This document shows positions 1 through 37,581 of a stretch of 37,581 nt of DNA, piece by piece (positions within the stretch are counted from its first letter, which is position 1; every line of letters begins with the position of its first letter). Origin of the DNA: a virus; IMG/VR virus record IMGVR_UViG_3300009104_000053, positions 1 to 37,581 of that record; one strand, given 5' to 3'. Made by a program: the position numbers and the translations under genes. The notes beneath the pieces are model-generated. The model made no database searches and had not been told where the DNA came from. It was given only the letters and a program-made list of their open reading frames with translations.

Positions 1-3
1 GCC

Positions 4-195
4 TTATTCAAAAGTCTTATCCAAAGCTCTCTGGTTATCATCTTCTTTCATACATTGATAATGAGCTTTAGTCTTATCTGCAAAAGCTACAAAACTTTCT
101 TGGTTACTCATCTCGGCTGAACAATAACGGCACTTACCTATATTCATTACATATTGAACTGGTTTTACCCACGACTTTTTTTTCTGTTTTTGCAT
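4..195 (-). CDS. Small zinc-binding-type protein, 63 aa
   Basis: Unknown function. A lysine-rich N-terminus precedes C22-x2-C25 and H45-x2-C48, a CCHC spacing consistent with one structural zinc site. No membrane segment or signal is seen. It starts inside the 3' end of a 40-aa ORF (31 nt overlap) and is the last gene of the leftward lysis/accessory cluster. The stop is 3 bases from the window edge, so what follows is unseen. Zinc binding is inferred from spacing only. Confidence 0.7.
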   Translation of the reverse strand: MQKQKKKSWVKPVQYVMNIGKCRYCSAEMSNQESFVAFADKTKAHYQCMKEDDNQRALDKTFE

Positions 196-287
196 TTACA
201 TCTAGGAGTTTGCCAGGCAAAGAGCCATTCGGTTACTTTATCTATACCACCAAAAAATTTTAATAAAATTTTATCAATCATCATCAT
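165..287 (-). CDS. Very short basic ORF, 40 aa
   Basis: The ORF begins with three consecutive ATG codons after AAGGAAG, overlapping the end of the lipoprotein gene at 274-450. The protein has an amphipathic middle (residues 5-25, with WLFAWQTP) and a basic tail with C-K-C and KNRKK. It overlaps the next gene by 31 nt. A good ribosome site and a tight position between two genes argue for it. No family is recognised. The third ATG (281) has the best spacing to AAGG. Confidence 0.45.
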   Translation of the reverse strand: MMMIDKILLKFFGGIDKVTEWLFAWQTPRCKCKNRKKSRG

Positions 288-450
288 CTTCCTTGGGTCT
301 TACTTTACCAAATATAATTTTATAATTTAGTTTAGTTTTTTCTTCTACATTTTTACTAAGTGGATTAGTATTTATACCTATAGATTGCCTAACATTGTCA
401 AAACAACCCACTAAAAAAAACATGAGTGTAATTAATAATATATATTTCAT
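274..450 (-). CDS. Small lipoprotein, candidate outer-membrane spanin (58 aa)
   Basis: A Lys-2 start, a hydrophobic stretch and the lipobox L-V-G-C (Cys16) predict signal peptidase II processing. The mature part is about 43 residues and ends in four aspartates. Its ATG overlaps the stop of the upstream bitopic coiled-coil protein (450-683) as TAATG. A membrane-anchored coiled-coil protein coupled to a tiny lipoprotein is the classic Rz/Rz1 spanin arrangement, and a holin and lysozyme lie in the same cluster. The lipobox is seen directly; the o-spanin role is inferred. An Asp right after the Cys (F-D at +2/+3) does not clearly predict sorting. Confidence 0.65.
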   Translation of the reverse strand: MKYILLITLMFFLVGCFDNVRQSIGINTNPLSKNVEEKTKLNYKIIFGKVRPKEDDDD

Positions 451-683
451 TATTCATTATCCGCCTTTTTCTTTTTCTTCTTTTTCTTTTTCTTTTTATC
501 TAGTTTCTTAATATTTCTTTTAACAAAATTAGTATTCTTCTTAATTTGTTTAGATAGAACTTCTTGACCCTGTTGAAGTTTAATGACAGCCTCTTTCATA
601 TTCCAGGTTTCTTTTAAGTTCCAACCAACCAAAGCTATTAAAGCAGCTAAAGCTAAACCAACTATTTTATCTTTAAGATCCAT
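450..683 (-). CDS. Bitopic coiled-coil protein, candidate inner-membrane spanin (77 aa)
   Basis: One membrane segment (about residues 7-22) is followed by a heptad-like helical stretch (28-60) and a run of eleven lysines before ADNE. N-in/C-out topology with a periplasmic coiled coil fits an i-spanin, and the next gene is a lipoprotein coupled by TAATG. The polylysine is encoded by a near-perfect AAAAAG hexamer repeat, so copy-number slippage would change the tail without shifting frame. It follows gene 686-901 by 2 nt. The role is inferred from architecture; no sequence family is recognised. Confidence 0.6.
   Translation of the reverse strand: MDLKDKIVGLALAALIALVGWNLKETWNMKEAVIKLQQGQEVLSKQIKKNTNFVKRNIKKLDKKKKKKKKKKKADNE
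465..499 (-). repeat. AAAAAG hexamer microsatellite (polylysine tract)
   Basis: On the minus strand the region reads as repeats of AAAAAG with one AAG interruption, entirely inside the gene at 450-683. Each unit is two lysine codons, so length variation stays in frame. Confidence 0.85.
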
Positions 684-685
684 TA

Positions 686-901
686 TTATTTCATTATTAA
701 TTTAGTTATTTTTTTTTCTCCCATATAAATCTCTATCTCTGCTTTAGATTTAATACACTTATAAACAACTCTATCAGTAGGTGTTTTATCTCTCATAGCA
801 ATTCTTTTTGCTTTAAGACATTTGCTTAATGAAGGTTGAATACGATGCTCTTTAATTTCATGATCCATTATTAGTAGTAAAGCAAATACTGTTTCTATCA
901 T
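686..901 (-). CDS. Hypothetical small protein, 71 aa
   Basis: The N-terminus is hydrophobic (residues 4-12), possibly a weak signal anchor, followed by a basic, mixed helix/strand region with Cys28 and Cys49. The start overlaps the stop of the upstream gene as TAATG, which supports translation. No domain is recognised. It sits among bitopic proteins in the lysis cluster. Confidence 0.7.
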   Translation of the reverse strand: MIETVFALLLIMDHEIKEHRIQPSLSKCLKAKRIAMRDKTPTDRVVYKCIKSKAEIEIYMGEKKITKLIMK

Positions 902-1161
902 TAGTTATACGAATACCCCGTTGTTGGAGTATCTCCTTTCTCTAAAATTTTAAATAAATCTTTATGCTGTTGCATAATCTCTTCGTCTTTATCCATCATA
1001 GTAGCCATCTTATCCTGGAGCTTTTCTACTTGTCTTTCTAATTTATCAACCTTATCTACTTGAACCGCCTGGTTTGTGGATAAAGAAAATGTTTGGGTTA
1101 ATACCCAACCAGATACCGCTAACATAATCCCAATTAGAAGTGTTATAATTTTATCCATCAT
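901..1161 (-). CDS. Bitopic coiled-coil protein, 86 aa (spanin-like architecture)
   Basis: One membrane helix (about residues 5-25) is followed by a strongly predicted heptad stretch (36-65) and a polar C-terminus. This is the same plan as 450-683 and 1158-1532, so three N-anchored coiled-coil proteins stand almost side by side. Its start overlaps the upstream stop by 4 nt (ATGA). An i-spanin role, or partnership with the others in one membrane complex, is possible but not shown. Confidence 0.75.
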   Translation of the reverse strand: MMDKIITLLIGIMLAVSGWVLTQTFSLSTNQAVQVDKVDKLERQVEKLQDKMATMMDKDEEIMQQHKDLFKILEKGDTPTTGYSYN

Positions 1162-1532
1162 TGGTGGTTACCATTATCTCTTACTTTATCTTTAAGTTTT
1201 TCAACTTCATCTCTTAATCTTTCAATGTCTTTAATCATTCTTGAAATATTAACTCCATTGTGCATCATGTCATCTACTCTGGTAATTGTCTTTTCTAAAT
1301 CTCCAGCCAAACTCTCCTGGATCAAAAATTGTTCTTGGTCTATGGGTTTTTGATCGCTAGCTTTTAACAAATCACTAGCCATTAATTCTCTACTTGTTTC
1401 AAGAGAAGTTAATCTATTTGTTATTTGGCTATACATTAATACGACAGTAGCCACTAACCCAATAACCATAGCCAGGTTTGCCAATGGCATAGAAATTTTA
1501 CTTTTATCAGATAGATTAATTTGATCTTTCAT
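1158..1532 (-). CDS. Membrane-anchored coiled-coil protein, 124 aa
   Basis: A short polar N-terminus, one membrane helix (about 15-36) and a long helical C-terminal part with heptads near residues 38-55 and 95-118. The start overlaps the stop of the 44-aa basic protein by 4 nt (ATGA). The layout resembles i-spanins and other phage bitopic proteins. Specific function unknown. Confidence 0.75.
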   Translation of the reverse strand: MKDQINLSDKSKISMPLANLAMVIGLVATVVLMYSQITNRLTSLETSRELMASDLLKASDQKPIDQEQFLIQESLAGDLEKTITRVDDMMHNGVNISRMIKDIERLRDEVEKLKDKVRDNGNHQ

Positions 1533-1663
1533 CTTCCTTGACCCTTATATCTAGTAAGTTTTTTGTTTCTCTTTTCAGATTTGTTTAAATTTTTCTTATG
1601 TCTACCTGGTCTTTTTGGTGGTTTATCCCTTGGTACAAAGTGAGTAAACTTAACTCTAGCCAT
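1529..1663 (-). CDS. Small basic protein, 44 aa
   Basis: Highly basic protein with PPKRPGRHKKN at residues 15-25 and further lysines and arginines. It starts 8 nt inside the end of the cupin gene and ends in an ATGA overlap with 1158-1532. Double coupling to both neighbours and protein-like composition support it. Similar tiny basic proteins occur in marine phage genomes (from memory). Nucleic-acid binding is a guess from charge. Confidence 0.65.
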   Translation of the reverse strand: MARVKFTHFVPRDKPPKRPGRHKKNLNKSEKRNKKLTRYKGQGR

Positions 1664-2156
1664 TTAATCCCGCTTGTTCCGAATGATTTTTACCCATAGA
1701 TTTTCCATCCCAATTTGAACTAACATGAGTTGGATCTACGTCATTTAACCAATGCTGAATTGATATAAAAGCTCCACCATATTTTGATGCAGTTCCACCA
1801 TGAAGATCGTTTGGTTTAACTCTTATGGTTTGATAAGCATTAATTGGATAACCATTTTGTTCCTCTAATGCTTGTTCAATATCAATAGCTGTATTACCAG
1901 AATGAGTAAATTTCATTCCATACAAAAAACATTCGTAACTATCTACGTCTGGATGTGTATGCTCTGGTATAACCAGATTAGGTTGACAAATAAAAAGCTC
2001 AACTTGAAAAGGTTTATTTCTATATAAAACAATTCCACTTACACCTTCTATAAATAATAAACCATTTTTTATAGGTGTATAAACTTTATCAACTTCTCCA
2101 GAGTTTAAATACCAATGTGCAAAATGAGATAACTCATCTTCTTTTGGGTCAATCAT
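1656..2156 (-). CDS. Cupin-fold metal-binding protein, 166 aa
   Basis: Cupin motif 1 appears as H66-T-H68-P-D with D73/E75 and G80. Motif 2 appears as PNDLHG with H119. These give the two-His-plus-one metal site and third His typical of single-domain cupins. The C-terminal DPTHVSSNWDG (residues 141-151) is also distinctive. Substrate unknown; marine phages often carry such cupins late in the structural or lysis region. The gene abuts 2156-2443 (1 nt overlap). Fold call good, function open. Confidence 0.8.
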   Translation of the reverse strand: MIDPKEDELSHFAHWYLNSGEVDKVYTPIKNGLLFIEGVSGIVLYRNKPFQVELFICQPNLVIPEHTHPDVDSYECFLYGMKFTHSGNTAIDIEQALEEQNGYPINAYQTIRVKPNDLHGGTASKYGGAFISIQHWLNDVDPTHVSSNWDGKSMGKNHSEQAGLNG

Positions 2157-2443
2157 TAAAAAAAAATATTTTTTATCTTATCTATTAAACTTGGTTTTAC
2201 TTCTTCTGTTAAAACTAAAGGTAAGTAACTAGCAGCTATCTCTTTTCCAGATTTATCTTTTTCTTCCTCTGTCTTTTTACTTCTTGCATCAATCTTATTG
2301 GGTCTAAACTTATCAACTAATATATACCGGTAAACATAGTTATCGCATCTAGCACCTTCAAACTGAAAGTGTAAAGCATCTGGTGGTTCTTGATAATGAC
2401 CGCCAAAGCAATGCGGATCAAAGTCTGATTTAGTTATTGTCAT
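2156..2443 (-). CDS. Hypothetical protein with LHF...YRYILVDKF motif, 95 aa
   Basis: Residues 24-47 hold LHF, a short linker, then VYRYILVDKF. The same pattern occurs in the gene at 19674-19880 near the tail tubular genes, so the two are probable paralogues. The rest is charged and ends in an amphipathic helix with two phenylalanines. The start overlaps the holin stop by 4 nt (ATGA). Function unknown. Confidence 0.75.
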   Translation of the reverse strand: MTITKSDFDPHCFGGHYQEPPDALHFQFEGARCDNYVYRYILVDKFRPNKIDARSKKTEEEKDKSGKEIAASYLPLVLTEEVKPSLIDKIKNIFF

Positions 2444-2823
2444 TTCTTTTTACCTAACTTGTTCATGGTAGTTACACCAAAGCTCGCTCCTACCATTGTT
2501 AAAATTATATACCAAAACATTGGATCTGCTTTTTGAAGAGCATCCCAAGCTCTATCACACCAGGAGACTGTCCAAGGTGTAAAATGTAATCCAAAGATTA
2601 TTGAAAAAAATAATACGAGCCATTCGTCTTTCCACGAATTTTGTTGTTGTCTTACTTGTTCAAGCTGCACCTCAACCTTTTTAACATCCAAGTTATTAGC
2701 AGCTTCTAATTCTTTGGCTTTAATAATTTTATCTTTTTCTAGCTTATGAGTAATTGCACCCATGGTTTTATTTGCTACAAATTTAACCAGAGGATTTTTT
2801 AAGAAACCTAAAAACTGTATCAT
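2440..2823 (-). CDS. Holin-like protein, GTA-type 3TM family, 127 aa
   Basis: An N-terminal amphipathic segment and a long helix (about 25-62) lead to NSWKDEW, then two clear membrane helices (about 69-86 and 101-118) and a basic KLGKKK end. The helix-SWKDEW-TM-TM plan matches the three-TM holin family described for gene-transfer-agent release. Its start overlaps the lysozyme stop by 4 nt. Expected role: timed permeabilisation of the inner membrane. The motif is recognised by eye. Confidence 0.75.
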   Translation of the reverse strand: MIQFLGFLKNPLVKFVANKTMGAITHKLEKDKIIKAKELEAANNLDVKKVEVQLEQVRQQQNSWKDEWLVLFFSIIFGLHFTPWTVSWCDRAWDALQKADPMFWYIILTMVGASFGVTTMNKLGKKK

Positions 2824-3257
2824 TTATTACTGCTCCTCATTTTAGCAGCTAGCTTTTCACAACGAGATTGTGTTTGAGAATGCCACCTCGAATTTATCAT
2901 CTCATCAGCACATTTTTCCATATCTCCATCTTTAAGAGCTTGCCACATTTTTTTAAATTTAGAAGTTCTTGGTCCACCAAGTTGATAAACCATTTCAATA
3001 ATTACACATTTTTGAATATGATTAACTTCTATATCGCCAATTAATTTCTCAGCAGCTTGTAGAGCAATATTAAAATCTTTATTAAAACACTTCTCAGCAT
3101 CTTCAATAGAGTAGTTAATACCCTCAACATATTCATCGGTAGGTAAAATAAGATGACCCCAAAAAATAGTAGATAACCCCAAACTATCTTTGTATATATG
3201 ATCTCTGTAACCTTCGTGGGTTTTAATGTCTTGTTTAAGCTCATTATATGTATCCAT
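2820..3257 (-). CDS. T4-type lysozyme (endolysin), 145 aa
   Basis: A glycoside hydrolase 24 muramidase. The catalytic triad is visible with T4 spacing: E15, eight residues, D24, five residues, T30 (HEG...DSLGLST). The short length fits a soluble endolysin with no signal peptide, so it needs the adjacent holin to reach the wall. The ATG follows the stop of the nuclease-like gene at 3264 by 6 nt, and the stop overlaps the holin start. Confidence 0.92.
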   Translation of the reverse strand: MDTYNELKQDIKTHEGYRDHIYKDSLGLSTIFWGHLILPTDEYVEGINYSIEDAEKCFNKDFNIALQAAEKLIGDIEVNHIQKCVIIEMVYQLGGPRTSKFKKMWQALKDGDMEKCADEMINSRWHSQTQSRCEKLAAKMRSSNK

Positions 3258-3263
3258 AACTCT

Positions 3264-3569
3264 TCAATCCTTTTCTGGGTCAAAATTAAAAATTTTAACA
3301 CCTAGTCTTTTTTGTTCCCTGGTTCTTGGTCTATTAATTTTAGAACCATCTTTACGGTAGTTTCTTGTCTTGACATCATAACCTTGGTACTCCCCTGTTT
3401 TAATATTCAAAGTTAATATATCTATGGGTCCAGCACCAACTGGTGTGAACACAATTAAGTTTGGATCTTTGGCAAACTTTGCGGCAGCTAATAGCTCACT
3501 ACTTAAACCTTTGGCAGCTGTAGTTCTATTTCGTGAAGAAGTAGAAAATCGTGCCAAGTAAACCCCCAA
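3264..3569 (-). CDS. PD-(D/E)XK nuclease-like protein (Hjc-like), 101 aa
   Basis: The core reads E25 in an N-terminal helix, D50 (GPIDIL), then D65-V-K67 (YDVKT). These are the three acidic positions plus lysine of the PD-(D/E)XK fold as arranged in Holliday-junction resolvases. Length about 100 aa also suits a minimal resolvase or endonuclease. Cleavage of branched DNA before packaging, or of host DNA, are options. The start lies 44 nt inside the neighbour at 3526-3762, so the first 15-20 residues may not be translated. No other ATG exists before E25. Confidence 0.65.
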   Translation of the reverse strand: MGVYLARFSTSSRNRTTAAKGLSSELLAAAKFAKDPNLIVFTPVGAGPIDILTLNIKTGEYQGYDVKTRNYRKDGSKINRPRTREQKRLGVKIFNFDPEKD

Positions 3570-3762
3570 TAAAGATTATTATTGCGGCAGCACCTTTTCC
3601 TACATTCATATAAGTTTTTAATTCTCTAATATCTTTTCTCATTTCATCTAACAGTTTAAAAATTGTTTTCATCCTCTCTGCACAAACCTTTTCATGGTAT
3701 GATATTCTTATTCCATTATGATCTTCAATATTTGAAAATGTTTTTTTATTTTTTTTAGGCAT
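3526..3762 (-). CDS. XhlA/holin-associated-like tail-anchored protein, 78 aa
   Basis: A basic N-terminus, a helical stretch with heptads (about 28-50, RMKTIFKLLDEMRKDIREL), a glycine-alanine hinge and a C-terminal membrane helix (about 56-75). This coiled-coil plus C-terminal anchor plan resembles XhlA-type haemolysin/holin-associated proteins. It lies two genes upstream of the holin in the same cluster. The start overlaps the upstream stop by 8 nt. A second holin or antiholin role is inference. Confidence 0.65.
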   Translation of the reverse strand: MPKKNKKTFSNIEDHNGIRISYHEKVCAERMKTIFKLLDEMRKDIRELKTYMNVGKGAAAIIIFIGGLLGTIFYFFTK

Positions 3763-3982
3763 CTTCTTTGGGTTCCTCTTTTATTGGATAGCATAAAAAT
3801 TTAATGTAGGTATTATATTTATTAACATCTTCTTCTCCTATTTCTTCTAATTTTCTTAAACTTTCTTCATAACCAGCTTTCATACAATTATAAGTATTTG
3901 TGTATGTTTCTGGCATTTGATGTGGCGGCAGACACTCTTGATAGAGAGCCGTACACACAATCATAGCAAGAGCTATTTTCAT
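3755..3982 (-). CDS. Secreted cysteine-containing protein, 75 aa
   Basis: A hydrophobic N-terminus (residues 2-14) looks like a signal or signal anchor. C10, C17, C33 and C64 could form disulphides in the periplasm. The segment QECLPPHQMPETY and the later KFLCYP are distinctive; similar small proteins recur in marine phages (from memory). GGAG lies about 10 nt upstream. Its ATG is part of an ACACTATG 8-mer discussed in the findings. Function unknown. Confidence 0.7.
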   Translation of the reverse strand: MKIALAMIVCTALYQECLPPHQMPETYTNTYNCMKAGYEESLRKLEEIGEEDVNKYNTYIKFLCYPIKEEPKEDA

Positions 3983-4022
3983 AGTGTACTTCTCCTCTTA
4001 TTAATTTTGTTATTTTATTTAA

Positions 4023-5024
4023 TCAACGAGCATTACAAGGTACTCCGTTAGAATTTACGAATGGTGCTTCTGCGAAAGCCATGTAGATATACTCCTGTCC
4101 ACTTGAATTAAATGCTGTCCAAGTATTTCTTAATTTGAAACCATTAGATAAAAAATCAAATCTATCAGATAAAGATTCCTCTGCATCTGAAGCATGAGGA
4201 TATAAAAATTTAGAATCTGAATTATATGCTGTTCTTTTATTATCAATGACTAACCATCCGTTTGTGTTAGTACCTTTTATCATAACCCAAGCTGGCGAAA
4301 ATCCTAAGTGTACATAAGTTCCATCGCTTGAGCCGTTGCCGACAAATTTTGAAAAACGGCTGAAGCCTTGTTTAGGTGCCCAAACATAAAAAATATTAGT
4401 ACCATTCCAAGCATTATCGGCTCCTAGAGTGAAGACACTCGATGTGGGTGAGGTATCGTTGAAAAAAGTTACACTATCTACTTTTGCTGAAGTATCATGT
4501 AGGTACATAGAATGTTCATTTCCAACATCTTTATGATAACAAATCCAACTGTATGATCCACCTGTTCTTGATTTGCCTATAATCCAATGTGGAACTGCTG
4601 ATAAGTTATGACTTATATTTTCAACATCTGTATCATTTTTAACATTATTAACTATATCAAACCCAGCAGTTGCAGATTCTTTCCAGCACCAAGCTACATA
4701 GGTATCAGCACCATCATTAGTTTTATCGTCTCCAACACCTGGTTGATAAAGAGTAAAACCATCACTATCAAAAGATTGTAAAGAGCCATCATTATTTGTT
4801 GTGTCTTCAGCAGCAGTTGTATCTGGTCTTAAAGATTTATTTACACCTCTTACAGAATCAAATAAAATATTATCCTGTGCATCTGCTCTATTTTTAATCC
4901 AAACTAAATCAGGTTGCATATTTTCATCACCATCTAAAGTAACAGCATGATCGCTTCCTGTTCCACTCCAGATTTTAACCTGAAAATATAATTCTGGATT
5001 GTCTATTGTTGTATAAGCTGCCAT
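4023..5024 (-). CDS. DUF7483-like beta-module virion/adhesin protein, 333 aa
   Basis: Three related modules are visible at about residues 35-115, 140-225 and 240-330. Each has a P-x-W-[VI]-[MI]-[IV]-K entry, aromatic/Asp strands, an F-x-S/x-x-GF-type turn and an aromatic-rich end. It closes with FVNSNGVPCNAR, an ending seen in many marine phage proteins of this type (from memory). It directly follows the LamG/SPRY protein and fibre genes, so a role as an extra receptor-binding or decorative tail protein is likely but inferred. Confidence 0.75.
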   Translation of the reverse strand: MAAYTTIDNPELYFQVKIWSGTGSDHAVTLDGDENMQPDLVWIKNRADAQDNILFDSVRGVNKSLRPDTTAAEDTTNNDGSLQSFDSDGFTLYQPGVGDDKTNDGADTYVAWCWKESATAGFDIVNNVKNDTDVENISHNLSAVPHWIIGKSRTGGSYSWICYHKDVGNEHSMYLHDTSAKVDSVTFFNDTSPTSSVFTLGADNAWNGTNIFYVWAPKQGFSRFSKFVGNGSSDGTYVHLGFSPAWVMIKGTNTNGWLVIDNKRTAYNSDSKFLYPHASDAEESLSDRFDFLSNGFKLRNTWTAFNSSGQEYIYMAFAEAPFVNSNGVPCNAR

Positions 5025-6413
5025 TTATCCTCCATACTCCGCTAAGTTTTTAGTACATATTGCATAATATTTTGTTGTTGAAATATTTGGCGAATATTCA
5101 AATGAACCATATCCATTATCATCGCTTACTGCCGAAGAAAGTGAAAAATTAGGATTACCAAAATTTATTGATCCTGATACACTATCTTCTTGGTATGTTG
5201 AAACTCCAAAATAATATCCATCAACAGGATCATTAATGTCTAATGATAATTCAGAGCTTCCATTTTTATAAACTTTTAAAGTATTTTGTGATGAATCTAA
5301 ATCCAAATATAATCCTATTATATCTCCACTGTCTAAAGTTGACCAGTCACCAGCATCAGAATTATTATTATAATAATTTCCATCTGTTTGAAAACCCCAA
5401 CCTAAAGCACTTCTTCCTAATAAATTATGTTGCGCTGGTTTTTGATATTCACTTGCATCTGCTATTCCAAAAATAGGATATGTTCCACCAACCTCTGTAT
5501 CTATTCGACACTCCACATACCATTTACCAGATTTAAGTGCTATGGTAGAAAATGTATCTCGATATGCCTGTGAAGTATTGATTACTTTTGTATTTCCTTC
5601 ACTCATGCCTGTCCAATTATTAAGTAGAGGATTAAAAGTTGCAAAATTATTAGTAGGTGTATCTGTAGTTTGATCTGTTGCGGCTAGACCACTTTCAGAA
5701 AAATCTGTTCCACCATTTGCATCGTTGCCTAAATTAGCACTATCTTCAAAATCTAAATAAAAACCATTCGTACCAAATGTTAATCCTGATACATCTTTTG
5801 GTTTCCAAATTGTCGGACTATCTTCGTCAAATTCACCGAATGAACTTGCTGTTAAAGCTGAACCATCAATTAATACAGCTTCTGCCATGTAACCATTATA
5901 GTAATTACTTGTTCCATCACTTCTTCTTCCAACAGTATGAAGCGCGTCATCACACCAATAAGATACATCATTTTGAGATGGATAAGTTGCTGATGAAAAA
6001 CTTGTTTCCTTAACTCCATTAATAAACATTTGTACTGATGAAGTGCTTGGTGTACTAACTGAACTGTCGTATGAAATTACGATATGGTACCAGGCACTAG
6101 GATCACGAAAAACTCTATTAGTCCATAGCCTTGTATGAGTTGTATTATCTACAGTACATTGAAATCTTAAAGTATCATTTTCAAAATATAATCTAGTATC
6201 GTCATCAGCATCTTTTCTAGCATACATAATAAATTCTTCATCGCCTAGTTTGCTTCTTTTAACCCAAACTGAATATGTTTGAGTTACTTGACTACCAGCA
6301 CTACCTGGTGTTTTAGTCATATAAGCACTAGAACCATCAAACCTACATGAGTTGGCTACTTCGTAAGCACCACCTATTGCTGAAGCTACATTACCTGATA
6401 AAATTAAAGGCAT
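5025..6413 (-). CDS. LamG-like plus SPRY-like adhesin, 462 aa
   Basis: Residues about 20-190 look like a concanavalin/LamG jelly roll (W50, WYHIVISYD at 108-116, MFINGVKE at 129-136, VGRRSDG at 161-167). A linker ending NNFATFNPL leads to an SPRY-like domain at about 280-430 (SGKWYVE at 295-301, YYNNN, DIIGLYLDLD, LKVYKNG). Two carbohydrate- or protein-binding folds next to the fibre genes suggest a receptor-binding tail protein. It overlaps 6413-7036 by 1 nt and abuts 4023-5024. Domain calls are by pattern. Confidence 0.75.
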   Translation of the reverse strand: MPLILSGNVASAIGGAYEVANSCRFDGSSAYMTKTPGSAGSQVTQTYSVWVKRSKLGDEEFIMYARKDADDDTRLYFENDTLRFQCTVDNTTHTRLWTNRVFRDPSAWYHIVISYDSSVSTPSTSSVQMFINGVKETSFSSATYPSQNDVSYWCDDALHTVGRRSDGTSNYYNGYMAEAVLIDGSALTASSFGEFDEDSPTIWKPKDVSGLTFGTNGFYLDFEDSANLGNDANGGTDFSESGLAATDQTTDTPTNNFATFNPLLNNWTGMSEGNTKVINTSQAYRDTFSTIALKSGKWYVECRIDTEVGGTYPIFGIADASEYQKPAQHNLLGRSALGWGFQTDGNYYNNNSDAGDWSTLDSGDIIGLYLDLDSSQNTLKVYKNGSSELSLDINDPVDGYYFGVSTYQEDSVSGSINFGNPNFSLSSAVSDDNGYGSFEYSPNISTTKYYAICTKNLAEYGG

Positions 6414-7036
6414 TAACTCTCCAACGTTGGCAGTTCACCTAATGGTCTTGTAGTAGATCCATCTTCTTGTTCTGTATAAGTATATAAAGTTTCTAAAGCT
6501 GGTGTATCAGCAGCATTTGTAATTGCAGTTTCTTGTTCAGCTGCTTTTGTTCTTACTGCTGCTCTATGAGTTGTAATAGATGATGGTACTGCTGTTCCAG
6601 CATCTGCTTTTCTTGTTATGTACCAATCGGTTTTAGATAATTCTCCAGCAGCTTGAGATTTAATATTTTTAATTAAAACTGTTTTTAATCCTTTAACAGC
6701 AACATCGCCTACATCTTTACCATCTGGTATTTTACCATCTGTTTTGTCTTGTTCTGTATATAAAGTATCAGCATAATTTTTTGGTGTAGCTGAACCATAG
6801 CTTGCTGTAATTTTTCCACCAGCAAAAGCAAATGATTGATTGGTATTGATATACCATTTCTCATCTTTTTTATTAGAATTATCAAATTCTACTTCATAAA
6901 TTCCAATAGCTTCTCTTTCTGCATTAGTCCATCTAGAAGAAAATATATTTCTTGAATGACGAACATCGCCAATAACCATACCTTTTGGTTTATTTATTAT
7001 TTTTGTAATTGATCCGTCTTGTACTAATCCCCACAT
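6413..7036 (-). CDS. Tail-fibre chaperone/assembly-like protein, 207 aa
   Basis: The C-terminal half has LSKTDWYITRKAD (about 133-145) followed by a helix with THRAAVRTKAAE, the pattern of phage tail-assembly chaperone domains (PF16778 type, in which TDW is followed by a YRxxLR-type helix). The N-terminal half is beta-rich. It sits between the T7-type fibre and the LamG/SPRY protein, where fibre assembly proteins usually sit. It could instead be a structural subunit. Homology is recognised by eye and moderate. Confidence 0.65.
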   Translation of the reverse strand: MWGLVQDGSITKIINKPKGMVIGDVRHSRNIFSSRWTNAEREAIGIYEVEFDNSNKKDEKWYINTNQSFAFAGGKITASYGSATPKNYADTLYTEQDKTDGKIPDGKDVGDVAVKGLKTVLIKNIKSQAAGELSKTDWYITRKADAGTAVPSSITTHRAAVRTKAAEQETAITNAADTPALETLYTYTEQEDGSTTRPLGELPTLES

Positions 7037-7054
7037 ATATTTTAACTCCTATTT

Positions 7055-9256
7055 TTAACTCTCTGGTATATTTAATGTTCTTCCTACTTCTTGCCAAATT
7101 GCTCCATTGTATCTGAATACAAAAATATCCGTCTTACCATCTGTATCTGTTGTCGTAGGAGCAGTATCAGCACTAAAATTGTAAATTGCATTCCACGAAA
7201 AAGTATGACTTCCATTGTAATTAATTTCTAAACAGATAAATGCTCCTTCAACTGCGTTACTTGGTGCAGATAAAGTCGTATTTTCTGTTGTGATATGGTA
7301 TGCGTTTGGTTTAGCAGAAGCATCCCAAGCAACTGCATTCGATGATGAAGTGATTGCTTGTTGAGTTACATTAGCAGCATTTAAAGTTAATACTCCTGAA
7401 CTATCACCAGTTATCCAAGTTGTAGTTGTTGAACCATCGTAACCAGCAATTTTTAATTGTCTTGATCCTGTTGCTGAATCAGCATCAACACCTCCAATAA
7501 TTACATTTCCAGAGCCAGAGGTAATATTATCGCCAGCATTTGAGCCAATTCCAATATTAAGAGTTCCTGTAGTATCTTCCAAAGCCGACAAACCTACGGC
7601 AGTATTATAAGTTGCGGAAGTACTATCTTTCATGGCACTTCTACCAATAGCAGTATTTCCAGCAGAAGATGAACTAGCTGCACCTAAAGCATTATGTCCG
7701 ATAATTGTATTATTACTAGATGCAAGAGAATCGCCAGCACCTTTACCAATTAAAGTATTGCTTGTTTCAGTAGTAATAGCTGAACCAGCTTGATAACCTA
7801 ATGCTGTATTGCCATCACCAGTAGTAAGAGCATCTAAAGCATCAATGCCAACTCCAGTGTTTCTTTCAGCAGAACTTAAAGTTCCTGTTGTTGAATGACC
7901 AACTAATAAACTATCTGTAAAATTTGTTCCTTCAACTTTTCCTGGAATTGGTCCAGCAGCTCCAGTAGCGCCAGTTGCTCCTGTTGAACCAGTTGAACCA
8001 GTATCGCCTTTGTCGCCTTGTCTTGTAAAGTGAACAGATAATTCATCTGCTGCTGAAAAAGTATTATTGGATGCTAAATGTGTAACTGCTAATTTGTTAT
8101 AGCCACTAGCATCTGTTGATGATCCTGTAATTGAAAATCTTGCATAAGTCGTACTGTCGTTAATATCTACAATGTGAAGATAACCTTTAATTGTTGAAGT
8201 GCTGTCATCCCAAGTAATCGTATCGGTTTGAGTAGTAACTCCATTTGCATCAGCATCATCAATATAAATTGCAGTTACAGATGCGTAAGTTCCGTTGTTA
8301 AAAGAAATCTCTCCAGCGCCAGGATCAGCATCACTTGTTCCAGTATCAAATTTATAATAGTAACCAGGAATTGCTCCATCTTCACCACTAGCTGAAAAAG
8401 ATAAAAATACTTTATCTTCATCTGCTAAAGCTCCGGCACCATCAATATAAGTTAAAGCTAATTTTGTATAACCACTATCGTCAGTAACAGCACCTGATAT
8501 TTTCCAAACGTGCCATACATCTAAGGTATTTGCTTTAGTTACTCTTATTCTTCCTCTGTTAGTCGCATTACCAGTTACATCATCAAAACTTTGAACCCAA
8601 GCTGAAACATCAGTTCCATTTTCCTCAAGATCATCCACATAAGCAATAGTTGCTGATGATAATGTTGTATTATTAAATCGAATAATTCCTGATCCTGGAT
8701 CAGAATCTGTCGTTGTTGTTGAATAAGTAAATTGTGCGCTATCTCCTCCGGCTGGAAGGAAATCATTTACTGTCGTTAGATTGCCATCGCTGTCAAAACC
8801 TAAAGTTTTACTAGCTCTATCTGTTGCAGATGTTGTAAATTCAGCTGAAGTAATAGTATTTGTTTTTGAAACTTTAAATGATCTATCTAATTCTTCTTGT
8901 AACTCTTGGGTCTGCATTTGGAGTTTATCCAAAGCATCTTCGTGAGTTTCAGCTGGAAACGGATCGTTTGCAACATAATCTGTTTCTTGGGTTAAAGTTG
9001 TGTTTCTTAAAAGAACCAAAGTAGTTCCCGATGCGGGAGCCGTAACCATAGTTACTGTTCCACCGCTAGCTCCATTATCAACTATTGAATAGTTGGTAGA
9101 ACCAGATCCTTCTGATTTAACTGTTTCTGTTCCTGTAGCCGATCTTTCAATTACAGAAATTTCTGAAGTTGAATTAATCGGAAATGTGTACGCAAACGCA
9201 GTCGTGGATCCGTTACCACTATATGAGTTACGCAAAGTTGTACTTGATATTGTCAT
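7055..9256 (-). CDS. Tail fibre with T7 gp17-like N-terminus, 733 aa
   Basis: Residues 1-130 match the T7 tail-fibre N-terminal domain that docks on the tail tube (MTISSTTLRNSYSGNGST, PFPAETHEDALDKLQ). Next come two copies of a beta module (about 174-292 and 299-413), a collagen-like GDTGSTGSTGATGATG stretch (416-435), and YadA-head-like NTxxG repeats near 466, 483, 500, 515, 534, 551, 566 and 583. The C-terminal domain (about 600-733) probably carries receptor contact or trimerisation. It is a trimeric fibre by analogy. The gene stands behind a 98-bp gap with an inverted repeat. Confidence 0.88.
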   Translation of the reverse strand: MTISSTTLRNSYSGNGSTTAFAYTFPINSTSEISVIERSATGTETVKSEGSGSTNYSIVDNGASGGTVTMVTAPASGTTLVLLRNTTLTQETDYVANDPFPAETHEDALDKLQMQTQELQEELDRSFKVSKTNTITSAEFTTSATDRASKTLGFDSDGNLTTVNDFLPAGGDSAQFTYSTTTTDSDPGSGIIRFNNTTLSSATIAYVDDLEENGTDVSAWVQSFDDVTGNATNRGRIRVTKANTLDVWHVWKISGAVTDDSGYTKLALTYIDGAGALADEDKVFLSFSASGEDGAIPGYYYKFDTGTSDADPGAGEISFNNGTYASVTAIYIDDADANGVTTQTDTITWDDSTSTIKGYLHIVDINDSTTYARFSITGSSTDASGYNKLAVTHLASNNTFSAADELSVHFTRQGDKGDTGSTGSTGATGATGAAGPIPGKVEGTNFTDSLLVGHSTTGTLSSAERNTGVGIDALDALTTGDGNTALGYQAGSAITTETSNTLIGKGAGDSLASSNNTIIGHNALGAASSSSAGNTAIGRSAMKDSTSATYNTAVGLSALEDTTGTLNIGIGSNAGDNITSGSGNVIIGGVDADSATGSRQLKIAGYDGSTTTTWITGDSSGVLTLNAANVTQQAITSSSNAVAWDASAKPNAYHITTENTTLSAPSNAVEGAFICLEINYNGSHTFSWNAIYNFSADTAPTTTDTDGKTDIFVFRYNGAIWQEVGRTLNIPES

Positions 9257-9354
9257 AATTTTTATATTTAGGTTGTGAGAAAGTGATTTGTAGGCATTAA
9301 AATCCTACACTATGTTTCTCTTTATTAAAATTTGTCCATAGTGTCTATACTTTT
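9257..9354 (-). promoter_or_regulatory. Intergenic inverted repeat and promoter-like motif before the fibre gene
   Basis: The gap holds TACACTATG at 9306-9314 (plus) and CATAGTGTC at 9337-9345, an 8-bp perfect inverted repeat ACACTATG/CATAGTGT with a 22-nt gap. Read on the minus strand, TATAGACACTATGGA resembles the SP6/T7-type promoter core (SP6 has GTGACACTATAG) and recalls the motif before the coat gene. Alternatively it is an RNA hairpin between the ejection-protein and fibre genes. Both readings are inference. Confidence 0.45.
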
Positions 9355-11808
9355 TTATGGGGTTAAAAAATATTTTGACCCTTGGTTTTTATAGGCTTTT
9401 CGCCTCATTCTTTTAAAGTATCCTGGGTCTAAAAATTCTTTTATTTGGTAGCCAATTAAATAATCATAAGCTGCCTTGGTATAAAATAAATTTAAAAATG
9501 GTGTATTGCCTTCAAGGATTGAATAATTGGATTTACCAAATTTCTTCATATCTCCATTAATTAAATGTGTAAATGATGCTATAAATTTAGATAGATCGGC
9601 AAATGCTGGTCCCATAGCTGTCTCTTGTAAAGAACCACCATAACCATTTTTTAATTCTGAATATAAAAAATCTCCATAAATACCCATTCCACCACCTTGA
9701 ACAAAAGCAGCCAACCAGTTTTTATGATCTTTCATATCTCTTGGAGATTTACCTTTTAATAAATCTTTAACTGTCATTGAAAGATAACCCATCATAGTTC
9801 CAAAAATAATTGTAGATGCTAAACCAGCTGCTCTATTTCTACCTACACTTTCATTAGCTGGATTATAACCTCTCCATTCTCTTCCAATAACTTTTTGATA
9901 AATAGCAACTGGAAAAGATTTAAACTGTGTAAAAAATCTCATCATTTCTCCTTCAACAGTTCCTCTTTTCCAACCTCTATTTAATGTAGCTCTTACTGCT
10001 GCATCTGGTTCTGGTGTACCGTGCATAGCTCTATCTAATAAAAGGTTTCTATAAGAAATATGTAAATCTTGTCTAAAATTATCAGCTTCTCTTTTTGATA
10101 CTTTTCTACCTAAATAACTATCAATACTTTCAATAGATATTTCATCTATTTTTTCTGCTGTAATATATGTTTTACCATCTGCCTCTAATGCAGAAATAGA
10201 TCTTAACATATCCCATTTACCGGTATCAAAACCATACATGGTTAAAATGTTTTGTTCTCTAGCTGAAAGTTTGTCAAATGTTAATGATCTTTTCATTCCA
10301 TATAATCTAGCAACACCAACTGTCATTGCTGATTTTAAATTTGAAACCCACCAGTTCAAAGCATTTAATTGATAAAATTTATTTGACAGAGATGCAAACT
10401 TACCCGTCATATCTCCTCTGCCAGAAAATTTTTGGTTCATAACTCCAATAGTAGTATTACTCATTACTCCCAAAACATCTAAAGCAACTTTATTTCTACC
10501 TAAACCAGTAAGTTGACCTAAAGCCTCTGCTAAACCAGTAAATAAACCTCTACCTTGGAACCTACTTTCTGTCATATAAGTAGCAAGATCGGCAAATGAT
10601 GAAATGGTTGCAAATCCTAGTTTACCAGTACCTTGAAAAAAACGAAGAGCCATACCAATTTTAGCACCCGTTGCATTATCAACTTGGTAAACTGAACCAT
10701 CTACTTCCATAAATTCATTTTTAAATTTTTCAAACTTAAACTTTCCATCAAATTTAGGATTTATCTTTGCAAAATGAACTTCTAAAATTTTTAACATTCT
10801 TTCAAAGTTTGCTTTAGGTTTAGTACCTAAACTATTCATTATACCAATATTTCTTGCTGATAATTGTAAACCGTGTACTACACTCTCTCTTAATCTTGGA
10901 TTGCCAAATTGTTGATCGTACTTAAATCTGGCATCGGCATTTTTAAAATGTAATACTCTGCCTTCACTTAATTTCTTTGCAATACTTTGAGAACCATAAA
11001 CTGCATCTAAACCATCATTTTTAAAAAAAACACCCGATCTTAATTTAAGCCACATATCATCTAAAATTTCATCAATGTTTTTTGCGCCACCAAAAGTTCT
11101 TTCTAAATCTAATAATGGTTTTATAATTTCTCTCCAAGCTGATTGATGTTGTTTCCAGTCAGTTACAGTTCGACCAGCTGCTCCAATTAATTTATCTGGG
11201 TCATGGTATTGTCTTGTAATCCAATCATCTAGTTTACCAATGTTAGCACCTAAATTATTTAGATATGTTCTAACTGCTTCATTATTTTTTTTAACAATTT
11301 CTGCAATAACTTTTGCATCTTTAACTCCAGTATTTTCTCCAGCTAACTCTCGATAAACTTCAATATCTAATTTACCATTTTGAAAAGCATCTAAAGCATT
11401 ACCTCCAGCTTTTCTTAAATCGCTAAATAAGTTAGTCATAAACTCTTCTTCTAAACCAGCTTGATCGTTACCTATAGATTTTCTTGAACCTTTGCCAAAA
11501 TCTTGAATACCTACTAACATTGCTCTTATTCCCTTAATTGGATCTTTAGACCAATTATCTATAACTTCATTTGCTTTTTCTAAAACTTTAATAGTATCGT
11601 TTGCTAAATTTCTTTTATTGATTGCTTGTTCTATTTCTATTTCATCAATAACTTTTTGTGCAAGTTTATTCTCTTCAATGTTAGCTTTTTTTAATGCTTG
11701 TTCAGCTGCTAAATTAGATTTAACTCTAGTTAAAACTGTATTAACTTCATCATCTGTTAATAAATCTTTTATAACTCTTTTAACTTCAATTAAGCATTTA
11801 TCTGCCAT
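9355..11808 (-). CDS. gp16-like internal virion/ejection protein, C-terminal part (817 aa)
   Basis: A long helical protein with an N-terminal coiled region (1-110) and, near residues 600-640, a segment TLNRGWKRGTVEGEMMRFF followed by FKSFP, typical of the large internal core proteins of podoviruses. A glycine-rich hydrophobic region (about 665-720) could cross the membrane during genome ejection. It follows 11808-13178 with a TAATG overlap. The two together total 1273 aa, close to T7 gp16 (1318 aa), so they may be a split gp16. No transglycosylase motif is seen. Confidence 0.75.
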   Translation of the reverse strand: MADKCLIEVKRVIKDLLTDDEVNTVLTRVKSNLAAEQALKKANIEENKLAQKVIDEIEIEQAINKRNLANDTIKVLEKANEVIDNWSKDPIKGIRAMLVGIQDFGKGSRKSIGNDQAGLEEEFMTNLFSDLRKAGGNALDAFQNGKLDIEVYRELAGENTGVKDAKVIAEIVKKNNEAVRTYLNNLGANIGKLDDWITRQYHDPDKLIGAAGRTVTDWKQHQSAWREIIKPLLDLERTFGGAKNIDEILDDMWLKLRSGVFFKNDGLDAVYGSQSIAKKLSEGRVLHFKNADARFKYDQQFGNPRLRESVVHGLQLSARNIGIMNSLGTKPKANFERMLKILEVHFAKINPKFDGKFKFEKFKNEFMEVDGSVYQVDNATGAKIGMALRFFQGTGKLGFATISSFADLATYMTESRFQGRGLFTGLAEALGQLTGLGRNKVALDVLGVMSNTTIGVMNQKFSGRGDMTGKFASLSNKFYQLNALNWWVSNLKSAMTVGVARLYGMKRSLTFDKLSAREQNILTMYGFDTGKWDMLRSISALEADGKTYITAEKIDEISIESIDSYLGRKVSKREADNFRQDLHISYRNLLLDRAMHGTPEPDAAVRATLNRGWKRGTVEGEMMRFFTQFKSFPVAIYQKVIGREWRGYNPANESVGRNRAAGLASTIIFGTMMGYLSMTVKDLLKGKSPRDMKDHKNWLAAFVQGGGMGIYGDFLYSELKNGYGGSLQETAMGPAFADLSKFIASFTHLINGDMKKFGKSNYSILEGNTPFLNLFYTKAAYDYLIGYQIKEFLDPGYFKRMRRKAYKNQGSKYFLTP

Positions 11809-13178
11809 TAAGATCTCCTAATTATACAGTTGACAGCAGCTTTTATTCCGTCTCTTATTTTAGTTTTGTTTTTAATTTTATTGTCTATACTTTCCATAGC
11901 TTTAGTATTTGCTGCAACTTCAGCACTAACAGCTTCATTATCTAATTGTTTTTCTAAATCTTTTGCTCTTAATGCTAAATTTTGTGCATCTAGTTCTTCT
12001 GCTTGAACTGTTTTATTTTCAATAATAGGTTCTGTTTTATTTGGATTTACTCCAACATCATCTCTACTTAATTCTGTACTCTTAACTTTACTCGCAACTT
12101 TATTTTCGTTTACAATCTTTTCAACAACTGCTTTTTCTTTTGCTTCTAACTCTTTTAATTGTTTTTTTAACTCTTTAATTTTTTTTAAGGTACTAATATA
12201 TTTTAATTTTCTTTTAGGATCTAATTTTTCTAAAGCAGCTATCTTTTGTTTAATATCTTTAATTTTTCCAAATAATTTTACACCTTCCTCGTTTAATTCT
12301 TTTCTTGAATTAACTAATATTTTTTTAAGTTCAGCTTTTGTATTATCTATTTCAATTAAAGTGTCATTATTTAATCTTGAATTTTGAACTACCTCGCCAA
12401 CATTAACAGCTTCATCATTTGCTGCTTTGGTTACTGCGTGTCTAAATAAATCATCTTTTAAATGAGGATGTGCTTTGGCAAGTCTTTGGTAGATATTATC
12501 TTTTCCTCTAACACTTGCTAGAGCATCTCCTATTTTACCAAAACCAAGATGCATACCAGAACCAAGAAGAGTTCCGGCAGTTAAGTTTAAAATAGTATCT
12601 TGATAGGTATAATCTGCTTGTTCTCTCTGTGCGACACCATAAACAATAGGTTCAACTAAAGTATTACCAACAAAACCTTCAATAGCACCTTTTGCTAATC
12701 TTGCTCTTGTTGCGCCAAGTCTTGCAACTAAACTGGCAAATCTTGCCTCCCTAACAATCGGTATAAAAGATGCTGCAATATTTACTGGATCTGTAAACGA
12801 TGTAACTAAACCAGCTCCTAAATAAACAGCTTTTGATGCTAAATTTTGTGGAGCTTTAGCAAGTTTAGCTGCTCTATGTTGTTCAATTTTTTTTCTTTGA
12901 ACTATATAATCAACTACACCTTCTCTAGTATCTTTTTCAAAAAATAAACCCATATCCGCATATTTTTTATTTAGTTCTTCTTTTGGAATAACTTTATCGC
13001 TAAAATTATAAGCCTCTTGATATTCAAATGTACGAAACAAAGATGATGTTGGGTTAAAGTTCCAGGCTTGATAAGCAGATGTTTTAGTTGCCTCCCATAG
13101 ACCTACGTTAGCTGTTTGTGCGGCGGTATTAATAACATGATCCGGTAACTTAAATGTATTAAATTTTAAATTTAACAT
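11808..13178 (-). CDS. gp16-like ejection protein, N-terminal part (456 aa)
   Basis: Residues about 115-220 are hydrophobic and glycine/alanine-rich (AVYLGAGLVTSFTDPVNIAASF region), as in membrane-inserting parts of ejection proteins. The rest (about 260-450) is a very long Lys/Glu coiled coil. The stop shares a base with the start of the 817-aa gene, and the Shine-Dalgarno AGGAG lies within its last codons. In T7 order this is the gp16 slot (after gp14 and gp15, before gp17). Confidence 0.7.
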   Translation of the reverse strand: MLNLKFNTFKLPDHVINTAAQTANVGLWEATKTSAYQAWNFNPTSSLFRTFEYQEAYNFSDKVIPKEELNKKYADMGLFFEKDTREGVVDYIVQRKKIEQHRAAKLAKAPQNLASKAVYLGAGLVTSFTDPVNIAASFIPIVREARFASLVARLGATRARLAKGAIEGFVGNTLVEPIVYGVAQREQADYTYQDTILNLTAGTLLGSGMHLGFGKIGDALASVRGKDNIYQRLAKAHPHLKDDLFRHAVTKAANDEAVNVGEVVQNSRLNNDTLIEIDNTKAELKKILVNSRKELNEEGVKLFGKIKDIKQKIAALEKLDPKRKLKYISTLKKIKELKKQLKELEAKEKAVVEKIVNENKVASKVKSTELSRDDVGVNPNKTEPIIENKTVQAEELDAQNLALRAKDLEKQLDNEAVSAEVAANTKAMESIDNKIKNKTKIRDGIKAAVNCIIRRS

Positions 13179-13191
13179 TGTTTATTATTTC

Positions 13192-15441
13192 TTATTTAAA
13201 AAAAATTGCTCCTATTGCTTGACTTTTACCTTTATCTCTGCTTTCTAATAGTTTGTTATCTGGTATTTCTACACCGGTAATAGGCATTAAATTATATGTA
13301 TCTGTAAATTTGATTTCTATTCTAGCTCCATTAGCATCAGATATTGGTATCATCATACCATTTTCTCTTGGTACATATAATAACAAACCATCTCCCTTTT
13401 CGTTAAGATACCAATTACCATTATTTTTAATATCAGAAACCATTAACTCTTGTATTTGCTGTTTTGATAAATTTTCAAATTTACTATCTAATTGTCCAAC
13501 AACAAATTTTCTATCTTCATTTAATATTTCTTGGTCGATTGATCCATAATGAGATAAATCTATTTTATTAAGATAATCTGTTAATTTGATTTCTTCTAAA
13601 ATATAATCTGCTTTTTGTTCAATAAGATCTTGATTAACAGCTGTACCATTAACATCTTTTGGTATCCAAAAAGTTTCATGGTATTTATAATCGCTTGAAT
13701 GAGCCTCAATAATTTTACTTACAGCTTTATCTATTGTTAAATTTTCATTAAACATTTTATAAAGAACTCCTTGATATAAAGCATCTGTAACCATGTTAAT
13801 ATGATTTACTTGATCTAATTCTCCAGCGGGTTGATTATTAACAACTGTTGCATAACCATTGTCGTTTAATTGTTCAGCTATCCCTTTTTTAATATCTGAT
13901 AAATCAGCTTTCTTTAACGCAGTTGAATTTTGTATATTTTTTTCTAAACTCTTAACATCAAAACCATTAGCAATAGAAAGTTGAAGATCTCTATTATTGG
14001 TACTTAAAATTAAAGTTGCACCACCTGGTAAGTTGGCATCTTGTAATTGATTATAAATATCTGGCATCTTATCGCCATACTTGTCGCTTAAACCAAATAA
14101 GTAACCAATTTTTTTATTGACATCTATTTCATTATTAAAGGCTGCAACAATATTATTAGCTTCTGCCTCGCTAATATATTTTCTTAAAGCAATAGGTACA
14201 TTTTTTTCTTCGTAAATTTCATCTAATAAACTTGATCTTTCAGAAATAAGAGTTTGCGCTCTTTCGAAATTATCTGTGCTTTCAGCTAAATTAATTTCTT
14301 TTTCAAGAACTTTTAAATCTTCATTATTTGCTATATAATATCCAGCCGCATCTTTTTGGATTAAAGCCATTTTCTCATAAGCTATTTGTTCTAAATGCTT
14401 TTTAGCCTTTTCTTTAAAAACTAATTGTTCTCCAGTAACTTCTATATTCTGTATAAGATTTAATTCTTGACCGTATTCTGAATTTTTAATGACTAAACTG
14501 TTATCCCTAACTATGTCGCTAATAGTTAAAAATTCAAACATTTCAGCATACTCTTTACTGTCTTTCCAAGGTTTAAGTAATTTTTCTTTTGTATAATTAG
14601 ATGCTTCGCCAATCTTTGCGCTTGCATAATATTTTTTCATTTCTCGGCTTGACATAGCCTGTGCAGCATTTTTAGCTGAATTAACTAATTGCATTCTTTT
14701 ATCAGCTGATAAATTTTTATAGTTAGTAAAACCATCATTATCTTTTGCTAATATTTTGTCGTAAGTGTCTATTGCATCGTTTTCTAAATCATTACTAAAT
14801 TTTAATATATCTACACCTTCCCAAGTTTGAAATTCAACTTGTTTGGCTTTAGCTCCAAATAACTCTTTAAATTCTAAAGATGCAAATTTATTTTTTAAAT
14901 TTAAAATAGCGGCTATTTTTTCTATTGAACCATCTGGAGATGTAGCCGCTTTAAATATATCTGGTTCCATTGATTTTAATTCAACAGTTCTAGTTTCTGT
15001 AATAAAATTAAGATAAGAATTTTTCTTAACAGTATTCATATCTGATATTTTTGCTAATGATAATTTTTCATTAAAAAATCTTTTACCAAAAATACCATCA
15101 ATATTATTTTCTAAATAACCTTTTACTTTTTCATATTCAGCTTGATAATATGCTGCGGCTTTATCTGGGTCTGTCATTAAACCAGCTTTTACTTTAGCTT
15201 GATTTAATCCTTCAAAATTTTCATTACCATTAACTGCAACATCGTATGCTTTTAAAGCTGAATTTTTTGATTTTCTTTCTTCGTATTTAACATAAAGTTT
15301 TTCTCCACTTGCAAGCATATTACCCATTGCTCTACCTGGAGCGGCAGCGGTATCTAAACCTATTCTCATTCCTCTTGTAGATTTTATTTCGCCAACTTCA
15401 GTTGTTGGTGCTATTTCTGTATTATAAATTTTAATTGCCAT
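13192..15441 (-). CDS. gp15-like internal virion protein, 749 aa
   Basis: A large, mostly helical, Lys/Glu/Asn-rich protein without membrane segments. Length matches T7 gp15 (747 aa), and its place between the gp14-like and gp16-like genes matches T7 order. It starts 1 nt inside the end of 15441-15881. The likely role is the periplasm-spanning ejection tube or internal core. The call rests on position, length and composition, not a motif. Confidence 0.7.
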   Translation of the reverse strand: MAIKIYNTEIAPTTEVGEIKSTRGMRIGLDTAAAPGRAMGNMLASGEKLYVKYEERKSKNSALKAYDVAVNGNENFEGLNQAKVKAGLMTDPDKAAAYYQAEYEKVKGYLENNIDGIFGKRFFNEKLSLAKISDMNTVKKNSYLNFITETRTVELKSMEPDIFKAATSPDGSIEKIAAILNLKNKFASLEFKELFGAKAKQVEFQTWEGVDILKFSNDLENDAIDTYDKILAKDNDGFTNYKNLSADKRMQLVNSAKNAAQAMSSREMKKYYASAKIGEASNYTKEKLLKPWKDSKEYAEMFEFLTISDIVRDNSLVIKNSEYGQELNLIQNIEVTGEQLVFKEKAKKHLEQIAYEKMALIQKDAAGYYIANNEDLKVLEKEINLAESTDNFERAQTLISERSSLLDEIYEEKNVPIALRKYISEAEANNIVAAFNNEIDVNKKIGYLFGLSDKYGDKMPDIYNQLQDANLPGGATLILSTNNRDLQLSIANGFDVKSLEKNIQNSTALKKADLSDIKKGIAEQLNDNGYATVVNNQPAGELDQVNHINMVTDALYQGVLYKMFNENLTIDKAVSKIIEAHSSDYKYHETFWIPKDVNGTAVNQDLIEQKADYILEEIKLTDYLNKIDLSHYGSIDQEILNEDRKFVVGQLDSKFENLSKQQIQELMVSDIKNNGNWYLNEKGDGLLLYVPRENGMMIPISDANGARIEIKFTDTYNLMPITGVEIPDNKLLESRDKGKSQAIGAIFFK

Positions 15442-15881
15442 TATATGAACATTGCTCCCGTTTGTAATAAACTTTGACCGGCACTAAAGTAACCAACTTT
15501 TTTAGCAACTTTTCCTCTATATCTTTCTATAGCTGCTTCTGCTCTTAAATTAATTGCCTCGTTTTCTTTTTGTTGTTTTGCTATTGTTGCATTGTATTCC
15601 ATCATGTCTCTGTCTGTTTCAAGATTGTATTCATTTTCAAATAAAACTTCTAAAACAGTTCCAGATCTTTCGACACCAGACGTTGCGTAGTTAGTAATTA
15701 TTTCGCCAATTAATTTGTCTGCGTTGTCATTAAATCTTGGTAAGTCATAATTAGTATAAACAGCAAAACCAGCTTTAGCCTCTTGCTCTGCAATTAAAGC
15801 ATCTCTTCTTAATAAACCAGCATTAAATTGGCTAGCTTTATCTGCTGCCTTACCGCCTATTACATCTCCAAAAAAACTCAT
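15441..15881 (-). CDS. gp14-like internal virion protein, 146 aa
   Basis: Begins MSFFGDVIGGKAADK and is alanine/glutamate-rich with a hydrophobic C-terminus (about 130-146), as in podovirus gp14-type ejection proteins, which insert in the outer membrane. The segment GVERSGTVLEVL (residues 69-80) is typical of these proteins, where a turn and SGT are common. The start overlaps the acetyltransferase-like gene by 4 nt. Shorter than T7 gp14 (196 aa). Confidence 0.75.
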   Translation of the reverse strand: MSFFGDVIGGKAADKASQFNAGLLRRDALIAEQEAKAGFAVYTNYDLPRFNDNADKLIGEIITNYATSGVERSGTVLEVLFENEYNLETDRDMMEYNATIAKQQKENEAINLRAEAAIERYRGKVAKKVGYFSAGQSLLQTGAMFI

Positions 15882-16330
15882 TTTATAATCCTCGCAAATC
15901 TATAAAAGTCTGATCCATCTGGACCATAACCCTTCATTAAACCTTCTTCTTTCAATCCTAAAAATTTTGCAAATCTTAATGCAACTAAACAATCGGCTTT
16001 AACTGATGTTTGTAATCTTCTAATAAAATTATTTTTTAACATCATGTCAGTTCTTTGCTTAATAACCTTTGCAAATGTTATTGGATAGTTATTTATTTCT
16101 TTTGTAGCCAAGACCCACCCCTCGGCACAGCCATCCCAGAGGGGAAAGATCCCTCCAGCCGCTATAGGTTTGTTATTCAATAACCCTGTAAACGACATTC
16201 CAACTTCTTTTAGATAATAAGCATATTTTCTATGCTCTGGTTTCATTTCTAGTAATTCACTATTTAAACCTTGATCTAAAATATAATGTGCGTGTTCGTT
16301 TTCAAAAGGTACAAATTTTATATTAGACAC
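15878..16330 (-). CDS. T7 gp13-like, GNAT-fold protein (150 aa from GTG)
   Basis: The pattern fits the gp13/acetyltransferase-like family that follows tail tubular protein B in T7-type phages: an internal AAGGIFPLWDGCAEGWVLAT strand region, a helix FAKVIKQRTDMML, and a C-terminal RFAKFLGLKEEGLMKGYGPDG with the usual acceptor-domain ending. An ATG at 16360 is possible, but the GTG at 16330 gives a protein starting at VSNIKFVPF and an 8-nt overlap with the upstream stop instead of 38 nt. No catalytic claim is made; in T7 gp13 is needed for virion assembly. Confidence 0.75.
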   Translation of the reverse strand: MSNIKFVPFENEHAHYILDQGLNSELLEMKPEHRKYAYYLKEVGMSFTGLLNNKPIAAGGIFPLWDGCAEGWVLATKEINNYPITFAKVIKQRTDMMLKNNFIRRLQTSVKADCLVALRFAKFLGLKEEGLMKGYGPDGSDFYRFARIIK

Positions 16331-19088
16331 TCTCTGTCTCCAATCTTGGATAAATACCAAGAATAGTCATTGGTAGAGCTTGTGGTTGTTGAACATAAAC
16401 TAATCCTTCTGTGCCATAGCCTGTGTCAAATTCCACTTGTTTATCTCCGGTAAATAAAGGAATAGGTAAATCCATTGGAGATCCACTAGCTCTAAAATCT
16501 ATTGATGTTAAGTTTGCTGCATTGGGTCCAACTTTAGCTCCAACGGTATCTTGAAACCTAACAGATAAATCATAAATTCTTTTTGTTTTAGTTTGAGTTG
16601 TTTCTGTATAACCTTCGTCTAATCTCATTGTTTGTAAATCAGATGTATACAGTAAACCAACTTTAGCTTGCTCCGTTGCATTGTCTATTGATATACTTCC
16701 GCTTGAAACTGTCTTTGATGTTTGTGCAGCACCTTCGCCAATAATATCTACAACTTCTCCTTCTAAATGATCTAATCCTGTAAGTGTGGATGTTTCATCG
16801 CCAACATAACTTAATCCACTATCTAAATAATGGAATGCCGTAACATCTCTATTAAAATCAAATGGAGTAAAATATTCTACATAACGTCTTACAGCTCCGT
16901 TAATCCATCTTTGAACTATAACCCACACTTGATCTTCGTCTGCATCGCCATCAATTACCGCAACACTTTCTACTAAAGCATGAGTTAAAATATTATCTGT
17001 TTGCTCCGATGTGTGAGCTGAAGTTAAACTAACAACGGTGTCTAAAGTTTTATCTGAATAAAGTTTAAATTGGTTGTTATCAATTTTTTCAATATAATAT
17101 TTTGTATTTTCAGATAAACCACCAATAGATGTTCCTGTATTATCATAATAAAAAATATCGCCAGTAACAAAACCATGAGATGCTGAATAAATAAAATTAG
17201 ATGAAATATTAACACCTTGATAAATATATTGAGTTGTGTCTGAACTTGGAGCTGAAGTAAAAGATACAGCCGTTCCCGCAGTAGCATTCGATGCGGTTGT
17301 GGCTAGTTTAATGGTATTACTATCAGATGCAATAGCATAATATAATGTTGAATTATTTAATCCACCAATAGCATTAGAGCCAGCATAATAATAAATTGGA
17401 TCAGCAGTTGATAAACCGTGTGATGAAATAGTAATTGTATTATTTGTGGTATTTACGTTTGAAGAATTAGATGTAAAAGAAATTGATTGTTGAATAATAT
17501 TTTTTGTAGTGTCAGACTTACCACCTATAATGTGTCTGTGCCAAGCAACAACATTTTCTAATCTATTATAAGTTAAACCAGCTAATACACCATCTGTTCT
17601 TGCTCCCCAAACAACTGAATATGGCTCTTGTTGGTAATCCATTTGAGTAATACCACTTTCAGTTATATGTTCAGAAAGAATAGTTAAATCTGGAGCAACA
17701 TAACCATCGGTATCAAAATTATAAGCAAGCTCTCTCATTTTTCTTTTTGCTCTTTGTAAAAAGATAGTTGCGTTACCAATAGATAAAGCATCTACTCCCG
17801 CTGAACCATAGTTGGATTGTTTAATGATTGAAATATTTGTCGGTGTGATTGCAGATGCGGTTCCAGCAGAGACAGCATATTCTCCACCCGTTGTCATTAC
17901 AATTAAAGTTCTCGTTGCCTTCATAGCTTTAATCGCATTAACCTGGTTGGATGCAATAGTATAAATCATAGCATCGTCAGCATCAGTTCCAGCTGTCATA
18001 TTCTCATAATCTCCAGACTTTGAGAAAAACATAGTTTGTGGTTGATCTGAAGTTCCAGCAAATACTAATCTTTGTTGAAAAAATGTAACCACCGAAGGAT
18101 GACCCGTGGTATCCGAAAAAGAACCTAGATTAAATGCTGCTGTTGCATCGGTATTAGTAAATGCTTTAGTGATTGTGCAAACTACAACGGTTGTGTTAGT
18201 TCGTGCTGTAATTACAGCCTCGCCACTATTAAATTTTAAAATTCTTCCAACGTCTGTTGTTTGCCAGCCATCGCCACCATTTATTCCTGTGGTTGAGCTG
18301 GCAGTTATATTAACACCCGTTCCAGTTCCAGAGGATGCTGGAGTTAAAGTTGTTGTTGTGGTGTTGGTATCCATGTAGGGACCAGTTTCAGCAAAGTCTA
18401 CTTCTGAAAGTGTCCAGGATGTATGACCCGTTCTGGATAATTTAGATGCCTCATGAGATGGATGGCAGATATACATAACATCAGCAGACTGTGCAAATTT
18501 TAAATCAAATAATTGTGCTGTCGTATAACTGGTTGTGATTTGGTAAATTCTATTGGCTACACCAGCGGATGAATAAGCAGTATAACCAGAAGAATTTATA
18601 TCTGTGCCATCAACATCTTGCAGTTCAAAAGTATTAGTAGTTTTATCTGCTACTTTAAAAGTTTTACCATTTACTTCTGTCATTCCAACAACAGATGAGA
18701 TAGTTACAAAATCTCCATTTGAATAACCATGAGAGTTAGATGTAACTACGGCTGGATTAGCAGCAGTAATTCCAGTAATAGTTTTATTAGCCTCTACAAT
18801 TTGACCGTCATCTTTAAAGAAACGAATATATTGATTGCCAAATTCTAAAATGTAAGTTTGTTCAGTTGAAAATGTAAAAGGAATAAGTCTTGTTTTGTTT
18901 GCGGATGTTTTTATTTCAGATACAAAATAAGTTCCTGGTCGTCTTGTTATTGGTCCATGTGGCATAACCACAAAGTTTTCAATATTCGTTGCGCCATTAA
19001 AGTATTTTGCAAAATCTGTTCTTCCCTCCATAGAAGAGGAAAGCTCCCCAGCGGTAAAGCTAGGGATGCTTAAAAGTTGTTTTCCCAT
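16323..19088 (-). CDS. Tail tubular protein B (gp12-like), 921 aa
   Basis: The N-terminus (FTAGELSSSMEGRTDFAKY at 11-29, then GPITRRPGTYFV at 45-56) is the hallmark of the podovirus nozzle protein gp12. It is longer than T7 gp12 (794 aa). The excess is explained by inserted beta modules: an FCCH-like domain at about 108-178 (NPAVVTSNSHGYSNGD), and two tandem relatives at about 545-620 and 628-703, each with a S-H-G turn, YY and IGGL-x4-YY. Expected at the distal tail. It overlaps the gp13-like start and lies 2 nt after tail tubular A. Confidence 0.88.
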   Translation of the reverse strand: MGKQLLSIPSFTAGELSSSMEGRTDFAKYFNGATNIENFVVMPHGPITRRPGTYFVSEIKTSANKTRLIPFTFSTEQTYILEFGNQYIRFFKDDGQIVEANKTITGITAANPAVVTSNSHGYSNGDFVTISSVVGMTEVNGKTFKVADKTTNTFELQDVDGTDINSSGYTAYSSAGVANRIYQITTSYTTAQLFDLKFAQSADVMYICHPSHEASKLSRTGHTSWTLSEVDFAETGPYMDTNTTTTTLTPASSGTGTGVNITASSTTGINGGDGWQTTDVGRILKFNSGEAVITARTNTTVVVCTITKAFTNTDATAAFNLGSFSDTTGHPSVVTFFQQRLVFAGTSDQPQTMFFSKSGDYENMTAGTDADDAMIYTIASNQVNAIKAMKATRTLIVMTTGGEYAVSAGTASAITPTNISIIKQSNYGSAGVDALSIGNATIFLQRAKRKMRELAYNFDTDGYVAPDLTILSEHITESGITQMDYQQEPYSVVWGARTDGVLAGLTYNRLENVVAWHRHIIGGKSDTTKNIIQQSISFTSNSSNVNTTNNTITISSHGLSTADPIYYYAGSNAIGGLNNSTLYYAIASDSNTIKLATTASNATAGTAVSFTSAPSSDTTQYIYQGVNISSNFIYSASHGFVTGDIFYYDNTGTSIGGLSENTKYYIEKIDNNQFKLYSDKTLDTVVSLTSAHTSEQTDNILTHALVESVAVIDGDADEDQVWVIVQRWINGAVRRYVEYFTPFDFNRDVTAFHYLDSGLSYVGDETSTLTGLDHLEGEVVDIIGEGAAQTSKTVSSGSISIDNATEQAKVGLLYTSDLQTMRLDEGYTETTQTKTKRIYDLSVRFQDTVGAKVGPNAANLTSIDFRASGSPMDLPIPLFTGDKQVEFDTGYGTEGLVYVQQPQALPMTILGIYPRLETESV

Positions 19089-19090
19089 AT

Positions 19091-19672
19091 TTAGTATCTA
19101 CTATTTAAAAAATCTTCAGTTATGATTTGATCTGTTGGAGCTAATTCTGGGTTAGTATTATAACCTTCAGAACTATCTGCGTGTCTTGCCTCTGATAATT
19201 TAGCTTGATATTTTTCTGCCATTAGTTTTGCAACTTGTAGATTGGCAGTTATAGCATAAGCTATATCCTGTGCTAAATGTGCAGAGATAGTTTCTCTTAA
19301 TAAAACATCTAATTCGTTGACATCTGTTATTTGTGCTAAATAAATTAAATAAACAGAACTTTCACTAATTAATAATTTTCTACCTTCAACTTTATAATCG
19401 GAATTATAATCTTTAATTCCTAAAATTCTTAAACAATCTGCGGGTAAAGTATATTGATAATCAAAACCCCAGGCTGGAGTATCACTATCTTGTGCTAATT
19501 GAACTCTTTTAATTAAACAATTCCAAGGATGAGATCTATAAACTGCATCTCTAATTGTTGTATATCTTTCATTACATAATCTAGCATTTTTACTATCATC
19601 TGTAAGAGCTGTAATTGAACTTGCGCCTAATTGGTTTAATGCTGAATTACAAATTTGAACTACTGATGCCAT
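19091..19672 (-). CDS. Tail tubular protein A (gp11-like), 193 aa
   Basis: Residues 5-60 show the family signature: VQICNSALNQLGA, then the D-SKNARLCNERY region and RDAVYRSHPWN. The rest, up to the C-terminal FLNSRY, is consistent with the gatekeeper ring between portal and nozzle. Length equals T7 gp11 (196 aa). The small YRY-motif gene lies 1 nt upstream. Confidence 0.9.
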   Translation of the reverse strand: MASVVQICNSALNQLGASSITALTDDSKNARLCNERYTTIRDAVYRSHPWNCLIKRVQLAQDSDTPAWGFDYQYTLPADCLRILGIKDYNSDYKVEGRKLLISESSVYLIYLAQITDVNELDVLLRETISAHLAQDIAYAITANLQVAKLMAEKYQAKLSEARHADSSEGYNTNPELAPTDQIITEDFLNSRY

Positions 19673-19673
19673 G

Positions 19674-19880
19674 TTAATCCTTTTTAATTATATATTTTCT
19701 TCTTAATGTTCTTGGTTTTACCAAAGCAAATATTTCAGCTTCAGTTAATTCTTCCTTCGTATCAAAACCATAATGATACTTGTTATCGTTTTTAAATCTG
19801 TCTACCAAAACATATCTATAAATATGATTTCCACTTTTAAAATGTAAGATAGGTTTTGGTTTATCTAACTTTTTTATCAT
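19674..19880 (-). CDS. Hypothetical protein with LHF...YRYVLVDRF motif, 68 aa
   Basis: Residues 12-30 read LHF-SGN-HIYRYVLVDRF, closely matching the pattern in the 95-aa gene at 2156-2443, with a charged helical C-terminus (ELTEAEIFALVKPR). It lies between a strong hairpin (19887-19920) and tail tubular A. Function unknown; a shared binding fold with the lysis-cluster paralogue is inferred. Confidence 0.75.
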   Translation of the reverse strand: MIKKLDKPKPILHFKSGNHIYRYVLVDRFKNDNKYHYGFDTKEELTEAEIFALVKPRTLRRKYIIKKD

Positions 19881-19886
19881 TGCATC

Positions 19887-19920
19887 TTAGGCGGGTTCCA
19901 CTCTCGCTTTCCCCGCCTAA
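19887..19920 (-). terminator. Strong hairpin after the capsid genes (attenuator/processing element)
   Basis: TTAGGCGGG (19887-19895) pairs with CCCGCCTAA (19912-19920): 9 bp, G+C-rich, 16-nt loop, in an otherwise A/T-rich region. On the minus strand no T-tract follows, so it looks like an attenuator, mRNA-stabilising or processing hairpin lowering expression downstream of coat and decoration genes. On the plus strand AAAATTCTATTT follows, so weak antisense termination is possible. Confidence 0.6.
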
Positions 19921-19933
19921 AATTCTATTTACT

Positions 19934-20413
19934 CTAGTTTACAACGTAATGAATGTTGAACGACATATCGCCTTCAGTTCCACCCGCAGCAGCCATAGTA
20001 GCCGCTATGTAGTAGTAACCTCCAGGATCAGTTGATGCTCCAGCCATTTCCCACATTGTTGAACCAGCAGTATTGATGTTAGCAGCTTCAAATCTTACAT
20101 CTGCCATAGCAGCAGCATCAGCCACCGCAGTTGCAAAGTAATCTTCATCAACTACTGTTCCATCACTTTGATAAATCCCAACATTGAAAGTACATGAACC
20201 CCCAAGTGTATCTGAACCGATCCAGATTTGCGGAACGGTTGCATTACTTGGTATAGGTGCAAGCATAACAATATCGTCATCATCACTATCTCCAGCCGCA
20301 ACAACTATAGTACCTTGAGCTACACGAACTACTCCGTGTAAAAGTGCTGTGTTGTTAAGAACTTGAGGTGTAGCTTCAAAGTTTGCTACTAAGTCTGAGT
20401 TTTTAGTTCCCAT
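19934..20413 (-). CDS. Putative capsid decoration/stabilisation protein, 159 aa
   Basis: Beta-rich, acidic, with a VRVAQGTIVVAAGDSDDDDIVMLAPIP segment (29-55) and later GGSCTFNVGIYQSDG. It lies 21 nt after the major capsid gene and shares its higher G+C and richer alanine/glycine usage, consistent with an abundant virion protein. No family is certain. It could also be a head fibre or head-completion protein. Confidence 0.65.
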   Translation of the reverse strand: MGTKNSDLVANFEATPQVLNNTALLHGVVRVAQGTIVVAAGDSDDDDIVMLAPIPSNATVPQIWIGSDTLGGSCTFNVGIYQSDGTVVDEDYFATAVADAAAMADVRFEAANINTAGSTMWEMAGASTDPGGYYYIAATMAAAGGTEGDMSFNIHYVVN

Positions 20414-20434
20414 GATTTATTTCCTCTCTATTGA

Positions 20435-21310
20435 TTATGCTTCATGACAAGGGATTTGCACAACTTTATCTTCTTCCATACGAACTGCACCTAAACTCAT
20501 TGCGTAATATACTTGCGTTGAGTAAGATTTGTCAGCTCTTTCAGAAATTTTTGCAGAAATATCCTTACCGATACCTAATTTAATAGCATCTTCAGTATAT
20601 GCAAAAACTAATCTGTCAGAAGTGTACGTTGCATCCTTGTTCAATCTTGTTGACATTATAAACTCAAAACCTAAGTAGGAATTGATACTACCTTCAGCAA
20701 GAGCTTTAACTGTATTATAGTCAGAGCTAGTTACTTGAGTAGTTCCTAATAGATCTGAGATCTGTTGTGGTCCACATACGACATATCTCTTCAATGAAGG
20801 GTCAACATCGTTGTTATCTAAGATTTTCTTCGCTGCTAAAAGTTTAGCAATCGTCAAACCGTCTGATTGGTCTGAAGTCGCAGTCTTTTGCGTTGAAGGT
20901 AAAGCTGTAGATGTACCACCAGCAACACCAGTATCAGCCGATGCGTTGAACGATGTAATAATTACATCATCCATTGCACGGTTCATAGCTGCTGCCGCTG
21001 CTTTAGCATATGAGCTAGTTGGGTCTACAAGCATTCTAACTTTGTCGACATCGTCAACTAAGTCAGCCCATTCATAGTCAGCCAAGCTCAATCTTCTTCT
21101 GCTGTGAGGAGTATCTATTTGAGGAGTGTCTCCATGACGTGAAGTTCTCAACTGTGCAGCTGTAACTCCTACTTGGTCAAAGAAAGCATTTTTTCCTCTA
21201 ACAGTTTCCACATCAACAGAACCTCTAAGTTTACTTCCCATTTGTTGAGAAAGCATAGCAATATTCGAGCTATACTGTTCAACGAAAGAAGTAGTAATTT
21301 GAATAGACAT
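20435..21310 (-). CDS. Major capsid protein (Phage_capsid_2-like), 291 aa
   Basis: The segment TSRHGDTPQIDTPHSRRRL (56-74), followed by DYEWADLVDDVDKVRML, then DPTSSYAKAAAAAMNRAMDD, is the signature of the small HK97-fold coat proteins in the Phage_capsid_2 family. It stands right after the scaffold gene as expected. The Shine-Dalgarno AAGGAG is strong and the 140-bp leader unusually long. Codon usage is richer in G+C than its neighbours, as expected for the most expressed gene. Confidence 0.9.
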   Translation of the reverse strand: MSIQITTSFVEQYSSNIAMLSQQMGSKLRGSVDVETVRGKNAFFDQVGVTAAQLRTSRHGDTPQIDTPHSRRRLSLADYEWADLVDDVDKVRMLVDPTSSYAKAAAAAMNRAMDDVIITSFNASADTGVAGGTSTALPSTQKTATSDQSDGLTIAKLLAAKKILDNNDVDPSLKRYVVCGPQQISDLLGTTQVTSSDYNTVKALAEGSINSYLGFEFIMSTRLNKDATYTSDRLVFAYTEDAIKLGIGKDISAKISERADKSYSTQVYYAMSLGAVRMEEDKVVQIPCHEA

Positions 21311-21450
21311 ACTATTCTCCTTATGGTTGGTTATTGTTAATGTTAAGCGGCTGATTATCCTTACGGGTCGAAACCTCGATTTCAGTTCTCCTGGAACCTA
21401 TACTTTCATAGTGTCAACTAGGGTCTTTCGATTATCCTAATATATTTTGG
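21311..21450 (-). promoter_or_regulatory. Coat-gene leader with SP6/T7-like promoter motif
   Basis: The minus strand carries CTAGTTGACACTATGAAAG. SP6 promoters read TTAGGTGACACTATAGAAG, so the match over the core is striking. GACACTATG lies at 21415-21407, giving about a 100-nt leader if G is +1. TTGACA could also be a sigma-70 -35 box, but no -10 at 17 bp is seen. The leader has small hairpins (TCGA-AACC-TCGA at 21369-21380) and ends in AAGGAG before the coat ATG. Confidence 0.5.
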
Positions 21451-22290
21451 CTATACTTGATTTTTTTGTTCTCGTAAAGCCAAAACTTCTTTAACAGCTA
21501 GTTCATGGTTGGGATGTCTTTTATCCCAGTATGCTGAACCTTGTTGTGTTAATTCTCCAATTTGTTTTTCTAATTGTGCTGGTGTTTGATAAGCTGGTCC
21601 AGATGCTTGCGTTATAGTATCTTCTCCCATCTTATCTGCTAAATTTGCAAATGCTTTAATAAAACTTGGATGGTCGCCAATTTTAGTTCCGTCTGCTAAA
21701 TTTGAATTTAAAAAATCAGCATCTAAAACTTGTTTAGCAACAGTTGCCGCTTTATTAATTTGCTGGTCGTATGCTTGACCCCACTCTTTTTTTAAAGCTG
21801 TTTCACTTTGCTCTCTAGCACCCGAAGCTGTTGTATCTGCGTCTTGTTGCTGTTGAGCTGCCATATCATTGTAAAACTTAACTATACCACTTGCTTGATT
21901 AGGTAATAATCCTAACTTATGTGCTTGGTCTGAAAAATTTTTTAAAGCATCTTCATTAATTTTAGCATCTTCTCCTAGATCATATTTATATCCAGTTGCA
22001 TCCTTTGGTCTACCTAGTTTTTCATAAACTGCATCCCAATCTTTTTCTGTTGCAAATTTATTAGGTACAGGAATTTTATCTGAACCTACTAGCTTTTGTG
22101 CGTGGACATAACTTTTTGCTAGGCTTTCAATATCTTTAATATTTTCTAAAGATTTGTCTGCTTTTATTTCATCGGAAAGACTTGCTTTCCAATCTGTACT
22201 TGTTGGAGTTTCTGTTTTAGGATCTCCAGATAACACAGAATTTTCAGTTTGAACTTCTGGTGTTACTACCTCTTGATTTTCGCTTGACAT
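21451..22290 (-). CDS. Capsid scaffolding-type protein, 279 aa
   Basis: Acidic, glutamine/alanine-rich and helical, without hydrophobic core segments. It has a disordered N-terminus and SDEIKADKSLENIKD (39-53), then AKSYVHAQKLVG, PNKFATEKDWDAVYEKLGRP. This pattern is typical of podovirus scaffold-type genes between portal and coat. It would direct procapsid assembly and leave before DNA packaging. It starts 2 nt before the Bbp19-like stop. Confidence 0.85.
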   Translation of the reverse strand: MSSENQEVVTPEVQTENSVLSGDPKTETPTSTDWKASLSDEIKADKSLENIKDIESLAKSYVHAQKLVGSDKIPVPNKFATEKDWDAVYEKLGRPKDATGYKYDLGEDAKINEDALKNFSDQAHKLGLLPNQASGIVKFYNDMAAQQQQDADTTASGAREQSETALKKEWGQAYDQQINKAATVAKQVLDADFLNSNLADGTKIGDHPSFIKAFANLADKMGEDTITQASGPAYQTPAQLEKQIGELTQQGSAYWDKRHPNHELAVKEVLALREQKNQV

Positions 22291-22292
22291 TT

Positions 22293-22505
22293 TTATTCTC
22301 CTTTTTTGTTAAGCATATTTTTAATGAACAAGACTACTGCTCTTGAACCTTCTAAAAATGCGCTTTCGTGGCTGTCTCCTTTAACGTGAGTAGTTGCGTG
22401 AAAGCTACATCTTTTTTCCAAATCAGAAAGCACTCGTTCTCCGGCTTCCGATTTAAAAACTGTTTTATAATCTATTCCTAATTGTTTAAGTTCTTTTTGA
22501 TCCAT
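22293..22505 (-). CDS. Bbp19-like small structural protein, 70 aa
   Basis: The sequence DYKTVFKSEAGERVLSDLEK then CSFHATT, and GSRAVVLFIKNML near the C-terminus, matches the small Bbp19-type proteins found between portal and scaffold. Function is unsettled; a minor virion role is proposed for the family. Start and portal stop share a base (22505). Confidence 0.75.
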   Translation of the reverse strand: MDQKELKQLGIDYKTVFKSEAGERVLSDLEKRCSFHATTHVKGDSHESAFLEGSRAVVLFIKNMLNKKGE

Positions 22506-24100
22506 TACTCAACCGCCTTTAGAGCTGGTGCTATTTTACCAGCACTCTCTGCAACTGCTTGCGCTTGTTGTAATTGTTGCATTTCCATTTCGGCTTGTTG
22601 TTTTTGTTGTTGGATTTGTTGAACCTCTGCTTTTGATCTCATAATTTTAGCTGGTAAACCTAAAACATTTTTAATGTGATCGACTAAACCATCTATATCT
22701 ATGTAATCAAATACCGGTGCAATATTTTGCATTGAGCCAAATATTTCTATTCCCCTCATAACAGATGATAGCTCTTGTGTTTTTTGAGCTTTGGCTAATG
22801 GAGATACATATTCTATCTCAACATCCTGGTCGCCAATCTCTTCTGGTATTGGAGGTAATTTATTATTTTTTAATAATAAATTAAAAGCTCTAGTAATTAA
22901 TGGTTGTAGTAATTCACTTTGTAATCTTCCTAATACTGGACCCAACAATCTCATCTTCTCTTCAGTTCTTTGCATAACTTCTGTTGCTGTCATGTTTTGA
23001 CCCTGTATCATCATTAACTGGTCGACAAAGAAATTTTCTCTAATTGCTTTTCTTCTTTGCTCTTCCATTTGAATACCCACAGGAGCATTCGATCCAATTT
23101 GCAATGGTTCAATTCTATCTCTGGTTCCAGATCTATAGAAATTTAATCCACCTGGTACAGTTCTAATTGGTAAAATAAAACCATCGTCTGGAACCATTAA
23201 AGGTGGGTCAATTTGTTTTTGAGCTGCTTTAATAGATGTTTTAGACATTGTGTTTAACATCTTGGTATCTGGTAAAGCATTCATCGCTGGAGATCTGCCA
23301 TAGATTTCATTGGATGAAGATTTTAAATAACGTGGCACTACATAAGGAAATTCTCTAAATCCACTTTCTCTTAAAATAGCTCCTGTCTCTTGATGAATAT
23401 GGCATGAGATATAATCCATATTATCTTTATTCTGATAACCCATTGGAGTATCAGATTTATGTACCGTATGAAGAATAACACTATCCTCAAAAGGTTTATT
23501 CTTTACTGCCTCCTGTAATCCTCTTGGCAGTTCTACATCTGGATACATTAAAGGAATATTTTTATTTTTAAGATGAAATCTTCTTAATAAGCTGTCAACA
23601 AATCCTTTTTCATTTTCAGTAATAAATATTTCTGAAATATGTAAAGTTTTAAAACGTAAGTCATCCTTAATATCATCTGTAATAAACATCGCAGATGTAC
23701 CAAAAGCTAATAGTTCATGGTAAAGTTCAAAAATTTCTTGTTGAAAATTTGAACGAGCAAATACTTGCTGCATAATTTTTGCACAGCTCTCTAACCATTC
23801 TACTGCTGTATCATCTTGGTTAGTTGCCTCGTTTCTAAATTTTAAAACGAACCACGGAGAAATCGTATTGGTTAGCATACCATTTAAGCTAGCGGATAAT
23901 AATTCTAATGCGTGAGTAGCTGTACCATCATAAATCTGGTCGTGTCGTTTATCGCCTTTAGTTCTTTTAATAGTAATATTGGATTTTCTTGGTAAAAAAT
24001 AATCTGCAATCTCTTGCCAATGCTCTTCCCAAGTAACTCTTTGAGTTTTTAAAGTATTATATTTATCAATAATTTCTTTTGCTTTTTTTTCTACTGCCAT
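22505..24100 (-). CDS. Portal (head-to-tail connector), 531 aa
   Basis: The N-terminal region (about 14-40) has QRVTWEEHWQEIADYFLPRK, and the later PWFVLKFRN, GRSPAMNALPDTKMLN and the Q-rich C-terminus (about 490-525) are characteristic of the T7 gp8-type connector family (Head-tail_con). Length is equal to T7 gp8 (536 aa). It forms the dodecameric vertex ring through which TerL packs DNA. The upstream gene lies 3 nt away. Confidence 0.92.
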   Translation of the reverse strand: MAVEKKAKEIIDKYNTLKTQRVTWEEHWQEIADYFLPRKSNITIKRTKGDKRHDQIYDGTATHALELLSASLNGMLTNTISPWFVLKFRNEATNQDDTAVEWLESCAKIMQQVFARSNFQQEIFELYHELLAFGTSAMFITDDIKDDLRFKTLHISEIFITENEKGFVDSLLRRFHLKNKNIPLMYPDVELPRGLQEAVKNKPFEDSVILHTVHKSDTPMGYQNKDNMDYISCHIHQETGAILRESGFREFPYVVPRYLKSSSNEIYGRSPAMNALPDTKMLNTMSKTSIKAAQKQIDPPLMVPDDGFILPIRTVPGGLNFYRSGTRDRIEPLQIGSNAPVGIQMEEQRRKAIRENFFVDQLMMIQGQNMTATEVMQRTEEKMRLLGPVLGRLQSELLQPLITRAFNLLLKNNKLPPIPEEIGDQDVEIEYVSPLAKAQKTQELSSVMRGIEIFGSMQNIAPVFDYIDIDGLVDHIKNVLGLPAKIMRSKAEVQQIQQQKQQAEMEMQQLQQAQAVAESAGKIAPALKAVE

Positions 24101-24103
24101 TTT

Positions 24104-24778
24104 TTATCCTAATTTTTTTCTTTTAATTGTTAAATTTGTATCTCCTAATCCTTTTGCAGAAGTTAAAATATTTTCCGATCTACCTTTTTTTTTAGTTGCA
24201 AGTAAAGTTTCATCAGTAGACATTGTAGTAGCTGATGCTTGATCCATTTCTGCTTTTGTTGGAGATGCTGCAACCGCAGACGCACCCACTCCTTCAACAT
24301 AAGTAGTTTTTGGTGCTTGTGTTAAAATAGGTTGGTTATTATCTTTGTTAGAATAAACATTACCATAAGCATCTGTTGCTCCGCTTTGTCTACCAGATAT
24401 ATAACCAGCATAAATTTTATTCTGCTCCTCAATAGATAAACTTTCAAATTGTTGTTTATTATAACCAAAATTTTTTTTACCTCTTGTAGATGTAAGAACT
24501 TTATCCGTAAAATAATCTCTTGTTCTTCTTGAACCTTCTTTAAATAATCCAGCAAATGGTTGTACAATAAGTGGAGCGTTTTTTAAATTTTTATCAATAT
24601 TTCTTGCTCCGCTTTCTCTAAATTCATGTCGCTTTGCGGTTTGTTTTGCATCCGCAACAGTACCATATTTTTTTTCCGTTTTTCTTCCTGTTCCAACTAC
24701 AGAATAAGTTGCACCAGCTGGACCAACACTTGGTCCGCCTCCGCCTCCTCCTGTGGATCCACTATTTGCTCCTCCCAT
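24104..24778 (-). CDS. Head/portal-associated protein with GRxxxILTxAxGL tail, 224 aa
   Basis: Glycine-rich N-terminus (GSTGGGGGGPS), a basic middle (KKYGTVADAKQTAKRHEF), and a C-terminal tail KGRSENILTSAKGLGD...IKRKKLG. The tail is repeated in the next upstream gene (24779-25000). Phage proteins with such a tail commonly stand beside the portal gene (from memory), so a head or connector accessory role is likely. No enzyme motif is seen. Confidence 0.7.
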   Translation of the reverse strand: MGGANSGSTGGGGGGPSVGPAGATYSVVGTGRKTEKKYGTVADAKQTAKRHEFRESGARNIDKNLKNAPLIVQPFAGLFKEGSRRTRDYFTDKVLTSTRGKKNFGYNKQQFESLSIEEQNKIYAGYISGRQSGATDAYGNVYSNKDNNQPILTQAPKTTYVEGVGASAVAASPTKAEMDQASATTMSTDETLLATKKKGRSENILTSAKGLGDTNLTIKRKKLG

Positions 24779-25000
24779 TTATCCTCCTAACTTTTTCTTT
24801 TTAACTAATAAACTGTCATCCTCTAAACCTTCGGCTCCAGTTAAAATTGTTTGTTTTCTGCCTTTTCTATTTCTTCTTACTTTAGCTCTTTTTTCTTCAA
24901 TCTCTTTTTTTCTTAACTCATCCTCGTAGCTTGGCGGCTCTGGAGCCGGTGCTGGTGGTGGAGGAGGTGGTGGCATTGAAGGCGATTTAAAAATTCCCAT
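24779..25000 (-). CDS. Proline-rich small protein with GRxxxILTxAxGL tail, 73 aa
   Basis: Polyproline (seven consecutive, residues 10-16), an alternating Pro/Ala/Glu linker, a charged helix (28-45), then the tail KGRKQTILTGAEGLEDD...VKKKKLGG. The tail nearly repeats that of 24104-24778. It sits 2 nt downstream of TerL and 1 base from the next gene. It likely works with its neighbour at the portal or as a minor virion part. Function unknown. Confidence 0.7.
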   Translation of the reverse strand: MGIFKSPSMPPPPPPPAPAPEPPSYEDELRKKEIEEKRAKVRRNRKGRKQTILTGAEGLEDDSLLVKKKKLGG

Positions 25001-25002
25001 AA

Positions 25003-26280
25003 TTATTCTCCGTGTATTCTATATTCGTTTACTGCTAAACTTTGTGCTGTTGCTTTTTGTCTAGGCAAATCAGTAATCGACAGAGCCATATATCTTGCGG
25101 CATCTGCTGCATGACTACTCCAATCCTTTACTGGTTTATTACTAAACATTTTCATCTTCTCGTTATATTTTCGATGATGGTGTCTTAAAGCATCTACTAA
25201 TGGTTTTGTGTTTTCTCCGTCAAACCAACACTTAGGTAAAACCATCTTTAAGCTGTGGATACCATCTTCTAAATTTATTTTAGGTAAAATCTTAAACCTT
25301 ATTCCTAATTGGTAAGCTACCTCTCTTCTGGTCTTACCCGTTGAAAATTCTGTTACTTCTATGTCATGTGGCGCAAAGTGTTCCCCATAGACATAATCTT
25401 TATCTTTTACGACTTGAACATAATGCGGCAACCCTTCTCGGTTGTTTTCATAATAATCAATTATTAAAATCTGGTTCCCCAGTAATTGATAGAAAACTAT
25501 TGCTGTACTATCGTCAACTCCAAGATCCCAGGCAGTATGAACCATTAATGCTGGGTCGTATGCAATTCTAGTTATTTGTTTTTTTTCTTCTAAAGATTTT
25601 ATAATTTCTCCATATACTGCTCCTTCGATATTTGCAATCCAATCGCACTCAAATTCTTGCTTAAATTTTGCATCTCCCATTTGAGCTTTAGCAGCATCTA
25701 ATTCCTCTTGGTCGATAATCCCTGTCTCGCTGGCTTTCGCAGTATAAGCTAACCAGGTTGGATCAGATTGTGCGTGCTGGTATAAATCATAAAATATATT
25801 ACTCATTCCAGCTGGTGTCGAAATAAAATAACAAAAACCTTTTCTATCTGATAGAGCGGGTCTAATAATTTCATTCCATAATATCGGGTTCATCTGTGAA
25901 CACTCATCCACACAAACCCCGTCTGCATATATTCCTCTAATTTTATCTGGATCCTCACTAGATAATAATTGTATTCTAGCTCCTGTCGCAAAATCGCACC
26001 TTAATTCAGTTTCGTTAAAAGTAGTTCCTGGTATACAGCTTGCGTACTGTTTTAAATAATCCCAGCATACCCTTTTAATAGATACAAAGGTTGGTCCAAT
26101 AAGATAATACCTTGGGTTCTTTTTATCATTTGTAAGAGCTTTCTTCATCAAATGTAAAATAACCAGTATAGTCTTGCCAAACCTCCTATGGCAGTTCAAC
26201 ACCGCAAATCTATGATTATCTAAATCATTATGCAGTTTTGCCTGTAGGGGTCTTGGAACATAAGGTATTTCTATGTGCAT
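25003..26280 (-). CDS. terL: Terminase large subunit, 425 aa
   Basis: ATPase part: Walker A CHRRFGKT (30-37), Walker B GVCVDE (121-126) and coupling motif ISTPAG (153-158). Nuclease part: WDLGVDD (251-257) supplies the first acidic residues and SSHAADAARY (388-397) the last, with D306 in between. It packages DNA through the portal and cuts it. The start is coupled by TAATG to a 32-aa membrane protein. TerS is not adjacent; it lies about 2.2 kb away behind an accessory island. Confidence 0.95.
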   Translation of the reverse strand: MHIEIPYVPRPLQAKLHNDLDNHRFAVLNCHRRFGKTILVILHLMKKALTNDKKNPRYYLIGPTFVSIKRVCWDYLKQYASCIPGTTFNETELRCDFATGARIQLLSSEDPDKIRGIYADGVCVDECSQMNPILWNEIIRPALSDRKGFCYFISTPAGMSNIFYDLYQHAQSDPTWLAYTAKASETGIIDQEELDAAKAQMGDAKFKQEFECDWIANIEGAVYGEIIKSLEEKKQITRIAYDPALMVHTAWDLGVDDSTAIVFYQLLGNQILIIDYYENNREGLPHYVQVVKDKDYVYGEHFAPHDIEVTEFSTGKTRREVAYQLGIRFKILPKINLEDGIHSLKMVLPKCWFDGENTKPLVDALRHHHRKYNEKMKMFSNKPVKDWSSHAADAARYMALSITDLPRQKATAQSLAVNEYRIHGE

Positions 26281-26378
26281 TATAAAATCGCTAATATAAT
26301 AATTAAAGCTGCAACACCAAGTACGACTTTTTTATGATCGTTCCAATAGTGTTTCACTTCTTGAATAATTAAATCCAT
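26280..26378 (-). CDS. Single-pass membrane microprotein coupled to terL, 32 aa
   Basis: ATG at 26378 follows a very strong AGGGAGGGA site. The protein has a 15-residue polar helix (VKHYWNDHKK) and a membrane helix (about 18-32, VVLGVAALIIILAIL). Its TAA shares a base with the terL ATG, so it may also serve for coupled terL translation. Function unknown. Strong RBS, clean TM and exact coupling make it very likely to be translated. Confidence 0.7.
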   Translation of the reverse strand: MDLIIQEVKHYWNDHKKVVLGVAALIIILAIL

Positions 26379-26387
26379 AATCCCTCC

Positions 26388-26576
26388 CTAGTGAATTGTT
26401 GGTAAATTAAATAACTCTTTAACTGATTGATATTCAATACCACTATTCTTCATTAATTTTTTTAAAAATTTGTTAGCATGGGTTTGATCTTCAAAGCCGT
26501 TTAAGTGAATAATTAAACCCCCCGTATCTTCGGCAGAAAATACCATTGCTGTTATTAATTTGTTTTTTATATCCAT
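26388..26576 (-). CDS. Conserved small hypothetical protein, 62 aa
   Basis: The pattern AMVFSAEDTGGLIIHLNGF (10-28), a helix ANKFLKKLM, and GIEYQSV resemble a small protein found in many marine phages (from memory). The start lies directly downstream of ACACTATG; no clear Shine-Dalgarno is seen, so it might be leaderless or poorly translated. It stands 9 nt before the 32-aa gene in the terL transcript. Confidence 0.65.
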   Translation of the reverse strand: MDIKNKLITAMVFSAEDTGGLIIHLNGFEDQTHANKFLKKLMKNSGIEYQSVKELFNLPTIH

Positions 26577-26893
26577 AGTGTGTCTGTCTGTGCCTGTGTG
26601 CGAAAGTCCCGATATATATATTTATAATTTATGCACCTTGTTTTTGGGTCATACCCGCCTCACGCGCATTGAAATTCTTTCATTTTTCTACAGTTTTTTG
26701 ATCTTTGGTTATCTCAACCGTAAACTATTGAGATATTGCTTAACTTATTTAATCTTTTAAGTGTGTTGTAAGTGTCATTGGTCCCGGAGCTGTAGCATAT
26801 ATGCTGGATCGTACTCCTTAACGCGTAAGATTTCACTCTGGCGCGCTTATAAAGATACGGAGATTCCAACCAAGTCTAACCAGATACAACTAG

Positions 26894-26916
26894 ATCTATT
26901 CGTATCTATTCGTATC
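26894..26916. repeat. Tandem ATCTATTCGT repeat (2.3 copies)
   Basis: Two exact 10-bp copies plus ATC. Each unit is about one helical turn, so it could place a protein on one face of the DNA just upstream of the candidate terL promoter. Confidence 0.7.
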
Positions 26917-26926
26917 AACCAGGCAC

Positions 26927-26961
26927 AAAAAAACCCAGGAGAGATCTCTCTCTCCCAGGTT
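26927..26961 (-). terminator. Intrinsic terminator after the 112-aa gene
   Basis: On the minus strand AACC, a CA/CA internal loop, GGAGAGA, a TCTC loop region and their complements form a 4+7 bp stem (26961-26932), followed by seven T (26933-26927). It ends the transcript of 26973-27311 and isolates it from the terL operon. Confidence 0.8.
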
Positions 26962-26972
26962 AATATATTTAA

Positions 26973-27311
26973 TTAATTATATTTTAATTTAACTTTTCTT
27001 CTCCATTCACTTGCAAAAGAATTTTCTTTAGTTGGAGTAAGTTTATCAAAAACAGTTTTTTTCATATCATAAAAATATGGTCCAACTGTTTCATCCATTA
27101 TTTTAATAAACACTTCTTTGTTTAAATAATCATATCTAATTAAACCAATTACAGCAATCACTTGATCCTTGTATTTACATGCAGAATATATTGTATATTC
27201 TTTGTCTTCAACATGTTCAATATTAAAATCAATAATTGGCAATGACATATCCATTTTAAACGCATCAACAACTGATGGTTTTTTATTGTATTGAACTGAT
27301 ATTGTACCCAT
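26973..27311 (-). CDS. Unknown accessory protein, DUF6927-like C-terminus, 112 aa
   Basis: The C-terminal half reads DETVGPYFYD (73-82), KTVFDKLTPT, then EWRRK (102-106), recalling the DETxGPxxY...LxPT...EWR pattern of the DUF6927-type mobile-element proteins. That resemblance is from memory and only moderate. Small alpha/beta protein without membrane segments. It has a perfect AAAGGAGGA site, its own TTGACA/TGTCAA promoter-operator region (27356-27375) and its own terminator, i.e. a one-gene moron-like unit. Function unknown. Confidence 0.75.
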   Translation of the reverse strand: MGTISVQYNKKPSVVDAFKMDMSLPIIDFNIEHVEDKEYTIYSACKYKDQVIAVIGLIRYDYLNKEVFIKIMDETVGPYFYDMKKTVFDKLTPTKENSFASEWRRKVKLKYN

Positions 27312-27355
27312 GTTATTCCTCCTTTTTTTATTTAATAAGGATCAATAACATAGCA

Positions 27356-27375
27356 TTGACAATATGTCAACCTTA
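27356..27375 (-). promoter_or_regulatory. TTGACA-N3-TGTCAA palindrome (operator/promoter a)
   Basis: A perfect 6-3-6 palindrome TTGACAATATGTCAA (27356-27370) upstream of 26973-27311. On the minus strand it is extended to TAAGGTTGACA, shared with the element before 34863. TTGACA itself equals a sigma-70 -35 box; TATTGA at 17 bp is a poor -10. Best read as a repressor operator overlapping a promoter. Confidence 0.6.
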
Positions 27376-27449
27376 AATATGTTTAAATGCGTATTTTTAT
27401 TTTAGTTAATAAAATAACCTTTTTAATTGTTTTTTATGCTAATAAAAAA

Positions 27450-27475
27450 CCCTGGCAAGATCATCTCCGCCAGGG
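27450..27475 (-). terminator. Intrinsic terminator after the 128/80-aa pair
   Basis: CCCTGGC (27450-27456) pairs with GCCAGGG (27469-27475), 12-nt loop. On the minus strand six T follow (27449-27444). It ends the two-gene transcript starting at 28113. Confidence 0.85.
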
Positions 27476-27487
27476 TCTATAATTTTA

Positions 27488-27730
27488 TTATTTTAAATAT
27501 TTTCCGTATTGCTTTTTTAATGGGTTGTTTTTGTCTGTATATTCTGAATTTAATTGAATTACAGCTCCATTTAAGCAAACCGGCAATTCTCTACTTAAAG
27601 ATCCTCCAAATTGAACCTTTTTTGATGATCCAAAGTAAATATCTATATTACTTGAAAAAATATGAATTAATTGCTCCATATTTTCTAAAGTTAGTTTTTT
27701 TGCAATCTCAACTACTTCTTTATTTGTCAT
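27488..27730 (-). CDS. Unknown accessory protein, 80 aa
   Basis: Start MTNKEVVEIAKKL at 27730, chosen because GGGAGG lies 7 nt upstream and the ATG overlaps the preceding stop as ATGA. A helical N-terminal half (2-30) is followed by a short beta-like middle (FGGSLSRELPVCL) and a basic tail. It forms a two-gene unit with 27727-28113, ended by a terminator. Two coupled small genes under their own operator could be toxin/antitoxin, anti-restriction or superinfection functions, but none is recognised. Confidence 0.7.
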   Translation of the reverse strand: MTNKEVVEIAKKLTLENMEQLIHIFSSNIDIYFGSSKKVQFGGSLSRELPVCLNGAVIQLNSEYTDKNNPLKKQYGKYLK

Positions 27731-28113
27731 TGAGACACCTCCCAATTTTGTTGAGACATTACATAAACATAAAACTCATCTCCTCCTAGAAATTTATGTA
27801 AATCCCAATTATCAAAATGATGAGATTTCAACCTTTTAAGATTTTTAAAAAATCCTAGTATTGCAGCTCTATTGTTGTTTATATTGTACTTACAGCCTTG
27901 TAATTGAAATTTAATCTTTTCAATATGTCTGTTCGGTACATATACAGAGAACCAATTAAAAGCATCATCAAAAAACTTCTTTTTATTTGACTTGCCTGGA
28001 AGAGATTTAAAAGTGAAATATCTCTTTCCTTTGTTCTCCGGTTTATATTTACAACTTACAACATCTTTTCCAGCTATTATAAATTGCTTTGGCTCGTTTA
28101 ATTGTTGATTCAT
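27727..28113 (-). CDS. Unknown accessory protein, 128 aa
   Basis: ATG at 28113 chosen: GGAGG is 9 nt upstream, whereas the longer reading from 28176 would run through a structured leader. Alpha/beta, basic and aromatic protein with KRYFTFKSLPGKSNKKKFFDD (30-49 region), YVPNRHIEKIKF, and DLHKFLGGDEFYVYV. No known family. It is preceded by a 14-bp hairpin leader, a TATAAT box with a TTGACA/TGTCAA operator, and an iteron array; it is coupled to 27488-27730. Confidence 0.75.
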   Translation of the reverse strand: MNQQLNEPKQFIIAGKDVVSCKYKPENKGKRYFTFKSLPGKSNKKKFFDDAFNWFSVYVPNRHIEKIKFQLQGCKYNINNNRAAILGFFKNLKRLKSHHFDNWDLHKFLGGDEFYVYVMSQQNWEVSQ

Positions 28114-28132
28114 ATGTTCAACCTCCTTTATA

Positions 28133-28186
28133 TTGACCCGTTGCGCTATCACTTCGCTTAGAGCAAATCTTCGCACAACGGATCAA
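28133..28186 (-). ncRNA. Structured leader RNA with 14-bp stem before the 128-aa gene
   Basis: Arms 28186-28173 and 28146-28133 pair over 14 bp (two G-U), enclosing 26 nt with an inner 6-bp hairpin (28167-28162 with 28158-28153, 3-nt loop). The stem ends about 10 nt before GGAGG, so folding could gate ribosome access or act as a 5' stabiliser. No T-tract follows, so it is not a terminator. It does not match a riboswitch I know. Confidence 0.6.
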
Positions 28187-28198
28187 TTAAAGAAATAT

Positions 28199-28244
28199 AT
28201 TATAATTGACAATCTGTCAACTATTAATATGGATAGTTGTCAAC
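28199..28244 (-). promoter_or_regulatory. Promoter with TTGACA/TGTCAA operator pair (b)
   Basis: Minus strand: GTTGACAAC (28244-28236), then TTGACAGATTGTCAA (28220-28206, perfect 6-3-6 palindrome), then TATAAT (28204-28199). The palindrome fills the -10 to -35 spacer, so a bound protein would block the polymerase. Sites are 23 bp apart. It drives the pair 28113-27488. Confidence 0.6.
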
Positions 28245-28287
28245 TTTATTTATTAATCCAAATAATACCTATTTTATAATAATTCTA

Positions 28288-28440
28288 ATCTAGCTTTAAT
28301 TAAATGAGACTAGCAATTTTATTCTAGTCTTTATTAAATGAGACTAGCTTTTATATGAGACTAGCAATTTTATGAGACTAGCAAAAATCATCTAGTCTTA
28401 ATTAATTGAAACTAGCAATTATATGAGACTAGCAAAATTA
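28288..28440. repeat. 17-bp iteron array, nine units
   Basis: TGAGACTAGC or its inverse recurs every 17 bp without a gap. Direct units start at 28305, 28339, 28356, 28373, 28407 (TGAAACTAGC) and 28424. Inverted units (CTAGTCTT) lie at 28322 and 28390, with a degenerate one at 28288 (ATCTAGCTTT). Each ends in an A/T-rich 7-mer. The array stands between the end of terS and an A/T-rich operator region. Candidate roles: replication origin, TerS pac site or partition site. Confidence 0.85.
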
Positions 28441-28446
28441 TTGGAT

Positions 28447-28902
28447 CTATTTTACCATTTCATTAGAGTTTGGTATTCTTTTAAAATTCTCCGTTGATAC
28501 CTGGTCCACAATCTCTTTAACCGGTAACATATCTTTTTTCTCATCTGGTCTACCCCATGAAATAGTTAAAGTAGTGTCTGTTTTTTGCTCTATCTTTTGT
28601 TTATCTCCAAATGTAGTAGACAATAATCTACTCGCTAACCATCTAATATGATTATATCTCTCACGCATCCAATGAACTTCTTGCGGTGTTTTTGGAGTAT
28701 CCATATCTTCAGCTATTTTATCAAGTAATGTCCAAACTCCCATTTGTCTTGCATCCATAACTTTCTTTTGTACTTCATCATCAGTTCTACACCATTTATA
28801 TACGGTTGAGACATCCGGCATATTTTTTGATTTACAGATTGTACTTAACGGCTTGCCAAGTTCTAATTGTTTGATGATTTCTCTAATTTGTTTTTGATCC
28901 AT
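28447..28902 (-). CDS. terS: Terminase small subunit-like (Sf6 type), 151 aa
   Basis: The N-terminal HTH (about 8-45: LGKPLSTICKSKNMPDVSTVYKW) and a following helical ring part (DARQMGVWTLLDKI; MRERYNHIRWLASRLL) match Sf6-type small terminases. The C-terminal part is variable as usual. It binds the packaging start and activates TerL. Its 3' end lies 7 bp from the iteron array. Overlaps the upstream HGG gene by 40 nt. Not adjacent to TerL, which is unusual. Confidence 0.8.
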   Translation of the reverse strand: MDQKQIREIIKQLELGKPLSTICKSKNMPDVSTVYKWCRTDDEVQKKVMDARQMGVWTLLDKIAEDMDTPKTPQEVHWMRERYNHIRWLASRLLSTTFGDKQKIEQKTDTTLTISWGRPDEKKDMLPVKEIVDQVSTENFKRIPNSNEMVK

Positions 28903-29123
28903 TGTCTTAATTGATCTTCTGAATAATTTTTAAATTGTTTTAAATGTTTTAAAGATTTAACTTTACCCTCTATGGTTCTTGCTCCGGTAGAAGCTCCTCC
29001 ATGGAACTTGCAACGGAACTTACCAGACTTCATCAGCTTACCTTTACACTTACATTGAACAGTATAATTGCTGCCTCTAGTATAACTTTCGCAAGGGATT
29101 TTTTGTAACGGTCTACCAACCAC
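28863..29123 (-). CDS. HGGxSTG-motif small zinc-type protein, 86 aa
   Basis: C11, C24-x-C26 and C38-x2-H41 lead into HGGASTGARTIEGK (41-54), a motif recurring in small phage and bacterial proteins of unknown function, often next to the small terminase (from memory). A zinc site is plausible. The C-terminus is basic and helical. No nuclease assignment is made. Confidence 0.75.
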   Translation of the reverse strand: MVGRPLQKIPCESYTRGSNYTVQCKCKGKLMKSGKFRCKFHGGASTGARTIEGKVKSLKHLKQFKNYSEDQLRQWIKNKLEKSSNN

Positions 29124-29141
29124 AGTATATAGTTCCTATTA

Positions 29142-29549
29142 TTAAATTTTGTCTATCTTGTCTATAAGAGATTTATCCAAAATAAATTCTAAATTAATTA
29201 TTGCTTTTATATATCTCCTCTTAATCGTAACTCGATGGCAAGAATACATTTTAGCCAAAGCTACCCAGGAATACTTTCTTGCTCTGGACCAAACTAGCTT
29301 TCTATCCTTTAATTCAACTTTAGGCAGTAAATCAATGGCTAATAGCCAGCAATCAATTTGTTTACTATTAGCTCGTAATTTTAGCTTTTTAGTCGTATTC
29401 CAGTAGCCATAATCCTTTGGCTCATAAGTAATATCCCGTAATATTTTGTACATTGAGGGATTTGTGGGTCTGGGTAAACCTGGCATAAACCGTTCAGCCG
29501 TGCCAGCAGTATCCAAAATATCAATTATTTTAGCAGCTCTTAATTTCAT
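29142..29549 (-). CDS. DUF6362-like HTH protein, 135 aa
   Basis: The C-terminal half has KLVWSRARKYSWVALAKMY (83-101) followed by SCHRVTIKRRYIKAI, a sigma-region-4-like HTH typical of DUF6362-type phage proteins. The N-terminal helix (1-20) and PGLPRPTNP follow the same plan. DNA binding near packaging or replication is likely. The start overlaps the initiator-like gene by 4 nt. Confidence 0.7.
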   Translation of the reverse strand: MKLRAAKIIDILDTAGTAERFMPGLPRPTNPSMYKILRDITYEPKDYGYWNTTKKLKLRANSKQIDCWLLAIDLLPKVELKDRKLVWSRARKYSWVALAKMYSCHRVTIKRRYIKAIINLEFILDKSLIDKIDKI

Positions 29550-30154
29550 GCCACCTTCTCGATGGCATTAAACTTTTTTATAGGTTTATCCTTATTATAT
29601 GATGAAACTATTTTAATAGGTTCCTTCTTAAATGTATGTTTGCGGATTAAATTCCCTTTTTTACTTCTATATTCGACATAATGACCCTCACGACCACATT
29701 CTATATATGTTTCCCCTTCATATTCTATAGATTGTTTAGCAACCCCCCTGTTCGAGAATGCTCTATTATAGTTATTCCTATTATTAGATCTATACTGGTT
29801 ATATATATATGGTTTTATTAATAAGTCTCTTTTAGACACCTCACTGGTCTCTGTGAGAGACTTCACTCTATTTAGCCTTAATTTCTCTAACTCCAACTGT
29901 TGTGTCAATAAATACAAATTAGTCGAAGATAGCCGTTTTATTGTTATTAACTTTTGTTTGGCAAGGTTGGAAATGGCTCGATGAATACTACTACGAGATA
30001 ACCCCGTTTCCTTCTTCAATGTCGCATATCGAGGATAGGCTTTCCCATCCTTTTTACCCATATAACAAACCAGCGCAAAATAAACTATCTTATCAATAGC
30101 TGATAGCTTTTTATTAAATATGATATTTCTATCGCCTACAAAGAATAAACTCAT
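29546..30154 (-). CDS. Winged-helix replication-initiator-like protein, 202 aa
   Basis: Residues 15-75 form a HTH_36-type winged helix: KLSAIDKIVYFAL, YPRYATLKKETGLSRSSIHRAISNL, then KQKLITIKR. Such domains open phage O/RepA-like replication initiators. The rest is basic, with no helicase motifs, so it would recruit host machinery. The iteron array 1.1 kb downstream is a candidate target. It could equally be a transcription regulator. Confidence 0.7.
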   Translation of the reverse strand: MSLFFVGDRNIIFNKKLSAIDKIVYFALVCYMGKKDGKAYPRYATLKKETGLSRSSIHRAISNLAKQKLITIKRLSSTNLYLLTQQLELEKLRLNRVKSLTETSEVSKRDLLIKPYIYNQYRSNNRNNYNRAFSNRGVAKQSIEYEGETYIECGREGHYVEYRSKKGNLIRKHTFKKEPIKIVSSYNKDKPIKKFNAIEKVA

Positions 30155-30537
30155 CTCTTCCCCTCACAAATAAGATCGTGCCGTTCCTGGAGTAATTGCA
30201 TCACTTGCAACCAACCATCCGGTAGCATAAACATTTCCTCCGATCTCCAAGGTGTTAGTTGCTTAATTCTAAAGGATGTAATACTGGTCCCATCCACCTT
30301 ATAAAAAACCAGGAAACTTGGTAGACCAGCTAATTCGGCTAATTTCTTTGTAGTTGTAGTTGCTTTATAAGTTTGTCCAACATCAAAAGCAGTTTCAGCT
30401 AGATACAAAGGAGCTTTACATTTTAAACAAATACCCGTTGCATCAATATCTATCATACCCAATTTTTCGGTAAGTGATCTGTGCCAGAGTGAATAAGCTG
30501 AAAACTTTACATCCTTATAATAAATATCTCTAGCCAT
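30151..30537 (-). CDS. PD-(D/E)XK-like hypothetical protein, 128 aa
   Basis: Start MARDIYYKDV at 30537 preferred over the ATG at 30555, which lies inside the previous gene. Residues WHR (18-20), MIDID (28-32), C37-x2-C40 and LAET (46-49) followed by a helix and SFLVFYK resemble the core of small restriction-fold nucleases in marine phages, although the usual E-x-K lysine is not clearly placed. Nuclease activity is uncertain. Confidence 0.65.
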   Translation of the reverse strand: MARDIYYKDVKFSAYSLWHRSLTEKLGMIDIDATGICLKCKAPLYLAETAFDVGQTYKATTTTKKLAELAGLPSFLVFYKVDGTSITSFRIKQLTPWRSEEMFMLPDGWLQVMQLLQERHDLICEGKR

Positions 30538-30541
30538 ATTA

Positions 30542-30856
30542 TTATTTCTTACCATTAATCTTTATGTAATTTTGTTGGTAATCTGAAACTTGTTTTGCTA
30601 GCTTTTTATTATCTTCCTTAACTTCGTCTAATTCTTTTCTTAATTCTCCATTTAATTTTTTATGACCATTGCTGATTATTTGAAAGTTAGAGTTTTCCTC
30701 GCTTAGTCTATCTATTTCTTTTTTAAGAGTTGCTATCTCTCCCTCATACTTTGTAACCTTATTAATCATTAAATGATCCGCCTCGGATTTGATTGCCTCT
30801 TCTTTTGCCAAACCTTCATTAATCTTGGCTAACTCTTTATCTAAAAAATCAGCCAT
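30542..30856 (-). CDS. Coiled-coil protein, 104 aa
   Basis: Start MADFLDKELAKI at 30856, with GGGGAG 7 nt upstream; the ATG at 30883 lacks such a site. Nearly the whole chain is heptad-like Lys/Glu helix (10-95). No domain is recognised; it may be a structural or scaffolding helper for its neighbours. Confidence 0.7.
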   Translation of the reverse strand: MADFLDKELAKINEGLAKEEAIKSEADHLMINKVTKYEGEIATLKKEIDRLSEENSNFQIISNGHKKLNGELRKELDEVKEDNKKLAKQVSDYQQNYIKINGKK

Positions 30857-31112
30857 AACAAAACTCCCCATCGCAATAATCACAAAGCAATAAGCTCTCT
30901 CCTTTGTAACCTTCTTTTAAAATATCATTAGATGGATGATCTATTTCACAACATCCAGCATGCATAGCTTTTGGATATTTATTTACATAACTCATCCAAA
31001 CTTTACAAAATCGTTCCCATTCTAATTTATAAGGATCCTCTACTATTTGATTTTGTGTTTCTTTAGGAAATAAAAGTAGAGCTGCAACAATAAATAAAAA
31101 TAATATTTTCAT
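30849..31112 (-). CDS. Secreted cysteine-rich small protein, 87 aa
   Basis: A signal peptide-like start (MKILFLFIVAALLLFP, 1-16), then C36, C54, C55, C77, C80 and C85 in a mature part of about 65 residues, which may be disulphide-linked in the periplasm or bind metal (CDYC at 77-80). A secreted protein in an early operon suggests a cell-surface or superinfection role, but this is only inference. Confidence 0.65.
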   Translation of the reverse strand: MKILFLFIVAALLLFPKETQNQIVEDPYKLEWERFCKVWMSYVNKYPKAMHAGCCEIDHPSNDILKEGYKGESLLLCDYCDGEFCYG

Positions 31113-31402
31113 TTAATCACTATCTCCGTAACCTCCTGTACCCAAGCTCCAGGAATAGTGTTTGTATTACCAACAGTTAAAGATCCATCCTCTACATCTA
31201 TTGAATAATCGGCAAAAATTGTAAGTAGTTCTTTTGTTTGAATTAATTTATGACCCTTTGAAATACAAACTGCGGGTTTTAACTTTTTAGCTTTCTCAAC
31301 TGTCATCCAGGAATTATCCGCCAAGGTGTCGAACCACCTAACTTCAACAAATGGATAATCTTCTATGTTGCCAGTTATTTTTTTTTCTTTTTTTCTATTC
31401 AT
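31109..31402 (-). CDS. Conserved phage hypothetical protein, 97 aa
   Basis: The pattern FVEVRWFDTLADNSWMTVEKA (18-37), then ICISKG-type and IFADYS (63-68), IPGAWV (83-88) is a recurrent small phage protein of unknown function (from memory). Beta-rich. It begins 8 nt inside the XRE gene, so it is translated from the same transcript. Confidence 0.7.
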   Translation of the reverse strand: MNRKKEKKITGNIEDYPFVEVRWFDTLADNSWMTVEKAKKLKPAVCISKGHKLIQTKELLTIFADYSIDVEDGSLTVGNTNTIPGAWVQEVTEIVIK

Positions 31403-31592
31403 AAAAGCTAGAAGGTTTGACTTTTCCTTTGGTTTTTTCGGAGATCAGTTTCATAAATTCTGGTCGAGGTATCCTCTCCTTGTTGCACCAACGAAATACA
31501 GTTGATCCAGGAGATGTGCCTTTAATTCCTAAAAATTCAGCTAGCTTTTTATGTGATAGGTTTTTTGATTTTCTAAATGTTTCTAATTGCAT
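31395..31592 (-). CDS. XRE/Cro-type regulator, 65 aa
   Basis: A compact HTH: FRKSKNLSHKKLAEFLGIKG (6-25), a turn, then TVFRWCNKERIPRPEFM as the recognition region. Size equals Cro/CII-like proteins. It is the first gene of the leftward operon and divergent from the exonuclease/integrase transcript, the place of the lysogeny switch. A -10 TATAAG ends 6 nt before the ATG, so the mRNA is probably leaderless. Confidence 0.8.
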   Translation of the reverse strand: MQLETFRKSKNLSHKKLAEFLGIKGTSPGSTVFRWCNKERIPRPEFMKLISEKTKGKVKPSSFYE

Positions 31593-31626
31593 GATTTGCT
31601 TATATGGATAATTACCAATTTGACAA
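31593..31626 (-). promoter_or_regulatory. Leaderless promoter of the XRE gene
   Basis: TTGTCA (31626-31621), 16-bp spacer, TATAAG (31604-31599), then six bases to ATG. Transcription would start at or next to the A of the start codon, as for lambda cI from PRM. No Shine-Dalgarno exists. Confidence 0.7.
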
Positions 31627-31732
31627 GATTTAAGTATGTATTTATTGTGAATATAATGGTATAAGTATTAATATTTATTCAACTTTAAGAGGTATTATAA
31701 ATATATCTTTTTAAATATATACCCCTTTTGTA

Positions 31733-31768
31733 TTGACAAAGTTCTCATAATGTTCATAAAAGAATCTA
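31733..31768 (+). promoter_or_regulatory. Candidate rightward promoter
   Basis: TTGACA (31733-31738) with ATAAAA/TAAAAG at 17-18 bp before the exonuclease gene. The -10 is weak, suggesting activation or regulation by a protein in the 31593-31780 switch region. Confidence 0.45.
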
Positions 31769-31780
31769 TTGATTTGCTTT

Positions 31781-32713
31781 ATGGAAAAAGACGAATTTTT
31801 AGACAATATAAAAGAATTACCTAAATGGGTTGAACTTTACGGTATCAACCATCACTCCCCCTCTCAAATAAATTCCAATGATGATATTTGGAGTTACAAA
31901 TATTTATACTTATCCCAAGAAGAAAGACGAGAGCTGCCTATTAATTCTAAAATGTTTTCTGGAGTTTGTATTGGCGATATGGCGCAATTACAATTTGGCA
32001 ATTATGTTTGGGAATATGTTAAAGGAACCGGATTAACCAGGAAAGAAATACCACCGCAAAGAAAAGTTTTTGAAAAAATTATAGAAAAATTTAATTTATA
32101 TGATCCCGCAGACGATAAAGACAGGGAGCAACACGATATAAACAGACAAGGTTTAGCTTTAACATTCCAACAATTAAAATATGGATTAAGAGAAATTAAA
32201 TTAAAAACTCCAATAGATTGCGAGAGATCCGTTAGTTTAAATTTACCTAATTGTTTATTACCTTGTATCGGCAGAATAGATATAGAAGATGAAAATAATT
32301 TTGTTGAAATTAAAACAAAATGGCGAAAGAAAAACAGACCCAAAAAAGATGGTACATCTAATTATTCTTTACCTAAAATAGATGAAGGTTATTTAGGTTG
32401 GCAAGATCATATTCTCCAAGTTGCTTTCTATTGGTTAGCTTGCAATAAAAAAAAGAAACCTCACTTATTAGTAATTAATGAAAAAGATTATAATGTTTTT
32501 ACTCCAGATAATTGCGAGGATTTAAAACCAAAAAATTTAGAACTTCAATTAAATAAAATGGCAATAGTTGCCAAACGCAGAGAAAGAGTAATGGAAAACC
32601 ATGCCGGTAAAACTACTTGGTTCCAAGATATTCCATGTGATTTCGACCACTTCTTTTGGAACGGTTTAGGAGATCACAAACTAGCAGCAATGAAACTATG
32701 GGGTTTACTATGA
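31781..32713 (+). CDS. RecB-like PD-(D/E)XK exonuclease, 310 aa
   Basis: The nuclease core is visible: G164-R-I-D167, E176-I-K178 and Q213-VAFYW. This D...ExK...QxxxYW pattern is typical of RecB/Cas4-type and phage recombination exonucleases. With the annealing protein downstream it forms an Exo/SSAP pair. ATG at 31781 is preferred to TTG at 31769; no strong Shine-Dalgarno exists. Stop overlaps the next ATG (ATGA). Confidence 0.8.
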   Translation: MEKDEFLDNIKELPKWVELYGINHHSPSQINSNDDIWSYKYLYLSQEERRELPINSKMFSGVCIGDMAQLQFGNYVWEYVKGTGLTRKEIPPQRKVFEKIIEKFNLYDPADDKDREQHDINRQGLALTFQQLKYGLREIKLKTPIDCERSVSLNLPNCLLPCIGRIDIEDENNFVEIKTKWRKKNRPKKDGTSNYSLPKIDEGYLGWQDHILQVAFYWLACNKKKKPHLLVINEKDYNVFTPDNCEDLKPKNLELQLNKMAIVAKRRERVMENHAGKTTWFQDIPCDFDHFFWNGLGDHKLAAMKLWGLL

Positions 32714-32964
32714 GAGAAGATAACTCAATGATTAATCCTCAAATGTGGCTGCTGAAAAAAGAATTAGTAAAGAAAAAAAACAAATCAAAAGGTATGCTCC
32801 TTATATTGATTGTTTTTCTTATCTCCCTGTTAGTTATAAGTCATATCTTTACTAATAAAGGTAGCCAGATGCGTTTGATCGAGAGGTTAAACATGGGTTT
32901 TATTACAGGCAGTAATCTTTCCCCAATTTCATTCATCTGGCTATCAGAAAGGGATTATGGGTAG
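32710..32964 (+). CDS. Small membrane protein, 84 aa
   Basis: Start at 32710 because it overlaps the exonuclease stop as ATGA. A basic KKKNKSKG precedes one membrane helix (about 29-45: MLLILIVFLISLLVISH). The C-terminal part is mixed. It ends 8 nt inside the SSAP gene. Function unknown. Confidence 0.6.
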   Translation: MREDNSMINPQMWLLKKELVKKKNKSKGMLLILIVFLISLLVISHIFTNKGSQMRLIERLNMGFITGSNLSPISFIWLSERDYG

Positions 32965-33541
32965 AGTTATTAATATCAACAAAATAGAAAATGAAATAAC
33001 AAAGTTAAAAGCTAATGGCGGTATGTGGGAGATTGGCAATGGTAAATTTGCCATTAAACATTTAGAATTAGAAAAATTAGCCAACACTTATAATATTGAA
33101 ACTAATGTAGAAATTAAACATTGTAATTTAGAAAAAGGTTGTGCAGTTGTAAAAGCTGTTGCAACATTTAACGGTAAAAACTTTTATACACTTGGAGAAG
33201 TTTCCCCTCTTAATAATGATTTTATATTTCCTGTGGCTGTTGCCGAAAAGAGAGCTGCGGATCGAGCTATTCTTAAAGCTCTTGGTATCCATGGTAATAT
33301 TTATAGTTCAGAAGAATTATCGAATATAAAAAATAATAATAATGAAAATACCGGTATAGATTTAAACCAAGAAACAATCATTTTAGAACGAATTAAAAAC
33401 GCGAGTCATCAAGCAAACTTAGAGATGATTAAAAGTCAAAATAAAGATTTCTTAACAGAGCTAAAGAAACAAGATTTAAAAAGGTACGAAAAATTAAAAC
33501 AAGCCTTTTTAGATAGAAACCAGCAATTCATAGGAGGATAA
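32957..33541 (+). CDS. Rad52-like single-strand annealing protein (likely), 194 aa
   Basis: The middle carries KAVATFNGKNFYTLGEVSP (66-84), then FPVAVAEKRAADRAILKALGIHGNIYSSEE (91-120). This matches the AxEKRAxDRAILKxxGLxGxxYSxEE-type segment of Rad52/Sak-like phage proteins. The C-terminus is a charged coil. Its place next to a RecB-like exonuclease supports a two-component recombinase. I cannot exclude another role for this family. Confidence 0.65.
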   Translation: MGRVININKIENEITKLKANGGMWEIGNGKFAIKHLELEKLANTYNIETNVEIKHCNLEKGCAVVKAVATFNGKNFYTLGEVSPLNNDFIFPVAVAEKRAADRAILKALGIHGNIYSSEELSNIKNNNNENTGIDLNQETIILERIKNASHQANLEMIKSQNKDFLTELKKQDLKRYEKLKQAFLDRNQQFIGG

Positions 33542-33546
33542 TATAT

Positions 33547-33831
33547 ATGGCTGATTTTAAAAATAAACCAAAAGACCCAAACTGGATGTGTACCTTTTCA
33601 TTGAAGAGGAACCCAGATAAACAACCTGGCGATAATAAACCAGATTTAGTTTTGGTCGATAGTGAGAAGATCAATCAAAAGTCTGGGAAACCTTATCGTA
33701 AGAACTTTACGATTAATAGTATCTGGTGCGAGGCTGCTTGCTATATCCAAGAAAATAAGGATTTGAAAATTACCATCAAGAAAACTGGCGGAGATAAGCC
33801 AGCAGATGATGGATTTGCAAATCAATTTTAG
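33547..33831 (+). CDS. Possible SSB-like protein, 94 aa
   Basis: Small, basic, beta-rich, with W13, W59 and aromatic residues; it ends ADDGFANQF, an acidic tail with terminal Phe like the DDIPF tip of SSB proteins. Position after the exonuclease and SSAP supports ssDNA binding, but no OB-fold signature is certain. AGGAGG precedes the ATG. Confidence 0.55.
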   Translation: MADFKNKPKDPNWMCTFSLKRNPDKQPGDNKPDLVLVDSEKINQKSGKPYRKNFTINSIWCEAACYIQENKDLKITIKKTGGDKPADDGFANQF

Positions 33832-33840
33832 GGGAAACAA

Positions 33841-34056
33841 ATGCAATATGGCTTAACTGAAAAGCAACTAAAACTTTTTAAGTTTATTAAAAGCTATATT
33901 TCTAAAAAAAACATATCGCCATCTTACGATGAAATGAAGGTGGCGATAGGTGCAAAATCCAAATGTGGTATTGCAGCAAGAATTAAACAATTAGAAGAAA
34001 GAGGATGGATAAAAAAACTACCGGGAAAAGCGAGAAGTATCCAAATAATCCGATAG
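33841..34056 (+). CDS. Lone LexA-type DNA-binding domain, 71 aa
   Basis: The whole protein equals the N-terminal winged helix of LexA: LTEKQLKLFKFIKSYI (5-20), ISPSYDEMKVAIGAKS (25-40), RIKQLEERGWI (47-57), then PGKARSIQI. The S24 autoprotease domain is absent, so it would not be cleaved in SOS. It may compete for or mimic LexA sites or regulate the phage. The next gene overlaps by 52 nt. Confidence 0.8.
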   Translation: MQYGLTEKQLKLFKFIKSYISKKNISPSYDEMKVAIGAKSKCGIAARIKQLEERGWIKKLPGKARSIQIIR

Positions 34057-34340
34057 ATCTTTCTCCAGATGCTAATACTAACGAGCTGATAGCTCGTATA
34101 TTAGATAGGGATAAAGAAGGTATGGATAAGTTTAAAATTACCATGCAAGACAAGATGTTGAAAGATCCGACCAATGCAAAGTTCTGGTTGCAAGAAGGAT
34201 TAGAAGAAGGTATAGATTTGTGTAGATATTTAATAAATTCTATTCATTCTTACAATCTCCTCAACGAAAAATATAAGAAACTTCTCAAAGAAAACAAAGA
34301 ATTAAAAGAACATAATAAAATGATGTATGAGCATCCGTAA
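34005..34340 (+). CDS. Hypothetical coiled protein, 111 aa
   Basis: Starts inside the LexA-like gene (52 nt overlap) after AAAGAGG with almost no spacing, so the true start may be M40. Helical, with ELIARILDRD, KFWLQEGLEEG, and a C-terminal coil (83-106). No known family. Confidence 0.55.
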   Translation: MDKKTTGKSEKYPNNPIDLSPDANTNELIARILDRDKEGMDKFKITMQDKMLKDPTNAKFWLQEGLEEGIDLCRYLINSIHSYNLLNEKYKKLLKENKELKEHNKMMYEHP

Positions 34341-34593
34341 AAAGTTTGAAAAATTCTGGTCTGGTTCTGTTTCATTTACAGCTACAGAAACCTTTAAAGA
34401 TCTGGATACTGCGGTTAAAGCTAGTGTGCCAAGTACCGCAGCTAAAATAGTAATTGATGAAAAAACTCTCAGTTACGATTTCAATAGGATGAAGGAGGTT
34501 AGTAATCCAAATGATAACACACTACGAACACCTGGGAACAAAGATCCAGGAGAAAGAAAAGGAGAGAAAAAAGTTGAACAGAAAAATAAATAA
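34327..34593 (+). CDS. Hypothetical protein, 88 aa
   Basis: N-terminal aromatic/basic region (KKFEKFWSG), a beta-like segment, and a disordered polar C-terminus. The last 83 nt overlap 34511-34708 in another frame, so the tail, or the other gene, may be less certain. Function unknown. Confidence 0.5.
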   Translation: MSIRKKFEKFWSGSVSFTATETFKDLDTAVKASVPSTAAKIVIDEKTLSYDFNRMKEVSNPNDNTLRTPGNKDPGERKGEKKVEQKNK

Positions 34594-34708
34594 GTTGTTA
34601 AAAAACGATACTGTTCATCCGGCTATTGCAGCTCTCTCTAAACAAAGTCATTCAACACTTATTGATATAATAGTATTGAAAGACGAACAAAGTAGATTAC
34701 CAGGTTAA
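34511..34708 (+). CDS. Hypothetical helical protein, 65 aa
   Basis: ATG follows AAGGAGG at 12 nt. A Lys/Glu helix (10-32) leads to HPAIAALSKQSHSTLIDIIVLKDE. It overlaps 34327-34593 by 83 nt. Its stop lies in a weak hairpin (ACCAG/CTGGT). Plausible but unassigned. Confidence 0.5.
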   Translation: MITHYEHLGTKIQEKEKERKKLNRKINKLLKNDTVHPAIAALSKQSHSTLIDIIVLKDEQSRLPG

Positions 34709-34784
34709 ACTGGTACTTTATAACCATTCCAAACTAATTAACTTTAGTAATACCCTTCCTACGTCTAAATAAAGAAAAGCCAAA

Positions 34785-34822
34785 TTGTCAATATAAGGTT
34801 GACAGATAAGCAACGATATAAT
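34785..34822 (+). promoter_or_regulatory. TGTCAA/TTGACA element (d) before gene 34863
   Basis: TGTCAA (34786-34791) and TTGACA (34799-34804) lie in everted orientation with a 7-bp gap. TAAGGTTGACA (34794-34804) equals the minus-strand extension of element a, and TATAAT is at 34817-34822. Same regulator as the TerS-TerL island is inferred. Confidence 0.55.
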
Positions 34823-34862
34823 AATCTGATTCCATAATGTTAAATAAAAAAAAAGGAAAAAT

Positions 34863-35357
34863 ATGAATAAGAAAAAATACTACAAATGTGTTTTTGAATT
34901 AAATAAAAAAATACCTAATACAGATTTTTTATGTAAGGTAAATGAAAAAGGTTATGTAAGAGGTTTTTTTAATTCAAAAAAAGAAGTAATTGATTATGCA
35001 AAAACTTCTCCACTCTTTAAAAAAGTAATAACAGTTTTTAGTAATGAAGATGTAAATGAGCTTGCAAATCAAATTAAAAAAGAAATATTAAAGACAGATA
35101 CTTTTCAAAAAGTTTCAACTAGGTTTATTAGATATAAAGCTGATGCTTTAGGAGATAATAAAAGATGTATTGGTTTAGATATGATGACTATAAGTTTATC
35201 TAAATATAAATTTTGGGATGTTAAAAAAGCAAAACAATATAATAAAATAAAAGAAAAAATAAAACAATTACCTATTATTAAAAAACACGATTTGCGTTAT
35301 GCTATTTTTGCTAAAGAAAATATACCATACGCATATATTACATTTGATAGATTATAG
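34863..35357 (+). CDS. Unknown accessory protein, 164 aa
   Basis: Basic, Lys/Tyr/Phe-rich alpha/beta protein with YVRGFFNSKKEVIDYAK (32-48), SNEDVNELANQIKKEI, RFIRYKADALGD and YAIFAKENIPYAYITF at the end. No known family. The A+T bias is stronger than in its neighbours, hinting at recent gain. It has its own 150-bp promoter/operator region and opens the group 34863-35769 that precedes the integrase. Confidence 0.7.
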   Translation: MNKKKYYKCVFELNKKIPNTDFLCKVNEKGYVRGFFNSKKEVIDYAKTSPLFKKVITVFSNEDVNELANQIKKEILKTDTFQKVSTRFIRYKADALGDNKRCIGLDMMTISLSKYKFWDVKKAKQYNKIKEKIKQLPIIKKHDLRYAIFAKENIPYAYITFDRL

Positions 35358-35609
35358 AAAGGAGCTGCGTAATGAAGTTAGAAAATACTATAAGGTTTAA
35401 ATTTGAATTTACACATTGCAAATCATATTCAAATATTTTTAACCAATTAAAATCTTTAGAAAAATTATTTAAAGATTTTAAAAAGTTAGGTGTAAAAAAG
35501 GATGGTGGAGAAGATGACGATTACCATAATTTTTATATTGAAACTTCCGATAAAAAAATAATTAATAAATTAAAGAAACTTGGTTTCAGTAAAGGAGCTG
35601 CGTAATGAA
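35358..35609 (+). repeat. 19-bp direct repeats flanking one gene
   Basis: AAAGGAGCTGCGTAATGAA occurs exactly at 35358-35376 and 35591-35609. Each copy holds a Shine-Dalgarno and an ATG. The gene at 35372-35605 lies exactly between, and its stop is in the second copy. Recombination would remove it and keep the next start intact. Confidence 0.85.
35372..35605 (+). CDS. Unknown small protein, 77 aa
   Basis: Begins KLENTIRFKFEF, a beta strand, then helices (SNIFNQLKSLEKLFKDF) and an acidic GGEDDDYHN, ending FSKGAA. GGAGC ribosome site. Flanked by 19-bp repeats; its last residues are encoded by the second copy. Function unknown. Confidence 0.65.
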   Translation: MKLENTIRFKFEFTHCKSYSNIFNQLKSLEKLFKDFKKLGVKKDGGEDDDYHNFYIETSDKKIINKLKKLGFSKGAA

Positions 35610-35769
35610 TATGTCTAAAATGGATGAGGATCTATTAAAAAAATTACTAGAATTAGATGAATGGGAAAGAAAACAAATAGCAATGTTTTTAATTGGCTCT
35701 ACACTTAATCTTGAACCAAGAGAAACTGCGGCTAAAACTTTAAAAAAATTAGATAAAGATACTTCTTAA
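35605..35769 (+). CDS. Small helical protein before the integrase, 54 aa
   Basis: Starts in a TAATG overlap after GGAG and ends directly at the integrase ATG. Fully helical and acidic/basic (LLKKLLELDEWERKQI; TAAKTLKKLDK). Its position suggests an integrase directionality helper or regulator, but no excisionase motif is seen. Confidence 0.6.
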   Translation: MNMSKMDEDLLKKLLELDEWERKQIAMFLIGSTLNLEPRETAAKTLKKLDKDTS

Positions 35770-36945
35770 ATGAAATTTTGGTTAAATACAATTAAAGATA
35801 AAAATAAAAAGCCAATCTATTTACAAGTTCAAGGTATCAAAGATGATGGTACTAAATTTGAACAATCAAGATTTGAACTGAACCAAAGACGTAGAGCCAA
35901 AGAATATATTAAAGATTTAAAAGAAGAGGATTATAAATTACCAGAGGTTGAGGTTACATTTGATGATGCTTTTCCAAAATATTATAAATCGGTAAAAAAC
36001 AATGACGACAACCAAGTAGATACAAATAACAGATATAATTCATTATTAAAGGCTCATATCCAGCCGTATATTGATGAAAAGTACCTTTTTCAGTACAAGG
36101 CAAGCACCTTTAAAGACACCCTCTTAAAACGTATTAGAAGCAGTAAAAAGACTAAATGGAAAAAATTTAACGACATTTATCAATTAACTAGACAAAATGA
36201 AGTAATAGATAAAAAGACTGTCAAAGATGCGGTGGCATCCTTTAAAAGATTCATAGTTTGGTGTGATGATAATGGCTGGAAGATAGATCTTAAAATATTA
36301 AGACACAGATTTAGTAAAGCTAAAACTACAACCAAGGTTAAGAAAATAGTTAAATGGGTTCCTAAAAAGGAAAATGTTTTAACTCTAATAAATAGTGAAA
36401 AAAATATTTGTGATAAAACTTTATATAGAGCATCAGCAGAAATAGGTGGAAGATTAAATGAGATGTTGGCTATCTGTTATGATGATGTTTATAAAGATGA
36501 AGAGCTTGGAGTATGGGTTGTTCATATTAGACACTCTTTGGGTCCAGATAATTCCTTTAGACCCGACTACTTAAAAACGGGTAGCTCTGAAAGAAAAATA
36601 GAAATTAGCGAAACATTATTAAAGTATCTCCAATCCTGGATGAAGATACAAATAGCGCCTAAAACTCATCAAAGAAAATACAGAAGATTATTTCCATACA
36701 ATAAAAAATATGCAGCCGATAAAGTTAAAGCTGCCGCTAAAATATTAAATATAGAATGGCTTGGTGGATTTGCACCATTTAGAAAATTCAGTAGTTCCCT
36801 TTTAAAATCTCAAAATGTTTTTACAGAAGAACAATTAGATTTAAGATTTGGTAATACTGAAGAGGTAAGAAAGAAACATTATTATAATGATCTGAATTTG
36901 AACAAAGAAAAGAAAACTGCCACAATTAACAAACTACTAACATAA
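35770..36945 (+). CDS. int: Tyrosine integrase with degenerate box II, 391 aa
   Basis: N-terminal arm-like region (1-60), core-binding (60-185) and catalytic part (about 195-391). Visible: R228 (GGRLNE), K269 (YLKT), R338 (APFRKF), N362 and tyrosine Y371 (or Y372), nine residues on, the usual spacing. The first His of HxxR is replaced by Ala335 and the GH His by Asn362. It would integrate the phage at an attB; no tRNA-like attP is seen in the window. Starts 1 nt after the 54-aa gene. Confidence 0.85.
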   Translation: MKFWLNTIKDKNKKPIYLQVQGIKDDGTKFEQSRFELNQRRRAKEYIKDLKEEDYKLPEVEVTFDDAFPKYYKSVKNNDDNQVDTNNRYNSLLKAHIQPYIDEKYLFQYKASTFKDTLLKRIRSSKKTKWKKFNDIYQLTRQNEVIDKKTVKDAVASFKRFIVWCDDNGWKIDLKILRHRFSKAKTTTKVKKIVKWVPKKENVLTLINSEKNICDKTLYRASAEIGGRLNEMLAICYDDVYKDEELGVWVVHIRHSLGPDNSFRPDYLKTGSSERKIEISETLLKYLQSWMKIQIAPKTHQRKYRRLFPYNKKYAADKVKAAAKILNIEWLGGFAPFRKFSSSLLKSQNVFTEEQLDLRFGNTEEVRKKHYYNDLNLNKEKKTATINKLLT

Positions 36946-36953
36946 GGATAAAT

Positions 36954-37385
36954 ATGGATGCGCTACACCATAAAGGAAGAATTGCAAAGTTTCTCTTTGC
37001 CTTTAGGTTCCTAGATAAAGTTATAGATAACGGCAATGGTTCACAATCAAGATTGCCAAAACATAAAAACCAAACAGTTCATGCTAAAGCACAAGGTAAA
37101 ACTTTTCAGCAAGTACAAAAACAAGAAAAGGGTCAAAACGGAATACCAGCACATGATTTGTTTTTATTATTAAAAAAGGAAGGTTACGACATTAACTTAA
37201 TGTTTAATACTAATCCAGAAGAGGTATTGGCAAAGATAGATAAGAAATACCACAAAAAAGTATTAGAGAATTTTGCTAGAGTAGATAAAAATATAGAACA
37301 AGAAAGGAAACTCCAAGCAAAATATAGACCAATGCTCCCACAGTTAGAACGGGAGCTTGCATATCAATCAACATATAAAGGATAA
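36954..37385 (+). CDS. Hypothetical basic helical protein, 143 aa
   Basis: N-terminal GRIAKFLFAFRFLDKVID (8-25), a polar middle, then HDLFLLLKKEGYDIN (67-81) and a long Glu/Lys coil (105-138). It lies 8 nt after the integrase with AAGGA. A terminator-like hairpin follows. Function unknown. Confidence 0.65.
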   Translation: MDALHHKGRIAKFLFAFRFLDKVIDNGNGSQSRLPKHKNQTVHAKAQGKTFQQVQKQEKGQNGIPAHDLFLLLKKEGYDINLMFNTNPEEVLAKIDKKYHKKVLENFARVDKNIEQERKLQAKYRPMLPQLERELAYQSTYKG

Positions 37386-37386
37386 T

Positions 37387-37431
37387 ATGTTTAAAACAAA
37401 GGTGGGGAGAAATCCCCACTTTAAAATATGA
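37387..37431 (+). other. 14-codon ORF spanning a hairpin (possible leader peptide)
   Basis: ATG at 37387 after AAGGATAA opens a 14-codon reading frame that ends TGA at 37429, overlapping the next ATG as ATGA. The hairpin 37402-37419 lies inside, so ribosome movement could affect it. Small chance of being functional. Confidence 0.3.
37402..37419 (+). terminator. Hairpin GTGGGG/CCCCAC, terminator-like
   Basis: Six G+C-rich pairs, 6-nt loop AGAAAT, flanked by AAAG and TTTAAAAT. The T-run is short, so termination is likely partial. Separates 36954-37385 from the gene cut by the window end. Confidence 0.6.
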
Positions 37432-37581
37432 CAATTAAAAAAGATATTTATGTTTGGGTAGTAAAAAATGGTTCTAAAAGACCAAAAAAAATTAAATTAA
37501 AAAAATTAATTAATACTCTTAATCTTGAATTATTTACTAAAAAATTCTTTGTGAATGAAAAAGAGGCTAAACAATATATTA
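37428..37581 (+). CDS. Unknown protein, 5' part only (51 codons in window)
   Basis: ATG at 37428, open to the last base. The product begins MTIKKDIYVWVVKNGSKRPK, then basic and helical. No Shine-Dalgarno; translation may be coupled to the 14-codon ORF by ATGA. Incomplete, function unknown. Confidence 0.5.
   Translation, partial: MTIKKDIYVWVVKNGSKRPKKIKLKKLINTLNLELFTKKFFVNEKEAKQYI

Follow-up and report, generated by a model that had tools for sequence, protein, structure and literature searches.

A 17-bp-phased, mixed-orientation repeat array beside terS in a SAR11-type ocean phage as a possible operator or insulator of an accessory cassette

Results

The window analyzed here, 37,581 bp long with 32.5% GC, is an entire IMG/VR virus record. 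It is related to the pelagiphage HTVC010P in its head-tail connector DNA (75%) and TerS, and the phage is a SAR11-type ocean phage. On the minus strand, the gene order is an initiator-like winged-helix protein (Rep, HTH_36; 29546-30154), a DUF6362 protein, gp86, terS, the repeat array, accessory cassettes 1 and 2, a conserved noncoding block, ORF62, and terL. The terS gene (28447-28902, minus strand) encodes an Sf6-type small terminase (PF20901, phrog_1482). An HTH_3 protein (31395-31592) and a LexA-like HTH protein (33841-34056) are encoded as well. The order Rep, gp86, TerS, cargo, and TerL, with related proteins, is shared with the HTVC010P group, but the loci of this group that we fetched contain no such array. 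Since an integrase (phrog_1, 35770-36945) is encoded, the phage is probably temperate. This integrase of an HTVC010P-group phage is 98% identical in the related genome G003, and found no match in the phage collection.

The array (28288-28440, no strand assigned) consists of nine 17-bp slots with A/T-rich spacers in the order I' D I D D D I D' D, where D and I denote direct and inverted units; this position, order, and grid, as described in an earlier note on the sequence, were correct on re-inspection. Eight slots contain the 7-mer core AGACTAG in mixed orientation, exact in seven and with one mismatch in the other, and the cores start at 28307 (+), 28324 (-), 28341 (+), 28358 (+), 28375 (+), 28392 (-), 28409 (+, one mismatch), and 28426 (+). 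Thus, 10-bp spacers separate the 7-bp cores, and the step is exactly 17 bp in all eight slots, whatever their orientation. Slot 1, at the left edge, is a weak match with two mismatches (AAGCTAG). The longer 10-mer, TGAGACTAGC, is found unchanged in five slots and with a single mismatch in slot 8. Contrary to the previous description of every slot as this 10-mer or its inverse, the inverted units have only the 7-mer in common with the direct ones (flanks AA..A versus TG..C); likewise, the exact phase through the inverted units applies to AGACTAG, whereas the 10-mer is shifted there by one base. The array adjoins terS with a gap of 6 bp (array end at 28440, terS stop codon at 28447, minus strand) instead of the reported 7 bp, while the distance of about 1.1 kb to the initiator-like gene was as described.

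The exact 10-mer occurs five times within 153 bp, as compared with a maximum of 2-3 copies when the whole window was simulated 200 times with a Markov model, and the period-34 autocorrelation of the array reaches a z score of 7.8. The array is thus not a product of chance. It contains a 68-bp tandem duplication on the plus strand, in which slots 2-5 (28305-28372) and slots 6-9 (28373-28440) both read D I D D and are 82% identical. The mismatches between the two copies fall at 1 of 28 core positions and 11 of 40 spacer positions, a modest difference from one genome (Fisher p 0.011), and the D units differ in 5/150 core versus 40/105 spacer comparisons. Since the changes between copies lie mostly in the spacers, the cores and their phase seem to be under selection, as for protein-binding sites, a suggestion drawn from copies within the array of the one genome in which it is known.

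We then compared the locus with its relatives. Searches with TerL and the initiator yielded 66 loci that keep TerS and ORF62, corresponding to 51 distinct sequences, as some contigs were fetched twice. The earlier note had proposed to look for a conserved array position in related phages; neither this array nor a comparable one was present in any of the 66 loci, and no other array occupied the same place. The gap between TerS and ORF62 ranges from 213 to 1994 bp among the relatives, a variation that marks it as a hypervariable cargo-insertion site. The loci L002 and L003 retain the order gp134-Rep-DUF6362-gp86-TerS-ORF62-TerL without the array, with TerS residues 1-68 identical to those of the window and identities of 95% for the initiator, 96% for DUF6362, and 98% for TerL; in L002, the array is nowhere in the record. 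Similarly, L004, from the genome G003, lacks the array and shares 99% identity in TerL and 91% in the initiator. A further related record, G002 (L112-L115; 69.7 kb), carries several genes at two diverged places, including tail genes and integrase-side genes, and has the appearance of two related phages fused during assembly.

The alignment with L004, the closest relative, delimited a lineage-specific segment (28246-28495, minus strand), made up of the final ~16 terS codons, the array itself, and 42 bp of A/T-rich DNA (88% AT). The two sequences are homologous up to about terS codon 136, then part for 250 bp of the window, with 32 bp in their place in L004, before homology returns at 28245, at the operator/promoter of the first cassette, with 90% identity over 52 bp. 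Because of this break and return, we regard the array as a discrete and apparently recent acquisition or replacement, one that also altered the C-terminus of TerS.

The first cassette operator/promoter (28195-28245, minus strand), which lies 42 bp downstream of the array, contains the dyad TTGACA-N3-TGTCAA at 28206-28220, and its counterpart in L004 begins at the terS stop. It precedes an accessory gene of 128 amino acids counted from ATG (27727-28113, minus strand), found here and there in relatives and also in an unrelated type of phage, and a further accessory gene (27488-27730, minus strand) followed by a terminator (27447-27478). The second cassette (26973-27311, minus strand; 112 amino acids) has its own promoter with the same dyad (27356-27370) and a terminator (26932-26961), so that each cassette possesses a dyad promoter and a terminator after it. 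The exact dyad occurs in the window genome only at these two promoters, and in G003, G005, and G006 only in the TerS-TerL island, while TTACCA-N3-TGGTAA takes the same role in other relatives. The loci listed for the two dyad types among the TerS-TerL cassettes are L101, L104, L057, L064, and L023; and L022, L032, and L039. Such dyads may serve as operators for a repressor, of phage or host origin, that varies from lineage to lineage. In addition, the 5' leader of the first accessory gene forms a strong predicted hairpin (28118-28195, minus strand; -34.7 kcal/mol, z -6.4), which overlaps the ribosome-binding site and pairs with part of the Shine-Dalgarno sequence. This hairpin is missing in L004 and L057, and in relatives that share the gene or the promoter, and no match was found among phage records. 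Structure predictions for the accessory protein and a genome-specific 164-aa protein were of low confidence, too poor for use.

A noncoding block upstream of ORF62-TerL (26577-26931, minus strand) is present in all relatives, and is located directly after terS in phages without cargo. Near its end, the block contains TATATATA..TCGGGACTT..ACACACAGACAC, and its upstream part is GC-rich and hairpin-like. Judged by its conservation, this block is a better packaging or late-control (late-promoter) candidate than the array.

Finally, we searched beyond the relatives. Exact-pattern scans of IMG/VR for two tandem units or an inverted pair detected no other such array among the public records, from which those nearly identical to the window's own may be left out, and the matches were mostly isolated pairs. 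A Blast search against phages and plasmids gave chance matches only, 385 alphaproteobacterial genomes contained no similar array, and a single TerL scan of genome contigs retrieved two Rhodobacteraceae fragments only. Several candidates were rejected: the match in L116 lies within coding sequence, L138 and L167 are unrelated larger phage contigs with a few direct 17-bp repeats and no inverted units, and the direct array in L121, close to an integrase, is a different one. The latter array (L121:3460-3640; GACTAGACGGCGAGTTTAT, the contig containing six exact GACTAGACGG cores) is situated between an accessory-gene homologue and a tyrosine integrase of an unrelated phage contig, and possibly represents integrase arm sites. 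A restriction-decoy role likewise found no support, as the avoidance of CTAG elsewhere in the genome is only mild (76 seen versus 91 expected).

Discussion

The earlier note had offered an origin, a TerS packaging site, or a partition or operator site as alternatives for the array. For the first two, the close relatives that keep the neighboring genes without the array largely argue against the proposal. Array-less phages have almost the same TerS, initiator, and integrase, so these proteins can probably do without the array; a pac site, an origin, and integrase arm sites are all unlikely. A packaging site bound by TerS would be in keeping with the location directly after the gene of an Sf6-type TerS, with the segment having also altered the last ~16 TerS codons, and with SPP1, whose pac has direct repeats around terS (PMC4737164). 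As in SPP1/SF6, the repeats adjoin terS in a phage with a small terminase of the ring-type family; in contrast to the direct repeat boxes at the terS promoters or start in those phages, the array follows terS in mixed orientation, and relatives that share the DNA-binding region of this TerS lack it. Indeed, the identical residues 1-68 of TerS in L002 include this putative region, and it is the noncoding block, and not the array, that all relatives conserve between terS and terL, making a pac site improbable; the SF6 TerS DNA-binding domain itself shows little specificity for the pac repeats (PMC4737164). An iteron-type origin bound by the HTH_36 protein holds out equally little promise. Short phased repeats beside A/T-rich DNA, 1.1 kb from an initiator-like gene, do recall the iteron origins of theta plasmids and phages, but these usually consist of direct repeats only, whereas the array is mixed in orientation and is not kept with a nearly identical initiator, whose winged helix is almost unchanged in the array-less L002 and L004. 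Furthermore, there is no GC-skew turn at the array, the turn being at a divergent promoter near 31.6 kb, although this is a weak test, as the skew follows transcription.

A centromere-like partition site, or arm-type sites of the integrase, would be the readings that we regard as highly improbable. The parS of pSM19035 consists of 7-bp heptads, direct and inverted in exact phase, of which several contiguous units are needed for function and which bind ParB dimers cooperatively (PMC9499535). The array resembles this omega/ParB-bound site in its 7-bp units, both orientations, and exact phase, but differs in its 17-bp period, 10-bp A/T-rich spacers, and sequence from the contiguous heptads with their 7-bp period. 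Moreover, pSM19035 has cognate Par genes, whereas no gene for a ribbon-helix-helix ParB-like protein or ParA, partition ATPase, or adaptor was recognized among the window proteins scanned against Pfam and PHROGs, a scan that small divergent ones could escape. The parS of pSM19035 is the nearest working analogue, and no described family is assigned to the array. As for arm sites, the genome does encode an integrase, but its gene lies 7.3 kb from the array and is nearly unchanged in the array-less G003. An RNA element, in which the minus-strand transcript would form a long imperfect hairpin after terS for mRNA processing, attenuation, or 3'-end protection, is also of low probability. The predicted fold (-36.7 kcal/mol, z -3.1), with 41-nt arms that are 76% complementary, is what any mixed-orientation array would give, and the z score comes from shuffles that ignore such folding, whereas the exact 17-bp phase and the conservation of cores over spacers are properties of DNA sites. 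Repeat DNA without function, as an expanded minisatellite or the remnant of a small mobile element, is doubtful but deserves somewhat more weight. The array occurs in a single genome within a recent 250-bp insertion, and the 68-bp tandem duplication demonstrates that expansion does occur; on the other hand, slippage alone gives no inverted units on the same grid, and the changes are concentrated in the spacers. A MITE or other mobile element was not borne out, as the best terminal inverted repeat at the segment ends was matched by 678 of 5000 shuffles, which is not significant, and no target duplication was seen by eye.

Of the former pair of partition and operator site, an operator-type site of the accessory cassette is the more probable. 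We favor, at a probability of roughly 40%, the control of this cassette by an operator or insulator array that is cooperative and specific to the lineage, because the cores are more conserved than the spacers and the array lies just upstream of the cassette promoter with its operator-like dyad. The discrete insertion of the segment between terS and this promoter, and the relatives that have the same core genes without the array, are also consistent with such a role. A ~250-bp segment would have been acquired at the junction of terS and the first accessory cassette, in the TerS-TerL cargo island, and a sequence-specific, probably cooperative DNA-binding protein would occupy the phased 7-bp sites and spread along the array. 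The bound array may then repress the cassette, insulate it against read-through from terS, or modulate its promoter; we infer here the binding of a protein, its cooperativity, and the cassette as the target. As the core proteins of this phage and of phages without the array are almost the same, we favor as the putative binder a factor that comes from the host or is encoded by the cargo. Several observations count against the operator or insulator role. Cassettes of a similar kind, with an operator of the same type, stand without an array in L004, L057, and L064, so that the array is not needed for expressing such genes, and homologues of the accessory gene likewise have no array upstream. In addition, no regulator gene specific to the window genome was recognized, the models of the two genome-specific proteins being of low confidence.

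It is also conceivable, though rather unlikely, that the array represents a type of phage cis-element not described before: one that was acquired, keeps its 17-bp phase while tolerating either orientation of its units, and would nucleate the assembly of a host or cargo protein, to insulate, silence, or titrate at the point of cargo insertion in a phage group that ranks among the most abundant in the ocean. Taken from the comparison of related genomes, the array is probably an optional, recent, switch-like site rather than an origin or packaging site. A striking iteron-like array beside terS is thus not necessarily either of these, and the comparison with close relatives, which makes both unlikely, directs attention to the conserved noncoding block at another site. 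Should the array be regulatory, it would mark how an abundant group of marine phages controls the interchangeable cargo genes between its terminase subunits.
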